Positions 1-64,000 of a DNA stretch of 64,000 nucleotides are shown piece by piece. Source of the stretch: Paenibacillus sp. NAIST15-1 (GTDB lineage Bacteria > Bacillota > Bacilli > Paenibacillales > Paenibacillaceae). The stretch's first letter is position 1. Every line of letters starts with the position of its first letter. The notes below the pieces were generated by a model that saw nothing but the letters and a program-made list of their open reading frames with translations, did not search any database and had not been told where the DNA came from. The stretch lies in contig NZ_BBYF01000003.1 in NCBI RefSeq assembly GCF_001894745.1, positions 620,001-684,000 of the forward strand, given 5' to 3'. A program made the translations under genes and the position numbers.

Positions 1-1316
1 TGAGCGAGTCGGGAGCGTTCTCCCTTCTCAAGGGTGACATGGCCGCTTACACTTTCTGTCTTAAACCGTTCCACCAGATAGGTGAGACCGTTGCTTGCTG
101 AATCCAGATAAGGATGATCAATCTGCGCTGGATCTCCCATGAGGACAATTTTACTTCCTTCCCCGACTCGGGATACGATTGTCTTCACTTCATGTTTGGA
201 TAAATTCTGAGCCTCATCAATGATGATGAACTGTCCTGGTATGGAACGGCCACGAATATAAGTGAGCGCCTCAACTTGGATATTGCCCATACCCAGCAAT
301 ATTTTCTCAATGTCCCCAGCTTTTTTCGTATCGAACAGAAATTCCAAATTATCATAAATCGGCTGCATCCAAGGCCGAAGCTTCTCTTCCTTCTCCCCTG
401 GCAAGTACCCGATATCCTTCCCCATTGGCACTACTGGCCTTGCAATGAGAAGCTTCTTATACTTGCGCTCATCTTCCACCTTCATGAGGCCAGCTGCAAG
501 CGCCAACAACGTCTTGCCTGTACCTGCCTTCCCTGCCATAGTAACAAGGGGAATATCGTCATTGAGCAGCAGCTCAAGCGCCATACGCTGCTGAGCGTTC
601 CGTGCAGTAATGCCCCACACGGGATCATTACTGAGAAATAGCGGCTCAAGCTTCTTGGCATCTGCGCTCACCTTGAGCAAAGCAGACTTACTCGTCCCCA
701 TGTTATCTTTCAAGATGACGAATTCATGCGGGTGAAATGACATATTGACATTTAAGCTGCGGATGGGGAGATGCCGGAAGGAATAAAATTCATCGATCAC
801 CCCAGGATGAACGAATAAGGTGACGCAGCCATTATACAACTCATCGCCAGATTGTACGGTACGATCTGACATATAGTCCTCTGTATGCAATCCCAATACA
901 TCTGCCTTGATTCGCACAAGCACGTCCTTGCTTACTAGAATGACAGTTGCTGGCTCGGGTTGCCGTTCCTCCTGCTCTAAATGATAATTCAATGCCACGG
1001 CCAAGATCCGATTGTCATTCGATACTTCCCCGAACATCTCCTGTACTTTGACAAAGCTGCGATGATTCAACTCCACCTTCAACGTTCCACCGTTGTGCAG
1101 TTTAACCCCCGAATGAAGATGGCCTACATCGCGAAGCCCGTCTAGCAAGCGGGAAACAGTACGGGCATTGCGCCCGATTTCATCTGCATTTCGTTTCTTC
1201 GAATCAATCTCTTCCAGTACAACTGCCGGGATAATCACTTCATTGTCGCCAAATGCAAATAATGCGTTCGGATCATGCAGCAACACATTCGTATCCAGTA
1301 CAAAAATTTTACTCAT
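1..1316 (-). CDS. PhoH-family ATPase with N-terminal PIN domain (YlaK type), 3' end cut by the window
   Basis: About 438 residues are visible and the stop codon lies just outside the window. The N-terminus (residues 1-130) is a PIN nuclease-type domain opening with FVLDTNVLLHDP, with the first conserved acidic residue at Asp8. The second half is a PhoH ATPase domain with Walker A MAGKAGTGKT and the Walker B-like FIIIDEAQN. PIN-PhoH proteins are thought to be nucleic-acid-dependent ATPases or RNases with toxin-antitoxin ancestry; the exact role is unknown. The start is an ATG preceded by AAAGGGAGATCGT. It differs from the shorter phoH at 29790-30758, which has no PIN domain. Its neighbours (YlaJ-like lipoprotein, YlaH, typA) match the B. 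subtilis yla cluster. Confidence 0.93.
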   Translation of the reverse strand, partial: MSKIFVLDTNVLLHDPNALFAFGDNEVIIPAVVLEEIDSKKRNADEIGRNARTVSRLLDGLRDVGHLHSGVKLHNGGTLKVELNHRSFVKVQEMFGEVSNDNRILAVALNYHLEQEERQPEPATVILVSKDVLVRIKADVLGLHTEDYMSDRTVQSGDELYNGCVTLFVHPGVIDEFYSFRHLPIRSLNVNMSFHPHEFVILKDNMGTSKSALLKVSADAKKLEPLFLSNDPVWGITARNAQQRMALELLLNDDIPLVTMAGKAGTGKTLLALAAGLMKVEDERKYKKLLIARPVVPMGKDIGYLPGEKEEKLRPWMQPIYDNLEFLFDTKKAGDIEKILLGMGNIQVEALTYIRGRSIPGQFIIIDEAQNLSKHEVKTIVSRVGEGSKIVLMGDPAQIDHPYLDSASNGLTYLVERFKTESVSGHVTLEKGERSRLA

Positions 1317-1472
1317 ACGATCTCCCTTTCAGTTCGCATGCCCGTACTTGCAACACCAGCGGACAGCCGCGCTCGGTGTTACATAAAAAATGCAGGCACC
1401 GCTCACACTATAGTCAGTACACATGCCGCACTACTTATTTGACCAACGAACAAAGAAAGGAACGATGAATTC

Positions 1473-2006
1473 ATGCGTATGTTGCTAATTGCCATGCTTG
1501 TCATCGGACTCATCGCCGGATGCGGCAACGCGAATAAGCACGCTGCTACGAATAACTCCTCCAATCAAGTTAAGGCGAGATCGACGAATAATGGAAAACC
1601 GGTCATTCACGATCGGGAAGCCGTTCGCGAACACTTAACTGCGCTGGCTAGGAAGGTGCCGGGGGTTCGCAACGTTAACTGTGTCGTATTCGGCAATACC
1701 GCAATTGTCGGGATTGACGTCGATGCGAGCCTAGAACGCTCTCGAGTCGGAACTGTCAAATATTCCGTTGCAGAGGTTCTCAGCAAAGACAAATATGGCG
1801 CCCATGCACTTGTTACCGCAGATATCGATTTGAATCAGCGTCTTCATGAGATGGCGGTTGATATTCGGCAAGGCCACCCTATTTCTGGCTTTACAGAAGA
1901 ACTTGCAGATATTATGGGCCGCATCGTGCCGCAGATGCCAAGCGACGTCCAACATATTGATCCATCCCGCAATACAGACCAGCCTAAACTGAAAAAACAG
2001 ATGTAG
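1473..2006 (+). CDS. YhcN/YlaJ-family sporulation lipoprotein
   Basis: 177 residues. It has a lipoprotein signal peptide: hydrophobic MRMLLIAMLVIGLIAGC with the lipobox Cys at residue 17, then a polar low-complexity linker. The body (about residues 45-150) carries the YhcN/YlaJ pattern, including a valine-rich strand with VFGNTAIVGIDVD. Family members are found in the spore envelope or inner membrane and affect germination; this role is transferred from the family. The C-terminal tail is charged. It is one of the few plus-strand genes here, transcribed divergently from the PhoH-PIN gene, and ends in a perfect 13-bp inverted repeat shared with the convergent minus-strand genes. Start ATG follows AAAGGAACGATGAATTC; an in-frame ATG two codons later is an alternative. 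Confidence 0.85.
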   Translation: MRMLLIAMLVIGLIAGCGNANKHAATNNSSNQVKARSTNNGKPVIHDREAVREHLTALARKVPGVRNVNCVVFGNTAIVGIDVDASLERSRVGTVKYSVAEVLSKDKYGAHALVTADIDLNQRLHEMAVDIRQGHPISGFTEELADIMGRIVPQMPSDVQHIDPSRNTDQPKLKKQM

Positions 2007-2055
2007 CTGCATGATTGCCGCACGGCCGCGTGAAGACCGGACAAGCATATTGACG

Positions 2056-2093
2056 CACGAAAAGCCTAGTGGGGTTCCACTAGGCTTTTCGCA
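2056..2093. terminator. Bidirectional rho-independent terminator
   Basis: A 13-bp perfect stem (2058-2070 with 2079-2091) has an 8-nt loop and A/T tracts on both flanks of the stem. It lies between the converging lipoprotein gene and the minus-strand LCP/small-ORF unit. Confidence 0.85.
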
Positions 2094-2243
2094 TGAAGAC
2101 ATCGTCATATTCATGATCCAGCATAACAGCTGCAGATGGGCAATATAGTCCGTCCCGATGCCTGTTTGATCGGATAACAGATGAGACCCTTGGGACATCT
2201 TATGTTGCAATAAGGGATTACCCATCATCAAAGCTTCGGACAT
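2080..2243 (-). CDS. Small unknown protein gene downstream of LCP, possibly frameshifted
   Basis: The start is well supported: GGAGGAGG lies 8 nt before an ATG at 2243. The reading frame starts MSEALMMGNPLLQHK. Read straight, this frame runs through the terminator and on to 1731, antisense to the lipoprotein gene, which is unlikely. A +2 frame switch near 2115 would instead give an acidic end, LDHEYDDVFMRKA, stopping at TAG 2080-2082 inside the terminator stem. So this is either a small gene of about 54 codons with a one-base indel, or a protein whose true end I cannot decide. I recognise no domain. Confidence 0.35.
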
Positions 2244-2324
2244 CACTCAGACCTCCTCCACATCATAATTGCAGCTTTACTCTATTATATTAATGATGCT
2301 TCAAAAATTGCATACCCTTATCCA

Positions 2325-3470
2325 TTAGGAGCCAGGTTGGGTTGTATTCGCATGCTGCGAGTCCGCTCCGCCTTCTCCGGATAAGGTTGATTTCAATGAT
2401 TTGCCGGCAAGTACATCCTTAATCGCCTGCTTGCCCTCTTCCAACTTCACCGTGTCCGGATAGATGTACGGGCTAACCCAATTCCCATCTACAGAGATGT
2501 AGTGGATGTTATCGCGATTAATTCCCAAGTACGTAGAAATGGAACTGCGAATTTGGTCCGGTGTCATATCAATTTTAAAGTTATCAGCCATCGCATCAAT
2601 AACGCCTGTTACCTTTGTTAGACCGCCAAGCGATTGCATGTTGCCGACGATTTCCTTCAGCACTGCATTCTGGCGGACGTTGCGGTCCATATCTGTCGTG
2701 CCCTTCGTCATCGGACGGCAGTTCGATTTGCGGTAGCGAACGAAGTCAAGGGCGTTCTTGCCATCGAGCGTTTGCTGGCCTGTCTTCAGTTTGATATGAG
2801 TTCCATCCGCATTATCGTTATAGCACATATTCTGATCCACGTTCACGTTGACGCCGCCGACTGCATCCACGACATCAGAGAAGCCTTGGAAGTTAATCAC
2901 TGCGGCATAGTCGATCGGCATGCCCATATACTTGCCAAGCATCAGTTTCATCTCATCTTCTGGAGTAGCGCTGTCCAACTTGCCTTGCTCCTTAAGTGTG
3001 AAGAACTTCGGATAATAATGATTTAGCTTATCCGGATGATAGCCGGGCAGTTCGAAATACGTATCACGCGGCAAAGAAACAAGCACCGCTTCCTGTGTTT
3101 CCGGATGCATTGCGCCGACCATGACAACATCAGTACGACGTCCAGGCAGCTCTGGCCGATAGTCGATACCGAGCAAGATGAAGGAAAAAGGCTCCTTGTT
3201 CGGTGAAAGCGTATCTTGCACCGTTGAACTGCCGCCGCCCTGTTTAGCAACTGTAGAAATATCGTTCAACTTGTTGTTCGCATACCAAGCAAAATATCCG
3301 ACAATGAATATAACGACAACAGCTGCGATAAGCGCGGTGATAAGGGTCACCTTCAACCATTTCGGCATCCCTCGCTTCTTCGTGGAAGACTTCCCTTCGG
3401 AGGGCTTCCTCTCAGGCGACTTCCGCCGTTTCTGCTTCGTTCTAGGTGGCAATGGTGTCGATGAATTCAT
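2325..3470 (-). CDS. LytR-CpsA-Psr (LCP) family cell-wall polymer ligase
   Basis: 381 residues. It has a basic cytoplasmic N-terminus rich in Lys/Arg/Ser, one membrane helix (about residues 40-63), then an extracellular LCP domain starting near ILLGIDYRPELPGRRTD and containing the conserved SLPRDTY strand. LCP enzymes transfer undecaprenyl-linked anionic glycopolymers such as teichoic acid onto peptidoglycan. The Arg/Asp-rich pyrophosphate-binding residues are visible. The tail after about residue 350 is disordered and Ser/Gly-rich. Start ATG is preceded by GAGGTAAGAT. It sits 12 bp downstream of a small unknown gene. The specific paralogue (TagT/U/V type) cannot be told from the sequence alone. 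Confidence 0.93.
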   Translation of the reverse strand: MNSSTPLPPRTKQKRRKSPERKPSEGKSSTKKRGMPKWLKVTLITALIAAVVVIFIVGYFAWYANNKLNDISTVAKQGGGSSTVQDTLSPNKEPFSFILLGIDYRPELPGRRTDVVMVGAMHPETQEAVLVSLPRDTYFELPGYHPDKLNHYYPKFFTLKEQGKLDSATPEDEMKLMLGKYMGMPIDYAAVINFQGFSDVVDAVGGVNVNVDQNMCYNDNADGTHIKLKTGQQTLDGKNALDFVRYRKSNCRPMTKGTTDMDRNVRQNAVLKEIVGNMQSLGGLTKVTGVIDAMADNFKIDMTPDQIRSSISTYLGINRDNIHYISVDGNWVSPYIYPDTVKLEEGKQAIKDVLAGKSLKSTLSGEGGADSQHANTTQPGS

Positions 3471-3482
3471 ATCTTACCTCAC

Positions 3483-3761
3483 TTACTCATTGTATTTCGG
3501 ATTCGCTTCGATGTCCTGCCATAATCGCTCTGCATCTTCGCGGTCGAATACTTCTGTGCTCATTTCTTCTTCCCGCCAATACGTAATGACATATCGCTCA
3601 TCCGATCCATCCAAGCAAGCCTCGAAGGAGGTCAGTTGATGATCCTCCTTCAAGATTGTCTCAAAAAATTGTACCGTCTCCTTCGCTGCCCCATCATCCG
3701 GGCGCTGCTCAGACACAATATGAATTTGCAGCCAATTGAATAGTGCAACTTGCAGCTTCAT
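3483..3761 (-). CDS. Conserved hypothetical small protein
   Basis: 92 residues, from MKLQVALFNWLQIHIVSE to the end NPKYNE. The start chosen is the second of two adjacent ATGs, 7 nt after AGAAGG; upstream codons are His/Arg-rich and look non-coding. The protein is acidic and cytosolic, without membrane segments or metal motifs. It lies between ylaH and the LCP gene, in the place of small yla genes in Bacillus. I do not recognise a function. Confidence 0.7.
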   Translation of the reverse strand: MKLQVALFNWLQIHIVSEQRPDDGAAKETVQFFETILKEDHQLTSFEACLDGSDERYVITYWREEEMSTEVFDREDAERLWQDIEANPKYNE

Positions 3762-3821
3762 CATCCGGCCTTCTCTCCCCTTTGCGTGTCGGTGATGGTG
3801 ATAACGATGACGCACAATCCA

Positions 3822-4106
3822 TTAGTTCTTTGAATCTGTCGCCTTCTTGCGGCGAGCTTCCATAAAATAGCGAATGCGTACCATGAACATTAAAGCGACC
3901 GCGACAAACAAACATTGAATGATTGGCAGCTTGTCTATTTGAAAGATGAGCAGAACAAACGCGCCCAATCCCATCAGCAAATAGATCAGTACCTCCTTCA
4001 ATATCGGGAGTTTCTGCACACGGAAGACTTTATTGAACACATACACGATTAACAGATAAATAAGCGCATAACTTACAAAGGGATGGGAAGCCAACCATTC
4101 CTGCAT
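3822..4106 (-). CDS. ylaH: YlaH-like membrane protein
   Basis: 94 residues with three predicted membrane segments (about 8-26, 36-56 and 62-80) and a basic C-terminal tail ARRKKATDSKN. Length, topology and position directly downstream of typA match the YlaH-like family of Bacilli, whose function is unknown. Start ATG lies 10 nt after AAGGAGTG. The gap to typA is 40 bp, so co-transcription with typA is likely. Confidence 0.8.
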   Translation of the reverse strand: MQEWLASHPFVSYALIYLLIVYVFNKVFRVQKLPILKEVLIYLLMGLGAFVLLIFQIDKLPIIQCLFVAVALMFMVRIRYFMEARRKKATDSKN

Positions 4107-4146
4107 CGTAAACGCTCACTCCTTTGCCAAAGTTGTCCAAATCCCA

Positions 4147-5994
4147 TTATACATGGGATTCGGATACTTTGCGCGTCTTTTCTGCGCGTTCACGCTCGCT
4201 TTTGTTCAGTATTTTTTTGCGCAACCGTACAGAAGACGGTGTAATCTCGCAATATTCATCATCATTCAAATACTCTAAAGCTTGTTCCAAAGAGAATAGA
4301 ACAGGAGTTTTCATCTTTACAGTATCGTCTTTGGTTGCGGAGCGAACGTTCGTCAACGCCTTCTCTTTACAAATATTTACGACGATATCGTTGTCGCGGT
4401 TGTGCTCACCAACGATCATACCTTCATAAATTTCAGTACCTGGGTTTACGAACAACGTACCGCGATCTTCAACGGACATAATGCCGTACAGTGTTGAATT
4501 TCCTGTTTCTGTCGATACGAGAACGCCTTGGTGACGTCCGCCAACTTGACCGCCAGCATATGGGCCATAGCTGTCAAACGCGTGGTTCATGATGCCGTAT
4601 CCGCGTGTCAGCGTCAAGAAGTACGTGCTGTATCCGATAAGACCACGTGCAGGGATCAAGAACTCCAAACGCACTTGGCCATTGCCATGGTTAATCATGT
4701 TGACCATTTCTGCTTTTCTCGTTCCCAAGCTTTCCATTACCGGACCTGTAGCTTCTTCTGGAATGTCGATAAGCAAGCGCTCAATCGGCTCCGTCTTCTT
4801 ACCATCCACAACTTTGATGATAACTTCTGGTTTCGAAACTTGCAGCTCGTATCCTTCACGGCGCATGTTCTCAATCAAAATACTCAAATGCAATTCGCCA
4901 CGACCTGATACAATAAATGCATCTGGGCTCTCTGTTTCTTCAACACGAAGGCTGACGTCTGTTTCCAATTCTTTCATCAAGCGCTCGCGCAACTTACGTG
5001 ATGTAACCCATTTCCCTTCACGCCCTGCAAATGGGCTGTTGTTCACGAGGAACGTCATTTGCAGAGTAGGCTCATCAATATGAAGAACCGGAAGTGCTTC
5101 TGGATTCGCCGGATCTGCAATCGTCTCACCAATGTTAATATCCTTAATGCCGGCAATGGCAATGATATCGCCCGCTCCAGCTTCTTCTTGCTCAACACGC
5201 TTCAACCCTTGGAAACCGAACAGCTTCTCGATGCGTGCCTGCTTCGTCTTCCCTTCACGGTTAATAACCGCTACAGATTGACCTTGACGGATCGTACCAC
5301 GGTTCACACGACCAATCGCAATACGTCCCATGTACTCGTTGTAATCGAGCAAAGTAACGAGGAATTGCAATGGCTCTTCTGGATTTTCAGTTGGTGCAGG
5401 GATGTGGGAGATGATCGTCTCATACAACGCCTGCATGTTCTCTTCCTGTTTCGCAGGATCGGATTCCATGCTCGATGTACCGTTAAGCGCAGATGCATAT
5501 ACAACTGGGAAGTCCAATTGCTCATCATTCGCATCAAGCTCGATGAACAGCTCAAGTACTTCGTCGATGACCTCTTCTGGACGAGCATTTGGACGGTCAA
5601 TTTTGTTTACAACAACAATTGGCGTCAATTGGCTCTCAAGCGCTTTGCGAAGTACGAACTTCGTTTGCGGCATGCAGCCTTCAAATGCATCCACGACGAG
5701 CAATACGCCGTCAACCATTTTCATTATGCGTTCTACCTCGCCGCCGAAGTCAGCGTGGCCTGGTGTATCTACAATGTTAATCAGATTATCTTTGTACGTG
5801 ATGGCTGTATTTTTAGCCAGGATCGTAATTCCGCGTTCACGCTCCAAGTCATTGGAGTCCATTGCGCGTTCTTGAATAGCTTCATGCTCACGGAATGTAC
5901 CGGATTGTTGAAGCAGTTTGTCTACCAACGTCGTTTTCCCGTGGTCAACGTGTGCGATAATTGCGATATTGCGAAGTAAGCTTCTGTCTTGCAT
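4147..5994 (-). CDS. typA: Translational GTPase TypA/BipA
   Basis: 615 residues. It has an N-terminal GTPase domain with G1 AHVDHGKT at 14-21, G3 DTPGH and G4 NKID, followed by EF-G-like domains II, III and V and the BipA-specific C-terminal domain. TypA binds the ribosome and helps 50S assembly and translation under stress or cold. The start is placed at the ATG before QDRSLLRN, 10 nt after AGAAAGGAAAG; an upstream in-frame ATG would add 29 non-homologous residues. The basic end (KKILNKSERERAEK) is typical. It is followed by ylaH, as in the B. subtilis ylaG-ylaH order. Confidence 0.97.
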   Translation of the reverse strand: MQDRSLLRNIAIIAHVDHGKTTLVDKLLQQSGTFREHEAIQERAMDSNDLERERGITILAKNTAITYKDNLINIVDTPGHADFGGEVERIMKMVDGVLLVVDAFEGCMPQTKFVLRKALESQLTPIVVVNKIDRPNARPEEVIDEVLELFIELDANDEQLDFPVVYASALNGTSSMESDPAKQEENMQALYETIISHIPAPTENPEEPLQFLVTLLDYNEYMGRIAIGRVNRGTIRQGQSVAVINREGKTKQARIEKLFGFQGLKRVEQEEAGAGDIIAIAGIKDINIGETIADPANPEALPVLHIDEPTLQMTFLVNNSPFAGREGKWVTSRKLRERLMKELETDVSLRVEETESPDAFIVSGRGELHLSILIENMRREGYELQVSKPEVIIKVVDGKKTEPIERLLIDIPEEATGPVMESLGTRKAEMVNMINHGNGQVRLEFLIPARGLIGYSTYFLTLTRGYGIMNHAFDSYGPYAGGQVGGRHQGVLVSTETGNSTLYGIMSVEDRGTLFVNPGTEIYEGMIVGEHNRDNDIVVNICKEKALTNVRSATKDDTVKMKTPVLFSLEQALEYLNDDEYCEITPSSVRLRKKILNKSERERAEKTRKVSESHV

Positions 5995-6054
5995 CGTAAA
6001 ATCTTTCCTTTCTGGGTGTGGAATCATACCAAAAATCCAAATCAAGCTAACCAC

Positions 6055-6082
6055 GAATAAAGCCGCCATAGAGGGCGGCATC
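6055..6082 (-). terminator. Short terminator between the LiaF-like gene and typA
   Basis: A 6-bp GC stem GCCGCC/GGCGGC (6064-6069 with 6076-6081) is followed on the minus strand by TTTATT. It would end the transcript of the membrane protein upstream. The stem is short, so read-through is possible. Confidence 0.55.
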
Positions 6083-6167
6083 TATTCCTACGATAGGTCA
6101 TTCTGAAGCATGTTAGCACGGACACTTCAGAACTTTACGCTTACATGTTCGCCAGCTAGTGCTTCCA

Positions 6168-6656
6168 TTAACGGAATCGATTTCTGAGTCCGCCAAATGC
6201 AAGCCCTGCTCCGGCAAGTATGAGTGCAACGGCAATCATATACGTGCCAATTGCAAATACGAGCATCAAGATCAGCATGGATACACCGACCCCACCGAAC
6301 AACAGCGCGCCTTGCCATGCGCCTCTCGAATGGTATGGATCGTATGCGTAGTATCCATACAGGCCCACGCCAATCCCAATGAGAAGCAGTGGCCATAAAT
6401 ACCCGAACAGTCTCCAATTGATCCAGTGGCTTAGCATGAACAGGACGCCATACATCGTCAGCATACCTGCTGGAACCATCATTACAGGCGGCAGGATTGC
6501 CATTCGTGCAAATACATACAAGGCAATACCGATAAGGAACATGAGGAGCGGCCACATCGTACCGCCGATGAAAGCAAACACTCCCATTTTCCCAAGCAAA
6601 ATGAATAAGCCTGCAGCCAATATAGCAATGCCAATCACTTGTTGGTTTCTAGGCAT
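6168..6656 (-). CDS. Polytopic membrane protein with LiaF-type transmembrane domain
   Basis: 162 residues, almost entirely hydrophobic, with about seven short membrane segments. It opens MPRNQQVIGIAILAAGLFIL and ends in a short basic tail GLRNRFR. The repeating pattern of glycine-rich helices with GI(G/A)xGL(Y/F) resembles the membrane part of LiaF/DUF5668 proteins. It lacks the soluble LiaF C-terminal domain that restrains LiaR signalling, so a direct regulatory role is not implied. Start ATG follows GGAGGTTGACCT. It is followed by a terminator, then typA. Confidence 0.75.
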   Translation of the reverse strand: MPRNQQVIGIAILAAGLFILLGKMGVFAFIGGTMWPLLMFLIGIALYVFARMAILPPVMMVPAGMLTMYGVLFMLSHWINWRLFGYLWPLLLIGIGVGLYGYYAYDPYHSRGAWQGALLFGGVGVSMLILMLVFAIGTYMIAVALILAGAGLAFGGLRNRFR

Positions 6657-6832
6657 AGGTCAACCTCCATGTCCAGATTTCTGATTCGGACACGATGTGA
6701 CGCAATTCGCGTCGTTTTTTACTTTTTCTAGTGTATATGAAAGTTCGTAAAATTACTACCTGCTCCTTGAAAAAAACACAATACCCTTACCAAACCCTCC
6801 TGAGACTTCCATAACCGCCCTCTATTCATAAT

Positions 6833-6866
6833 AGAAAAACCTGCCATCAGCGTACTTCGGCAGGTA
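6833..6866 (-). terminator. Terminator after the TerC-family gene
   Basis: A 7-bp stem ACCTGCC/GGCAGGT (6839-6845 with 6859-6865) is followed on the minus strand by TTTTTCTAT. It lies 45 bp beyond the TerC-family stop codon. Confidence 0.8.
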
Positions 6867-6910
6867 CAAAGCATCTGTTCCGATTATCTATTGCAGAAGA
6901 TCAAAAAGAG

Positions 6911-7570
6911 CTAATAACGTACCTGGCGCCGAAACCAAAATCCGAGCAGCACGACGAGCGCAAGAGCGATCCACGGGAATCCGTAATGAAGCTTGCTCCA
7001 CATGGCAGGCAGCCATACCGCCAATCGTTCATCAGACGCAATCATCTCGCCCGCGGTATAGCCAAGTATCCCTGCACCCGCATACAGAAGCAGCGGCATT
7101 TTCTGAAGCCATATGCTGATGAACCCGCTTCCCCACACGATAATGGGAATACTTAGCGCTATGCCGATTGCAACAAATGCCAGATTTCCCTTGGCTACCG
7201 CTGCAATCGCCAGCACATTGTCGAGACTCATGACCACATCGGCTAATAGAATAATTCGAATTGCCCCCCATAAGGAGTGGGCCTCGTTATCCCGGGTATC
7301 TGCAGGCTCCTGTTCAGCAATCAGTTGAACCGCGATAACGAACAACATAACCCCTCCCGCTGCCTTCAGGAGCGGAATGTTGATTAACCATAATGCCGCT
7401 ACAGTCAGCACAATACGAAGTACAACCGCGCCTGCGGCACCCCACCAGATGGCTTGCTGCTGTTGTTGCTTAGGCAAGCGTCTGCTCGTCATGGCAATTA
7501 CGACTGCATTGTCTCCACTAAGCACCAAGTTAATCAGCATAATCTCCACTAACAACCATATCGATTCCAC
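6911..7570 (-). CDS. TerC-family integral membrane protein (YjbE/YkoY type)
   Basis: 219 residues with about seven membrane helices. The two TerC signature repeats are visible: NLVLSGDNAVVIA near residue 15 and DVVMSLDNVLAIA near residue 117. Their Asp residues are the presumed metal-binding sites. Relatives in Bacillus take part in manganese export or metalation of secreted enzymes; here that role is an inference. A short Gln run (five residues, about 36-40) is present. The start is GTG, 7 nt after GGGAGGG. The gene has its own terminator and a 95-bp gap from thiI. Confidence 0.88.
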   Translation of the reverse strand: MESIWLLVEIMLINLVLSGDNAVVIAMTSRRLPKQQQQQAIWWGAAGAVVLRIVLTVAALWLINIPLLKAAGGVMLFVIAVQLIAEQEPADTRDNEAHSLWGAIRIILLADVVMSLDNVLAIAAVAKGNLAFVAIGIALSIPIIVWGSGFISIWLQKMPLLLYAGAGILGYTAGEMIASDERLAVWLPAMWSKLHYGFPWIALALVVLLGFWFRRQVRY

Positions 7571-7665
7571 AGCCCGTCCCTCCCCTGTAGTTAGGTCTAT
7601 GACAGAGGAGGCCGAGCTATTCCGCTATTCGCTAGCCAATGCGCAGAACAAGTCAATCCAATTGT

Positions 7666-8979
7666 TTAGAACCAATCTCCAGTTGCTGGCGCTGCCGGCC
7701 CAGCAGACTCATCTGCTATCTGTATAACCTGAGCAGGCTCATTCGCATTCGCTACCTTGTCTTTGTCTTTACCCGACAACACGATTGCATCATCAGGCGA
7801 GCCGCCCGCCTTCAGCAGGATCGCTTCCGTGTTTTCCACAGCAGCTTTAATGAGATCATCCAGCTCGGGGATAGAACGTTCCGCATGCTCAACGATATTC
7901 AAATTCGGATTCGTCGCCGGCGATTTCGGAATGAATAGAGTACAGCAATCTTCATAGGGAAGAATGGACAAGTCGTAAGTTCCGATATACTCTGCTTCAC
8001 GAATGATCTTATCCTTGTCCACCGTAACAAGCGGACGAAGCAATGGCAGATCTGTCGCACGGCCGATGACATTCATGCTGCCAAGCGTCTGGCTCGCAAC
8101 TTGACCCAAGCTGTCTCCCGTTACGATTGCCAGCGCATTGCGCTGCTCTGCAATTTGTGTGGCAATACGCAGCATGGCACGGCGCATCAACGTAATAAGC
8201 AAGTTATCATGTCCACTCTGATGAAGGCGAGTCTGGATATCTGTAAAGGGAACCATATGCACACGCATCCGTCCTGCATAGTTCGCAAGCACTTGAGCAA
8301 GATCGAGCACCTTCCGCTGCGCCCGTTCACTTGTGAACGGATAGCTGTGGAAATGAATCGCATCCAGTTGCAGCCCTTTGCGCAATGCTTCATAGCCGGC
8401 AACTGGACTGTCAATCCCCCCAGATAGAAGCAGCACGCCGCGGCCGTTGGATGCCAATGGGAAGCCTCCCGCACCTTGTACAACTTCGCTATACACATAG
8501 GTCCATTCTTCTCTAACCTCAACGCGCAAATCAATTTCAGGCTTGCGCACATCGACCTTAAGCCCCTCAAACTCGCGCAGCACAGGCGCACTAACAAGGT
8601 AATTCATCTCCTGGCTGCCATGCGGGAATCCCTTCCAAGCACGCTTCGCAGAAACTTTAAAGGTTGTCCCATCCGCAGGATTCATCTCACGGATTAATTG
8701 GACGGCCGTTTCAATAATCGGCTCTAGCTCAGAAGGAGTTCGCTTAACTGGACTAATGGACACCACACCGAACACATGCTTGAGCACTTGAATCATTTCG
8801 TCTAATGGCTCACCATTCAGCTCAACATAGAGTCGACCGTATTCTTTAATGACTTTAGCATTAGGAAAAGGACTAAGCATTGCATTGACATGCTGGTAAG
8901 CTGCCTTTTCAAACTTGCTGCGGTTCTTGCCTTTAATTGTGATTTCCCCATAACGAAGAAGAATCATATCGTATTCCAT
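7666..8979 (-). CDS. thiI: tRNA 4-thiouridine synthase ThiI
   Basis: 437 residues: an N-terminal ferredoxin-like domain (MEYDMILLRYGE, with the GKNR basic patch), a THUMP domain (about 60-165) and a PP-loop adenylation domain with LLLSGGIDSPVA. It activates U8 of tRNA and receives sulfur from the cysteine desulfurase encoded just upstream, giving s4U; ThiI may also supply sulfur for the thiazole of thiamine. The rhodanese domain found in E. coli ThiI is absent, as in Bacillus. About 35 residues of Lys/Ala-rich extension follow the usual end. The start is the ATG before EYDMILL; an earlier in-frame start adds unrelated residues. Confidence 0.97.
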   Translation of the reverse strand: MEYDMILLRYGEITIKGKNRSKFEKAAYQHVNAMLSPFPNAKVIKEYGRLYVELNGEPLDEMIQVLKHVFGVVSISPVKRTPSELEPIIETAVQLIREMNPADGTTFKVSAKRAWKGFPHGSQEMNYLVSAPVLREFEGLKVDVRKPEIDLRVEVREEWTYVYSEVVQGAGGFPLASNGRGVLLLSGGIDSPVAGYEALRKGLQLDAIHFHSYPFTSERAQRKVLDLAQVLANYAGRMRVHMVPFTDIQTRLHQSGHDNLLITLMRRAMLRIATQIAEQRNALAIVTGDSLGQVASQTLGSMNVIGRATDLPLLRPLVTVDKDKIIREAEYIGTYDLSILPYEDCCTLFIPKSPATNPNLNIVEHAERSIPELDDLIKAAVENTEAILLKAGGSPDDAIVLSGKDKDKVANANEPAQVIQIADESAGPAAPATGDWF

Positions 8980-9028
8980 AATTTTCTCTTTCCCTGCCTT
9001 TCGCTTGCTATCGATTCCAATACCTATA

Positions 9029-10198
9029 TTATCGCTGCACAAGAGATTGCAATTGTTCTGTCATTTGCTTGAAACTCTGTACAAGCCGCTTCAACTCATC
9101 CTCAGAGCAGTTCGCATCCAGACTGATGCGGATTCCGCTTGCAGCAACTTGAGAGTCATGCGTCATCGCCAGCAGCACACGGCTGGGCTTATGGAGCTTC
9201 GATGAACACGCGGATTGTGTTGAGACAATAATGCCACGCTGTTCGAGGGCGTGAACCACAACCTCTGATTTCATTCCAGGGTATGATACATTGATGATAT
9301 GTGGAGCGCCATATGGAACAGCAGGACTGTTCACAACAAGCGGCTTCATCTGTGACAAATGTTCAAGTACGAATTGACGCAGGCGAACAAGCTTGTCATA
9401 GCGTTCAGACTGCCCTTCGACCGCTAGTCTGACCGCCTTAGCAAGCCCTACAATGCAGGGGACATTCTCTGTACCAGGACGAAGCTCCCCCTCTTGAGAA
9501 CCTCCATACATTAGCGGCTTCAATGCGACTTGCTTCCGCTTAACGAGGACGCCAGCCCCACGTGGCCCTTGAATCTTATGTCCCGAGAGACTATATAGGT
9601 CTACACCCCATTCAGCAAGACGAACGGGAACCTTGCCTAGGCCCTGCACCCCATCCACATGGAACGTTACTTTTGGGTAGCGGCGCAGCATATCTCCAAT
9701 TTCTCCAATAGGCTGTATAGCACCCATTTCATTGTTGACGTGCATGATACTAACGAGTATTGTATGAGGCCGAATTGCAGCCTCCACTTCGTCAGGACGG
9801 ACTCGGCCGTTCTCATCCACAGGAAGGTAGGTAACTTCAATCCCCTCCTGCTCTAGCTGCTGAACACATTTATATACGGATGCATGTTCAACTTCAGATA
9901 CGATCATATGGATTGGCTTGCCTGCAGCTTGATAGGCCTTCGCAATACCGAATATAGCAATGTTATTGCTCTCTGTCGCCCCTGATGTGAACAGTATATC
10001 TTCGGGCTCCACTTCCAGGGCACGAGCTACAACCTCGCGCGAGCGTCGAATAAGCTGCTCTGCTTGCCCCCCAGCACCATGAATCGATGAAGGGTTGGCA
10101 TACACCTGCCCCATCACCTCCGCAACCGTCCGAATAACATCCGGATGGGGGGGAGTCGATGCACAATGATCGAAATACAACTGAGTTGCGCTCACCAC
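9029..10198 (-). CDS. nifZ: Cysteine desulfurase dedicated to ThiI (NifZ type)
   Basis: 389 residues, a fold-type I PLP enzyme that releases sulfur from cysteine. Visible motifs are YFDHCASTPP at the N-terminus, the ATESNN cofactor region, VDGVQGLGK and the PLP lysine in SLSGHKIQGPRG. The active-site cysteine lies in STQSACSSKLHKPS. The pairing with thiI, 50 bp downstream, matches the B. subtilis nifZ-thiI arrangement, in which the enzyme feeds tRNA thiolation. Two adjacent GTG codons (10198 and 10195) follow GAGGAGGGAAT; the second has better spacing. Confidence 0.93.
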   Translation of the reverse strand: MVSATQLYFDHCASTPPHPDVIRTVAEVMGQVYANPSSIHGAGGQAEQLIRRSREVVARALEVEPEDILFTSGATESNNIAIFGIAKAYQAAGKPIHMIVSEVEHASVYKCVQQLEQEGIEVTYLPVDENGRVRPDEVEAAIRPHTILVSIMHVNNEMGAIQPIGEIGDMLRRYPKVTFHVDGVQGLGKVPVRLAEWGVDLYSLSGHKIQGPRGAGVLVKRKQVALKPLMYGGSQEGELRPGTENVPCIVGLAKAVRLAVEGQSERYDKLVRLRQFVLEHLSQMKPLVVNSPAVPYGAPHIINVSYPGMKSEVVVHALEQRGIIVSTQSACSSKLHKPSRVLLAMTHDSQVAASGIRISLDANCSEDELKRLVQSFKQMTEQLQSLVQR

Positions 10199-10384
10199 AT
10201 TCCCTCCTCATGACAACAAAAAAGATCAAAATCGGATCGAGGCGCAATCGGCTCCTCACCGTTGTTGATCTCATGTACGAAATAAGATGTTACTTATTTT
10301 ACACGTTTCAACATAAAAGCACCATCCCTAATCCCATGTTCTTATCGATCCTTCATGCAGCTAATGCTCCCTTGCTCCCCATAT

Positions 10385-10423
10385 AGAAAAAGCCTGATCC
10401 GGGGCAACTTACCGGTTCAAGCT
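10385..10423 (-). terminator. Terminator downstream of small two-helix membrane gene
   Basis: The stem pairs 10392-10402 with 10412-10422 (GCTTGAACCGG with CCGGATCAGGC, one G-T and one bulge), then TTTTTCTAT on the minus strand. Confidence 0.7.
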
Positions 10424-10434
10424 TGAATGCTCAC

Positions 10435-10791
10435 TTATGATGACATCGTTATGAATTGGACAAGGACGGCTAATAACCCAGCAACGGTCGCAAAGATTCC
10501 AGATGAACGACTTCCCTGCAAGTAGGCAAGAACACCTAACGCGGCGGCCCCAATCCCCATCGGAATTGGAAATAGAAAGAAGGCGATAATCGAGAAAATA
10601 ACGGCCAGCATGCCAATACCCGACCAATGATTGAGCTTCGAATGCTGTGTTGCAATGCGAAGCGTGTCTGAGAAAGTTCCCGCTTCTTGCCCAAATTCTA
10701 TATCCTGCTGCTGTTCTGGATTTCTCGCGGTATGACTTCTAACCCGGTGCCGCTTAAAACGGCGTGAATTGCGTGCTTTGTGACCTGACAT
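10435..10791 (-). CDS. Small membrane protein of unknown function
   Basis: 118 residues. The N-terminal 55 residues are soluble, strongly basic (KARNSRRFKRHRVRSH) then acidic, followed by two or three hydrophobic helices (about 58-80, 82-92 and 95-116). The arrangement resembles DUF4190-type small membrane proteins, but I cannot assign it firmly. Start ATG lies downstream of AGGAGTGAGGTGTG. It follows a DUF1540 gene and ends at its own terminator. Confidence 0.72.
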   Translation of the reverse strand: MSGHKARNSRRFKRHRVRSHTARNPEQQQDIEFGQEAGTFSDTLRIATQHSKLNHWSGIGMLAVIFSIIAFFLFPIPMGIGAAALGVLAYLQGSRSSGIFATVAGLLAVLVQFITMSS

Positions 10792-10820
10792 CACACCTCA
10801 CTCCTAGCTTCCGTTCAAGA

Positions 10821-11033
10821 TCATTTGGGCACAAACGTCTGACAGCATGTTGAAGAGGACTTAGAGGCTGTATCCTTATGGTCGCCTCGGAACGTTTCGT
10901 CCGCAAACTCTGAATTGGCCTTTACATTAGCATGTGCATCAATATCAATCATAATTTCAGAAGCTTGACAGCGAAAATCCCCCCAAAATTTACAGTTGGA
11001 TACGCTGCAGCGAACTACAGGTTTTTCACTCAC
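10821..11033 (-). CDS. DUF1540 Cys-rich small protein
   Basis: 70 residues. The Cys pattern CSVSNCKFWGDFRC near the N-terminus and STCCQTF at the C-terminus is that of DUF1540, a small probable metal-binding domain common in spore formers; its role is unknown. The start is taken as GTG (SEKPVV) 8 nt after GGAGG. An ATG two codons upstream would overlap the ribosome binding site. It is the first of two small genes read together with the membrane protein downstream. Confidence 0.8.
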   Translation of the reverse strand: MSEKPVVRCSVSNCKFWGDFRCQASEIMIDIDAHANVKANSEFADETFRGDHKDTASKSSSTCCQTFVPK

Positions 11034-11107
11034 ATCCATCACCTCCGTGTTATCAGCATGTCCTAGTCCGTGATGTCATATCCTGCTCTCTTCCTGCCAT
11101 GATCTAA

Positions 11108-11145
11108 CGAAAAAGACGCTCCGTGGCATAAACGGAACGTCTTCG
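11108..11145 (-). terminator. Terminator of the YpuI-like gene
   Basis: An 11-bp stem with one mismatch (11114-11124 with 11132-11142) is followed by TCTTTTTCG on the minus strand, 25 bp beyond the YpuI-like stop codon. Confidence 0.82.
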
Positions 11146-11167
11146 TAATTGATATATTTGGAATTCC

Positions 11168-11668
11168 TTATTTCGAGCCTTGCATACGACGCTGCGTTAA
11201 ATAGTCACTCTCATAATAGGCAAGCTCATCGCGGAGATCTTCGAACAGCTTCACAACCGACAGAACAATATCCCTCGCTGCTCGAACAGGCTTCTTCCGG
11301 AAACGAATTGCGTCTTGACCCGTATACGCGTATCGACCATCCTCTGAATAACACTCGTTCTTCGGGTAGAAGAAGGCATTCACACAATGATGATACACTT
11401 CGTACAAGCAGTGCTCGCCAAATGCCGTATCAAAGGTTGCTCTTCTTAACGCAACACCCAGCCGTTCATAGCTCTGCTCCGTGAATACGAGCAAATGCCG
11501 AATATCCGTCAGGAATCCTTTATAGAAACTAACAGTCTCGTCTTCCTCATTCCCTTGAACAAGAGCAGTTAGCGAATACTCATTTAAAAATTGCTCAAGC
11601 TTATCAATCGCTTCCTTAAGTTTGTCCTTCGAAACTTCGCATTGCTGCTTCACATTGGATGCTGGCAT
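11168..11668 (-). CDS. ypuI: YpuI/DUF3907 family protein
   Basis: 166 residues, cytosolic, mainly helical, without membrane segments. It begins MPASNVKQQCEVSKDKLKEA and contains HCLYEVYHHCVNAFFYPK, then a basic segment RFRKKPVRAARDI. This matches the DUF3907 (YpuI) family of Bacilli, whose function is unknown. Start ATG follows GGGGGAGCTTTC. It is a single-gene unit with its own terminator, transcribed divergently from the subtilase gene. Confidence 0.75.
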   Translation of the reverse strand: MPASNVKQQCEVSKDKLKEAIDKLEQFLNEYSLTALVQGNEEDETVSFYKGFLTDIRHLLVFTEQSYERLGVALRRATFDTAFGEHCLYEVYHHCVNAFFYPKNECYSEDGRYAYTGQDAIRFRKKPVRAARDIVLSVVKLFEDLRDELAYYESDYLTQRRMQGSK

Positions 11669-11925
11669 GAAAGCTCCCCCTTACCCCATTCGTCCATTTG
11701 GAATTTCAACTCTTCGGGCATCCGATTTGGAATCATTTTCATTTCCCCTTCATCCTACCACAATCCGATCATGATGGGTATCATTTTCCGCCGCGTCCCG
11801 AATAAATTCGTGTACCAATTCTCAACCTATAAACAGGTCTGTTCACGATACGATATCTGCAGCCGAGAGGCGCTTGATATCAAAAGGCAGGACAATTAGG
11901 AAGGAACGCTAGAGGAGGAAGTTGT

Positions 11926-13881
11926 ATGCAGCGACGATATGTGGTTGGAATAGTTGCTCTCTGTGCAGCCGTACTTACGATCCCGCTATTATGGGCTCCA
12001 GATCGCCATCCCGAGCCAAGGGGCATGACGACAGCCGCACACGAAGAGAGCATGAAAAAACAAATCTTGCATCAGGACGTTACACGCACAAGCCGGATGT
12101 TCGCCATTGATTCCAGACGTGATCTGGAAGATGCGCTTGCCAATTGGGGAGCCAAGACTCATGCCCAGAAGCAGGATACCGTTCAGCAATTTATGAAATC
12201 CCATCCCCACTTCGTGTACATGAAATGGGTCGAAGGTGGTTCAACCGCTTGGGAGAAAGGAAATGTACCGAAGGATGAGCGCTGGGACGCCAACAAGCAG
12301 CTCGAGAGTTATGTTCGGACTGCTACCATGAACGTAACGAAGCAGCAGTCATATTCCTCTCCTGAAGTGTTAGTGAATGGGAAAAGCCATATGGTCATTG
12401 GCATTGCCTCTCCCCAATCGCAGCAGGGGATTGTCGCAATCGTGAATCAAGATGTCATCCAGACCGTACGCAAGCATCAGCAAAAAAATCTTCGACTTGT
12501 ACCTTACCCGCCTGAATCCAAGTACCGTGTCAAGTCTGTCGATTCCAACTCGATGCGGGATGTAAAGGTTCAAGACGGAGAAGATAACGCCGGCACAAGC
12601 CATTATTATGAGAATGAAATCGTCGTGCGCTTCCGTTCTGACCCCGACACCATTCAATTGCAGCGTATGATGCGGGATACTGGGTGCGCACACCCGCGCA
12701 AGCTCGGTTACACGTATGTGTTTCGTTCTCATAAGATGAGTGTTAAGCAATTAACTTCTTATTTCAAACAATTCAATCCGATATACAGTGAGCCTCATTT
12801 TCTATATATGACAAATGAGAAGCCCTCACCAGTTCCATCGACTCCTTCTTCTCAAGCTCGCCCCAAGACATTGAATGAACCGACACAAGGGGATGCTGCT
12901 GAGGAACCAAATGATGCGTTGTACAAGGCTTATCAATGGAATTTGCCGAATATCCATACGAACCGAGGATGGATGACGAGCAAAGGGGCCAAAGATGTCA
13001 TTGTGGCGGTTGTCGATACCGGCGTCGATTCCAATCATCGTGATTTGCAAGGCAAGCTGCTGAAGGGTTATAACGTCTTTGATAAAAACCAGCCTCCAAA
13101 AGATGAAGTCGGACATGGTACTCATGTAGCCGGCATTATTGGCGCTACTGTCAATAATGGTGAAGGCATTGCCGGGATTACATGGTACAATCCGATTCTT
13201 CCAGTCAAAGCGCTTGACAATAACGGATCAGGTACATCGTACTCTGTTGCGGAAGGAATTATTTGGGCGACTGACAATGGAGCCAAGGTCATCAACATGA
13301 GCTTAGGCAACTATGTCGATGGCGCATTTCTGCATGATGCAGTCAAGTATGCCTATGATCGCGATGTCGTGCTGATCGCTGCAACGGGCAATGACAATAC
13401 CCGGCGTCCTGGATACCCTGCTGCTTATCCAGAAGTATTTGCCGTATCCGCTACGGATGCGAATCAGAAGCGCGCTTCCTTCTCCAACTACGGCAACTAC
13501 GTAGATGTTGTGGCGCCCGGCACGTCGATTGCAAGCACGTATCCGAACAATCAATATGCGGCATTGTCAGGCACTTCAATGGCTTGCCCGCATGTATCCG
13601 CATTGGCTGCACTTATTCGCTCCGTGAATCCTTCGTTAAAGAATACGGAGGTGTACGATATTATGCGGCAGAGTGTAGTCGACTTAGGAACACCGGGTAA
13701 AGATATGTATTATGGCTATGGTGAAATTGATGTCGCACAGGCCCTAAGCCTTGCAGAGCAAGGAACAACATCATTGTCGCTGCTTCCGCAAAATATTGCA
13801 CGCGAAATCAAGCGCACGATTGCTCAATATGTGAAGCGTCCATCTACGCCATCTTCAATAATCCCCGCTTCCCAGCCGTAA
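11926..13881 (+). CDS. Secreted or membrane-anchored S8 (subtilisin-like) serine protease with Cache-like N-terminal region
   Basis: 651 residues. A signal peptide or anchor spans about 5-24. Residues about 60-185 resemble a Cache/PDC sensor fold (MKSHPHFVYMKWVEG, later HMVIGIASP and GIVAIVNQDVI). Residues about 220-295 resemble a fervidolysin-type prodomain (ENEIVVRFRSD to YSEPHFLYM). The catalytic domain follows from about 320 with Asp364 (VVDTGVD), His397 (GHGTHVAG), oxyanion Asn489 (ATGND) and Ser551 (SGTSMACPH). All catalytic residues are present, so it should be active outside the membrane. Start ATG follows GAGGAGGAAGTTGT. It stands alone on the plus strand with its own terminator. Confidence 0.93.
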   Translation: MQRRYVVGIVALCAAVLTIPLLWAPDRHPEPRGMTTAAHEESMKKQILHQDVTRTSRMFAIDSRRDLEDALANWGAKTHAQKQDTVQQFMKSHPHFVYMKWVEGGSTAWEKGNVPKDERWDANKQLESYVRTATMNVTKQQSYSSPEVLVNGKSHMVIGIASPQSQQGIVAIVNQDVIQTVRKHQQKNLRLVPYPPESKYRVKSVDSNSMRDVKVQDGEDNAGTSHYYENEIVVRFRSDPDTIQLQRMMRDTGCAHPRKLGYTYVFRSHKMSVKQLTSYFKQFNPIYSEPHFLYMTNEKPSPVPSTPSSQARPKTLNEPTQGDAAEEPNDALYKAYQWNLPNIHTNRGWMTSKGAKDVIVAVVDTGVDSNHRDLQGKLLKGYNVFDKNQPPKDEVGHGTHVAGIIGATVNNGEGIAGITWYNPILPVKALDNNGSGTSYSVAEGIIWATDNGAKVINMSLGNYVDGAFLHDAVKYAYDRDVVLIAATGNDNTRRPGYPAAYPEVFAVSATDANQKRASFSNYGNYVDVVAPGTSIASTYPNNQYAALSGTSMACPHVSALAALIRSVNPSLKNTEVYDIMRQSVVDLGTPGKDMYYGYGEIDVAQALSLAEQGTTSLSLLPQNIAREIKRTIAQYVKRPSTPSSIIPASQP

Positions 13882-13929
13882 ACGACTTATGGCCATGGGA
13901 TGGGACATTGTAGCTGATGTCCTCCAACC

Positions 13930-13964
13930 AAAAACCCCCGCACAGCTTGTGTGCGGGGGTTCTT
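13930..13964. terminator. Bidirectional terminator between the subtilase gene and rnpB
   Basis: A 12-bp GC-rich stem AACCCCCGCACA/TGTGTGCGGGGGTT (13933-13961) has T-rich tails on both sides. It can end the protease transcript on the plus strand and the RNase P RNA transcript on the minus strand. Confidence 0.88.
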
Positions 13965-14082
13965 ATAATCTTGTATTGAGGCTGTGCAACCAAATGCAGC
14001 AGCTGAGTTGACTCGTTCTTGTTAGACATCTGCATTATACACTCCGTACACAATGCATCCTTCGAACAATAAGTGTTGTAGC

Positions 14083-14490
14083 TCCGGAAAGTTTGCCGTA
14101 AGCCGGGTTCTGTACTGATCGTGGTATTACGGGAGCTACCCTTCCACTACAAAGTGACAATCATCTATCTAGACCGTACATTGCTGCACGGTTCAAGCGA
14201 CCAACCCAGACGCACCTCGGGCTAAGGCTGCCCTTGCGGGCATGCATCTCATTAGGTCTTGCTCCAGATGGGGTTTACCAGGAACGAAGTCACCAACGCT
14301 CCTCGTGGTCTCTTACACCACGGTTCCACCCTTGCCTGTGCTGCCGAAGCAGCCATCGGCGGTCCATTTCTGTGGCACTATCCTTCAGCTCGCGCTGACT
14401 GGACATTATCCAGCACCCTGCCCTATGGAGCCCGGACTTTCCTCTCGTGACCAAGTCACCAGCGATTGTCTGTCAAACTTTCCGTCAACA
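14083..14490 (-). ncRNA. rnpB: RNase P RNA (catalytic subunit), A-type sequence features
   Basis: The universal RNase P motifs are present: GAGGAAAGTCCGGGCTC near the 5' end and ACAGAACCCGGCTTA near the 3' end. P1 is formed by GGAAAGTTTG pairing perfectly with CAAACTTTCC. CCATAGGGCAGGGTGCTGG, GGAGCAAGACC and GGTCTAGATAGATGA closely follow the A-type (E. coli-like) layout rather than the B-type of Bacillus. An extra hairpin near the 3' end (GTGG...CCAC enclosing GGG...CCC) is a likely P19. The RNA matures tRNA 5' ends. Ends are estimated from P1 and the promoter. Confidence 0.95.
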
Positions 14491-14496
14491 TTCGTT

Positions 14497-14525
14497 AGTA
14501 TACAAGTTTCGCGCAAGAAACTCAA
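14497..14525 (-). promoter_or_regulatory. Sigma-A promoter of rnpB
   Basis: TTGAGT (14520-14525), a 17-bp spacer and TATACT (14497-14502) on the minus strand. It lies just inside the space after the Nif3 stop codon; the predicted start is near 14490, matching the 5' end of RNase P RNA. Confidence 0.75.
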
Positions 14526-14535
14526 CCGTCAACTT

Positions 14536-15651
14536 TTACAAAAACTGAAATGGCTCGGTATTTGTGGAAGAAGCTACGAATTGTGTCGATACTCCCTTGT
14601 CAGATGCCACCTGCTGCAGGCGTCCTGCGACATCCTGCTTCATCATCTTCTCTGCATTATGGCCCGGATCAATTATTGCAAGACCTGCAGCGAGTGCATC
14701 GTGGGCAGTGTGGTAATCCACATCTCCCGTGACGAGCACATCCGCTCCGTGGAATATCGCATGATGGATATATCGGGCGCCTGAACCGCCGAGGACAGCA
14801 ACCTTGCGCACAGAACGATCCAGATTGCCGACCACACGTACATTCGATACCTCGAAGCTGCTCTTCACCTGCTCTGATAATTGATGAAGAGTTACAGCTT
14901 CAGTCAGCTTGCCTACTCGGCCCAAGCCATACTCTGTTCCTTGAATATCTACAGGGTAGAGATCATAAGCGACTTCCTCGTATGGATGCGCCTTAAACAT
15001 CGCTTGCAGCACACGGCTTCGAACCGACTTCGGAATAATTGTCTCAATTCGTACTTCTGGTACATTCTCCAGCTTGCCCGCTTGTCCGATATGCGGATTC
15101 GTGCCGTCGCCAGGCTTGAACGTGCCGAAGCCTTCACTATTGAAGCTGCAATGGCTGTAGTTCCCGATGTGCCCAGCCCCGGCATCCAATATTGCAGCAC
15201 GGACTTCATCTGCATGCGTCTGCGGTACAAATACAACCAGCTTGTGCATCTGCTCCTGCTGCAGCGTTTCGAGGACACGGACATTCGTAAGCTGGAGGCG
15301 TTCCGCCATCAAATCATTCATGCCCCCTACTGCCACATCGTAATTCGTGTGTGAGATGTATACCGAGATGTCATGCTTGATGAGCTTCTCATATAATCGG
15401 CCGGCAGGGGTATCTGTCTGTAAATGCTTCAAAGGTCGGAAAATGATTGCATGGTGAGCGATAATGAGGTTCGCTTGCTGAGCGATAGCTTCCTCCACGA
15501 CCTCTTCATTCACATCGAGTGCAACGAGTACTTTCGCTACTTCCTTATTTAGCGAACCTAGTTGAAGCCCAATTCGATCATCTGGTACAGCCAATGACTT
15601 AGGCGCCAGCTGCTCCATCCACTGAATTATTGTTGACCCTTTCGCAAACAT
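14536..15651 (-). CDS. Nif3-like dinuclear metal-centre protein (YqfO type)
   Basis: 371 residues. It has the Nif3/GTP cyclohydrolase I type 2 fold: metal ligands in NLIIAHHAIIF and the C-terminal DPGHNAE, plus the inserted PII-like domain (about residues 130-235) typical of the longer Bacillus YqfO form. The enzymatic role is still debated. The start overlaps the trmK stop by 25 bp and is preceded by TGGAGGCG. Pairing with trmK next to sigA is conserved in Bacilli. Confidence 0.93.
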   Translation of the reverse strand: MFAKGSTIIQWMEQLAPKSLAVPDDRIGLQLGSLNKEVAKVLVALDVNEEVVEEAIAQQANLIIAHHAIIFRPLKHLQTDTPAGRLYEKLIKHDISVYISHTNYDVAVGGMNDLMAERLQLTNVRVLETLQQEQMHKLVVFVPQTHADEVRAAILDAGAGHIGNYSHCSFNSEGFGTFKPGDGTNPHIGQAGKLENVPEVRIETIIPKSVRSRVLQAMFKAHPYEEVAYDLYPVDIQGTEYGLGRVGKLTEAVTLHQLSEQVKSSFEVSNVRVVGNLDRSVRKVAVLGGSGARYIHHAIFHGADVLVTGDVDYHTAHDALAAGLAIIDPGHNAEKMMKQDVAGRLQQVASDKGVSTQFVASSTNTEPFQFL

Positions 15652-16394
15652 TCAATAATCGCCTCCAGTTCCGCTTTGTTCTGAACGAATACTTCTCGAC
15701 GCTGCTTCGCCTCTTCACTCTCGGCCTGTTCCATTGTACGCAGTACACGCTCCCGCTTCGCTACTTCACGCTTCCATTTCTCAAAGAATACATCTGTAGG
15801 AGCTTGCGACAGCAGTGGGCCGAATTGCAGCAGCCACTCCTCTGACAGCATCTTCCCACATAATAAAGGCCGAGACTCGTACAGACGAGCGTTATGTGTC
15901 TCTGCTGATTCGAACTGGCGCTCTGCAAGCAGAACCTCATAAATTTTGCCGTCTTCCTCTAAAATATGCTCCTTAAGCAGTGCCCAGCCTTCCTTGCGAA
16001 GCCAGCGACGAACGATATCCTCGCCCACATTCGGCTGGAGGATGAGTCGCTTGACCCCCTCAAGCTTCTCAGGTTGAGCTGATAATATACTGACAATGAG
16101 GCTCCCCCCCATTCCAGCGATAGAAATGCAGTCCACCTCATTAGGCTCCAATACGGCAAGCCCATCACCAAGCCGGACCTGTACAATATTCTCCAAGCGA
16201 GATCCGAGCACTTGGCGTCTAGCTGCTTCATACGGACCTTGATTCACTTCACCTGCGACGCCATAAGAAATAATGCCTTGCTTCGCCAAATAAGATGGCA
16301 GCAGCGCATGGTCAGAACCGATATCTGCAAGTTTGCTGCCTTCAGGCACCCAATCCGCAATCCATTGTAGTCGTTTGGACAGTTTGATGTTCAC
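15627..16394 (-). CDS. trmK: tRNA (adenine22-N1)-methyltransferase TrmK
   Basis: 255 residues. It is a class I SAM methyltransferase with motif I LADIGSDHALLPSYLA, and a C-terminal coiled coil (about 190-250; WKREVAKRERVLRTMEQ and following). It methylates N1 of A22 in tRNAs, often tRNA-Ser and tRNA-Leu. The start is a GTG (16394) inside the 3' end of the preceding membrane-protein gene (53-bp overlap), with a weak GGTGAA site. It is followed by nif3 with overlapping ends, so the three genes are probably one transcript. Confidence 0.93.
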   Translation of the reverse strand: MNIKLSKRLQWIADWVPEGSKLADIGSDHALLPSYLAKQGIISYGVAGEVNQGPYEAARRQVLGSRLENIVQVRLGDGLAVLEPNEVDCISIAGMGGSLIVSILSAQPEKLEGVKRLILQPNVGEDIVRRWLRKEGWALLKEHILEEDGKIYEVLLAERQFESAETHNARLYESRPLLCGKMLSEEWLLQFGPLLSQAPTDVFFEKWKREVAKRERVLRTMEQAESEEAKQRREVFVQNKAELEAIIECLRKGQQ

Positions 16395-17253
16395 GAATCC
16401 ATTTCACCCACTGTTGTCTAAAGTAATATCCCATGTAAAACGTAATAAAAAGCTTCATTAGCATAAATAGCAGAACCTCGCCACCAGTATTAAGCTTCAG
16501 TGTGATGATTCTGCCAAGCCAAGCGGCCTCAGGCATATGCCAAGCAATCAGGGAAGCTATCAGCAGCCCTGCTGAAGCTGAAGGAAGAACACTGTGCATC
16601 ACCCAAGCCATCCAGATGAATAATAAGCTCTCTGGAAGCCACAACCACTGCGTCTCAATGAGCGTAAGTTCTCCCCCCATTGAATAGAGAATTACCGCAT
16701 AGGCGATCGCCAGCAGGAGCCAACCGAAACCCTGCATTCCGCCGCGCCGCAGTAGCAATCCTGTTATGATCCATAAGAGCCCTGCTCCAATCAGCCACAG
16801 CGCCACGCCATACCAGGAAAGCCATTGATGCAGCATGAGAATGGCAAGCGCGCCAAGCATGCTTACAGCGTTGCCGAGACTTATAAATACCGCGATTTGC
16901 ACTTTACTTTTCTTTACCGCATACTTTGAATTGAAGACGGCAAGCCCATAGTTAATAAGGGCAAATAAGGCGACAGCCCCAATTTGCATTGGAATGTCAA
17001 AAGCGGTAAAATGAAATCCAGCAGTACAGAACAAACCAGAAATGATAAATAACGCCAGCCATTTGGCGGCAGGAAGATCGGCCAGCCATTCCGCGAAGCG
17101 TCTGTTAGATACCACAGACGGCTCAGCTGCTTCTGTTGATTCTGGCAGTTGGTACAATTGAGCAAGGAATTCGCAATAGCGTTCCGGCAATAATCGATTA
17201 TGTCTCCAACGTGCAATTTCCTGCGACATCCATTGGCGCTGCTTCTGATCCAT
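16342..17253 (-). CDS. Uncharacterised polytopic membrane protein
   Basis: 303 residues. A soluble N-terminal part of about 65 residues (MDQKQRQWMSQEIARWR) resembles the short leader of DUF2157-type membrane proteins. About nine hydrophobic helices follow, and the C-terminus ends in a soluble tail that overlaps the start of trmK. No transporter or enzyme motif is evident. The ATG chosen is 12-13 nt from AGGAG, so the start is uncertain; an upstream in-frame extension looks non-coding. It lies between the sigA terminator and trmK. Confidence 0.75.
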   Translation of the reverse strand: MDQKQRQWMSQEIARWRHNRLLPERYCEFLAQLYQLPESTEAAEPSVVSNRRFAEWLADLPAAKWLALFIISGLFCTAGFHFTAFDIPMQIGAVALFALINYGLAVFNSKYAVKKSKVQIAVFISLGNAVSMLGALAILMLHQWLSWYGVALWLIGAGLLWIITGLLLRRGGMQGFGWLLLAIAYAVILYSMGGELTLIETQWLWLPESLLFIWMAWVMHSVLPSASAGLLIASLIAWHMPEAAWLGRIITLKLNTGGEVLLFMLMKLFITFYMGYYFRQQWVKWIREHQTVQTTTMDCGLGA

Positions 17254-17293
17254 GAGGCTTGTCACGCTCCTGTGTGGGAATACCTTACATGGC

Positions 17294-17338
17294 GACAAAA
17301 GACCTTCCCCACGCATACTGCGCGCAAGAAGGTCTCGT
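17294..17338 (-). terminator. Terminator of the dnaG-sigA unit
   Basis: Stem AGACCTTC/GAAGGTCT (17301-17334) with a roughly 20-nt loop, then TTTTGTC on the minus strand, 10-50 bp past the sigA stop codon. Confidence 0.75.
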
Positions 17339-17347
17339 CGTTAGCCA

Positions 17348-18478
17348 CTATTCAAGAAAATCTTTAAGTCGCTTGCTGCGGCTCGGATGACGCAATTTAC
17401 GAAGTGCTTTCGCTTCAATTTGGCGAATCCGTTCGCGTGTGACACCGAATACCTTGCCTACCTCTTCCAAGGTGCGAGTACGGCCGTCATCGAGACCAAA
17501 GCGCAAACGAAGCACATTTTCTTCACGTTCTGTCAATGTGTCAAGGACATCCTCCAACTGCTCCTTCAACAGCTCATATGCTGCCGCATCAGCAGGTGCC
17601 AATGCTTCTTGATCCTCAATGAAGTCTCCCAAGTGAGAATCGTCTTCTTCACCAATTGGTGTCTCAAGCGATACCGGTTCCTGAGCAATCTTCATGATCT
17701 CGCGTACTTTCTCAACACTAAGCTCCATCTCTGCTGCAATTTCTTCTGGAGTTGGTTCGCGCCCAAGTTCTTGAAGCAATTGACGGGATACACGGACAAG
17801 CTTATTAATCGTTTCTACCATATGAACAGGGATACGGATTGTACGCGCTTGGTCGGCAATCGCTCTTGTAATCGCTTGGCGAATCCACCATGTTGCATAC
17901 GTACTGAACTTGTATCCTTTGCTGTAGTCGAATTTCTCAACAGCCTTAATCAGTCCCATATTTCCTTCTTGAATCAAATCGAGGAACAGCATTCCACGTC
18001 CAACATAACGCTTCGCAATGCTTACTACGAGGCGCAAGTTCGCTTCCGTCAAGCGTTTCTTCGCTTCTTCGTCCTCCTGCTCAATTCGCTTCGCAAGTTC
18101 GATCTCTTCTTCTGCTGACAAGAGCGGAACACGGCCGATCTCTTTTAAGTACATCCGAACCGGGTCATTAATCTTAATTCCCGGTGGCAGCGATAAGTCA
18201 TCATCGAAATGGAAATCTTCGTTATCCCCATTCTCCCGATCACCATTATTGCGATTGCCCATTCCATCTTCCGTTTCATTTACCACTTCAATGCCCAAAT
18301 CAGATAGCTGTTCATAAAACTCATCCATCTGCTCAGGGTCTTGATCGAACGTCGATAACTTTTCAGTAATATCTTTATAGCTGAGCGAGCCGCGCTTTTT
18401 ACCGAGCTCAATCAATTGATCCTTCACATGTTCCAACGCTGCTTCGGCATCTAGTCCAGTATGTTGATCATTCGCCAT
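17348..18478 (-). CDS. sigA: Primary sigma factor SigA (RpoD)
   Basis: 376 residues. Region 1.1 lies at the N-terminus, followed by an acidic Asn/Gly/Asp linker (about 72-95). Regions 1.2-2.4 include [19 protein letters not shown] and [17 protein letters not shown], region 3 follows, and region 4 ends with [20 protein letters not shown]. These are the -10 and -35 recognition helices of the housekeeping sigma factor. It is preceded by GGAGGAGGGAGTCGGAAA and lies 35 bp downstream of dnaG in the conserved macromolecular-synthesis arrangement. Confidence 0.98.
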
Positions 18479-18513
18479 TTTCCGACTCCCTCCTCCCTAG
18501 AAACTTCTGCTTC

Positions 18514-20361
18514 CTACCGCTTCAGTTGTTGCTCTAGGGCTATAATATCTTGTGCAATTTGCGCGGCACGCAAGATGTCTCCAGAACGCTCCGCCTGCAC
18601 CATTTCTTCCTTTTTACGCTCAATTTCACGATGCCTAGGCACTTTCAAGATCTGACCGATGTAATCGTCTAATAAGGCGGTGTCATTTCGCAATGGCACT
18701 TCAGCCATCGATATGGATGCAGCCGTTTTCTCTAATCGGTCATCTTGCAATGTCGCCAAATAACAACTGAAATCAGGCTCCTTGCCTTGCGCGTAATAAG
18801 CATATAGATAAGCGGCAAGTGCCGCATGATCATCTACATTGAATTGCTCACCAAGATTCCGCTCCACATAGTTGGACACTTCGATATCTTGGAACATTAG
18901 CGCCAGCAGACTGCGTTCTGCATAGACGTATGCTGGACGCAACACGGGCGGGGAGATAACTTGTTTATCATTCCTAACATTATTCCACCAATTGTCTTGA
19001 TTATCCCCGTTTTGGTTGTTTTTTTGCAGTTTTTGACGGATATTCGCGCATTCTTGCTTCAAAGAAGCAATCGCAGAATCCCCTGATAATTCAAGCAGTG
19101 AAGCGAGCTCCTTCAAATGCATCTCCCGTTCGACAGGAGATTCAACCTGCGCCACAACACGCAACGCCGCATCTTTGAAGCGCCGTTTGCCATCATCTTC
19201 TAGCAGTATATGATTTCGACGTAAAGATATAAGCTTGAATTTGGTTGGCGTAACAGCTGACGCGATGATCGCATGCCTGAACCGTTCAGCTCCGTGTGCC
19301 TTAATAAATTCATCAGGATCCATCCGATCAGGAAGCATGGCGACAGCAACATGAAGGCCGCTTCCCTCTAATAGGTCAATCGATTTCATGGCGGCTGCTT
19401 GTCCAGCATCATCGCCGTCATAACATAATGTAACACTATCCCCGAGCTGCTTCAGCAACTGGACATGCTCAGAGGTTAACGCAGTTCCCATTGTTGCAAC
19501 GCCATTCATCACTTGGGCTTCCCACGCTTGAATAACGTCTGCAAATCCTTCAAACAGAACAATTTCTCCGCTGCGCTTAATGTGCGGTCTTGCTTGATGC
19601 ACATTGTACAGCAGCTTCGATTTGTTGAATAGCATAGTCTCGGGTGAGTTCAAGTATTTGGGCTGACTTCCGTCCAGTACCCTACCTGCAAATCCAACAA
19701 TGCGTCCCCGGCGATCCCATATCGGGAACATGACCCGGTTACGGAAACGATCGACATACCCTTCACCATTCGTTCTAGCCGATACGATACCGCCCTTCTC
19801 TACCAGAGCTAGGTCGAACTGCCGTTTCGTTAGAAACTTCACGATCATATCCCAATTCGGCGGTGCGTATCCAATCTGAAACTGTTCGATGAGCTTGTCA
19901 TTAATGCCGCGTTCACGCAAATAGCGAAGCGCTTCCTGACCTTCCGTCGTATTCATTAATATGTAATGATACATCTTCGCAGTCAGTTCATGTGCTTCAA
20001 TCAGCCGATCTTTCGCTTCATTCCGCGGATTGCGTTCAGCATACGAGTCACCGCTTCCCCATGTTATAGGAATGCCCGCCAACTCAGCTAGATGGGTAAT
20101 CGCTTCAGGATAGGAATATCCTTCAAGGCCCATCACAAATTGAATGGCTGTCCCGCTCTTCCCGCAGCCGTAGCAATGGAAAATTTGCTTCTCCGGCGTG
20201 ACCGTGAACGATGGTGTCTTCTCTGAATGAAAAGGGCAGAGCCCCTTCAAATATTTACCGTTCTTCGATAAGTGGACGTATTGTCCAACAATATCGACGA
20301 TATCGTTGCGCTTCAATACTTCATCGCGAACTTCGTCAGGAATAAGTCCATATCCGTTCAT
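18514..20361 (-). CDS. dnaG: DNA primase DnaG
   Basis: 615 residues. The CHC2 zinc ribbon is at the N-terminus with Cys42, His45, Cys63 and Cys66. The Toprim core follows with EGFADVI and YDGDDAG, then the C-terminal DnaB-helicase-binding region, which contains a polar linker (about 435-460). It makes RNA primers at the fork. The start is the ATG 8 nt after AAGGTGA; a TTG two codons earlier is too close to the ribosome binding site. Confidence 0.98.
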   Translation of the reverse strand: MNGYGLIPDEVRDEVLKRNDIVDIVGQYVHLSKNGKYLKGLCPFHSEKTPSFTVTPEKQIFHCYGCGKSGTAIQFVMGLEGYSYPEAITHLAELAGIPITWGSGDSYAERNPRNEAKDRLIEAHELTAKMYHYILMNTTEGQEALRYLRERGINDKLIEQFQIGYAPPNWDMIVKFLTKRQFDLALVEKGGIVSARTNGEGYVDRFRNRVMFPIWDRRGRIVGFAGRVLDGSQPKYLNSPETMLFNKSKLLYNVHQARPHIKRSGEIVLFEGFADVIQAWEAQVMNGVATMGTALTSEHVQLLKQLGDSVTLCYDGDDAGQAAAMKSIDLLEGSGLHVAVAMLPDRMDPDEFIKAHGAERFRHAIIASAVTPTKFKLISLRRNHILLEDDGKRRFKDAALRVVAQVESPVEREMHLKELASLLELSGDSAIASLKQECANIRQKLQKNNQNGDNQDNWWNNVRNDKQVISPPVLRPAYVYAERSLLALMFQDIEVSNYVERNLGEQFNVDDHAALAAYLYAYYAQGKEPDFSCYLATLQDDRLEKTAASISMAEVPLRNDTALLDDYIGQILKVPRHREIERKKEEMVQAERSGDILRAAQIAQDIIALEQQLKR

Positions 20362-20399
20362 CGTCAATCACCTTCATCTGAACACGTATTACTAATTCG

Positions 20400-20879
20400 C
20401 TATGGGCGCATTTTCTCCTGCTCACGAAGCAAAAGTTTTGTCAGTTTATGTTGGAAAATTTCGCGATCCTCTTCACTCATCGCTCGCGGACCTTTCGTTC
20501 GTAAACCTGCTCTTCTCGCTTTGCTTGAGATATGCCGCCTTGTCAGGTACTCATCTACATTATCGCCGGTCAGCTCGCTGCCTCTCGGCGTAAGTACGGA
20601 TGCACCTCTTGGCAAACAGAGCGCGGCCAACCCGTAGTCGCCCGTAACCACTACGTCCCCTGACCGCGCTGTGTTGGCAATATAAATATCCGCCGCTTGA
20701 AACGCTTGATCCACAAAAACAGTATGAATATCAAGATTCATAAGCTGCCAGTCTGGAGCAAATGCAGCATAAGAAGCTACAAAAATAACTCCTGCACCCA
20801 TTTCAATGGCTGCGGCAACAATTTCATTTTTCACAGGACAAGCATCGGCGTCTACTACGATTCGAAGTTTAGAAGACAT
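20400..20879 (-). CDS. yaiI: UPF0178 (YaiI/YqxD) family protein
   Basis: 159 residues. It shows the family signature VVDADACPVK at the start, then GDYGLAALCLPRGA and a basic Arg/Lys-rich end; the fold is PIN-like but the function is unknown. The start taken (MSSKLRIVVDADA) follows GGTGAGAAC; an upstream GTG would add 16 residues. A TATAAT box at 20935-20940 on the minus strand, without a clear -35, may serve the yaiI-dnaG-sigA unit. Synteny with B. subtilis yqxD-dnaG-sigA supports the call. Confidence 0.92.
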   Translation of the reverse strand: MSSKLRIVVDADACPVKNEIVAAAIEMGAGVIFVASYAAFAPDWQLMNLDIHTVFVDQAFQAADIYIANTARSGDVVVTGDYGLAALCLPRGASVLTPRGSELTGDNVDEYLTRRHISSKARRAGLRTKGPRAMSEEDREIFQHKLTKLLLREQEKMRP

Positions 20880-21017
20880 GTTCTCACCATTTTCGTAAAG
20901 CGTCGGAACTTTCATTAATCGTTTCACCGTTTATATTATATACGCTGTATCGTTTAAAATTCCTGCTTCGAAATCCGGATTTCCTCTACATCAACTCAGT
21001 TTTTGTCGAATCGATGA

Positions 21018-21078
21018 AAATAAGGATGGAACATGTCGAAGAGAATCCGAAGAATCCCTTCTTCATGTTCCATCCATT
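21018..21078 (-). terminator. Terminator of glyQ-glyS
   Basis: A 12-bp stem GGATGGAACATG/CATGTTCCATCC (21024-21035 with 21064-21075) with a 28-nt loop, then TTATTTTC on the minus strand, about 50 bp past the glyS stop. Confidence 0.75.
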
Positions 21079-21127
21079 TACAACAACTACCCTACTGTCC
21101 ATAGACGATAAATCTCATTGTTGCTTA

Positions 21128-23197
21128 TTACGCCCAGACAAGCTTGGAGAAATCTGCGAAGCGCTGAATGTCATTTGCAATATTCGCAAGCAAAGCCAAG
21201 CGGTTCACCCGCACCGCTTGATCCTCAGCCATAACCATCACTTGTTCGAAGAACGAATGGACTTCATCCTTCAGCTGGGACAATACGCTCAGTGCCTCTG
21301 ATGGATTGCTATAAGCTGCTTCATAAGCTTCATGCACTCGCAGCCAGCTCTCATGAAGATTGCGTTCTGCATCCTGCTCGAACAGCTCAGAACGTATCTC
21401 CTTGCTGTCTGCTTTAGCAGCCAAATTGCCCACACGGTTGAACGATTCAACCGTCAGCTTGAACTCATCTGCCTGTACAGCACGCATAAGTGCTTCTCCA
21501 CGAGCTACTGTGAGCTTCACATCGTCATAGCCAGCAGCCATTACCGCATCAACAACATCGTATCGAACGGAATCAGACAATACATTCTTCACCCGCAAGC
21601 CGAAGAATTCATACAATTCTTTACGAACTTCCTCACGTTCACGTTTCAACAATCCTGCTTGTTCATATACATCAAGCGTAATGTTGAAGATCGTATGCAA
21701 AGTAAGTGGAAGATTGCGTTCCAGTAGAATTTGCACAATACCTGTCGCCTGTCTCCGCAAGCCATATGGATCCTGCGACCCTGTCGGGATTATGCCGATC
21801 CCGAAGCAGCCAGTCAACGTATCCATCTTATCAGCCATACTGATTATCGAACCGACAAGTGAAGCTGGTGCTGGGTCGCCAGCGAATCTAGGCTTGTAAT
21901 GCTCGTTGATTGCTTGGGCTACCGCCTCTGGTTCCCCTGCCTTGCGAGCGTAATCCTCACCCATAACCCCCTGCAATTCAGGGAATTCATAGACCATTTG
22001 CGTAACAAGGTCGAACTTGCAAATATCCGCTGCACGACTTACCCACAGCGCTGTCTCACGATCCGTCTGAACCGCCAGCGCCAATGCATCCGCAATTGCA
22101 TGAATGCGGCGCACCTTATCCCCGATAGAGCCTAGCTCCTCGTGGAACACGATTGAATCTAGCTTGTGCACGCAATCGATAATTTTAAGCTTCTGATCTT
22201 CTTCATAGAAGAACTTCGCGTCAGACAGGCGTGCGCGCAGCACCTTCTCGTTCCCTTTTGCAACCATCTCCAATCCCTTGGAGTCACCGTTGCGCACGGT
22301 TACGAAGTAAGGAAGGAGCTGGCCCTCTGCATTCAATACAGGGAAGTAACGCTGATGCTCACGCATCGAAGTAATCAACACTTCTTGAGGAATGTTCAAG
22401 AACGCTTCATCGAATCCACCGAACAATACGGTAGGGGTTTCAACCAAGAACAGTACTTCTTCCAGCAAATCTTCCTTAATCGCAATGTGCCAATCCTTGC
22501 TCTTTGCAAGCTCTTGAATTTGGTTCTTAATATTTGCTTCGCGTTCTGCCACATCAACGATGACGGACTGTTCACGAAGGCGCTCCACGTATTGAAGCGG
22601 CGCATCAATAACCGCCTCATCACCAAGGAAACGATGACCACGAGTCGTGCGGCCCGCTTTTACGCCTGCAATTTCAAGTGGGATAATATCCTCGCCATGC
22701 AGAGCAACAATCCAGCGAATCGGACGAACGAAGCGCATATCCTTCGCACCCCAACGCATGTTTTTCGGGAAAGTCATTGCATGAATAATTGAAGTCAATC
22801 CCTCAACAAGAACATCCGCCGTATTCGTCCCAAGGCTGCTCTTATTCGCGTAGATATACTCGACTCCGTTCAACTCTTTGAAGAAGAATTCCGACGGATC
22901 TACGCCTTGACTGCGTGCAAATCCAAGGGCTGCCTTCGACCACTCACCGCTCGCATCGTGAGCAATCTTCTTGGCTGGCCCCTTCACTTCCTCATGAACG
23001 TCTGTCTGCTTATCTGCAACGTCCTGAATGAGCACTGCGAGACGTCTTGGTGTTGCATACGCAGATACCGTTCCGTATGCAATCCGCGATTCTGTCATCC
23101 AGCGTTCCGTACGCTCCTTCAGTTGTTCCATCGCACTGCGAATGAAACGTGCAGGCACTTCCTCTAAGCCAAGCTCGAGCAATAAATGTCTAGGCAT
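21128..23197 (-). CDS. glyS: Glycyl-tRNA synthetase beta subunit
   Basis: 689 residues. It starts [19 protein letters not shown], the usual beginning of the beta subunit, and contains the [17 protein letters not shown] region of the family's HD-like/anticodon-binding part. The beta subunit binds tRNA-Gly and partners the catalytic alpha subunit in the (alpha beta)2 enzyme. Start ATG follows AAAGGAGAGGAACAAG; its coding region overlaps the glyQ end by 8 bp, indicating translational coupling. It is controlled by the upstream T-box through glyQ. Confidence 0.97.
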
Positions 23198-24077
23198 CTT
23201 GTTCCTCTCCTTTCTTCAAGAGTGGGAAGCCAAGCTTCTCACGTTCTTCATAGTAAGTCGCAGCCACATGGCGCGCAAGATTGCGCACGCGTGTAATGTA
23301 CCCTGTACGCTCCGTTACGCTAATCGCGCCGCGTGCGTCAAGCAGGTTGAATGTATGGGAGCATTTCAGCACATAATCATATGCTGGGAATACCAAATGA
23401 GCATCCATCGCACGATTTGCTTCTTTCTCATACATATTGAACAGCGTAAACAACATCTCCGTATCGCTTACTTCGAATGTATATTTCGAATGCTCGAATT
23501 CAGGCTGGTGGAATACGTCGCCATAAGCTACGCCTTCTACCCACTCCAAGTCGAACACATTTTCTTTGTCTTGAATATAGGACGCAAGGCGCTCCAAGCC
23601 GTACGTAATCTCTACAGCCACTGGATGTGCATCGATACCGCCCACCTGTTGGAAATAAGTAAACTGCGTAATTTCCATACCATCAAGCCATACTTCCCAA
23701 CCTAGACCCCATGCACCCAAGGTTGGCGATTCCCAGTTATCCTCTACAAAACGAATATCGTGGATTGTCGGATCGATCCCCAGGCGGTTCAAACTCTCCA
23801 GATACAATTCTTGAATATTGTCTGGAGATGGCTTCAAAATAACTTGGAACTGGTGATGCTGGTACAATCGGTTCGGGTTCTCCCCGTAACGGCCGTCAGC
23901 TGGACGACGAGATGGCTCTACATAAGCTACATTCCATGGTTCTGGCCCGATGGAACGAAGGAAGGTCATCGGGTTCATCGTCCCTGCACCCTTCTCTACA
24001 TCATACGGCTGTACGATGATGCAATTCTGCTCAGCCCAAAATTGCTGCAGCGTCAAGATCATTTGTTGAAAATTCAC
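23190..24077 (-). CDS. glyQ: Glycyl-tRNA synthetase alpha subunit
   Basis: 295 residues, the class II catalytic subunit with [13 protein letters not shown], the motif [16 protein letters not shown] and the [10 protein letters not shown] region. It forms glycyl-adenylate and charges tRNA-Gly together with GlyS. The start is GTG, 8 nt after AAAGGAG. It is preceded by a glycine T-box leader and a near-consensus promoter. The end overlaps glyS. Confidence 0.98.
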
Positions 24078-24128
24078 AGTCAGGACTCCTTTGCCTCATA
24101 TTGACGGCATTGACGTATGGGAGAATGC

Positions 24129-24353
24129 AAAAAACTCCCGCCTCTACGCCTGATGCCAGACGTAGGGACGAGAGTTATATTCCCGCGGTTCCACCCTACT
24201 TGATCGAAATAAAGTCCGATCCACTTTCACATGAGCCTTGCTCCAAAGTGCCATTTCATTCGTTCGTTCGTTCAGGCTTCCACTGCCCCTGAATCGCTGC
24301 ATTCAAACGCTGCGAACTACTTTCTTCTTCAACACAAGGTATACCTCAATTTA
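24129..24353 (-). promoter_or_regulatory. Glycine T-box riboswitch leader of glyQ-glyS
   Basis: The conserved T-box AGGGTGGAACCGCG is at 24197-24184, the antiterminator element that pairs with the 3' end of uncharged tRNA. Upstream, a stem I apical pattern (GGGGCAGTGGAAGCC) and a specifier-loop-like GAAATGGCACTT place GGC (Gly codon) at 24252-24250. Downstream, a terminator stem with loop ends in TTTTTTGC (24129-24177). Uncharged tRNA-Gly should favour antitermination and expression of glyQ-glyS. A TTCG tetranucleotide repeat sits in the stem I region. Confidence 0.93.
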
Positions 24354-24360
24354 TTGATTT

Positions 24361-24389
24361 ATTATAGCGAAATGGATATTACTCGTCAA
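24361..24389 (-). promoter_or_regulatory. Sigma-A promoter of the glyQS T-box unit
   Basis: TTGACG (24384-24389), exactly 17 bp, and TATAAT (24361-24366) on the minus strand. It overlaps the last codons of recO. Confidence 0.85.
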
Positions 24390-25143
24390 GCTGCGCCAGA
24401 TCATATTTCTCCATCTGCTCAAGGAACTGCAATGATTTCAGACGTACCCCAACATGCGTATCCATGTAACCACGCATGCAAGCCCGAAGCTGCAGCTTAG
24501 TTGCAGGCTTCAATGTAATATTGCCCAGACGATGCAAGTCTGTCATCTCGAATTTTTGAAGCAATGCAAGCATTTGCAGATTGGCGACGTAATTCGCATG
24601 TTCCCTCGGCTTACAGCTTGCACACAGTGCACCACCTAACCGCCAACTAAAAGCAGCAAGCCTCTCCTCTGTACCGCAAGCGACGCATGCATGCAGTTGA
24701 GGAGCTACGCCAGTTCGCTGCCACAATTTCATCTCGAAGAGATGGGTTGTCACCTGTACATCCTTGCCTTGGGCAATAGCTTGCAAGTAGGCATGGAATT
24801 GATCAAACATTGGCCCCCCAGCTTCTTCATCATGCAGTGCCTTATCCACTAATTCAGCCGCATAGGACGCATAGGCTGCCAGATGGAGCTGCTCACGAAG
24901 CTGATGATTCGCCTCTACTATCTCACAAGAATTAAGAGTACCAATATGCCCCATTCCACGAAAGAACACGTACTCCCCATAAGTGAACAACTGAGTCGCC
25001 GCAGCATGTCGGCTGCGAACCTTTTTCGCGCCACGAACAAGAACACCGACTTTGCCGTGAGATTTCGTACAAAGTGTGATGATCTTATTGCCTTCCCCAT
25101 AGTCCATGCTGCGGATGACAATTCCTTCAACCCGATATAACAC
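24379..25143 (-). CDS. recO: DNA repair protein RecO
   Basis: 254 residues. It has an N-terminal OB fold (MLYRVEGIVIRSMDYGEGNKI) followed by a helical domain with a zinc site of two Cys pairs, CVACG and CASCK (about 161 and 184). RecO works with RecF and RecR to load RecA on SSB-coated single strands. The start is GTG, 6 nt after GGGAGG. It is 37 bp downstream of yqzL, the order era-yqzL-recO being that of B. subtilis. Confidence 0.96.
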   Translation of the reverse strand: MLYRVEGIVIRSMDYGEGNKIITLCTKSHGKVGVLVRGAKKVRSRHAAATQLFTYGEYVFFRGMGHIGTLNSCEIVEANHQLREQLHLAAYASYAAELVDKALHDEEAGGPMFDQFHAYLQAIAQGKDVQVTTHLFEMKLWQRTGVAPQLHACVACGTEERLAAFSWRLGGALCASCKPREHANYVANLQMLALLQKFEMTDLHRLGNITLKPATKLQLRACMRGYMDTHVGVRLKSLQFLEQMEKYDLAQLDE

Positions 25144-25179
25144 TCTCGTCCTCCCATGATTGACGCTGCATAATCATAA

Positions 25180-25320
25180 TTAATCTGTAGATTGCTCCAC
25201 GATTGGCGCAATCTCTGTTGGGTGCTCCTCAAGCTCTTCAGTCATTCCTGCCTGCTTATATAGCAAGTAAGCGTCGACATCCCCCGTCTTCGCAAATACA
25301 TTCCATGAAAAATCACGCAT
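25180..25320 (-). CDS. yqzL: YqzL-like small protein
   Basis: 46 residues, MRDFSWNVFAKTGDVDAYLL then an acidic tail ending EQSTD. The FxWxVFxxTGxxDxYLL pattern is that of the YqzL family found between era and recO in Bacilli; the function is unknown. Start ATG follows AAAGGGGATTGTAGCA. Reading frame and stop TAA (25180-25182) are unambiguous. Confidence 0.9.
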   Translation of the reverse strand: MRDFSWNVFAKTGDVDAYLLYKQAGMTEELEEHPTEIAPIVEQSTD

Positions 25321-25554
25321 TGCTACAATCCCCTTTCGTTAAGAGAACCTTAATCAATGACATGCTCCTATGATGCCCGCAAGCAACAATAGTGGCAGTT
25401 ATAGTTGCTGTACCTGAAGCGAACGTTCGAGGCAATATCTTCGGATACAGACCAGTAAGACTATGCGTCATCATTTAGGTTGTGCTGCTTAGAAGGGAAT
25501 ATCCATTGCAAAAATTGGAGTGTATGGTTTAGACCAGCCTGTTCCTCGCTTGAT

Positions 25555-26475
25555 TTACTCGTGTCTAAAACCAAGATCGCGCAAGACTCGATCCTGATTT
25601 CGCCAATCTTTTTTGACTTTCACCCATAGCTCCATGAATGTCTTGGAACCGAGCAAGTTTTCGATATCCTGTCTCGCCAACTTTCCAATTTCTTTCAGCA
25701 AGGCACCCTGCTTGCCGATAACAATTCCTTTTTGTGAATCCCGTTCCACGAAAATAACTGCCGAGATATATACAACGCCATTCTCCTGCACACGCATATC
25801 CTCGATCGTTACCGCAATAGAATGAGGAATTTCTTCTCGCGTCAGGTGCAATATTTTCTCGCGAATCAATTCTGCAACGACGAATTGCTCCGGATGATCC
25901 GTAATTTGATCATCTGGATAGTACTGCGGGCCTTCTGGCAAATAGCCTCCGAGCACATCCAGCAGCCGGTTGACGTTACTTCCATTTATCGCCGAGATCG
26001 GCACAATCGCTGCGAAGTCGTGCAGCTCATTGTACTCTGTAATCATCGGCGGTAGAGCCTCTGGATGAACCTGATCGATTTTGTTCATGACGAGTATGAC
26101 AGGAGTACGGACTTTTTTCAATTGTTCAATCACATATTTATCTCCGCCGCCAAGCCCAGCAGATACATCGACAAGGAAGAGGACAGCCTCTACCTCATTC
26201 AAGGTGTTCAGTGCCACATTGTTCATATAATCGCCGAGCTTCGACTTTCTCTTGTGGATACCAGGAGTGTCCAAAAATACAATTTGCGAGTGATCCGTTG
26301 TGTACACGCCATGAATTTTGTTGCGTGTCGTTTGCGGCTTATCTGACATAATGGCGATTTTCTGGCCGATCACATGGTTCATCAGTGTAGATTTGCCGAC
26401 ATTTGGGCGACCTACAATCGCGACGAAGCCCGATTTATACGTATTACGATTCATTTGATCTTGATTATGAAACAT
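25555..26475 (-). CDS. era: GTPase Era
   Basis: 306 residues. The GTPase domain has G1 GRPNVGKS at 22-29, G3 DTPG, G4 NKID, and a C-terminal KH domain with [14 protein letters not shown]. Era binds 16S rRNA and acts in 30S assembly. Start ATG follows GGAGGGGAATTC; an earlier in-frame ATG would add 21 unconserved residues. It is read downstream of dgkA; the cytidine deaminase gene usually between them in Bacillus is absent. Confidence 0.97.
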
Positions 26476-26559
26476 GAATTCCCCTCCAAAACTTCTCTGT
26501 ATGTGCATACACGGCGCTCTGCCGTTCAATAACGACAATAGCGCCGTGTATGAATGTCT

Positions 26560-26946
26560 TCATCCGTGCATAACGCGCAGAATCGCACCAAGCAGCTTCA
26601 TTCCCGGTTCGAAAAAGATAGCAACGCCAACTATAACGGCGAATACCGCCGTCACGAGCACGGCTCCTGCGGCGGTATCTTTGGCTACCTTCGCCAATGG
26701 ATGCGGTTTCGGCATCACGAGATCGACGACAGATTCTACTGCGGTATTCAATAGTTCAGCTGAGATTACGATGGTAATGGCGAGTCCTAGCCACAGCCAG
26801 TCCGAAGTCGATATTTGCAGTACAGCCCCTAATAGAAGTGCCAACACACTCATTGCTGCATGTACCCTCATATTGCGCTGCGTTCGTATTGCGTAGGCTA
26901 TTCCTGCGAAGGCAACACGAAAGGTATCGCTCCACGGACGCTTCAT
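26560..26946 (-). CDS. dgkA: Undecaprenol/diacylglycerol kinase (DgkA family)
   Basis: 128 residues with three membrane helices and the family motif ELLNTAVESVVDL, whose Glu/Asn residues contribute to catalysis. In Gram-positive bacteria it phosphorylates undecaprenol, recycling the lipid carrier for the cell wall. The start ATG overlaps the ybeY stop (TAATG), so translation is coupled. Confidence 0.94.
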   Translation of the reverse strand: MKRPWSDTFRVAFAGIAYAIRTQRNMRVHAAMSVLALLLGAVLQISTSDWLWLGLAITIVISAELLNTAVESVVDLVMPKPHPLAKVAKDTAAGAVLVTAVFAVIVGVAIFFEPGMKLLGAILRVMHG

Positions 26947-27446
26947 TAGCGGCGCAAACCTACCTTCTCTAGCACTGCTTCCTGCTTGTCCATCATAATT
27001 TGTTCACTTGGCTCATCCTGATGATCATATCCGAGCAAGTGCAGGAAGCCGTGAACAAACAAGAATCCAATTTCACGCTCCAAGGAGTGGCCATATTCAT
27101 CCGCCTGCTCCTTGGCGCGTTCTGTTGAGATGATGATATCGCCAAGCAGATCATTCATCTCATCCAATTCTTGCTCATCCTCAATTTCGTATAGAATGTC
27201 CAATTCCTCTTCAACAGATTCGTTCAAGGCAAAGGACAATACATCTGTCGGACGATCAATTCCTCGATATTCACGATTTAACTCATGAATTTGCTCATTA
27301 TCAACGAACGTTAACGCGACCTCTCCCTCTTGAATGCCCTCCATCGCCGCAGCTTCCTGTAGGATACGCTCCAGCAGATCAATTAGGGAAGGATCTATCG
27401 GGTAAATGTCTTGATCGTCATTCCATTCCAGCTTCATACTCGACAT
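26946..27446 (-). CDS. ybeY: Endoribonuclease YbeY (16S rRNA maturation)
   Basis: 166 residues. The zinc motif HGFLHLLGYDH provides His132, His136 and His142; NREYRGIDRPTDVLSF is the family signature. It takes part in 16S rRNA 3' maturation and ribosome quality control. An unusually acidic loop (about 76-100: VEEELDILYEIEDEQELDE) lies between the signature and the metal site. Start ATG follows AAGGAGCAACGAAC. It is flanked by pgpH and dgkA as in Bacillus. Confidence 0.96.
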   Translation of the reverse strand: MSSMKLEWNDDQDIYPIDPSLIDLLERILQEAAAMEGIQEGEVALTFVDNEQIHELNREYRGIDRPTDVLSFALNESVEEELDILYEIEDEQELDEMNDLLGDIIISTERAKEQADEYGHSLEREIGFLFVHGFLHLLGYDHQDEPSEQIMMDKQEAVLEKVGLRR

Positions 27447-27503
27447 GTTCGTTGCTCCTTACTTGCAGTTTTAAGATGTACGTTCAACCGAATCAATCGC
27501 AGG

Positions 27504-29774
27504 CTACGACTTCGGAGCTTCCGCTGCAGCACCCGCGTCCTTATTCTTCAACTTCGAGTCATCCGGATACTCAATACGGGAGTGGAAGATTCCCATTACA
27601 GTCTCCTTCAGTGACTGAGCAACAATATCCAGCTCGCGCAGTGTCAGATCACATTCGTTGAACTGATTGTCGTCCATCCGATCCTTCACAATTTTATGAA
27701 TCATCGATTCAATTTGCTCGACCGTCGGATGACGAAGTGAACGCACTGCAGCTTCCACACAATCCGCTATCCCTACAATAGCCGCTTCCTTCGATTGAGC
27801 TTTAGGCCCAGGATAACGGAAATCATCCTCAGTAAAGTCAGGCTCAATACCCTGTTCTTCCGCCTGCTTCTTCGCTTTGAAGTAGAAATACTTCAAGAAG
27901 GTTGTACCATGATGCTGTTCAGCAATATCTCGTATCGGCTTCGGCAGCTTGTAATCCTTCAGCATCTCAGCGCCGTCTCTGGCATGAGCAACGATAATGG
28001 ACGTACTCAGCTTCGGATCGATTTGATCATGCGGGTTGTCCATATTCGTCTGATTCTCAATAAAGTAACTTGGACGCTTCGTTTTGCCGATATCATGATA
28101 GTAGGCACCTACTCGACACAGCAGTCCATTCGCACCAATCGATTCCGCAGCCTGTTCAGACAGGTTCCCTACCATCACGCTATGATGATAGGTTCCCGGT
28201 GTTTCTGTCAGAAGTTTGCGCAGTAATGGATGGTTCGGATTGGACAATTCAACCAGCTTAAGTGCAGACAAAATGCCAAATGTAACTTCAAAAAACGGCA
28301 TCAGTCCGAGTACAAGGACTGATGTGAGCAGTCCGCTGGCAAAAGCAAATGCAGCCGACAGCATCGTATGACTCTGATTCATTGGCTCTCCATATAGCAT
28401 GGACAGCGTCAGAGCTGTTACACTGCCGAAGATACATACCATAATGCCTGCCTTCAAGATCGTGGAGCGTTGGCTTGCACGATGAATGGCGAATATCGCT
28501 GCGTAACTGGTCACGAGCGCAAAAAATCCAAAATGGAAATCAAACAACGTGCCTTGGTTGGTGTTCAAGATCATCCCCGCAAGGATACTCAGAACGACTG
28601 CACATATATACGCTAGCGGCAGATCGATGAGCAGGGTAATCAGCATAACCCCCATCGCAGTTGGTGCAACATACCCAATATAAGGGATTTCCTTCGTCTG
28701 CGCGTAGCCGATTATATGAATCGCAATAATATTGATTATGAAAATCAACACAAGCATCAGCAACTGCACGTTGTTGAACTTGAAATGAGTATGGCTTGAT
28801 TGACGCATAAACATAAACAAGACGAGCGAGAACATCACCGACAGAAGCAACAAGCCAAATTGCGGCCAGTAGTTAACTTCTGATTTCAAAAGATCGTTCT
28901 CTTTCAGCAAATCATAAGTCTCTTGAGAGATAACCTGCCCTTTTTTAATAAAGATATCGCCCTGCTTAATGAAGATTGGCTGCGTGTTCTCCCGCGCCTG
29001 AACCTTTGCATCCTTCGTTGCGTCATCATTGTAGAACTTGTTCGGCGTAATGCAGAGGCGAACGAGCTCCTGCACCACCTCGCGAGCAGAGCGCTTATCC
29101 AGCGAGCTTGCATTGACGTATTCCGGTACCTTGGCACGCGGCACAGAGGCATCTGGAACCGCGTCAGCCATCAGCTTAGACACTAGTTCCCGAGCAACAG
29201 GCTTCATTTGTGCGACGTCTTCTTTAGTCAAGCGTGCAATTTTCAGATACGTTTCTTCAGGGATATCGTACTTCTGCTCGTCAATGCGTTTCTTTACTTC
29301 GTCAAGCAGTGTACTCGAATATGTATCCTTATTGCGGCTTGTCGTCAGAAACTCCCTAAGATACTTATTGACCTCATCAGGGATGACGGTGCGATATAAG
29401 CTGATCTTCTGTGCGTACGATATGAGCTCATCGTCATTTAACTGGTCGATACGCTCGAACAGAGAATCGATTAAGCGCTCATTTTTGAGCGAGATAATCT
29501 CATAAATGGGCTGTACGCGCTCAGCAGCCTGCTCTTGAGCTTTAAGCGTTGCCTTCTTATCTGGGATTTGAATCGGTGCGATAATATCCTTCTCACTCTT
29601 CGCATTGACTTCAATATCCAGCTTCTCTGGCAGAATGCTCGGCGCCAAACTGAAATAAAATAATAATGTTAATAAGAAAAACAGAAGAAAACGTACGCCT
29701 ACGCTATACTTCCATCCCGTCATATTCACTTGACGTTTGCTATTTCCGTTGCCGGAACGATTTGTCTGTAGCAT
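27504..29774 (-). CDS. pgpH: 7TM-HD cyclic-di-AMP phosphodiesterase PgpH
   Basis: 756 residues. A single N-terminal membrane helix is followed by a large extracytoplasmic region (about 50-300), a cluster of about seven membrane helices (about 305-470) and a cytoplasmic HD domain with HHSVMVGNLSEQA and YYHDIGK. PgpH hydrolyses c-di-AMP, a signal for potassium and osmotic control. The Ala/Lys-rich tail is species-specific. Start ATG follows GAGAGGACTGTTCTCT. It lies 15 bp from phoH and 57 bp from ybeY. Confidence 0.95.
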   Translation of the reverse strand: MLQTNRSGNGNSKRQVNMTGWKYSVGVRFLLFFLLTLLFYFSLAPSILPEKLDIEVNAKSEKDIIAPIQIPDKKATLKAQEQAAERVQPIYEIISLKNERLIDSLFERIDQLNDDELISYAQKISLYRTVIPDEVNKYLREFLTTSRNKDTYSSTLLDEVKKRIDEQKYDIPEETYLKIARLTKEDVAQMKPVARELVSKLMADAVPDASVPRAKVPEYVNASSLDKRSAREVVQELVRLCITPNKFYNDDATKDAKVQARENTQPIFIKQGDIFIKKGQVISQETYDLLKENDLLKSEVNYWPQFGLLLLSVMFSLVLFMFMRQSSHTHFKFNNVQLLMLVLIFIINIIAIHIIGYAQTKEIPYIGYVAPTAMGVMLITLLIDLPLAYICAVVLSILAGMILNTNQGTLFDFHFGFFALVTSYAAIFAIHRASQRSTILKAGIMVCIFGSVTALTLSMLYGEPMNQSHTMLSAAFAFASGLLTSVLVLGLMPFFEVTFGILSALKLVELSNPNHPLLRKLLTETPGTYHHSVMVGNLSEQAAESIGANGLLCRVGAYYHDIGKTKRPSYFIENQTNMDNPHDQIDPKLSTSIIVAHARDGAEMLKDYKLPKPIRDIAEQHHGTTFLKYFYFKAKKQAEEQGIEPDFTEDDFRYPGPKAQSKEAAIVGIADCVEAAVRSLRHPTVEQIESMIHKIVKDRMDDNQFNECDLTLRELDIVAQSLKETVMGIFHSRIEYPDDSKLKNKDAGAAAEAPKS

Positions 29775-29789
29775 AGAGAACAGTCCTCT

Positions 29790-30758
29790 CTATCCTTGGT
29801 TTTCGCTTTCCTTCTGGTAAGCTGTAATAATTTTCTGCACTAAGGAATGACGAACGACATCCTGCTCGGCAAAATGCACGAATCCGATCTCCTCAATCCC
29901 GTTCAAGATTCGCCCTGCTTCCACGAGACCAGATCTCTTACCGCGAGGCAAATCAATTTGGGTAATATCCCCGGTAATGACCATCTTCGATCCGAAACCA
30001 AGTCGTGTCAGGAACATCTTCATTTGCTCAGGCGTCGTGTTCTGTGCCTCATCCAATATGATGAACGCATCATCCAGCGTCCGTCCCCGCATATAGGCGA
30101 GAGGCGCAATCTCAATCAATCCACGCTCAAGAGCCTTAGCAACCTGTTCCGTGCCCATCACGTCATACAGCGCATCATAGAGAGGGCGCAAATACGGATC
30201 TACCTTCTCTTGCAAATCTCCAGGCAAGAAACCAAGGTTCTCTCCGGCTTCTACTGCAGGCCGAGTCAAAACGATTCGCTTGACGGCTCCTTCTTTCAAC
30301 GCAACGACGGCAAGTACAACGGCAAGATACGTTTTCCCTGTACCTGCAGGCCCTACACCGAATACGATGTCTCTCTTCTTAATCGTTGATACATAATGCC
30401 GCTGACCTATTGTCTTAACGCGGATCGGTTTGCCGCGGTATGTATGTGCGATTTCGCCCCTGAATAAATCAAGCAGCTCATCAACCTTCCATTCCTGCGC
30501 TAAATCGACTGCATACATGATATCCCGTTCAGACAGGATAATATTGTTGCGAATCAGCTCGAGCAGAACGAGGAATAACTGCTCCAATTTTTCAGTTTCT
30601 TCCGCTTCCCCCGTAATGACAACCTCCGCCTCGCGCGATGTCACTAGTGCAACTGTACGGCTTTGAATCAAGCGCAGATGCTTATCTTGCGGCCCGAACA
30701 GGGCTAGTCCTTCAGCAGCATTTTGTAGTGAAATTTTAACAGTCTGTTGTTGCGACAA
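29790..30758 (-). CDS. phoH: PhoH-family ATPase (PhoL/YbeZ type)
   Basis: 322 residues. Walker A GPAGTGKT is at 136-143 and Walker B-type FIILDEAQN near 235; the N-terminal region is KH-like. It lacks the PIN domain seen in the left-end homologue. The genomic link with ybeY and era suggests a role with RNA processing or ribosome maturation. The start is TTG, about 10 nt after AAGGAG. It lies between yqfD and pgpH. Confidence 0.94.
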   Translation of the reverse strand: MSQQQTVKISLQNAAEGLALFGPQDKHLRLIQSRTVALVTSREAEVVITGEAEETEKLEQLFLVLLELIRNNIILSERDIMYAVDLAQEWKVDELLDLFRGEIAHTYRGKPIRVKTIGQRHYVSTIKKRDIVFGVGPAGTGKTYLAVVLAVVALKEGAVKRIVLTRPAVEAGENLGFLPGDLQEKVDPYLRPLYDALYDVMGTEQVAKALERGLIEIAPLAYMRGRTLDDAFIILDEAQNTTPEQMKMFLTRLGFGSKMVITGDITQIDLPRGKRSGLVEAGRILNGIEEIGFVHFAEQDVVRHSLVQKIITAYQKESENQG

Positions 30759-30778
30759 AAACCTCAGTCTCCTTGTAT

Positions 30779-32011
30779 TCAGTGTCCTTGTTCATGTGGT
30801 TCTGATTCCGGTTGTGATTTCTGTTCAAACTGGCGAACAAGCGGAAGTTCTTCCGCTATTGATTGCTCCACTTCAAAAAGCACCTTCATGACCACTTTAC
30901 CATTGTCCGTCTTCTGATGCAAAATTTTTTCCGAATGAATGCGGGCATTAGGTCCGTTCTTGCCGAGCACATCCGCCCTAGCTTGCTTCAGTCCTGCCTC
31001 TGCAGCTTGCGTCTCCGTTCGTTCCTCAGATGCGAACTGAACTTCCTTAATTTTCTCATTCGTCCAGCCAATAGGCAGCGACAACTGCCTCCATTTCAGC
31101 GTGTTGTCCTCCTGCAGCTGCTCATAATGAGCATAAGGAATATCTCCGAATCCAGAGACCATAAGCCTCCGGTTGCCTGTCACGATATATTTTCTTTCTT
31201 TCTCTTCCCCTGTGTATACTTTATGCTTCATTACGAGCGGCGAGGAAATCTCATATTGGTGCCAGACGAGCCCTCTTGCTTCTCCCCTGGCCGCCACATC
31301 CTTCGGTTCAGTTTCAGTTCCAACGGCCCCGGAAATAAGTACAGCGCCTTTTTTGACGCGGGCATTGCGGGCAACGACAGCTCGTCCATTTTCCGCGATA
31401 ATATCAGTTACGATTGCATCCTCTGAAGCAACAATATGTCTTGGATTAACCAATTTCAATGAGTCGGGCTTCGTTGCTTCAATCACTTGAATTGATACCC
31501 TGGTCCCTTCCCAATTGACTCCCACCCATGATGCCTCTTTCAGCTTCGTGTGCATCGCCTTCGCAATTAGATCAGGGTCACGCAGACGGAATGTCCACTG
31601 AAAAGGATATATCCCCTGCTCCTTCGCAGCCGCAAGCACCTGCTCTGTTGGTATGCGATCATTGCCCTTCACATCAATGGACCATACCAGCGAGGAGAGC
31701 ATGTACAATCCAAGCATAAACATAGCGAAACCAATCAAGAAGAACTTGCGGCGGAGGACTCGTCTCAACGCAAAAGGCCATCCTATCCGCTGCTCCACAT
31801 GAACCCGACAGCCTGTCTGCTTCAAAATGGGCCTCAGGTTAAAATAATCAGACAGCAGTACATAGCACTGGAAGTCTTGGAACGAAGTCCGCTGCACATC
31901 CCACACTTGGATTTGTTTAGAGACGACAGCATTAATAAAAGACTCCGCATTCCCTCCTCGAATGCGAACCCGAACATAGCCGCGAGCATTGGCCAACGTA
32001 GGTGCCTTCAC
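30779..32011 (-). CDS. yqfD: Sporulation protein YqfD
   Basis: 410 residues. One membrane helix lies at about 91-113, separating a small cytoplasmic N-terminal domain from a large external part; this is the layout of YqfD. In Bacillus it is expressed in the mother cell (sigma E) and needed for normal sporulation. The C-terminus is Glu/Gln-rich. GTG start overlaps the yqfC stop by 4 bp (GTGA), indicating coupling. Confidence 0.93.
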   Translation of the reverse strand: MKAPTLANARGYVRVRIRGGNAESFINAVVSKQIQVWDVQRTSFQDFQCYVLLSDYFNLRPILKQTGCRVHVEQRIGWPFALRRVLRRKFFLIGFAMFMLGLYMLSSLVWSIDVKGNDRIPTEQVLAAAKEQGIYPFQWTFRLRDPDLIAKAMHTKLKEASWVGVNWEGTRVSIQVIEATKPDSLKLVNPRHIVASEDAIVTDIIAENGRAVVARNARVKKGAVLISGAVGTETEPKDVAARGEARGLVWHQYEISSPLVMKHKVYTGEEKERKYIVTGNRRLMVSGFGDIPYAHYEQLQEDNTLKWRQLSLPIGWTNEKIKEVQFASEERTETQAAEAGLKQARADVLGKNGPNARIHSEKILHQKTDNGKVVMKVLFEVEQSIAEELPLVRQFEQKSQPESEPHEQGH

Positions 32012-32301
32012 TTCATTTCCCCCGTTCCATTGTATGTGATATTGCGTATGATTCCTTCAATACGTATCTCTTCCGTCCATATCGCCCGAATAACAAGCTC
32101 TGATCCGGATATCTCTAGTTCTCCATTGGTTAGCGCCAACCGAACCAGCTCGTTCGAAAAATGCACAATCCCGCGGTGGTTCTCAACGATAAGATGCCGA
32201 TTTCCAATCATGGCTAACCGGGGCGTATCCGATAATGTATCCTGCGGCAGATCCAGCCAATTCGCTGTCCAGTTGCTTAATTTGCGGCCAAAGCGACTCA
32301 T
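32008..32301 (-). CDS. yqfC: Sporulation protein YqfC
   Basis: 97 residues, beginning MSRFGRKLSNWTANWLDLP, then a beta-rich domain with repeated isoleucine strands (EEIRIEGIIRNI). This matches YqfC, the partner gene of yqfD. A GGAAGGGGG site sits rather far (about 12 nt) from the ATG. A sigma-E-like promoter lies just upstream. A strong terminator separates it from the floA transcript. Confidence 0.93.
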   Translation of the reverse strand: MSRFGRKLSNWTANWLDLPQDTLSDTPRLAMIGNRHLIVENHRGIVHFSNELVRLALTNGELEISGSELVIRAIWTEEIRIEGIIRNITYNGTGEMK

Positions 32302-32331
32302 TTTGCGACGGGCCCCCTTCCTATTCGTTAC

Positions 32332-32361
32332 AATTTATGCGCAGAATGACGCGATTATAAC
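32332..32361 (-). promoter_or_regulatory. Candidate sigma-E-type promoter of yqfCD
   Basis: GTTATAAT, 14 bp, then CATAAATT on the minus strand, close to the sigma-E pattern (ATA-rich -35, CATACAAT-like -10). yqfC is sigma-E-dependent in Bacillus. This is an inference from pattern and homology only. Confidence 0.4.
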
Positions 32362-32433
32362 GATTGCAGCGACCCTTCACGCGAGATCCTCGAGGAATAT
32401 TCCATGTTAATGATTGTCTGTGGAACTGCAGAA

Positions 32434-32490
32434 ATAAAAAAAAGCCCCACTATGCAGGCTTAGCACGTATTGTACTAAGCCTGTATGTGG
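32434..32490 (-). terminator. Terminator of the nfeD-floA transcript
   Basis: A long stem (32447-32463 with 32475-32490) with inner 9-bp perfect pairing CAGGCTTAG/CTAAGCCTG and an outer CCAC/GTGG is followed by GGGGCTTTTTTTT on the minus strand. Confidence 0.9.
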
Positions 32491-32557
32491 AACTTCTATC
32501 TTCACCTACAGCTGTTCCTGAACGGAACAGCAAGGACTTGTATTAATACTTATAGAT

Positions 32558-33103
32558 TCAGCGGCGATGCTGATAGGGACGCTTGGCACGCGGTGGGCCG
32601 AGTACCTCCGCCCAAATGACTCCCTGCATCACTTCATCAGGTGTAACTGCACGGCTTGAAGAACCCTGCCCCTGTTCGGGTGAAGCAGCTGATGAAGTAT
32701 GGCGCTTAGAGAATCTGGAAGCTGATCCGGACGAGATCGCCATTCGGTCGATTGCAGCCAGACGCTGCTCTAGCTCCGTCAGACGCGCCTCATCCGAGTC
32801 AATGAAATCATACGAGTTATCCGGACTTGAAGCCATCCCTGCTGGCGCTGGACGTTCAGCGCTGGTCGTAAACACAGGCTGACGTTCTGGCTTGCGTTCT
32901 ACCTCCTCATATTCCTCCTCGCCTGCATCCTCATACCTCTTGTCATCGCTGCTTTTTGCAGCCCCTCCACTAAAATCAGGCATCCGGTTGGTTTTGTCCT
33001 TTTTCTTCGAGCCGCCCAGTGAAGAAAAAAGAGCTCCCAAAATAATAATCGCTATTAACGGATTGCTTGTGACGAAATGAATAATCTTCTCAATGATCAC
33101 CAT
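32558..33103 (-). CDS. Uncharacterised membrane-anchored disordered protein, third gene of the nfeD-floA unit
   Basis: 181 residues. A short amphipathic start and one membrane helix (about 14-29, PLIAIIILGALFSSL) are followed by about 150 residues of polar, low-complexity sequence: acidic EEEYEEVERKPERQ, a possible coiled-coil patch at 104-118, and a C-terminal VIWAEVLGPPRAKRPYQHRR. The end may be a conserved linear motif. It is read from 10 bp after the floA stop, so it may act with the flotillin. I do not recognise the family; Bacillus has an unrelated small gene in the same place. Confidence 0.75.
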   Translation of the reverse strand: MVIIEKIIHFVTSNPLIAIIILGALFSSLGGSKKKDKTNRMPDFSGGAAKSSDDKRYEDAGEEEYEEVERKPERQPVFTTSAERPAPAGMASSPDNSYDFIDSDEARLTELEQRLAAIDRMAISSGSASRFSKRHTSSAASPEQGQGSSSRAVTPDEVMQGVIWAEVLGPPRAKRPYQHRR

Positions 33104-33113
33104 GGCTCATCGC

Positions 33114-34121
33114 CTAGCTTTCTGATTTGTTGTCGTGATTATTGTTGGGATTGTTGTCGGATACCTTGCCGATTGTACCGCGCATTTGCGTATCAGCTTC
33201 AATGTTTTTCAAATTCATATAATCCATAACACCCAATTTGCCGCCGCGAAGCGCTTCAGCCATAGCAAGGGGCACTTGAGATTCCGACTCAACAACAAGT
33301 GCACGCATTTCAACGACGCGTGCCTTCATCTCTTGCTCATGTGCGACTGCCATTGCACGGCGTTCTTCTGCTTTTGCTTGCGCAATGCGCTTATCCGCCT
33401 CAGCTTGCTCAGTTTGCAAATGTGCACCGATGTTCTTACCTACATCGACGTCTGCAATATCAATAGACAAGATTTCAAAGGCCGTTCCTGCATCCAAACC
33501 TTTGCCGAGTACAGTACGGGAGATAAGATCTGGATTCTCCAGAACGTCTTTATGGGATGCGCTGGAACCTACAGTTGTAACGATACCTTCGCCAACACGC
33601 GCGATAATCGTCTCTTCCCCAGCACCACCGACTAGGCGCTCGATGTTCGCACGTACGGTAACGCGCGCACGAACCTTTACTTCAATACCGTCCTTCGCCA
33701 TAGCGGCAACGATAGGCGTTTCAATAACACGCGGGTTAACACTCATTTGCACCGCCTGCAATACATCGCGTCCTGCAAGATCGATTGCTGCTGCGCGTTC
33801 GAATTCAAGATGAATATTCGCACGTTGTGCAGCGATTAACGCATTAACAACACGGTCAACATTACCGCCAGCCAAGTAGTGACTCTCCAATTGGTTAATA
33901 TTCAGTCCAAGACCGGCCTTAGTAGCTTTAATCATTGGGTTGACGATACGGCTTGGCGTTACACGGCGCAGACGCATAGCGACGAGTGAGATAATCCCGA
34001 TCTTCACCCCGGATGCAATAGCCGAGATCCAGAGCATTACTGGGAAGAAGCTAAAGAATACACTTAGTGCAATAACAATAACAACCCCTATTAATAGCGC
34101 AGTTACCGTAGATGGATCCAT
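33114..34121 (-). CDS. floA: Flotillin-like protein FloA
   Basis: 335 residues. An N-terminal membrane hairpin (about 6-50; [16 protein letters not shown]) is followed by a PHB/SPFH domain and the coiled coil with [17 protein letters not shown]. FloA organises functional membrane microdomains. The region [22 protein letters not shown] and a disordered Asn/Ser-rich tail end the protein. The ATG used gives [10 protein letters not shown], matching Bacillus FloA; a TTG two codons earlier is an alternative. Preceded by GGAGGATGA. Confidence 0.96.
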
Positions 34122-34197
34122 ATTCAATCATCCTCCAATATTTTGTTATATGTGTGAAGCAAGAGTTAGAACCTATAGTCAAAAATACATAAAGGGG

Positions 34198-35565
34198 TCA
34201 ATCTTTGGTCAACGATCGTACGACAATTCGTACGCCCTCCACCTCAACAACCTCAATCTCTTCGTCACGGCTTATAAAACCGCCATCTGTGACGACATCA
34301 TATTTGATATCTCCAATCAAAGCCGTTCCTGATGGACGCAATGTTGTTAATGCACGCCCTGTCTTCCCGAGCAGCTCTGTATGATTTATATTCGACACGT
34401 AACCTTCATCTGTCGTCAAGGAATCGCGGAGAATGAACTTATTCCAAATGCCGCGGTGCTTGAACACACGAACGACAATGATAACCACAACCAGAGCAGC
34501 TGCAAAGGCAATGCCAAGCGACATCAGCGCATCTGCAGTATCATTAGCAGCTCGCACGACACCCGTAATCAAGCTTAACGATCCTAGTATACCCAATATG
34601 CCGAAGCTTGGGATGAACAACTCCAGTGCTAGCAGTATTAGCCCGATGATAAATAGTACGATGGTCTCCACCCCCGCTAGTCCTGCAATGTAGTGACCGA
34701 AGAAATACAAACAAAATCCAGCAATCCCCAGTATTCCTGGGACACCGAAGCCTGGTACAAACAGTTCAATTGCAACACCTGCGATTCCTAGGAACAGGAG
34801 CAATGTCGCAATCCCTGGATGAACAACAAAGGCTGCAATTTGTTCTGAGGTAGAAGGCTCAATCTGAACAAGATTTGCTTGATCCAGCTTCAACTGTTTC
34901 AACAGATCTGCCGTATTGGAAGCTACATATTCCGCATAGCCAGCTTTGCGCGCATCCTCCGAGCTCAATGACAACACCTCACCCGATGGTATTGTCCGTC
35001 CCAGCTCCTTAATTTCGTAAGCGCCTTGCAAATCAGCCATTGCTTGTGCAACGAGCGGATCTCTGCCATTTTTTTGTGCAACGGCTTTCATTTTGCTAAC
35101 CCACATGGCGACCAGCTTCGGATCATTCACGTAATTATGAGCTCCATCAACCAATGCTGCCGATCCGATTGCACTGCCTGGAGTCATTGCGATCTCATTG
35201 GCGCTCAGTGCAAGATAACTGCCTGCCGATGCTGCATTGCCCTCTACGAACATAATCGTACGCACAGGGCTGGAGATAATTCTCTGGCTGATATTGCCCG
35301 CAGATTCCAATTGTCCACCCGGTGTGTCCATCTCGATAATAATTGCTTCAGGACTTAGCTGTTCTGCCTCATCAATTGCACGGAACAGGAAGGATTCCAT
35401 AACTGGATTCACCGTTCCCTTCAGTGGAAGGACAATCACATTGTGTGCCGAACTGCCTTCCGCTTTCACTTGAGCGCTTACAAATGGGATGCAGGAGAAC
35501 AGGAGCATGATCGCTGTCAAAACTAAGGTGGCTAATCCTAGTGGTTTCCCTCGAAAATACCGCAT
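34198..35565 (-). CDS. yqeZ: NfeD-family ClpP-class membrane protease (YqeZ)
   Basis: 455 residues. A signal peptide (about 10-31) is followed by a ClpP/SppA-type serine protease domain with EMDTPGGQL and the nucleophile-containing VEGNAASAGSYLA (Ser in ASAGS), then about four membrane helices and the C-terminal NfeD OB-fold beta domain. NfeD proteins partner with flotillins; here floA is 76 bp downstream in the same transcript. Start ATG follows GGGGGTAG at 9-12 nt spacing. Confidence 0.95.
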   Translation of the reverse strand: MRYFRGKPLGLATLVLTAIMLLFSCIPFVSAQVKAEGSSAHNVIVLPLKGTVNPVMESFLFRAIDEAEQLSPEAIIIEMDTPGGQLESAGNISQRIISSPVRTIMFVEGNAASAGSYLALSANEIAMTPGSAIGSAALVDGAHNYVNDPKLVAMWVSKMKAVAQKNGRDPLVAQAMADLQGAYEIKELGRTIPSGEVLSLSSEDARKAGYAEYVASNTADLLKQLKLDQANLVQIEPSTSEQIAAFVVHPGIATLLLFLGIAGVAIELFVPGFGVPGILGIAGFCLYFFGHYIAGLAGVETIVLFIIGLILLALELFIPSFGILGILGSLSLITGVVRAANDTADALMSLGIAFAAALVVVIIVVRVFKHRGIWNKFILRDSLTTDEGYVSNINHTELLGKTGRALTTLRPSGTALIGDIKYDVVTDGGFISRDEEIEVVEVEGVRIVVRSLTKD

Positions 35566-35732
35566 GGTGAATGACTACCCCCTTTCTTATTCTGTTGTAG
35601 ACAAATGCGATACGTGCTATTCAAAAAGCTTGCTGACAATTGTGGCATGACTCACATTGTGAAAACAGCCCTTTTGAACACATATAATAATACGTCCTGA
35701 TCATGCCTTGCGTTTCATCTTTAGATATATAG

Positions 35733-35768
35733 AAAAAAACACTCCTTATGAATAAGGAGTGTTTTTTA
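35733..35768. terminator. Bidirectional terminator after yqeY
   Basis: A 10-bp perfect stem CACTCCTTAT/ATAAGGAGTG with a short loop has six or more A and T residues flanking on both sides, giving U-tracts on either strand. It ends the rpsU-yqeY transcript. Confidence 0.93.
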
Positions 35769-35798
35769 TCGTTTCGTCAATAGACGCAAAGAGATCGT

Positions 35799-36242
35799 TT
35801 ATTGCAGACATTGTTGCACGACAGAATTGACTAACTTGCCGTCTGCGCGCCCCTTCACCTTTGGCATGAGGGCACCCATAACTTTCCCCATGTCGGCTTT
35901 CGAAGAAGCACCGGTCTCTTGGATGGTCTCTTGTACAATCACTTTTATCTCTTCTTCGGAAAGCTGAGCAGGAAGATAAGGCGTCAAGATATCAATTTCC
36001 GCCCGAACCCCATCTGCCAAATCGCCTCGACCTGCTTTTTCGAACTCGTGGAGGGCATCTTTCCGCTGTTTGATCTCACGACCTAGAATTTCAAGCACTT
36101 CATCGTCATTCAAAGTTCTTCTTTCATCTATCTCAACATTCTTGATCGCCGAACGAACCATTCGGATGGTGGAGAGTTTGAACTTGTCTTGACTTTTCAT
36201 CGCTTGCTTCATATCTTCGTTCAATCTTTGGCTAAGATCCAT
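35799..36242 (-). CDS. yqeY: YqeY/GatB-related protein
   Basis: 147 residues. The family pattern is present: MDLSQRLNEDMKQAMK, then the middle KVMGALMPKVKGRADGK motif of the GatB/YqeY C-terminal-like domain. The function is uncertain; a tRNA-related role is suggested by resemblance to GatB. AGGAGG lies 10 nt before the ATG, overlapping the end of rpsU. The rpsU-yqeY pair is conserved in Bacilli. Confidence 0.94.
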   Translation of the reverse strand: MDLSQRLNEDMKQAMKSQDKFKLSTIRMVRSAIKNVEIDERRTLNDDEVLEILGREIKQRKDALHEFEKAGRGDLADGVRAEIDILTPYLPAQLSEEEIKVIVQETIQETGASSKADMGKVMGALMPKVKGRADGKLVNSVVQQCLQ

Positions 36243-36257
36243 TGGTGCGTAATCCTC

Positions 36258-36431
36258 CTAAAACTTTCTCTTGCGGGCAGCCTCGGACTTCTTCTTGCGC
36301 TTAACGCTTGGCTTCTCATAGTGCTTGCGCTTTTTAACTTCAGCCAATACGCCATCCTTCGCGATGGAGCGCTTAAAGCGACGAAGTGCAGCATCGATTG
36401 TCTCGTTTTTGCGAACTTTCGTTTCAGACAC
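36258..36431 (-). CDS. rpsU: 30S ribosomal protein S21
   Basis: 57 residues, [21 protein letters not shown] to [10 protein letters not shown], the complete S21 sequence with its Lys/Arg-rich C-terminus. S21 binds near the 3' end of 16S rRNA and takes part in translation initiation. The start is GTG, 8 nt after GGAGG. It is preceded by a TTGACA/TATAAT promoter and followed by yqeY, with a 15-bp gap. Confidence 0.96.
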
Positions 36432-36490
36432 CAGTTATCCCTCCCTCCGAACAGACCGTCCAAGAACAAAAACACGGTTCATCAAATTAC

Positions 36491-36520
36491 ATTATATGTG
36501 ATTGTAAAACTAGGTGTCAA
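36491..36520 (-). promoter_or_regulatory. Strong sigma-A promoter of rpsU-yqeY
   Basis: Perfect TTGACA (36515-36520), 18-bp spacer and perfect TATAAT (36491-36496) on the minus strand, about 60 bp upstream of the rpsU start. Confidence 0.85.
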
Positions 36521-36620
36521 CCATGTGAACAGATTATAACGACATTTCATGGTTGGAAATGTTTGCACAGCGGCATTTTCCCACATGTTTATCTACCACT
36601 ATATGGCTATAATACGCGAT

Positions 36621-36962
36621 TTATCCAACCAATGCTCCCAGCTGTTCGCCGCCAAGCAAATGATAATGGATATGGAATACCACTTGTCCACTATCCTTGC
36701 CGCAGTTGTTAATCAAGCGGTAACCCGATTCTGCAATGCCTAGCTCACGTGCAATTTGCTGAGCAGCGCGATGAATGTCTCCAATTAGGGCGAAATCCTC
36801 GCCTTCAGCATCGTTCATTGTTGCAATATGTTTCTTCGGAATCACGAGAATATGTACTGGAGCTTGGGGAGTAATATCGTGAAAGGCTACTACCGTATCA
36901 TCCTCATACACTTTTTTCGAAGGAATGGAGCCTTCGACAATTTTACAAAAAATACAATCCAT
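36621..36962 (-). CDS. HIT-family nucleotide-binding hydrolase
   Basis: 113 residues. The histidine triad HIHYHLLGG is near the C-terminus (about 98-106), with the Hint-type start MDCIFCKIVEGSIPS and the Cys pair CIFC. HIT enzymes hydrolyse nucleoside phosphoramidates or dinucleoside polyphosphates. Start ATG follows GGGAGGAATGAAAAGAG. Upstream are a sigma-A promoter and a perfect 16-bp palindrome in the leader. Confidence 0.94.
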   Translation of the reverse strand: MDCIFCKIVEGSIPSKKVYEDDTVVAFHDITPQAPVHILVIPKKHIATMNDAEGEDFALIGDIHRAAQQIARELGIAESGYRLINNCGKDSGQVVFHIHYHLLGGEQLGALVG

Positions 36963-37040
36963 CTCTTTTCATTCCTCCCTCATATGTATTCGCTCTGAGC
37001 CTGAATTCAGGCTGTATGTCTCTTAATTTGGCGTACCCTT

Positions 37041-37069
37041 ATCATAGCAAAAAAAAGAAACCTGTCCAA
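37041..37069 (-). promoter_or_regulatory. Sigma-A promoter of the HIT gene, with palindrome in the leader
   Basis: TTGGAC (37064-37069), 17 bp, and TATGAT (37041-37046) on the minus strand. A perfect palindrome AGCCTGAATTCAGGCT lies at 36998-37013, between the predicted start and the ribosome binding site. It may be an operator or a leader hairpin. Confidence 0.65.
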
Positions 37070-37144
37070 GTGATCTATAAAAAGCAATAGCGTTTGTATG
37101 CGCACATACCGTACTATGAGGTTGGAATTTATTAAAAAAAGGAC

Positions 37145-37303
37145 AAAAAAAAGAGCACCTCGTACCCCGCAATTGCGGGCAGCGCGTCAGCGCTGTGAGC
37201 GTACTGTTGCTGCAAGCATCGCGACTCTGGTTCATTGATCACGACTGTTTGCAGACACAATACGATCACCGAGGTGCAAATAGGAAAATTATTGATGTCG
37301 GCT
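37145..37303 (-). ncRNA. Candidate structured small RNA with a four-way junction, family unknown
   Basis: On the minus strand four nested helices form a cruciform. P1 closes it: GCACCTCG (37277-37270) with CGAGGTGC (37162-37155). P2 is a long arm with CGTATTGT/ACAGTACG, CTGCAA/TTGCAG and TCGTGA/TCGCGA around a 14-nt loop. P3 is CAGCGC/GCGCTG with a 4-nt loop, and P4 is CCCGC-AATT-GCGGG directly next to P3. The 3' end is followed by TCTTTTTTTT. An extended -10 promoter TGTTATAAT (37310-37318) lies upstream, giving a transcript of about 158 nt. It sits between sbcC and the HIT promoter. The sequence does not match RNase P, tmRNA, SRP RNA or 6S RNA in layout. Confidence 0.6.
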
Positions 37304-37357
37304 GTCTGTATTATAACAGCCTGTTGAAACTGTTACTGTGAGCTAGTTCACAACTAT

Positions 37358-40300
37358 CTAATTCGTTTCCATTACGATTCGTGACCCTTCTCCTGCTTGT
37401 TCTGCCGGTATGACAGCCAGCTTTCTCGCCAAGCGAGCACGCAGCTCCGGAACATGGCTGATTACCCCAACTGACAAGCGATCCGAATGCAGCTTCTCCA
37501 GTGCGGTAACAACCGTATCAAGAAGCTCAGGATCGAGTGTCCCGAATCCTTCATCAAGGAAGAAGAACTCGAGAGGGTACTTGCCTCGTAATTGAATCTG
37601 AGAGGACAGTGCAAGAGCCAGTGCAAGCGAAGTCAAGAAGGTCTCTCCTCCCGATAGTGTAGATACTGGTCTGCGGATACCTCCATTGCCATCATCGCGG
37701 ATGACGAAGCCCCCGCCAGAATCCACTTCCAGCGCATAGCGCTGCTTCGTTAATACCTTCAATCGTTCTGACGCAGCGCGGCTAACCTGCATAAGCTGTT
37801 CTTCCGCAATAAATTCAACGAAGGCGTTACCGCGGAATACAGCCTGCAGCTGGTGCAATCGGCCCGCATATTCTTCGGTGCGCGAGCGTGCTTCCTCAAG
37901 TTCTGTCCAGCGTGCATGCTTGCTACGTAACTGCTCCGCGTCCCGCTCTGCCTTTGCTTTCCGAGCAAGGGCTTCCTCTGCCGCTGCTTCGGCCGCCACT
38001 TTCTTCTCGCTGCAAGCGTTCCACTGCTCGTCCGTAACCACTGAAGAACCTATTCGCTCTTGCAATCGATTCAGCTGCGAACTAACATCCCGAACTGCAT
38101 CGTGATAAGCGAGCAGCGTTTGCTCTAATTGTGAGGTGAGTTCTTCTGTCATCCGAGCGGCATGCACATCTGAAATTTCTGTAAAGGAAGACTTCGACAG
38201 CAGATCTTGAAGACGTTGACCGCTCACTTCTACCTGCTCGGCAAGACTCGTCAAGACTTGCGCAGCAAGAGCCGCCTGACGGCCTGCAGCTTCGCTTGCA
38301 GCCCGTAACCTTTCAGCCTCGTCCGCTGTTCGCTTAACTCGTTCACGAAGCTCCGCTAGACGAGCTGATGTAGCTGCTGCAAACTCCTCTATGGATTGCT
38401 TCTGCAACCATGGCTTCAACCGAGTCTCGTAATCCCCTAGTAGACGGGCAACACCATTACACTCCGCTTGCGCATTGACACGCTCAACCTCAGCAGCTTG
38501 ACGCTCTTTCGTGTATTGAAGAATTCGTTCTTTCATTTCCTCTATATAAACTGCACTCTTCTCCAGTCGTTCCCGGCAATCGCTCACGACTGCTTCTCTT
38601 GCAGTCCATTCCTGCTGCAAAGACGGCATCTGTGCAAATTCCCATTGGAACGCTTTGTAACGAAGATTCCATTCCTCATGCTGCTTGGCCAGAGCCTCTT
38701 CTGCTTCCTTCCATGCACGATTGGCGTCACGCAACGCCACATATGAAGATTGGTAGCTAGACGACAATTGCTGCAGCTCCCACTGCTTGCCTGCAGCATC
38801 CTTCAGCAGTTGCTCCATAAGGCCTTCCATTGTACGAGCATTCTGGATGAATGACTGCACGTCTTGCTGTAGAGCTGTCAACTGATTCTCCACTGCAGCC
38901 AAATCCAATTCTTCAACATCTTTGTACGTATGTGATCCTGCTTGCTCAGATGCTGCTCCTTCGCCGGCTTGCAGCGGCGATTCACCTTCCAACAGCATGT
39001 CCTTGTTATCTAAACCGAACGATTGCGCGGCAGCAAGCTCGGTCAAAGAGTCTCTCCACGAAGGATGTTCGCCTCTCAGTTGGTCTTCTTCAGCCACTGC
39101 TGACAACTGATCGCGTATCAGTTGCGACGCTCGCTCGGACACTTCCTGCAGACGCTGCATCCAGGTCGAGAACTGTTCACGACTACGAGCTGCTTCAGCG
39201 TCCACATCCAGAAGCAATCGGCTCGATATGTTCTTCAGTTGCTCCCATTGCCGCCAGCGCTCGTCTCCATTTGTGGAGTTGACCTTAGCACTCGCATGTA
39301 CATGGGCGGGGGCTGGATGTTCCTTCGATCCGCATACCGGACAGGACTCATTATTAACCAATGACAATGCTAACTGGACAGCCATTTGCTCCGCTGTTTC
39401 CTTCCACTGCTTCTGGCGCTCATCATCCATTGCCGATTCGACCTGTACAAAGAGATGGCTCACTTGCTCGCGAAGCCGTCTCCAGCATGTTCTTGAATGA
39501 AGCCCCTCTTCCAGTTTATGCCGAATCGTCCCAGCTGCGGACAACAGCTCTTCAAGCTTATCATTAAGCTTGCGATTGACAGCTTCTGTCTGTGCTTCAT
39601 GCTTCATTCGATGGTTATTCAACTCATTGGAGCGTCCTTCCATGAACGTGATCTTATCATAGTAAGAGATCGCCTGATGGAAGTGTTCCTGCTCCTCGGC
39701 AGTCTTGACATGTGCCGCAAGCGTCGTTCGAAGCTCCTCTTGACGTGCCGCCGCCTTCTTAAGCAGCTGCTCTGATCGTTCAATATCAGACGCTGCAGAG
39801 TCATAACGTGCATGGGCACTCTCCAAGCGGAGCTTCCATTCGCCCTCCTCCTTGCGCAGACGCTCGCATTCCTGCTGCAGGCGAACTGCCTCTTGAAGCT
39901 GCTCACTCCGACGGAGCAATTCCGGCTCTTCACGCTCTTGAACGTGCTTCGCCTCCTCGGCAGCAGTCACAGCCTTCTGTGCATCCGATGCAGCGATACC
40001 CGCTTGTTCTTCACGAGATGCATGCTCTGCCACAGCCATGTTCCGCTTTACAATCAACTGCTCCGCTTCCAAGGCAATAGGTGCAATCCGCTCTGCCTCT
40101 CTCGCACGATTCAGCTTCGTTTCCTCTTCAGCGCGCTTCGGCGCCTCATTCTGCAGCTCAGACATTCTTCTCGATATTCGTGCATGCTCCTGTTGAAGCT
40201 CACGCTGCTCAGCCATAGCGTGATACTCCTGCTCAGCAGCCTGCTTGGACGCCTTGGCCAGTTCTGCCTGTTCCGCCGCTTCTGTCAATGCCTGTTCTGC

Positions 40301-40957
40301 ACTCGCCAGCGCTTCCTGCGAGGCATCACCCAATCCCTGCTGTTCAGCCGAGTAAGCCATCAGTTCAGCTTCAGCATCCTTGGCACGACGAGATATACGA
40401 GCAGACAGCTCATCTCCGTACTTCTCAAGCGAGAAGAGACGCTGAAGCATTTGACGTCTATCACTGCCCTTAAGCGACAAGAACTCTGCGAACTTGCCTT
40501 GAGGAAGAACGACTGCTCTTGTGAAGTCATCCATTTTCAATCCAATGTGCTGTTCAACACAGCGAGTTACCTCAGCCAGCTTGTCAGCTAAGACAACCTC
40601 GCCTTCAGGCGTAATCTCAACAAACCGACTGACCGAGTTGCTTACTGTAATATCGCCCGTCCGCTTGAACCTGCGCTCTACGCGGAACGCTCTACGCTCC
40701 CCAGCACCGTTCAACTCAAATGTAAACGCTACGGACAATTGATTTTCCGCCTGATTCAATATGCCCTGCGTGCCATTCGTAGCTCGCTCTACCTTCCCAT
40801 ACAGTGCGAGCGTCATCGCATCCAAGATCGTAGACTTGCCGCTTCCTGTCGGGCCAAATATACCGAATAAACCTGTCTCGCACAGTGTTCGGAAGTCGAG
40901 GCACTGCTCTTCTCGATAGCTTTGCAATCCTGCCAGCTTCAACTCGATTGGCTTCAT
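37358..40957 (-). CDS. sbcC: Exonuclease subunit SbcC
   Basis: 1199 residues, an SMC-like ATPase. Walker A GPTGSGKS is at 35-42. A very long Ala/Glu/Arg-rich coiled coil is interrupted in the middle by the zinc hook CPVCGSKEHP. The C-terminal lobe has the ABC signature STLSGGETFLTSLALAL and Walker B FFFLDEGFGTLD. With SbcD it forms the MRE11-RAD50-type complex that cleaves hairpins and blocked ends. The start overlaps the sbcD stop by 4 bp (ATGA). Confidence 0.97.
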   Translation of the reverse strand: MKPIELKLAGLQSYREEQCLDFRTLCETGLFGIFGPTGSGKSTILDAMTLALYGKVERATNGTQGILNQAENQLSVAFTFELNGAGERRAFRVERRFKRTGDITVSNSVSRFVEITPEGEVVLADKLAEVTRCVEQHIGLKMDDFTRAVVLPQGKFAEFLSLKGSDRRQMLQRLFSLEKYGDELSARISRRAKDAEAELMAYSAEQQGLGDASQEALASAEQALTEAAEQAELAKASKQAAEQEYHAMAEQRELQQEHARISRRMSELQNEAPKRAEEETKLNRAREAERIAPIALEAEQLIVKRNMAVAEHASREEQAGIAASDAQKAVTAAEEAKHVQEREEPELLRRSEQLQEAVRLQQECERLRKEEGEWKLRLESAHARYDSAASDIERSEQLLKKAAARQEELRTTLAAHVKTAEEQEHFHQAISYYDKITFMEGRSNELNNHRMKHEAQTEAVNRKLNDKLEELLSAAGTIRHKLEEGLHSRTCWRRLREQVSHLFVQVESAMDDERQKQWKETAEQMAVQLALSLVNNESCPVCGSKEHPAPAHVHASAKVNSTNGDERWRQWEQLKNISSRLLLDVDAEAARSREQFSTWMQRLQEVSERASQLIRDQLSAVAEEDQLRGEHPSWRDSLTELAAAQSFGLDNKDMLLEGESPLQAGEGAASEQAGSHTYKDVEELDLAAVENQLTALQQDVQSFIQNARTMEGLMEQLLKDAAGKQWELQQLSSSYQSSYVALRDANRAWKEAEEALAKQHEEWNLRYKAFQWEFAQMPSLQQEWTAREAVVSDCRERLEKSAVYIEEMKERILQYTKERQAAEVERVNAQAECNGVARLLGDYETRLKPWLQKQSIEEFAAATSARLAELRERVKRTADEAERLRAASEAAGRQAALAAQVLTSLAEQVEVSGQRLQDLLSKSSFTEISDVHAARMTEELTSQLEQTLLAYHDAVRDVSSQLNRLQERIGSSVVTDEQWNACSEKKVAAEAAAEEALARKAKAERDAEQLRSKHARWTELEEARSRTEEYAGRLHQLQAVFRGNAFVEFIAEEQLMQVSRAASERLKVLTKQRYALEVDSGGGFVIRDDGNGGIRRPVSTLSGGETFLTSLALALALSSQIQLRGKYPLEFFFLDEGFGTLDPELLDTVVTALEKLHSDRLSVGVISHVPELRARLARKLAVIPAEQAGEGSRIVMETN

Positions 40958-42153
40958 GCGCCTTCACCTTCCTTCTCCAGCCCATCTTCTCCGATCAATT
41001 CCAAGAAGCAGTCCACTAATGCATCATCAGGCTTGGCTCCTCCAGTCTGACGCTCATAGAACCTCCGGAACAGTTCATGTACCGGTAGTTCACTACGGCG
41101 TCCTTCTTCAGCCGCAATTCGTTCAATCTCTGGATAAATGGGACGAATATTGACGATACCTTCATGATTTCGACGCAGCTTCTGAATCTGCTCTAACGTC
41201 AGTGCTTCTGTAAGATGAATGCAGACATCCAGCCAAGCACCAGCATCCTTGCCCTCCTCAATCCAGCGAAGCGTCTCTTCATACCCACCGCGAACATTCC
41301 ATTTCATGAGTGGCTTGCCGGAAGAGAGGAATCGCTCCTGAGGAACAGCCTCCTGACCCGGTGCCAAATCCAGCAGAGTGACCGACTTCGCCTGACCCGC
41401 CTCTGAGAAGCTGTAGCCGAGCGGCGATCCACTGTAGCGGATAACCCCCGGCCCCTTCACTGCCTGTGGCCGATGTAAATGGCCAAGTGCACTATACTGC
41501 GGTGCAGCAGAAGCTCCCATACAAGCGAACACGCTTGGATCAACAGTATAAGCTCCACCCACCTGAATTGGGCGCTCAGAATCACTCTCCAGTCCGCCAA
41601 GAACGTACAAATGACTCATAATCAAATTAACGGTAGAAGGTCGAAAATGCATGGCCTGATGAAGCAGCAGCTTCCCTACCTTCGCGCTGTATGCACTGCG
41701 CAGCTCATGTTCTTCATTGGAGGCTGTAAGCAGCTCTCCTAATCGCGCCTCAGATGGATAAGGCAGCCCTGCAATAACTGCATCTTCCCCCGTTCTCGCA
41801 CAATGTATGGTCACTGGCTCCAGACTAGGCTGCCCGATTAGCGTCACGCCAAGCTCATGCACGAGTGGCGCTGATGCCGATAAGCGATCTGGGTGGTCAT
41901 GATTCCCGGAAATAATTACGACCGGGCGCTTGCCCTGCTGCGACAATCTGGCAGCAGCCTCATAGAACAGCTGCTCTGCCGCTGCCGGTGGGTTAACCGA
42001 ATCATATACATCCCCTGCGATCAGGATCAGGTCTGCCTGCTCATCATCCGCCAGCTGTATGAACTCTTCGACGAAAGCAGCCTGTTCGTTTAGACGGCTC
42101 CTGCCTTCCAGCGTCCGCCCAAAGTGCCAATCCGCTGTATGCAAAATACGCAT
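40954..42153 (-). CDS. sbcD: Exonuclease subunit SbcD
   Basis: 399 residues. It is a calcineurin-like phosphodiesterase with metal ligands in HTADWHFG (Asp8, His10), AGDVYD and SGNHDHPDR. It is the nuclease subunit of SbcCD (Mre11 homologue). Start ATG follows AAAGGAGAGACAACC. It ends overlapping sbcC and begins 35 bp after addA. Confidence 0.97.
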   Translation of the reverse strand: MRILHTADWHFGRTLEGRSRLNEQAAFVEEFIQLADDEQADLILIAGDVYDSVNPPAAAEQLFYEAAARLSQQGKRPVVIISGNHDHPDRLSASAPLVHELGVTLIGQPSLEPVTIHCARTGEDAVIAGLPYPSEARLGELLTASNEEHELRSAYSAKVGKLLLHQAMHFRPSTVNLIMSHLYVLGGLESDSERPIQVGGAYTVDPSVFACMGASAAPQYSALGHLHRPQAVKGPGVIRYSGSPLGYSFSEAGQAKSVTLLDLAPGQEAVPQERFLSSGKPLMKWNVRGGYEETLRWIEEGKDAGAWLDVCIHLTEALTLEQIQKLRRNHEGIVNIRPIYPEIERIAAEEGRRSELPVHELFRRFYERQTGGAKPDDALVDCFLELIGEDGLEKEGEGA

Positions 42154-42188
42154 GGTTGTCTCTCCTTTCTTCCTGCGATTCTTATAGA

Positions 42189-45100
42189 CTATAGTTCACA
42201 CGCTTGCTTAGCATCGAAAAAGTACAGCACCTTACGGTCGACTGGACGATGCCATATCTGTTCGATTGCACGTGCGTATAAATTCAACTGGAAACGATAA
42301 TGCTCCGTTAGCGCCTCTAGGCCGCCTCGATGTGCAAGCACCTTATCTGTCTTATAATCGAGCAGCACGAGCTGCCCTTCCCATTCGAACAGGCAGTCTA
42401 TGACCCCTTGAACAAGTACCGTCTCCTGATCAAGCAAGCCAGATGTGTCTCGTGCCGCGAAGGTCGAAGTTGCGACAAACCGCTCCATCGACGATTTCCC
42501 CGACCGATCGTTGTCGAGCGTTGGTTGTTCGCTAGAAACTGGCTCAGCTACCGGCACATCTTCATGAGCAGGGGGCTCCTGAGCGAGATTGCTATTCCCG
42601 GAACTGAGATGCAGCTGTCTCGTCAATTCGATCGTATAAGCTTCAGCAGCTGTCAGACCATAGCTGAACGGAAGCTCTCGCTTCACCCATGTTGCCTGCA
42701 GCAGTTGACGGCCAACCTCACTCTCGAAAAAGCCAGCTACCGCAGCTTGATCAATCGCTTCCGCTTGCTTGTCCGTCATATATTGATGCTGTACCAAATA
42801 AAGCAGAGTATTGCGAACAGTATCTATCGTCACATCCGAATGCAGAGGCATATGCTGCATAAAGAGATGATATAACGTCCCCCGTTCCGTTGGCGTCACC
42901 TTGCTGGCCTCCATAAATTTAGGACGGCGCAGATGCAGCGTGAAGCCCTCTTCACTCTGAGGAGAAGATGTAGCGGAGCTATTCCCCCCTGATATCTCCA
43001 AGGAATGACCATTGACTATAGTTGTTTCATTTCCAGCCATCGCTCCATTGATCGGCTCATGCTCGTCGGTACGAGGCTCTGAAATCCATTGGTCAGCTGG
43101 CCATTCATCCGACGCCGACATCCGTTTCATTTCCGTGACTGAAGTCTTCGCCGGTAGTAAAGTTGCAATCCGATTCGGATCCCGCCAGCGAAGCCGCTCA
43201 TCCAGCACAGCTTGCCAATCGCTTGACGGCATGTTCTCCTGCACTTCCAACCGTTCCAATGCCTCAAGCACCTGCGCCTTATCCTCATCCAGTTCCACTC
43301 CGCCGAGTGCTGTACCAGATGCAAGAACCGCGGCGGACATAATTGACAGTCTCCACTCCGAGCGATCGTCATGCAGGCACTCCCCGTTCCGATTCGGAAG
43401 CCCCGCGAATCGGCGCCATTCCGACGCGGACATATGTCGAATAACAGATGGCCCGATCCAATCCATGTAGGAACGTGCCCGTGCCACCATATAATCAGGC
43501 AGCAGCAAGGACTCTACATCGAGTGCTTCTCCCCACTCCCGAATTGACTTCTCTGGATCATTGACAGTACCGATTAGAATCATCTTCTCCTTCGGTCTTG
43601 TCAAGGCGACGTACAGCACCCGCATCTCCTCAGCAAGCAGTTCCAGTTTCATTTGCCTGCGAATTGCCAAGTTCGGAAGTGTCGGATAAGAAACTCGGAG
43701 CTCTTCATCTACGAACTTCGGCCCGAATCCGAGCCGCTTGTGCATCAAGAATGGCGAGTTCAAGTCTTGCTGATTGAATCGCTTCGACAGTCCTGCAACA
43801 AAAACAACTGGAAACTCCAGCCCTTTACTCTTATGAATCGTCATAATGCGAACTACATCTTCTTGTTCCCCTAACGCACGAGCAGTTCCCAAGTCTCCTC
43901 CTGTATCGCGCATGCGGTCAATAAAGCGTAGGAATCGGAACAGACCGCGAATGGAAGAGGATTCGTATTGACGTGCCCGATCATATAGCGCTCGCAGATT
44001 GGCCTGACGCTGCATACCTCCTGGCAAGCCGCCTACCCATTCGTAATACCCCGTCTCTCGGTACAGCCGCCATATGAGCTGCGATAGACTTCCTTGACGT
44101 GCCGCCGACCGCCAATGCTCCAGCTTGTACAGAAAGCGATACAGCTTATCCTGCAAGTCAGTGTCGCTTGATACCTCCTGAGCTTCTTGTTCTCCCGCTT
44201 CGGTTTGCATCATTTTACACACAGCATCATAGAAAGAAATACCCTTTCCCTGAAGTCGAACTTGTGCCAGCTCTTCTGCCGTAAGTCCGACAATCGGAGA
44301 GCGGAGAACCGCCGCCAATGGAATATCCTGCTGCGGATTATCAATAACACGAAGCAAAGAGAGTACAACCTCTACCTCCGTAGCCTGAAAATAGCCCGTA
44401 TTGAACTCGGCGTAAGCAGGAATGCCTTCCAATCTCAGCTCTTCTACCATGAGCGGTGCCCATGCTTGCGTCGCCCGAAGTAAAATTACAATATCCCGAT
44501 ACGTCGCTGGACGCATTCGCTTCAAATGCTTATCGTACACGAGGAACGGTTCTGTTCCTTCATCCCCGAGCAGCCTGCGGATTTTTGCCGCAATTGCCCG
44601 CGCCTCAAGGCGTGCTGTTTCCATTTCAGCAGGATCAAGCGCTTCGACAGCCGCAGCTTCCACATCTGAATCAATATCCTCATTTTCATCGGAGGCCAGC
44701 TCACCATCAGAACTTGCACTAGCCTTCTCAATGAGCACCAGTTCGGTTGCATAGTTTTGGCGTTCTGCAAGCTGCTCCATATTCGGCTCGCGCTGAGCAG
44801 CACGCAATTCATCGCTGATTTGTTCCAAGGTTGGATAAGTCGCCCCGCAAACGAGCTCAGCAGCTTCATCATATTTCAGCTCAGCTACTCGGTCATTCAT
44901 GATCTGGCGGAACAGCATATTGACCGCATCTACTACACCCTGTCGGCTGCGGAAATTGCGTGCCAAATCAATGCGTATCCCCTTCTGCTCGGAGCTATCT
45001 GAAGAATAAGATTCATATTTGCTCAAGAACAGACCTGGTTCAGCAAGGCGGAAGCGGTAAATACTCTGCTTAACGTCCCCTACCATGAAGCGGTTGCCAG

Positions 45101-46520
45101 CGCCGGAACGCGTAATCAGATTCACAATCGCTTCTTGAACCATGTTCGTGTCCTGATATTCATCGAGCAGGATCTCAACGTATTGTTCTTCATACTGTCT
45201 AGCTGCCTCCGAAGGAATCGTATGCGCTGGTGTCGAGTCTGGATGGCGCAATATTCGAAGGCAATAATGCTCCAAGTCCGAAAAATCCAGCCATCCCTTC
45301 TTGCGCTTTGCTTCCTCAAAGCGTTCACCGAATTCAATGACAACATCAGCCAGCGTATGCATGATTGGGGCTATCACGTTCAGTTCCTGTAGAAATTGCT
45401 CTGGTGTTCTGCGGAACAATTCGTCCCGCAGCTGCTGCAGCCTCGCTTTTGCTTGGTCGCGAAGACGCTTCACCTGCTCCTGCAGTGATTTATCGTACTT
45501 ATCTCCCCGGCAAGCAGCCAAACGGCCGAACGCCAATAAGTCAAATGAGGAGAAAAGCCTCTCCCATGGTTCATGTTCAGCGGCCTCAGCCAATGCAGCA
45601 GCACCTGACAATTCCTGAATTAGTGCCTCCCGATAGGGCTCAGGGCCTCCAGGAGCGTCCAATAATCGATACGCCTGCCGCAGCAGTTCTACAATTCCAT
45701 TCAAGGTCAGGCGTGCATCCTGCATAACACTTGTCGTCCAAGGTGACTTGCCCAGTTCTTCCACCGATTGCACCTCGAACGAAGCGGCCATCTCCTTCAG
45801 CCATTCATCCGGCCATGGATGACTGCGCGAGAAGTCGAACAACTGCTGCACTAAGCGGAATGCGGCTTCATCGCTGCGTTCCCCGCTGAACCAATCAACC
45901 ATTCGCTTGAATTCCGAGTGACCGTCCGCATAGCGCTGTTCAAACAATTCCTCCAATACGTCCTGCCGCAGCAGCTCTGTCTCCGTGTCATTTGCTATGC
46001 GAAAGGCCGGATCGAGCTGCACCGATTGGAAATGGCGCTGAATAACCTCTAGACAGAAGGAATGCAGTGTCGTGATAGAAGCGCGATTCAATAGCGCCAG
46101 TTGACGGCGCAGATGCTCAGAATCAGGCTTCGCCTCCAATTCCCGCTCCAAGGCAAGTCGAATACGCTCTCTCATCTCGGATGCAGCCGCCTTTGTAAAG
46201 GTTGCGACAAGCAGCTGGTCGACATGAACGGGGTGTTCTTCATCACTAATCGTCTGAATAATACGCTCCACGAGAACCGCTGTCTTCCCTGATCCAGCAG
46301 CAGCTGCGACAAGCACATTTTGTCCCCCGTCAACGACAGCACGCCATTGTTCATCTGTCCAGGTGCTTCCTTCCGGCTTATCTGGCAGCACCCTTACTGT
46401 AGGCGATGCCTCTACAGAACGAGACTGTGTCCAATTCAGATTCAGCAGATCGAACTCCAGCTCCTGCTGCCGCTTGCCGCCGAGCGCTTCGTCCCCATTA
46501 TGATTCTCGTTCTGATTCAT
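42189..46520 (-). CDS. addA: AddA: helicase/nuclease subunit A
   Basis: 1443 residues. It has a UvrD-type superfamily I helicase with Walker A VAAAAGSGKT at 71-80, motif II LLDEYQDTN and motif VI VALTRPKEK, and a C-terminal RecB-like nuclease domain with LLDYKTDK. AddAB resects double-strand ends up to a Chi site for RecA loading. It is longer than typical AddA (about 1230 in Bacillus); the extra length lies mainly in low-complexity loops between 1150 and 1400. The start overlaps the addB end by 23 bp, preceded by GGAGGAGCAGCGGAC. Confidence 0.97.
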   Translation of the reverse strand: MNQNENHNGDEALGGKRQQELEFDLLNLNWTQSRSVEASPTVRVLPDKPEGSTWTDEQWRAVVDGGQNVLVAAAAGSGKTAVLVERIIQTISDEEHPVHVDQLLVATFTKAAASEMRERIRLALERELEAKPDSEHLRRQLALLNRASITTLHSFCLEVIQRHFQSVQLDPAFRIANDTETELLRQDVLEELFEQRYADGHSEFKRMVDWFSGERSDEAAFRLVQQLFDFSRSHPWPDEWLKEMAASFEVQSVEELGKSPWTTSVMQDARLTLNGIVELLRQAYRLLDAPGGPEPYREALIQELSGAAALAEAAEHEPWERLFSSFDLLAFGRLAACRGDKYDKSLQEQVKRLRDQAKARLQQLRDELFRRTPEQFLQELNVIAPIMHTLADVVIEFGERFEEAKRKKGWLDFSDLEHYCLRILRHPDSTPAHTIPSEAARQYEEQYVEILLDEYQDTNMVQEAIVNLITRSGAGNRFMVGDVKQSIYRFRLAEPGLFLSKYESYSSDSSEQKGIRIDLARNFRSRQGVVDAVNMLFRQIMNDRVAELKYDEAAELVCGATYPTLEQISDELRAAQREPNMEQLAERQNYATELVLIEKASASSDGELASDENEDIDSDVEAAAVEALDPAEMETARLEARAIAAKIRRLLGDEGTEPFLVYDKHLKRMRPATYRDIVILLRATQAWAPLMVEELRLEGIPAYAEFNTGYFQATEVEVVLSLLRVIDNPQQDIPLAAVLRSPIVGLTAEELAQVRLQGKGISFYDAVCKMMQTEAGEQEAQEVSSDTDLQDKLYRFLYKLEHWRSAARQGSLSQLIWRLYRETGYYEWVGGLPGGMQRQANLRALYDRARQYESSSIRGLFRFLRFIDRMRDTGGDLGTARALGEQEDVVRIMTIHKSKGLEFPVVFVAGLSKRFNQQDLNSPFLMHKRLGFGPKFVDEELRVSYPTLPNLAIRRQMKLELLAEEMRVLYVALTRPKEKMILIGTVNDPEKSIREWGEALDVESLLLPDYMVARARSYMDWIGPSVIRHMSASEWRRFAGLPNRNGECLHDDRSEWRLSIMSAAVLASGTALGGVELDEDKAQVLEALERLEVQENMPSSDWQAVLDERLRWRDPNRIATLLPAKTSVTEMKRMSASDEWPADQWISEPRTDEHEPINGAMAGNETTIVNGHSLEISGGNSSATSSPQSEEGFTLHLRRPKFMEASKVTPTERGTLYHLFMQHMPLHSDVTIDTVRNTLLYLVQHQYMTDKQAEAIDQAAVAGFFESEVGRQLLQATWVKRELPFSYGLTAAEAYTIELTRQLHLSSGNSNLAQEPPAHEDVPVAEPVSSEQPTLDNDRSGKSSMERFVATSTFAARDTSGLLDQETVLVQGVIDCLFEWEGQLVLLDYKTDKVLAHRGGLEALTEHYRFQLNLYARAIEQIWHRPVDRKVLYFFDAKQACEL

Positions 46521-49500
46521 TGTCCGCTGCTCCTCCTTCCATCTTCATCCACACTTCGTCCTTCGTCATCCGCGGCAATACATGATAGTCGTTGCCTTCG
46601 GTCAACTCATCGAATTGACAAACTGGCTTATAACTGCAAAAATCACATGCCTTCTTCGTCCCAAGGCGATAAGGGTCTATCCGAACATCACCATCTGTAA
46701 TCCGGGTTCCGATATCTTGGATCACATGACGAGCCGTCCCCCGCAGCATATCCCATTGCTCCGTAGTCGCAACAGATGCATTGCTGTAGAACGACCCATC
46801 CGCCTTCACCGCAACCGGGAGAATGTCTGAATACCCTTTTTCAAGCGGCTCATCCATCAAGGACACAACTTCGCGATCCGCCAGGACGAGTCCGCGCATT
46901 TTATATTTCTTCATCATTTGCTCATAAGCTTGCTCCACACTCATTCCATTCGCCGCCTGCAACAAAGGATTGTGAACATGGAAATAGAGTGTGCCAGCAG
47001 GCAATGCCGACGAGCCGAGCCACAGTTCCGCATACGTAATCAATACATCCAAATAAGTGAGCATTTGCAGCGACAGACCGTAATACACTTCCTGCAGCTT
47101 CAAATCTGTCGAACTCGATTTATAGTCAATGACGCGAAGCAGCACGCCGTGGTCACTGTCCGCCTTGTCTACCCGGTCAATCCTCCCGATGATCTCCATC
47201 GTACATCCATTGCTTAGAGTAAATCGAAGCGGCGGCAGCGGCTTGTCCGGACCAAAATCCATTTCCAGTCCAATTGGCTCAAACTGACCTCTGCGAGCAT
47301 GCTCTCCAAGCACGGAAGCAGCACGGCCAACGATTCGCTTCAGCTTGAGCGAGATATGCTCATAACGCTTCGAGCTAAGCAGAATCTCCCCTTGCAATTT
47401 TGGGGCAAGCATATCCACGATACGATCTGCTTCTGCTCGACATTCATCCGCCGACAGTGCTGCCCAAGTTCGATTCGAGCTCTGCAAATCTATGGCAAAG
47501 CGGCTGAGCGCTGCATGGAACAACTGCCCGATGTCTGGAGCCTCCAATCGATATACCCGACGTTCCTTCAGCTTCAAGCCATGGGAGGCGAAGTGCGAGA
47601 ACGGACAGGCTACGAAGCGCTCCATGCGAGACACACTGGTTCGCAAGGCAGTACCGTACAAGTGACGGCTTGTGGTCGGAGTAAGTGTCTCTGCTTGATT
47701 CCGATACAATAGCGAGCCCATCAGCACCTTCAGCCGATCATGCCATGCTGGCTGCGCGGCGAACCAGCGGTATACATCCCACCATATATTCGCCATTGGT
47801 CTTCCTTGGCGCCACTGTCGCAGCTGAACAATCAGGTGTTTCAGCGCAGATTCCGGATAGACAGCGAATTCCGATTGCTCCTCCTCATTCATGAATTCAT
47901 TCGGCTCAGCCATGACGAGCCGCTCTTGTACACGTGGGAACATGCCGCGTACATGCCGAACCACCTCGGACGGCAGCAATGTCTTCCCTTCTTCATCAGC
48001 GAGTGCGTAGCTAATCCACAGACTGTCGCTAGGCGTCGCGAAGGACTGATAAATTAAGAACCGCTCGTCCAGAAGCTTGCGGCGGACGCCAGGCGCGAGC
48101 TCCATGCCTATCTGCTGCAGAGTGTCCCGTTCATGCTCCGTAAGCACGCCATCCTCAATCGGACGAGCCGGTATAACGCCATCGTTCACGCCAAGCATAT
48201 ATAAGTGCTTAATTTGGCCGGGTCTTGTCCGATCCATCGAAGCAATGAGCACTTGATCCAGCGCTGGCGGAACAAGCGCCATCTTGATGCTCTCAAATCC
48301 GGTATCCAGCATGCCGCCGAACAATTCAATGCTCATCTTCTCTTCGCCGACCATCTCTACCATTTGATCCAATATATCTAAGAGAGCCCCCCATATTTGC
48401 CGATGTTCCCGTGATAGTTGAACCTCTCCGTCAAGCAATGCATCTTGGCTCATGCGCTCCAGCTTATGAGGCACACCAAGCGCCATCCAGAACGCATACA
48501 TAGCCTCGCACATGCCGCGAACGTTCGAGCTCGCCTTCATTGCGCGTGCAAGCTCAGCAATCGGATCGGCAATGATGCTGCGGCATTGCTCCACCCACTC
48601 TGGAGCATGTCTTGGCCGTTCAACAGCCTCAGCTTCTTCAGTTGTGCCCTCCGCTGCTCCATCTGCATGATCAGGATCAAGCGACATTTCCGGCATTGCA
48701 GGCCATGGACGCTTGCTTGTCCACCTGCCCCCTTCGATGCCGCATGCAAGCACATAGTTCTCCAACTTGTCAAAATGCTCTCTTGTAATCGAACCATCTT
48801 CGGACAGCAAAAAATCGGTTTTAACAAACCGAAATACTGCGTCGTATTTCCAATTGCCTATTATGATATCAAGCACCGCTCGCGTCATCTCAACAAATGG
48901 ATGATGCAGTACTGATTTCTTCTGATCCGTAAAATAGGGAATCCCCGCCTCGGTGAATACCGTATCAATCAGCTCACCATAATGTGCAATGTTCCGCACC
49001 ATTACCGCCATGTCCCGCCAGCGTACCTGCTCGTTGCGCACACGCCGCAGCATTTCCCCAGCAACCGCTTCAACCTCGGCGCGGCGATGTACTGCCGCCT
49101 GCACCGTAACCTCTCGCTTCGTATCGTGATCGGACGCATGGCTATCCTTGCTCTTCACATTAACTTCCGGTTCACGATAGGGCACTTTGCGTTCAAAATG
49201 CCGCTCCAGATGAGCAAGCTTCGGAGAAGCTGTATAACGAGGAAGTGGCGCTTCCTTCGAGTCAAGATGCGTTATGCTTCCGATGTCCGCACCAAGCGTA
49301 TCGGCCATCTCTAACAGCTTCAGCATAGTAGTTGCCGTTGGATGGAACAAATTCAGCTCATGCGGAACTTCGCCAAGCGCATAAGCCTTATCCAAACACA
49401 GCGTCACACTTACATTCGGCGCATGGAGAATGAGCGAAGCGAGAACCGCATATTCTTGTGGGGTAAATCCGTGAAACCCGTCAATCCAAATATCAGCGTT

Positions 49501-50100
49501 CTTCACGTACTCCGATGCTGCAACACCCTCGGACAACCGAGCAAGCACGTCTTCCCCATCCAAGTAACGACCAGCCAATTCCGATTCAAACTCATGCAGG
49601 ATGCTGGAAATGTCGCGAAGCTTCGCGGATAACAGCGGTTGTCCTGTCATGTGAGCGTCCAAAAAAGCAAGATGCTCCTCAACTTCACTGGACTCTACTC
49701 GATACCGCTTCATCTCATCAAAGAGATCGTTAAGCTTCTCGATAAATCCGAATTGTTCTGCTGCACCCGCAAATAAAGGCAAATCTGACTTGCGGCGCTG
49801 CAAAATCTTGTAGAGCAGCATCTTCTTGCCCTCTTCATTGATCGCTGTTAGTGCAGTGCCGCCAGCCTCTTGCATGACGCGATACGCAAGTCGCCGGAAG
49901 CTTAGTACTTGCGCTCTCAATATGCCAGCGATTCCATCCTCACGAATGAGTGCATGCTCTGCCTGAAAGGTTGCCTGTTCGGGGACTATCCATATAATCG
50001 GTGCCCCGTCCGCTTGGCTGCGAAGCTCATCTCGTAAGCTTCTTAACACATGCTCCGTCTTGCCACTGCCGGAACGACCGATGACAAAATGCAACGGCAA
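46498..50100 (-). CDS. addB: AddB: helicase/nuclease subunit B
   Basis: 1200 residues. A Walker A-like GRSGSGKT at 8-15 begins a degenerate helicase domain that recognises Chi. The C-terminal nuclease domain (with VIDYKSS) is flanked by a 4Fe-4S cluster built from a Cys in FVACPFSHF and C1152-x2-C1155-x5-C1161 near the end. The start is TTG, 7 nt after GGAGG. It heads the addB-addA-sbcD-sbcC operon, the same order as in B. subtilis. A 280-bp divergent region separates it from the DUF1835 gene. Confidence 0.97.
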   Translation of the reverse strand: MPLHFVIGRSGSGKTEHVLRSLRDELRSQADGAPIIWIVPEQATFQAEHALIREDGIAGILRAQVLSFRRLAYRVMQEAGGTALTAINEEGKKMLLYKILQRRKSDLPLFAGAAEQFGFIEKLNDLFDEMKRYRVESSEVEEHLAFLDAHMTGQPLLSAKLRDISSILHEFESELAGRYLDGEDVLARLSEGVAASEYVKNADIWIDGFHGFTPQEYAVLASLILHAPNVSVTLCLDKAYALGEVPHELNLFHPTATTMLKLLEMADTLGADIGSITHLDSKEAPLPRYTASPKLAHLERHFERKVPYREPEVNVKSKDSHASDHDTKREVTVQAAVHRRAEVEAVAGEMLRRVRNEQVRWRDMAVMVRNIAHYGELIDTVFTEAGIPYFTDQKKSVLHHPFVEMTRAVLDIIIGNWKYDAVFRFVKTDFLLSEDGSITREHFDKLENYVLACGIEGGRWTSKRPWPAMPEMSLDPDHADGAAEGTTEEAEAVERPRHAPEWVEQCRSIIADPIAELARAMKASSNVRGMCEAMYAFWMALGVPHKLERMSQDALLDGEVQLSREHRQIWGALLDILDQMVEMVGEEKMSIELFGGMLDTGFESIKMALVPPALDQVLIASMDRTRPGQIKHLYMLGVNDGVIPARPIEDGVLTEHERDTLQQIGMELAPGVRRKLLDERFLIYQSFATPSDSLWISYALADEEGKTLLPSEVVRHVRGMFPRVQERLVMAEPNEFMNEEEQSEFAVYPESALKHLIVQLRQWRQGRPMANIWWDVYRWFAAQPAWHDRLKVLMGSLLYRNQAETLTPTTSRHLYGTALRTSVSRMERFVACPFSHFASHGLKLKERRVYRLEAPDIGQLFHAALSRFAIDLQSSNRTWAALSADECRAEADRIVDMLAPKLQGEILLSSKRYEHISLKLKRIVGRAASVLGEHARRGQFEPIGLEMDFGPDKPLPPLRFTLSNGCTMEIIGRIDRVDKADSDHGVLLRVIDYKSSSTDLKLQEVYYGLSLQMLTYLDVLITYAELWLGSSALPAGTLYFHVHNPLLQAANGMSVEQAYEQMMKKYKMRGLVLADREVVSLMDEPLEKGYSDILPVAVKADGSFYSNASVATTEQWDMLRGTARHVIQDIGTRITDGDVRIDPYRLGTKKACDFCSYKPVCQFDELTEGNDYHVLPRMTKDEVWMKMEGGAADNESERES

Positions 50101-50382
50101 AGTGATCCCTCCATTTCCCTAAATGCGATTCATGGCATCTACTTGCCACGATATGATACACTATGATCAAACCAATAATTGGTATATAATTTCGGTTACA
50201 CCCGATTCTAGCATTAGGTTTCATTATATCATATTTCAAACTAGCGATAGAACACATGTTTGGAAACGATGCCGATATTCGCCATCTGCTTCTTGTGAGT
50301 TGCAGTGCATCATGTAACTTCGTAATCGAAGGCGAGGCTCATGTTCAACCTACCCTCTATTCGAATAAGGAGGCTGATTGTC

Positions 50383-51360
50383 ATGATACATATTGTCAAT
50401 GGAGATTGTACTGCCATGCAGCTAACCAAAGTCGCCGAACAGCTGTGGAATGAGCAGGTATGGGTATATTCAGAGCTGCTGACCGAAGGCCCCGTATACG
50501 CTAGGCTTGAGCAGTATCTGGCTTATCGAGCGCTGCAATTGGAGCGAATGTGCGGGCTGCCTTCCACTGTTTTTTTGCAAAGAGGAAATGAACAGGAACG
50601 CACGTGGAAATCAGATATTTTGCCTGCTCAAGAGATTGCATTATGGTTCGAACACGATCTGTTCGACATTACCATGCTGCTCCGCTTAGTAGATCGCCTG
50701 ACACAAGAGAATGCGCATGCCAAGCTATATTGGATCGACATCGCCTCCATTGCTGAACATGATCGCTATCTCGGATTTGGGGTGCTTACGGGAGAGCAGT
50801 TGGCCCCTTATCGAGATGCCGCCATACGGTTATCCGCTGAGCGCATCGAATGGATGCGTTCTGCTTGGATTGCGTATACAAGTCCAAACCCACAGAAAAT
50901 TGCACAATGGGTTCAGGAATCAAGCAGTATCCCTGCTCCATTTTGCGCTATTACGGAAGCGCTTCAATTCCACCTCTCCCGTTACCCCTCAACACAGGAT
51001 GGAATCGGGATTGTCGAGCGATCCACGCTAGGCGCTGTTCAAGATGGGGCTGTTACATTTCAGAATTGCTTCGAGATTGTTCGCAATCAACTGCCGCAAT
51101 ACGGACTTGGGGATATGCAGTTCTGGGGATACCTGCGCCGAATGACCCGCGGAGACGCTCCGTTGCTTGAGCTCTCTCCCTCTTCATCCTCCTTGCCGGA
51201 ACCTCTCATGTCTCCATTAGCCGATGCTGGTCACCTCCTCTTAACCAAAAGCGGTCAGCAGGTACTGGATGGTACTCTCAACTGGGCTCAGACTGGTGGA
51301 TATGGACGCTGGCTTGGCGGCGCATTTATTACCCGATCGACAGCTGGAATAAGAGCATAG
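50383..51360 (+). CDS. DUF1835-domain protein
   Basis: 325 residues. The N-terminus MIHIVNGDCTAMQL and the FEHDLFDITMLLRLVDRL block are the DUF1835 signature, seen in small Bacilli proteins of unknown function, often beside a DUF3658-like C-terminal region as here. No membrane segment or catalytic motif is evident. Start ATG follows AAGGAGG at 10 nt; an upstream in-frame ATG adds 14 unlikely residues. It is alone on the plus strand, divergent from addB, and ends at an unusually long perfect-stem terminator. Confidence 0.8.
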   Translation: MIHIVNGDCTAMQLTKVAEQLWNEQVWVYSELLTEGPVYARLEQYLAYRALQLERMCGLPSTVFLQRGNEQERTWKSDILPAQEIALWFEHDLFDITMLLRLVDRLTQENAHAKLYWIDIASIAEHDRYLGFGVLTGEQLAPYRDAAIRLSAERIEWMRSAWIAYTSPNPQKIAQWVQESSSIPAPFCAITEALQFHLSRYPSTQDGIGIVERSTLGAVQDGAVTFQNCFEIVRNQLPQYGLGDMQFWGYLRRMTRGDAPLLELSPSSSSLPEPLMSPLADAGHLLLTKSGQQVLDGTLNWAQTGGYGRWLGGAFITRSTAGIRA

Positions 51361-51420
51361 AGTGAAGAAACCGAAGAAACTCGAATATATGCTAACTGCT
51401 GACTTTATCCCATAAATACA

Positions 51421-51479
51421 GCAAGCGCCATTCATTGCAGACGATCCCAAACCTGTCTGCAATGAATGGCGCTTTTCTT
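51421..51479 (+). terminator. Terminator of the DUF1835 gene with 20-bp perfect stem
   Basis: The stem 51423-51442 pairs perfectly with 51454-51473 around an 11-nt loop, followed by CTTTTCTTG on the plus strand. On the minus strand there is no U-tract, so it mainly serves the plus-strand gene while insulating the convergent methyltransferase gene. Confidence 0.9.
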
Positions 51480-51516
51480 GTTTACTCTTCCTTATCCTAT
51501 CGATACTTTAGGAAGA

Positions 51517-52899
51517 TTACTTCGAGCGAACCTCGAAGATGGCGAACTTCAAATAATGACCTTCATCCACTCCCGCAATTTGCGGGTGATCCTTGCCGGC
51601 AGGACGCCATTCGATAAGGCGCAGCACCTTGCCTGCATCCTGGGCTGCATCCAATATGGACTGCATGAACATGTCCGGACGCATATGATAGGAGCAGCTT
51701 GCTGTCACAAGATAGCCGCCTTCATTGACCAGCTTCATACCATGAAGATTGATGTCCTTGTAGCCCCGGTACGCGCCTTCGACAGCACCTCGCGTCTTCG
51801 CGAAGGCCGGAGGATCCAACACGACGACATCCCACGTACGTCCGCCTCCAGCAGTCATCGGTTTCGAAGTATCCACCTTCTTCGCACTAGATTCTCCGCT
51901 TGCCCGCTGCGTGCGCTCCTCCAAGCCATGAACCTGCTCACGCAAATAGGCGAAGGCATCCGCAACGACAAACTCAACACGGTCTGTAAAGCCGTTCAGT
52001 TCGACATTGCGCTTTGCACTCTCGATCGCATGCTCGGAAATATCGAGACAAGTGACCTTCTTGGCTCCATATTTACAAGCATTCAACGTGAAACTTCCTG
52101 TGTGAGAGAAGCATTCCAACACCGTCGCACCATCCCACCATGGGAATGTAACCGGCTTTCCCTTCGCATTAAGTGGCAAGCTCTGCACGGTTCCATCCTC
52201 GGCCTCTACTTCACCCATGTGGATACCGCTTCGAGCTCCCCAGCCTGTCATAAGCGGCGCAATGGAAGCGCGGTTCTCACGCTGGTCGAAGAAGTAGCCT
52301 GTCTTCTGCCCTTCTACGATATCAACTTCGATGATAAGCCCGTTCTCCTCTACTTGGACATGGCGCGGACAATCTCCATACAGCACGCCTGTCTTCAGTT
52401 CAAGACCCTCACGCTCACGAATTGGCACATCGCTGCGCTCATAGATGCCGCGCGGCTGCATGACATCGACTAGGGCTGCCACCAACGCTTCCCGATGGAC
52501 ATCCATGCCCAGCGTCACAATCTGCACGACGAGAACATCGCCAAAGCGATCCACGATAAGTCCTGGCAGAAAGTCTGCTTCGCCGTATACGAGGCGATAA
52601 GCCTTGGCTCCAGGCAAGAAGCGCTGACGATGTGCAACACAACGTTCGATTCGCTCTTTGAAGAAGGCTTCATCCATTGCTTCAATTGGCTCATAGGATA
52701 CGATGCGCACCGTAATTTGCGAGGCAGGATTATAATAGCCTGTTGCAATGTATTTCCCCTGAGCGTTCTGGACATCGACAAGCATCCCCGGCTGAGGATT
52801 TCCTTCGACTGTTTCAATCTCTGATTGATATACCCAAGGATGGGAGCGTTCAATTCTCTTTTTCCGCGAACGGATTAATTTCACATAAGGCCTATTCAA
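51517..52899 (-). CDS. RlmI-type class I rRNA (m5C) methyltransferase with inserts
   Basis: 460 residues. An N-terminal PUA-like domain (IRSRKKRIERSHPWVY) is followed by the THUMP-like linker and a Rossmann methyltransferase with motif I LECFSHTGSFTLNA, motif IV VVLDPPAFAK and catalytic Cys402 in SCSYHM. This is the 23S rRNA cytosine-5 methyltransferase (RlmI/YwbD) family. Two stretches (about 216-255 and 326-354, rich in Gly/Ser/Lys) look like inserts that other members lack. The start is TTG, 8 nt after AGGAG. The substrate site is inferred from the family. Confidence 0.88.
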   Translation of the reverse strand: MNRPYVKLIRSRKKRIERSHPWVYQSEIETVEGNPQPGMLVDVQNAQGKYIATGYYNPASQITVRIVSYEPIEAMDEAFFKERIERCVAHRQRFLPGAKAYRLVYGEADFLPGLIVDRFGDVLVVQIVTLGMDVHREALVAALVDVMQPRGIYERSDVPIREREGLELKTGVLYGDCPRHVQVEENGLIIEVDIVEGQKTGYFFDQRENRASIAPLMTGWGARSGIHMGEVEAEDGTVQSLPLNAKGKPVTFPWWDGATVLECFSHTGSFTLNACKYGAKKVTCLDISEHAIESAKRNVELNGFTDRVEFVVADAFAYLREQVHGLEERTQRASGESSAKKVDTSKPMTAGGGRTWDVVVLDPPAFAKTRGAVEGAYRGYKDINLHGMKLVNEGGYLVTASCSYHMRPDMFMQSILDAAQDAGKVLRLIEWRPAGKDHPQIAGVDEGHYLKFAIFEVRSK

Positions 52900-53004
52900 T
52901 TACAGTTCTCCTCTCAGCTCCAATGGCATGTCATGGTTGTCCACTCGCAAGCATAGAATGGAATAGCTTATTGCGACGAATTATGGATGACAAAGGAGCC
53001 CTTC

Positions 53005-53970
53005 ATGTTTAAAGAAATTTGGTTCCCGCTCCTTAGCGGATTGGCATTGTTTCTATTCGGAATGAAAACAATGGAGCTTGCCCTGCATGCTTGGGCTGGC
53101 CCCTACCTGCAGCGGTTTCTATACCGTTCTACCCGCACCCCTATACATGGAATGCTGTTCAGCGCAGGCATGACAGCCGTACTGCAGAGCAGCACGGCCA
53201 TCACGGTCATTACGATAGGTCTGGTCAATGCCGGTATTATGAACTTCTCCCGCACGCTCGGCATCATTCTAGGCACCAATATCGGCACTTGTCTGACAAC
53301 CGAGTTGATTAGTCTAAATATAAGCCAATTCGCCAAGCCCCTCCTCTTCCTGTCCTTAGCCGGATGGTTCATTGGGGCATTGGCCGACGAATATCAGCCT
53401 AAGCTGCTGCACCGCATCGCCTCTTGGTGGCGACCGCTCCAATTCGGCTCCCTTGCCGCAGCTGGCTTCGCCTTCATTATGCTCGGCATTGAATGGATGA
53501 AGCAGATTAGTGAGCCGCTGCAGCAGCGCGGATTATTCACTTGGTTCTTGGAACGATCAAGCGACAGTCTGCTCTGGGCCTTGGCAGCGGGCGTCGTCAT
53601 AACAGCACTCGTGCACAGCAGTGCAGCTATTATTGCAATGGCCATGGGATTATCAGCTACCGGGGCATTACCCGTTGAAGTTGGCATTGCGATCGCAATT
53701 GGATCGAATGTTGGCACCTGCTTCACAGCCGTCATTGCTTCACTTGGCGGGACAAGAAGCGGACAGTTCGTCGCCTGGACCCATGTCGTGCTGAACATTG
53801 GCGGCGCTGTCCTATTCTATCCTTTTATCAGCCAGATCGGACAGCTTAGCGCCGTATTTGGCTCCGACGCCGCCGGCCAGATTGCACACGCCCAGACCAT
53901 TTTTAATATTGCAAGTTCCCTCCTGGCCCTGCCTTTGTGTTACCTGCCGGTTTGGAACCGGATCCGTTAA
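53005..53970 (+). CDS. Na/Pi-cotransporter-like membrane protein (YqeW type)
   Basis: 321 residues with about nine membrane helices. The two QSS-type repeats of the family are present: TAVLQSSTA (about 52-60) and ALVHSSAA (about 205). Both are followed by paired GTNIGT/GSNVGT loops. This identifies the PhoU-less NptA/YqeW family, which moves phosphate with sodium. Start ATG follows AAAGGAGCCCTTC; an upstream ATG adds six residues. Its 3' end overlaps deoC on the other strand by 68 bp. Confidence 0.9.
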   Translation: MFKEIWFPLLSGLALFLFGMKTMELALHAWAGPYLQRFLYRSTRTPIHGMLFSAGMTAVLQSSTAITVITIGLVNAGIMNFSRTLGIILGTNIGTCLTTELISLNISQFAKPLLFLSLAGWFIGALADEYQPKLLHRIASWWRPLQFGSLAAAGFAFIMLGIEWMKQISEPLQQRGLFTWFLERSSDSLLWALAAGVVITALVHSSAAIIAMAMGLSATGALPVEVGIAIAIGSNVGTCFTAVIASLGGTRSGQFVAWTHVVLNIGGAVLFYPFISQIGQLSAVFGSDAAGQIAHAQTIFNIASSLLALPLCYLPVWNRIR

Positions 53971-54616
53971 CAATTGCAATACCGAAACTCGTGCCGATGC
54001 GCGTTGCTCCCGCTTGAATCATTGCGAGCGCTGCGGCGGTATCCCGAATGCCGCCGGAAGCCTTAACGCCCATATGCACAGGTACATGTGCCCGCAACAG
54101 ACGAATATCTTCCAGCGTTGCCCCGCCCTTGCCGAAGCCGGTCGACGTTTTGACAAAGCGGGCACCTGCCGCTTCCGATGCTTTGCATGCCGCAATCTTG
54201 TGCTCTGTATGGAGAATGCCTGTCTCCAAGGTGACCTTGACGATCGCGCTTCCCTCAACCATCCGGACAACCTTGGCGATATCCTGTTCAACAGCCTTCA
54301 CATCTCCGCTTAACAGGCTTCCAATCTGCAGCACCATATCGATCTCAGCAGCCCCGTCCTCTACCGCCCGAGCCGCTTCAAATGCCTTGGCTTGACTGGC
54401 ACTAGCCCCCAATGGAAACCCGCATACCGCCGTCACATTCACGCCGGTTCCATTCAGTAGATCGCGACAAACGGATACCCAAGCTCCGTTCACGCACACA
54501 CTGTAGAAGTGATATCGGCTCGCCTCCGCACACAGCTTCTCAATATCGCGCGCTGTCGCTTCCGGCTTAAGCAGGGTGTGATCGATATATGGTGCCAATT
54601 GAAGCTGATCCGTCAT
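53903..54616 (-). CDS. deoC: Deoxyribose-phosphate aldolase
   Basis: 237 residues, a TIM barrel with the catalytic Schiff-base lysine at Lys156 in FVKTSTGF, supporting Lys185 in GVKASGG and the start YIDHTLLKPEA. It cleaves 2-deoxyribose-5-phosphate to glyceraldehyde-3-phosphate and acetaldehyde. Start ATG follows AAGGAGAGAGTTTGC. The last 15-20 residues (GSGSKPAGNTKAGPGG) are species-specific and lie inside the convergent overlap with the transporter gene. Confidence 0.95.
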   Translation of the reverse strand: MTDQLQLAPYIDHTLLKPEATARDIEKLCAEASRYHFYSVCVNGAWVSVCRDLLNGTGVNVTAVCGFPLGASASQAKAFEAARAVEDGAAEIDMVLQIGSLLSGDVKAVEQDIAKVVRMVEGSAIVKVTLETGILHTEHKIAACKASEAAGARFVKTSTGFGKGGATLEDIRLLRAHVPVHMGVKASGGIRDTAAALAMIQAGATRIGTSFGIAIVNGSGSKPAGNTKAGPGGNLQY

Positions 54617-54649
54617 GCAAACTCTCTCCTTCCTGCAATGTGCAGAGAA

Positions 54650-55081
54650 TTAAAGATTTACGGATATGGACAATTCCTCAAATGCCTTTTGCAGGATGTG
54701 GTCGTTGTTATCATATCCGAACTCACGCTGCTTCTCCCACGCTTCTTGCGGACTGTACCACTCTACGCTGCGAATTTCCTCAATTTGCGCATGAAGCTTG
54801 CCTTCCTCTGCCTCAACGAGGAAATAATGCACCTCTTTATCAATTGTACCCGCTTGTGGTTGTACATATTGATAATAAATGGTATCGAGTTTGGTATCGA
54901 TTCGTCCATGAATCCCCGTCTCTTCCCATATTTCACGCAACGCCGTCTGTTCAATCGTCTCTCCGGCCTCCATCTTGCCCTTGGCCAGCGAGATCTTGCC
55001 ATACCGATCTTGGATCAGTTGGATCTCAATTCCTTCTCCTCTTCTACGGTAAACGACTCCTCCTGCGGATACTTCCTTCAT
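54650..55081 (-). CDS. NUDIX hydrolase
   Basis: 143 residues. The Nudix box is complete: Gly35 and Glu41 followed by REIWEETGI at 49-57 (GX5EX7REUXEEXGU). Start ATG follows GGAGGTGCGCACG and gives MKEVSAGGVVYRR, the beginning usual for Ap4A-type or MutT-like NUDIX proteins; an upstream in-frame ATG adds five residues. The exact substrate is unknown. It is followed by deoC on the same strand, 33 bp away. Confidence 0.9.
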   Translation of the reverse strand: MKEVSAGGVVYRRRGEGIEIQLIQDRYGKISLAKGKMEAGETIEQTALREIWEETGIHGRIDTKLDTIYYQYVQPQAGTIDKEVHYFLVEAEEGKLHAQIEEIRSVEWYSPQEAWEKQREFGYDNNDHILQKAFEELSISVNL

Positions 55082-55129
55082 CGTGCGCACCTCCATTTAT
55101 GTTCGTTACTCCTATGTATATATCCTAAC

Positions 55130-55183
55130 CGAAAAGAAAGAGGATTTCATCCATTCAGCCATTGCTGAGCGGAGAATCCTCCT
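55130..55183 (-). terminator. Terminator downstream of mtaB
   Basis: Outer GAGGATT/AATCCTC pairing (55140-55146 with 55175-55181) with an inner TCAGC-AATG-GCTGA stem, then CTTTCTTTTC on the minus strand. Confidence 0.65.
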
Positions 55184-55275
55184 CGATTCTTTATTCAGTA
55201 GTTTCGGTTGTTTCGTTCTCTAGCTTATTGCATTTTTCTCTATTTCCAATAGCCTATCCTGGTTAGACAAGGCGA

Positions 55276-56616
55276 TTAGGAAGCAACATTTGGCTCCTGG
55301 CCAATGACGCGTGTAAGAATACCTTGATTCTCATTCACGCCCGCTTCTGTAATTTTCACGCGGCATAATTGGCCAATCAAGGACTCATCTCCTTCGAAGA
55401 TTACTTGAAGGTAATTGTCCGAGTAACCCATCAACATGCCAGCACCTTGATCGCCTTTCGTGTTCCGTTCTGGAATCACATCGACAACTTCTCCAACGAA
55501 CTTTTGTGCATATTCCAGCTGCATTTGTTCAGACAGATCAATCAGTTCATGAACGCGAGCATGCTTCACTTCTTCATCTACTTGATCCTCCATGCGCGCA
55601 GCCGGAGTACCTGTACGCTTCGAATACGGGAATACATGCATTTCAGAGAAGCCCACTTGCTTCATAAATTCATAGCCTTGACGGAAATGCTCATCCGTCT
55701 CACCTGGGAAGCCTACAATGACGTCTGTCGTAATCGCCACATTCGGCATTGCCTCGCGAATACGAGCAATCTTCTCCGCGAATTCCTGTGTCGTATATTT
55801 GCGGCGCATACGCTTCAATACTTCGTCATTGCCCGCTTGAAGCGGAATATGCAGATGACGACACATTTTCGAGGACTTGTTCAGTACTTCGATCATGCGA
55901 TCATCAATTTGGCTGGCTTCAATGGAACTGATACGAATACGCTCAAGCCCCTCTACCTTGTCCAAATCCCACAGCAGATCGGTCAAGTCATAGTTCTCCA
56001 TATCGTCGCCGTATCCACCGGTATGAATCCCTGTGAGCACGATCTCCTTGTAGCCTGCCGCTACGAGCTGGCGAGCCTGATTCAACACACTCTCCGCTTC
56101 ACGGCTGCGGGATAGACCACGCGACCAAGGAATAATACAGAATGTACAGAAGTTGTTGCAGCCTTCTTGAATCTTCAAGAACGCACGCGTCCGCTCTGCG
56201 AAATCAGGCACGTCCAACTCCTCGAACGCACGTGTCTTCATAATGTTGCGTACCGCATTAATAGGCTGGCGCTGTTCATGCAGCTCACGAATGTAATCCA
56301 TCAACTTCTCACGATCCTGTGTGCCGATAACGAGATCAACGCCTGGAATGTCAAGAATCTCCGCAGGCGATGTCTGCGCATAGCATCCTGTTACCGCAAT
56401 AATTGCGTCAGGATTGCGGCGCACAGCGCGACGAATGATTTGACGGCTCTTCTTGTCGCCTGTATTGGTTACGGTACACGTATTAATCAGGTATACATCT
56501 GCCGTCTGCTCGAAGTCGACCTGCTCATAGCCTTCATTTTTGAACAATTGCCAGATCGCTTCTGTATCGTAAAAATTGACTTTGCAGCCCAATGTGTAAA
56601 ATGCTACTGATGGCAT
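55276..56616 (-). CDS. mtaB: tRNA N6-threonylcarbamoyladenosine methylthiotransferase MtaB
   Basis: 446 residues. An N-terminal UPF0004 domain with Cys11, Cys47 and Cys81-type ligands (CTVTNTGDKKSR) is followed by the radical SAM core with CNNFCTFC (CxxxCxxC) and a C-terminal TRAM domain. It adds a methylthio group to t6A37 in tRNAs reading ANN codons. Start ATG follows GGGGGGAATGTGAACG. It begins 3 bp after the rsmE stop codon. The order prmA-rsmE-mtaB matches yqeT-yqeU-yqeV. Confidence 0.96.
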   Translation of the reverse strand: MPSVAFYTLGCKVNFYDTEAIWQLFKNEGYEQVDFEQTADVYLINTCTVTNTGDKKSRQIIRRAVRRNPDAIIAVTGCYAQTSPAEILDIPGVDLVIGTQDREKLMDYIRELHEQRQPINAVRNIMKTRAFEELDVPDFAERTRAFLKIQEGCNNFCTFCIIPWSRGLSRSREAESVLNQARQLVAAGYKEIVLTGIHTGGYGDDMENYDLTDLLWDLDKVEGLERIRISSIEASQIDDRMIEVLNKSSKMCRHLHIPLQAGNDEVLKRMRRKYTTQEFAEKIARIREAMPNVAITTDVIVGFPGETDEHFRQGYEFMKQVGFSEMHVFPYSKRTGTPAARMEDQVDEEVKHARVHELIDLSEQMQLEYAQKFVGEVVDVIPERNTKGDQGAGMLMGYSDNYLQVIFEGDESLIGQLCRVKITEAGVNENQGILTRVIGQEPNVAS

Positions 56617-56619
56617 CGT

Positions 56620-57399
56620 TCACATTCCCCCCATTTCTCCGAATTGATACATGATGCAGGCACATGCAGCCATTCCTGCCGTTTCTGCTCGCAATATGCG
56701 GCGGCCTAAGCTGACACATCGTGCTCCAGCTTCCACAGCGGAATGAATTTCCTGCGCAGCAAATCCACCCTCAGGCCCGATGACAACCATCATTCGAGCT
56801 TGCTTCGCCATACCTCCCTGCATGTCGCCCTGTGTAGGTGCGAACGCTTCTAATACGTCACGCAGCATCGTCCCTCGCTCATCCTCATAGCAGATAAGAA
56901 CAAGGTCATAGGATGCGAACTGGGCCGTCAAGGCCTTCCAGTTCATTGATGTTGCGATCGTCGGGACAACATTCCGATGAGACTGCTCAGCTGCTTCCTT
57001 CGCAATCTTGCCCCAACGCTCCAAGCGCTTCGCTTCCTTCTTGCTGTCGTATTGAACAACTGTCCGTTCTGAGATGAACGGCATGAAATGCACGGCACCA
57101 ATCTCCGTGCATTTCTGAATGATAAGCTCCATTTTATCGCCTTTCGGCAAGCTTTGCGCAATGGTTACTTGTACGGTCGGCTCTCGGTCGAAGTCCCGCA
57201 TCTCGACAATTCGAGCTTCTACCCCATCCGCACCACACTGCTCAATCACGACGACCGCCTCACGCTTCTCCCCATCGCTGACCAATATCTCAGCTCCAGG
57301 CTTGAGGCGCATTACGTTCATAATATGGTGGGCATCATTGCCCGTAATTTGTATGCTTTGATCTCCGAACTGCGCGGAGGGCACAAAATATTTCTGCAT
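56620..57399 (-). CDS. rsmE: 16S rRNA (uracil1498-N3)-methyltransferase RsmE
   Basis: 259 residues. A PUA-like N-terminal domain is followed by a SPOUT methyltransferase with the knot motifs VIGPEGGFAAQEI and LGRRILRAETA. The start is placed at MQKYFVP; an upstream ATG four codons earlier sits too close to GAGGA, so the choice is uncertain by that length. Read between the M50 gene and mtaB. Confidence 0.95.
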   Translation of the reverse strand: MQKYFVPSAQFGDQSIQITGNDAHHIMNVMRLKPGAEILVSDGEKREAVVVIEQCGADGVEARIVEMRDFDREPTVQVTIAQSLPKGDKMELIIQKCTEIGAVHFMPFISERTVVQYDSKKEAKRLERWGKIAKEAAEQSHRNVVPTIATSMNWKALTAQFASYDLVLICYEDERGTMLRDVLEAFAPTQGDMQGGMAKQARMMVVIGPEGGFAAQEIHSAVEAGARCVSLGRRILRAETAGMAACACIMYQFGEMGGM

Positions 57400-57518
57400 C
57401 GTAATCAACATTCCTCATCATACACGTTTTAAGCGGCATTCGCCAGCATTGTCAACATTTTTCACTCGTATTCTGGTTACTCCTTAGACAGCGTGGACAG
57501 CTTGCTGCGCAGGCATTC

Positions 57519-58202
57519 TTAACTGCCTACGATGAACATAGCTGCTCGGGACATCTCCCTCATGATCGGCTGGATCAAGCTGAACAAAGGCCCTAGCGTC
57601 TTATCCCGTAACACAGGGATGAACACGATAATCAAGAAGATAAAGATCGACCATTGTTCAATCTGCTGCAGCCGGGAACGTACATGAGCCGGCGCCAAAT
57701 CTTCCACTATGCGATAGCCGTCAAGCGGCGGCAGTGGAATTAAGTTGAACAAGAACAGCAGGACATTGTTCGAGATCAAGAAGGACAAGAAATAAAATAA
57801 TGCCAAGTGGATCCGATTCCCAGATCCCACATCGACAAACCCCAATTTAAATCCAAGATGAAGCACCAATGTACCAATGAACGCTAATAGCAAGTTACTG
57901 AGCGGTCCGACTGCGGATACAACAATCCCCATTGCACGCGGCTTTTTGAAGTTGTCCCGATTGACTGGAACAGGCCTTGCCCATCCGAAGCCAGCGATGA
58001 CGAACAACAGCATACCAAGGAAATCAATATGCTTCGTCGGGTTCAAACTGACGCGGCCGAGCATCTTCGCTGTCGGATCACCAAATTTCCATGCGGAGTA
58101 AGCATGTGCAAATTCGTGAACAGTGAACGAAATCAACAGTGACAGTACGAGAAAGGGCAGCAACTCCAGCTTGACTACCAGCAGGCTATTTAGAAAATCC
58201 AT
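57519..58202 (-). CDS. Site-2 (M50) membrane metalloprotease
   Basis: 227 residues, about five membrane helices. HEFAH (His29, Glu30, His33) and NLIPLPPLDG bind the zinc and give the third ligand Asp. This short form lacks a PDZ domain. Such proteases act on membrane substrates, possibly in sporulation or stress signalling, but the substrate is unknown. Start ATG follows GGAGAGGGGACAATTT. It sits 17 bp after prmA. Confidence 0.92.
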   Translation of the reverse strand: MDFLNSLLVVKLELLPFLVLSLLISFTVHEFAHAYSAWKFGDPTAKMLGRVSLNPTKHIDFLGMLLFVIAGFGWARPVPVNRDNFKKPRAMGIVVSAVGPLSNLLLAFIGTLVLHLGFKLGFVDVGSGNRIHLALFYFLSFLISNNVLLFLFNLIPLPPLDGYRIVEDLAPAHVRSRLQQIEQWSIFIFLIIVFIPVLRDKTLGPLFSLIQPIMREMSRAAMFIVGS

Positions 58203-58219
58203 AAATTGTCCCCTCTCCT

Positions 58220-59200
58220 CTATTCAAACGGCTTGCGCGCAACGAATGCAATCCAGTCTTCTTCCCGGTGCTTCGCTTCAACAATGAAGCCTTTCGCGAG
58301 CAAATCCTGCTCCACGACGTCTTCTTTATTTTTGTAAATGCCTGATGCGATGTAAACTCCGCCTGGCTGCAATGCTTCGTAGACATCCGAGACGAACAGC
58401 AGAATGATCTCCGCCAAAATATTGGCTACTACGATCTGAACCGGAAGCCGCACGCCAAGCTCCTGCTCCTCATCGGTACCGCTCGTTTTGATAATACTAA
58501 GCAGGTCGCCTTCTCGCACTGTTATTTCATCGGCTAGACCGTTCAAGCTGGTATTTTCCTTCGCGCTTAATACCGCAACCGGATCCAGATCAATCGCAAG
58601 CACATGCTTGGCGCCAAGCTTGCAGGCTCCAATTGCCAATATACCTGAGCCTGTCCCAACATCAATGACATCTTCTCCGCCTTGTACGACACTTTCCAAG
58701 GTACGCAAGCAGAGCGAGGTCGTCGGATGTGTTCCCGTACCGAATGCCATCCCTGGATCCAGCTCAATAATCTGCTCACCTTCTTGCGCCGTATAGGACT
58801 CCCATGTCGGTTTAATTGTCAATCGCTCTGTAACACGCGCTGGCTTGAAATACTGCTTCCATGCATTTGCCCAGTCATCCTCATGAACGGTCTTCCACGA
58901 AATTAGAGCTTCACCCGGATCGATCTGATAGCTTCTGAGTTCTTCAATACGCTCACGAATGACTGCTTCTACTTCCTTCAAATCCGTTCCATCTGCAAAA
59001 TATCCTTGTACGACTGCTTGTCCCTCAGGGATATCGTTCAGTGGAGATTGATACAATTCCCCATACGTAGTATCGCGCTGCTTGTTAAGCGTCCCCGATT
59101 CTTCAATCGTCACGCCCCCAGCGCCAGCCTCATGCAAAAAGTTCGATATCATTTCAATTGCTTCTTCGGTTGTATGTATCGTTAATTCATGCCAATGCAC
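58220..59200 (-). CDS. prmA: Ribosomal protein L11 methyltransferase PrmA
   Basis: 326 residues. An N-terminal substrate-binding ferredoxin-like domain is followed by a Rossmann methyltransferase domain with DVGTGSGILAIGA and the VANILAEI catalytic loop; PGMAFGTGTHPTT is the characteristic linker. It trimethylates L11. The start is GTG, 10 nt after AGGAGG. It is the first gene of the prmA-M50-rsmE-mtaB group. Confidence 0.96.
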   Translation of the reverse strand: MHWHELTIHTTEEAIEMISNFLHEAGAGGVTIEESGTLNKQRDTTYGELYQSPLNDIPEGQAVVQGYFADGTDLKEVEAVIRERIEELRSYQIDPGEALISWKTVHEDDWANAWKQYFKPARVTERLTIKPTWESYTAQEGEQIIELDPGMAFGTGTHPTTSLCLRTLESVVQGGEDVIDVGTGSGILAIGACKLGAKHVLAIDLDPVAVLSAKENTSLNGLADEITVREGDLLSIIKTSGTDEEQELGVRLPVQIVVANILAEIILLFVSDVYEALQPGGVYIASGIYKNKEDVVEQDLLAKGFIVEAKHREEDWIAFVARKPFE

Positions 59201-59255
59201 GATCGTACATCCTCCTATACATCTTAAAATAGCTACACATTCTATTTATTGTACA

Positions 59256-59316
59256 CAAAAACAAAACTCCATACAACGAGCGTTCACTAAGGAGCGCTAT
59301 CGCTGTGGAGTTTTGC
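59256..59316 (-). terminator. Terminator between the small genes and prmA
   Basis: AAAACTCCA/TGGAGTTTT (59263-59271 with 59306-59314) forms the outer stem; the minus strand continues GTTTTTGTG. It ends the short two-gene unit at 59360-59751. Confidence 0.75.
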
Positions 59317-59359
59317 CTCTTTATGTTGATTCATTCAACGCATTATTCAGTTGTCGGCG

Positions 59360-59557
59360 CTACTTGGAGGCTTCGCCTAAATGGTCGCGGATGAGCGCAT
59401 AGGCCCGATCCAGCACGTCCTCTTTAACATCCGCGCTGACCATGTAATAGTCGTCGCCTGCCGTAATACGTATGTCTTGCCCTCTTAATGCCTCCAGCTT
59501 GCGCTCACATACATCTGCAGCCGAAGCATGCTCAAAAGTAGCTGTTATGCGTGTCAC
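59360..59557 (-). CDS. Small protein of unknown function
   Basis: 65 residues, MTRITATFEHASAADVCERK to LIRDHLGEASK. It shows an alpha/beta pattern (strand, helix, strand, strand, helix) as in a ferredoxin-like domain, and no motif I can name. GTG start overlaps the stop of the upstream small gene by 4 bp. No clear Shine-Dalgarno, so translational coupling is likely. Confidence 0.65.
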   Translation of the reverse strand: MTRITATFEHASAADVCERKLEALRGQDIRITAGDDYYMVSADVKEDVLDRAYALIRDHLGEASK

Positions 59558-59751
59558 GACTGTTCCGCACGCTCATCGGCCTGATTCGCACGCTCCAATG
59601 CCTTCAAGTCATCGCGATCCGCCTCTTCATATGAAAATTCCACATCTTCAAACTTGCCGTCCGCTGGGACAACCTGTTGATTAACGTCCGCATCTGCCTG
59701 CTCGCTGTAAGCGCTTGAGGGGCGGTTATGCGTATCATGGAAATTGTTCAT
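59554..59751 (-). CDS. Small acidic protein of unknown function
   Basis: 65 residues, hydrophilic, Asp/Glu/Ala-rich and probably disordered (MNNFHDTHNRPSSAYSEQ). Start ATG follows GAAGGAGGCGCACCG. A nine-codon open frame with its own strong ribosome binding site ends overlapping this ATG (59748-59777). It lies between the dnaJ terminator and prmA and is coupled to the next small gene. Confidence 0.65.
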   Translation of the reverse strand: MNNFHDTHNRPSSAYSEQADADVNQQVVPADGKFEDVEFSYEEADRDDLKALERANQADERAEQS

Positions 59752-59777
59752 CGGTGCGCCTCCTTCGGGTTCGTCAT
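59748..59777 (-). CDS. Nine-codon leader reading frame
   Basis: ATG at 59777, 8 nt after GGAGGAG, reads MTNPKEAHR and stops at TGA overlapping the ATG of the next gene (ATGA). The site may act in translational coupling or be chance; no evidence for the peptide itself. Confidence 0.35.
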   Translation of the reverse strand: MTNPKEAHR

Positions 59778-59861
59778 CAATATATCTCCTCCATAACTTG
59801 AGTCAGTTCCCCTCGGATTATGCATATGGCGTAAATACAGTCTTACATGGTTCTCTAAGAA

Positions 59862-59922
59862 ACAATAAAAAGGATCACAACATACGCATTGAAAATCTCA
59901 ATACGTTCGTTGTGATCCTTCT
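59862..59922 (-). terminator. Terminator of the DnaK operon
   Basis: A 12-bp stem AAGGATCACAAC/GTTGTGATCCTT (59870-59881 with 59909-59920) with an inner ATTGA/TCAAT stem, then TTTTTATTGTTT on the minus strand, about 90 bp past dnaJ. Confidence 0.9.
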
Positions 59923-60008
59923 CTATGCTCCGACCGAAATTATGAACATATACATGAATGATAAATGGTACAGACAAATCGGCCAATCGCAGTTGTATGA
60001 AATTATTG

Positions 60009-61127
60009 TTAATCTCCGCGGAAAGCACGCTTCATCCGATCAAAGAACGATTCTTCATTCCCGCCGTAGTTCGGATGTTCGCCACTCTTCTCCGCGAATT
60101 GGCGAAGCAGCTCCTTCTGCTCGTCAGACAGCTTCGTCGGTGTCACGATAACAACCTTCACATGCTGATCGCCTTGACCGGAACCGCGCAGGCGAGGAAC
60201 CCCTTTGTTACGCAGGCGGAAGAACGTGCCCGTCTGTGTACCAGCCGGTATTTTCAGCTTCACCTTCTCCGTCAGCGTCGGAATTTCAATTTCGTCGCCG
60301 AGCGCTGCTTGCGCGAACGTAAGCGGAATCTCGCAATAGATATCGTCCCCGTCACGCTCGAAGAACTCGTGGCGTTTCACACGGATTACGATATACAGAT
60401 CCCCACTCGGCCCGCCGCGAAGTCCACTTTCCCCTTCGCCGCTCATGCGCAGCTGTGCGCCATCATCGACACCCGCAGGAATGCGGACATGAATTTTGCG
60501 CTGCTTCTTCACAGTACCTGCACCGTGACAAGTTCCACACTTCTCACGAATAATTTTGCCTCGGCCTTGACATGTCGAACATGCACGACGGTTGACCATG
60601 CGGCCAAACGGCGTATTCTGCACGACTTCTTGCTGTCCTGTTCCGTGGCAAGTCGTACATGCATCTGGCTTCGTTCCCGGCTTCGCTCCAGAACCATAGC
60701 ATGTGTCGCATTGCTCGGTACGCGGGATGGTAATGTCCATCTCTTTGCCAAATACAGCTTCCTTGAATTCGATCGTCATCGTGTACTGCAAATCTCCGCC
60801 ACGCTGAGGCGCGTTCGGATCCTTGCTGCGGCCACCGCCGCCGAAGAACATATCGAAGATATCGCCAAATCCGCCGAAGTCGCCTCCGCCGCCACCCATA
60901 CCTTGGTTCGGATCGACATGACCGTATTGGTCATACATTGCCCGTTTTTGATTGTCACTTAGCACATCGTACGCTTCTTTGACTTCCTTGAACTTGTCTT
61001 CTGCGTCCGCGGCCTTGTTGACATCCGGGTGATATTGGCGTGCGAGCTTGCGATACGCCTTCTTAATCTCGTCGTCGCCAGAACCTTTGGCAACGCCAAG
61101 CACTTCATAATAATCTCGTTTCGCCAC
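60009..61127 (-). CDS. dnaJ: Chaperone DnaJ (Hsp40)
   Basis: 372 residues, type I. The J domain with HPD at 33-35 is followed by a Gly/Phe-rich linker ([20 protein letters not shown]), four CxxCxGxG zinc repeats and the C-terminal substrate-binding domains. It stimulates DnaK ATPase and delivers clients. The start is GTG after GGGGGTGGAATA. A stem-loop lies in the 113-bp gap after dnaK. It is last in the operon. Confidence 0.98.
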
Positions 61128-61189
61128 TATTCCACCCCCATACGCTTTCGTAGCATACCTCTATAGAAGACTATACGAATTCACTGCAA

Positions 61190-61226
61190 AAGGAAAGTCA
61201 AAGCCGAGTGCTCCCGGCTTTGACCT
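61190..61226 (-). terminator. Stem-loop (possible attenuator) between dnaK and dnaJ
   Basis: A 9-bp perfect stem TCAAAGCCG/CGGCTTTGA (61198-61206 with 61215-61223) with an 8-nt loop, then CTTTCCTTTT on the minus strand. The weak T-tract would allow partial read-through, lowering dnaJ relative to dnaK. Confidence 0.6.
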
Positions 61227-61240
61227 CACCATCGAAAAGC

Positions 61241-63079
61241 TTATTTCTTGTCTTCGTCTACGACTTCATAATCAGCATCAACGACGTTGTCTTTCTTCGC
61301 TGCGCCTTGCTCTGGCTCTTGGCCTTGTGCTGCTTGCTGAGCTTGAGCAGCTTGCTCATACAGCTTCACAGACAACTGCTGTACGATTTGCGTCAACTCT
61401 TCTGTTGCTGCTTTGATCTCGTCAACGTTGTTGCTTTCGAGTGCTTTTTTCACTTTTTCTTTTGCTTCGTTTGCTTTATCTACTTCAGCCTGGTCAACCT
61501 TGTCGCCCAAGTCTTTAATTGTTTTCTCCGTTGTGTATACCAATTGGTCAGCGCTGTTCTTCACTTCGACCATTTCTTTGCGCTTGTTGTCTTCTTCCGC
61601 ATGCATTTCTGCTTCCTTCATCATGCGGTCGATTTCCTCATCGTTCAAGCCGCTGGAGGAAGTAATTGTGATGTTTTGAGTCTTACCAGTACCTTTGTCT
61701 TGTGCAGATACTTTTACGATACCATTCGCATCGATATCGAAGCTAACTTCGATTTGTGGCACTCCGCGTGGAGCTGGTGGGATATCCGCCAGCATAAAGC
61801 GGCCAAGTGTCTTGTTGTCAGCAGCCATGGAGCGCTCACCTTGAAGCACATGGATTTCTACGCTCGTTTGGTTGTCTGCATAAGTCGAGAACACTTGCGA
61901 CTTGCTTGTAGGAATCGTAGTGTTGCGCTCGATCATCTTCGTGAATACACCGCCTGCTGTTTCGATACCAAGGGACAATGGTGTTACGTCGAGCAATACA
62001 ACGTCCTTCACGTCGCCAGTCAATACGCCAGCTTGAACGGCTGCACCAAGTGCAACCACTTCATCCGGGTTAACGCCTTTGTGAGGCTCTTTGCCTGTAA
62101 GCTTCTTGATTGCTTCTTGTACCGCTGGGATACGAGTAGAACCGCCGACAAGAACGATCTTGTCGATGTCAGCAGGAGTCATGCCTGCATCTTGCATCGC
62201 TTGGCGAGTTGGGCCAAGTGTACGCTCAACCAAGTTCTCAGACAATTCTTCGAACTTCGCACGAGTCAAGTTTACTTCCAAGTGCTGAGGCACTCCATCA
62301 ACAACCGTGATGAACGGCAAGCTGATTGTTGTTGTCATTACGCCGGACAATTCTTTTTTCGCTTTTTCAGCAGCATCTTTCAAGCGTTGCACTGCTGCTT
62401 TGTCTTTAGCCAAGTCAATGCCATGCTCTTTCTTGAATTCTGCAGCCAAGTAATCGATGATAACTTGGTCGAAGTCGTCGCCGCCCAATTGGTTGTCGCC
62501 GCTTGTCGCTTTAACTTCGAAGAAGCCGTCGCCGAGCTCAAGGATCGATACGTCGAATGTACCGCCGCCCAAGTCGTATACAAGGATCGTTTGATCGTTT
62601 TCTTTGTCTGCGCCGTAAGCAAGTGCTGCCGCTGTAGGCTCGTTGACGATACGAAGAACTTCAAGACCTGCGATTTTACCAGCGTCCTTCGTTGCTTGAC
62701 GTTGGGAATCGTTGAAGTATGCAGGAACTGTAATTACGGCTTGAGTAACCGGTTGACCCAAATAAGCTTCTGCATCGGATTTCAATTTTTGCAAAATGAT
62801 TGCGGAAAGCTCTTGCGGTGTGAAGTCTTTGCCATCAATTGATGTTTTATGGTTTGTTCCCATATGACGCTTAATGGAGATCACGGTACGATCAGGATTT
62901 GTGATCGCTTGACGCTTCGCTGTTTCACCAACAACGCGCTCTCCATCCTTCTTGAAACCTAATACGGAAGGGGTTGTGCGCGCACCTTCTGGGTTCGGGA
63001 TAACGACAGCTTCGCCGCCTTCCATAACCGCAACGCAAGAGTTTGTTGTACCTAAGTCAATACCAATTACTTTACTCAT
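61241..63079 (-). CDS. dnaK: Chaperone DnaK (Hsp70)
   Basis: 612 residues. The actin-like ATPase domain starts [15 protein letters not shown], includes [14 protein letters not shown] and GGSTRIPAV, followed by the linker [13 protein letters not shown] and the substrate-binding beta domain and lid; the C-terminus is Gln/Ala/Glu-rich and ends VVDEDKK. It is the Hsp70 foldase. Start ATG follows GAGGAGGATATATTC. A long open frame on the opposite strand is only a shadow of this codon pattern. Confidence 0.99.
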
Positions 63080-63180
63080 GAATATATCCTCCTCTAACTA
63101 ACTTCGATTCTCATTTATCATGAATTTCTTAATGTGATGTGCTCATACATTGGCCGTGTAATCCGGCTTGTACGTTCACG

Positions 63181-63786
63181 TTATCCGCTAACTTTGACCA
63201 TTGCCGGACGCAATACTTTGTCCTTCAGCAAGTAGCCCTTCTGCAGTTCTTCAACTACAGTGCCTTCTTCAAATTCATCAGTTTCGACTGTCATTACCGC
63301 TTGATGGAATTCTGGATTGAAAGGCTGGCCGACAGCTTCCATCGGCTTCACACCTTCCTGCTCCAGCACTTGGCCCAACTGGCGGAAGATCATGTCTACC
63401 CCTTTGATGAATGATTCAGCTTCGCTCGCCGCTTGCTCAGTTGCAAGTGCGCGCTCGAAGTTGTCGAGCACAGGAAGCAGCTCGGTAACGAGCTTCGCAG
63501 AAGCATACTTCGCGAGATCTTCCTTCTCCTTCAGTGTGCGGCGGCGGAAGTTATCGAAATCTGCCTGCGCACGCAAGAAGCGCTGCTGGTATTCCTCTGC
63601 TTCTGCTTTTGCTTTGGCAAGCTCAGCATCCTCCACTGCACCTTCGCTCGAAGAAGTATTCCCTTCGCTGGACTCCGCTGTCGCGTTATCAGCAGCAGGA
63701 ATGTCTTCTGTATGATTATGGGCAGCTTGTGCCGCCTCTTCATTCATCGTTTCAGTTGCAATGTTCTCTTCTTTTTCTGGGTTCAA
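63181..63786 (-). CDS. grpE: Nucleotide exchange factor GrpE
   Basis: 201 residues from a TTG start. A disordered acidic N-terminus is followed by a long helix with RAQADFDNFRRRTLKE and the beta domain ending VSG. The dimer releases ADP from DnaK. The TTG at 63786 lies 6 nt after GGGGAGGTG; an ATG 36 bp upstream has no good ribosome binding site and would add 12 residues overlapping that site. It is 90 bp downstream of the chaperonin gene and 101 bp upstream of dnaK. Confidence 0.95.
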   Translation of the reverse strand: MNPEKEENIATETMNEEAAQAAHNHTEDIPAADNATAESSEGNTSSSEGAVEDAELAKAKAEAEEYQQRFLRAQADFDNFRRRTLKEKEDLAKYASAKLVTELLPVLDNFERALATEQAASEAESFIKGVDMIFRQLGQVLEQEGVKPMEAVGQPFNPEFHQAVMTVETDEFEEGTVVEELQKGYLLKDKVLRPAMVKVSG

Positions 63787-63875
63787 CCCCTTCACCTCCC
63801 CTTCGTAGTTCAATACTTTCATCTATAGTTGATATACATTGTTACCTAGTTTTAGCTCAGGCGAGCGTTCTCCAA

Positions 63876-64000
63876 TCAGGATTGTGCTCTCATCTTAATT
63901 ACCGTATGGATGCGAAGCACCGCTGCGGCTACTTCTCCTGCAGCACGCAAAGCATGCAGCTTCACGGCTGCCGGGTCATAAATGCCCGCCTGTGCATAAT
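63876..64000 (-). CDS. C-terminal end of an archaeal-like (group III, thermosome-type) chaperonin, cut by the window
   Basis: Only the last 40 residues are visible (YAQAGIYDPAAVKLHALRAA to the end at TGA 63876-63878). The DPxxVKxxALRxAxEVA pattern followed by VLRIHTVI matches the conserved C-terminus of archaeal thermosomes and of the bacterial group III chaperonins; it is unlike GroEL, which ends in a Gly-Met tail. Group III chaperonins occur in a few Firmicutes such as Carboxydothermus, within the dnaK operon; here the gene also lies directly before grpE. The identity rests on a short segment, so the full gene in the next window must confirm it. HrcA would be expected further upstream or elsewhere. 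Confidence 0.72.
   Translation of the reverse strand, partial: YAQAGIYDPAAVKLHALRAAGEVAAAVLRIHTVIKMRAQS

Follow-up and report, generated by a model that had tools for sequence, protein, structure and literature searches.

A 2017 review holds that only a few bacteria possess a Group III chaperonin, and that the working relationship between Group III and Group I chaperonins had not been characterised (PMC5220055). In a structural study, the crystallised Group III example comes from an extreme thermophile, and Group III genes sit in the dnaK operon with one exception (PMC5635000). Our literature search found no paper joining a thermosome or archaeal-like chaperonin with Paenibacillus. PMC5220055, PMC5635000 and PMC12696368 do not mention the genus in their main text, and the list of 195 Group III proteins belonging to PMC5635000 is a supplement that may include Paenibacillus. 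Here we describe a gene from Paenibacillus sp. NAIST15-1 that we consider, with a probability of roughly 95%, to encode a Group III chaperonin. The product would be a protein-folding chamber that runs on ATP, most likely consists of two rings and has a built-in lid; its gene is the second of the heat-shock operon CIRCE-hrcA-cpn-grpE-dnaK-dnaJ.

The window, meaning the whole stretch of 64,000 nucleotides that was analysed, corresponds to G000:C3:620001-684000, where G000 is the genome that carries it. Its last letters fall inside the gene of interest, and the adjoining stretch L003, whose numbering is the window coordinate minus 60000, was examined as well. The relevant features are as follows.

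L003:5498-6574, same strand as the chaperonin gene: complete hrcA, ending 26 bases upstream of the chaperonin gene
63876..64000, minus strand: end of the Group III chaperonin gene (last 40 codons plus the stop), with the frame open beyond the window edge to G000:C3:685471
63181..63822, minus strand: grpE, with its start either at the ATG of this interval or, with greater likelihood, at a TTG at 63786
61241..63079, minus strand: dnaK (Hsp70)
60009..61127, minus strand: dnaJ (Hsp40)
58220..59200, minus strand: prmA-like methyltransferase gene, after dnaJ

The names dnaK, dnaJ and prmA-like are tentative assignments from the look of the sequences, and grpE is named from its counterpart at the equivalent position of other loci. 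Some of the longer loci likewise have a prmA-like match after dnaJ. In the gap between dnaJ and the prmA-like gene, one small same-strand frame (59554-59751) barely passes the Pfam YfhD model, at 29 bits against a cut-off of 27, and another (59360-59557) has no Pfam or NCBIfam match.

The first-pass annotation had taken the residues before the stop codon for the C terminus of an archaeal-type chaperonin rather than that of GroEL, and this reading was borne out. On the minus strand, 63876-63998 translates to YAQAGIYDPAAVKLHALRAAGEVAAAVLRIHTVIKMRAQS, followed by the stop, and this tail belongs to an intact open reading frame of 531 codons that has no internal stop and runs upstream, without early closure, to an ATG at L003:5471. 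The protein aligns with positions 4-488 of the 490 in the Pfam Cpn60_TCP1 profile (E 1.5e-100, 337.6 bits), a near-full-profile match that allows chance to be dismissed and that spans the full chaperonin length, equatorial domain included. The GDGTT motif, which had been proposed as a signature to seek upstream, occupies residues 87-91. The distance of about 90 bp to grpE was also about right, being 89 bases from the TTG at 63786 and 53 from the ATG at 63822. The chaperonin at this locus is a real, complete gene of an already described kind.

A Cpn60_TCP1 search finds two chaperonins in the window genome, namely the gene at the window edge and one on another contig. The latter is the groEL that the earlier annotation suggested looking for; it forms an ordinary pair with a GroES gene upstream and scores 856.1 bits on the GroEL model TIGR02348. 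The window protein shares its superfamily and is matched in parts by GroEL models (141.2 bits on TIGR02348), as might be the case for an additional or diverged Group I protein. That score, however, is far from the cut-off of 582.1 that the other chaperonin of the genome readily exceeds, the lid is of the Group III type, the GGM tail is absent, and the genome already has its separate groES-groEL. On the grounds of score, lid and tree position, we reject a GroEL copy as vanishingly improbable.

The best NCBIfam model for the window protein is the archaeal thermosome subunit, which at 250 bits ranks above every GroEL model. Such a ranking would favour an archaeal thermosome (Group II) gene that this Paenibacillus lineage had recently acquired and taken up into its operon. 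Yet 250 bits is far under the model's cut-off of 671.1, and for none of the 19 listed NCBIfam families does the window protein reach the cut-off. Moreover, it is missing the nucleotide-sensing loop, its lid is short, and it groups with the Group III rows of its phylum in a tree whose archaeal sampling is thin. The chaperonin tree also has no well-supported conflict with the hrcA and grpE tree described below. Given the missed cut-off, the absent loop and the separate branch, an archaeal thermosome was rejected as extremely improbable.

In a phylogeny against Groups I, II and III, as the first-pass annotation had proposed, the window protein shares a clade with the C. hydrogenoformans chaperonin. 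The tree comprises 123 chaperonins, of which 115 Group III rows, including that of C. hydrogenoformans, stand apart from six Group II and two Group I rows with an SH-aLRT of 93, which is below the 95 mark and comes from a quick search without bootstrap. For 5x9u and for Group II the analysis raised a long-branch warning, and many deep forks of the tree are poorly resolved. The tree omits the broken genes of L041 and L042, the window gene's copies in L001 and L005, and L002, which is a copy of the GroEL locus; the GroEL of L004 was entered as a Group I row. Comparisons of structure point in the same direction. AlphaFold2 gives a confident single-subunit model, for which Foldseek returns the closed and open Group III crystals as the top two solved chains, and VIA-align ranks both Group III crystals and a reconstructed Group III ancestor 1-3. 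By sequence, the nearest natural solved relative is the Carboxydothermus hydrogenoformans Group III chaperonin. As a side observation, PDB 9rwq is labelled inconsistently: its chain is called Ancestral Group II (ACII) in the sequence file but Ancestral Group III (ACIII) in the title of the entry, and both its score by sequence and its fold agree with Group III.

The hallmarks of the group can be followed residue by residue, using the residues for catalysis, lid and inter-ring contact given by An et al. 2017 in C. hydrogenoformans numbering (PMC5635000). The catalytic residues D56, D373 and R155 of the reference correspond to D57, D396 and R156 in the window protein, and the lid-tip residues L237, F243, Y246 and F253 correspond to L239, F245, Y248 and F255. 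The nucleotide-sensing loop is absent, the segment being 15 residues long in 115/115 Group III rows versus 21 in 6/6 Group II rows. The built-in lid carries the Group III deletion, with a segment of 33 residues against 37 in Group II. At the ring interface, judged from sequence only, the ball residue L439 is matched by L462, and the socket residues K109, V111, M411 and Y414 are matched by R110, V112, M434 and F437. The K109R and Y414F changes are conservative, and the ball-and-socket contact between rings is predicted to be kept. On the combined evidence of its clade, the absent sensing loop, the short built-in lid and the catalytic and lid residues, the window protein is classed as a Group III chaperonin. 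Elsewhere in the tree, the neighbouring chaperonins of L100 and L118 have alanine in place of the catalytic aspartate of the NDG motif (D57 of the window protein) and keep the second catalytic aspartate.

The sole lineage-specific trait that our sequence comparison points to in the window chaperonin is a long loop where the apical and intermediate domains join. The segment is 17-37 residues long in 26 rows that form one clade, comprising the own genus and near named species, and 7-13 residues, mostly 10, in the other 89 Group III rows. The AlphaFold2 model has pLDDT values below 50 only at residues 351-364 and 1-5, and the loop is probably disordered. That it tunes the lid hinge, or serves as a docking site, are guesses.

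All genes of the unit lie on one strand in the order CIRCE, hrcA, chaperonin, grpE, dnaK and dnaJ. The earlier proposal of a gene within the grpE-dnaK-dnaJ operon of a Paenibacillus-type host is upheld by this order and by the 96% identity of the P. alvei DSM 29 protein. Its further suggestions, that the chaperonin stands at the head of the operon and in the place usual for hrcA, have to be withdrawn, as a complete hrcA precedes the chaperonin gene by 26 bases and the chaperonin sits between hrcA and grpE. The absence of hrcA was likewise rejected on the strength of that complete gene. In two other loci, L013:5911-6974 (P. alvei DSM 29) and L038:5931-6964 (Paenibacillus sp. CC-CFT747), hrcA is split over two frames, which could reflect either a real break or a sequencing error.

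A perfect CIRCE element (TTAGCACTC-N9-GAGTGCTAA) lies ahead of hrcA at G000:C3:686564-686590, with a TTGACA-18-TATTTT pair just upstream of it; the promoter scan returned two sites against a shuffle mean of 3.6 and therefore no excess. The pattern used in the scan is the CIRCE consensus. Two further elements occur in the genome at up to two mismatches, one before groES-groEL (one mismatch) and one before the Hsp90 gene. Other Paenibacillus loci also have a perfect CIRCE upstream of the operon. With a single operon placed behind a single CIRCE, control shared with Hsp70, as the first-pass annotation envisaged, is what the sequence most naturally suggests. Separately, the element upstream of the Hsp90 (htpG) gene is itself perfect (G000:C8:103443-103469, L127) and would make Hsp90 a further member of the HrcA regulon, alongside the Group III chaperonin, GroEL and Hsp70. 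In Paenibacillus sp. 2.1 (L017:4086-5855), a gene for an IS110-type transposase (4303-5547, minus strand) lies between CIRCE and hrcA, and control by CIRCE may be broken there.

The gene is present in 19/19 genomes of the own genus, as two pieces in G012 and with an intact frame in 18. At E <=1e-40, a limit chosen because GroEL matches the chaperonin query at about 1e-20, positive genomes number 26/197 in the family sample (19 of them from the own genus), 112/296 in the order, 61/398 in the class and 127/398 in the phylum; these samples overlap, were drawn evenly from larger groups and do not represent population frequencies. No match at that limit was found in 171 of the 197 family genomes (171 of 178 outside the own genus), and close relatives thus do without a Group III chaperonin. 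The Paenibacillus case had been put forward as an extension of the known range. As an isolated extension it does not stand, given the frequency of the gene in order and phylum and its single layout. In 117 of the 118 loci that carry the gene, hrcA, chaperonin, grpE and dnaK follow in order, where the 118 are L001-L120 without the GroEL loci L002 and L004, and three are the window's own. Many loci represent one species twice, and there are 100 distinct intact proteins besides the window's. No hrcA was found in the locus L116, which is shorter than most and was taken for a contig end. Start codons and intergenic distances are script estimates, and several overlaps, as well as L114 and L118, look misparsed. 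The proteins of P. alvei DSM 29, P. profundus, P. apiarius and other Paenibacillus (31 loci) are 54-96% identical to that of the window. A GroEL match (E 1e-80) was present in all 80 of the Group III genomes searched, the first 80 of the 126 phylum-sample positives besides G000; a Group III chaperonin standing in for GroEL was looked for in these 80 and not found.

For 95 loci, a chaperonin tree was compared with a tree of HrcA plus GrpE, leaving out loci without full hrcA and grpE as well as repeated identical chaperonins; the two share 65 of 92 splits and do not share 27. Of their well-supported splits (47 and 54), 39 are common and none conflict, a result in favour of descent together with the operon and of loss on several occasions. 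In the 12 genomes examined out of the 171 gene-less ones of the family, hrcA adjoins grpE; 65-226 bases separate the hrcA stop from the first GrpE codon in the alignment in 11 of these, and in the twelfth (L138) the script misread the hrcA stop and the bases reveal an hrcA-like start. Old vertical inheritance with repeated clean loss would be the simplest account, and the relatives of the window gene suggest that Group III chaperonins have an old and fairly widespread presence among these bacteria.

A rival reading takes the gene for a decaying relic, readable yet without a working product in this lineage. The large share of family genomes without a match and the 12 in which hrcA adjoins grpE would fit decay, as would the broken copies of L041, L042 and G012 (probably the species of L041), the G201 copy that spans only residues 9-281, the internal stop in the G757 copy, and the stops inside the second matched piece in G025, G042 and G055. 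The frame is nonetheless intact in the window genome and in 18/19 genomes of the genus, and the catalytic residues are retained. Furthermore, dN/dS between the window gene and eight relatives is 0.045-0.155, with dS above 1 in seven of the eight, and it is 0.023-0.146 in six further pairs. The chaperonin values mostly fall between those of hrcA and grpE, with the dS of hrcA not computable in three of the eight window pairs. Such low values speak for purifying selection on a working protein. The breaks in L041 and L042, the two of these copies that were examined, may be artefacts, because coverage is about 4 in the former and an adapter-like palindrome occurs in the latter. That palindrome, inside the broken frame of Gorillibacterium timonense (L042:7828-7921), resembles what we take to be a sequencing-library transposon adapter, and the broken frame is probably an assembly artefact. 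Decay is weakened to the point of being very unlikely, and we retain a working Group III chaperonin as the preferred reading.

Repression by HrcA at CIRCE is established in other bacteria, and by analogy HrcA would keep this operon repressed until heat or other protein damage lifts the repression, whereupon chaperonin and DnaK system would be produced jointly. Levels of GroES/GroEL and HtpG would be expected to increase as well, because CIRCE sites precede their genes. The subunits would form a ring assembly, most likely a double one like the Group III hexadecamer of two eight-fold rings, whose hydrophobic lid tips are expected to bind unfolded protein. ATP would then close the lid without GroES, and hydrolysis would reopen it. 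The working is likely similar to that of the C. hydrogenoformans protein, with ATP driving the built-in lid to close over a bound client. Prefoldin is not known from bacteria, and for this reason DnaK may hand clients to the Group III chaperonin. This hand-over appears as speculation in PMC5220055 and PMC5635000, and it would fit the shared operon.

The chaperonin belongs to an established kind that occurs frequently across the sampled phylum, and its gene lies at the location that the literature calls usual. On balance, we lean towards a broader view in which Group III chaperonins are not a rarity of a few thermophiles; they would instead be old, vertically inherited members of the HrcA operon of this phylum, present beside GroEL in up to one-third of the sampled species and repeatedly lost, with a long disordered loop at the apical/intermediate hinge in the P. 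alvei clade that possibly tunes the lid or docks DnaK. The Paenibacillus species that carry the gene are mesophilic. A culturable Paenibacillus with the gene behind CIRCE, beside relatives that lack it, would make the role of a Group III chaperonin alongside GroEL testable by gene removal, and the same setting would allow a test of whether DnaK feeds it.

Among known systems, the archaeal thermosome (Group II) differs from the window protein in having a nucleotide-sensing loop and a longer lid segment, and it lies on a separate branch. Other Paenibacillus Group III chaperonins have the operon order and the perfect upstream CIRCE of the window's. Ch-CPN of C. hydrogenoformans (PDB 5x9u/5x9v; PMC5635000) is about 40% identical to the window protein over its whole length, and the two share the catalytic residues, the lid-tip residues, the inter-ring ball residue, the lack of a nucleotide-sensing loop and the placement of the gene in the dnaK operon. 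They differ in host, which is a Paenibacillus rather than an extreme thermophile, in two socket residues, conservatively, and in the loop between the apical and intermediate domains, which is 21 residues longer in the window protein (residues 351-371).
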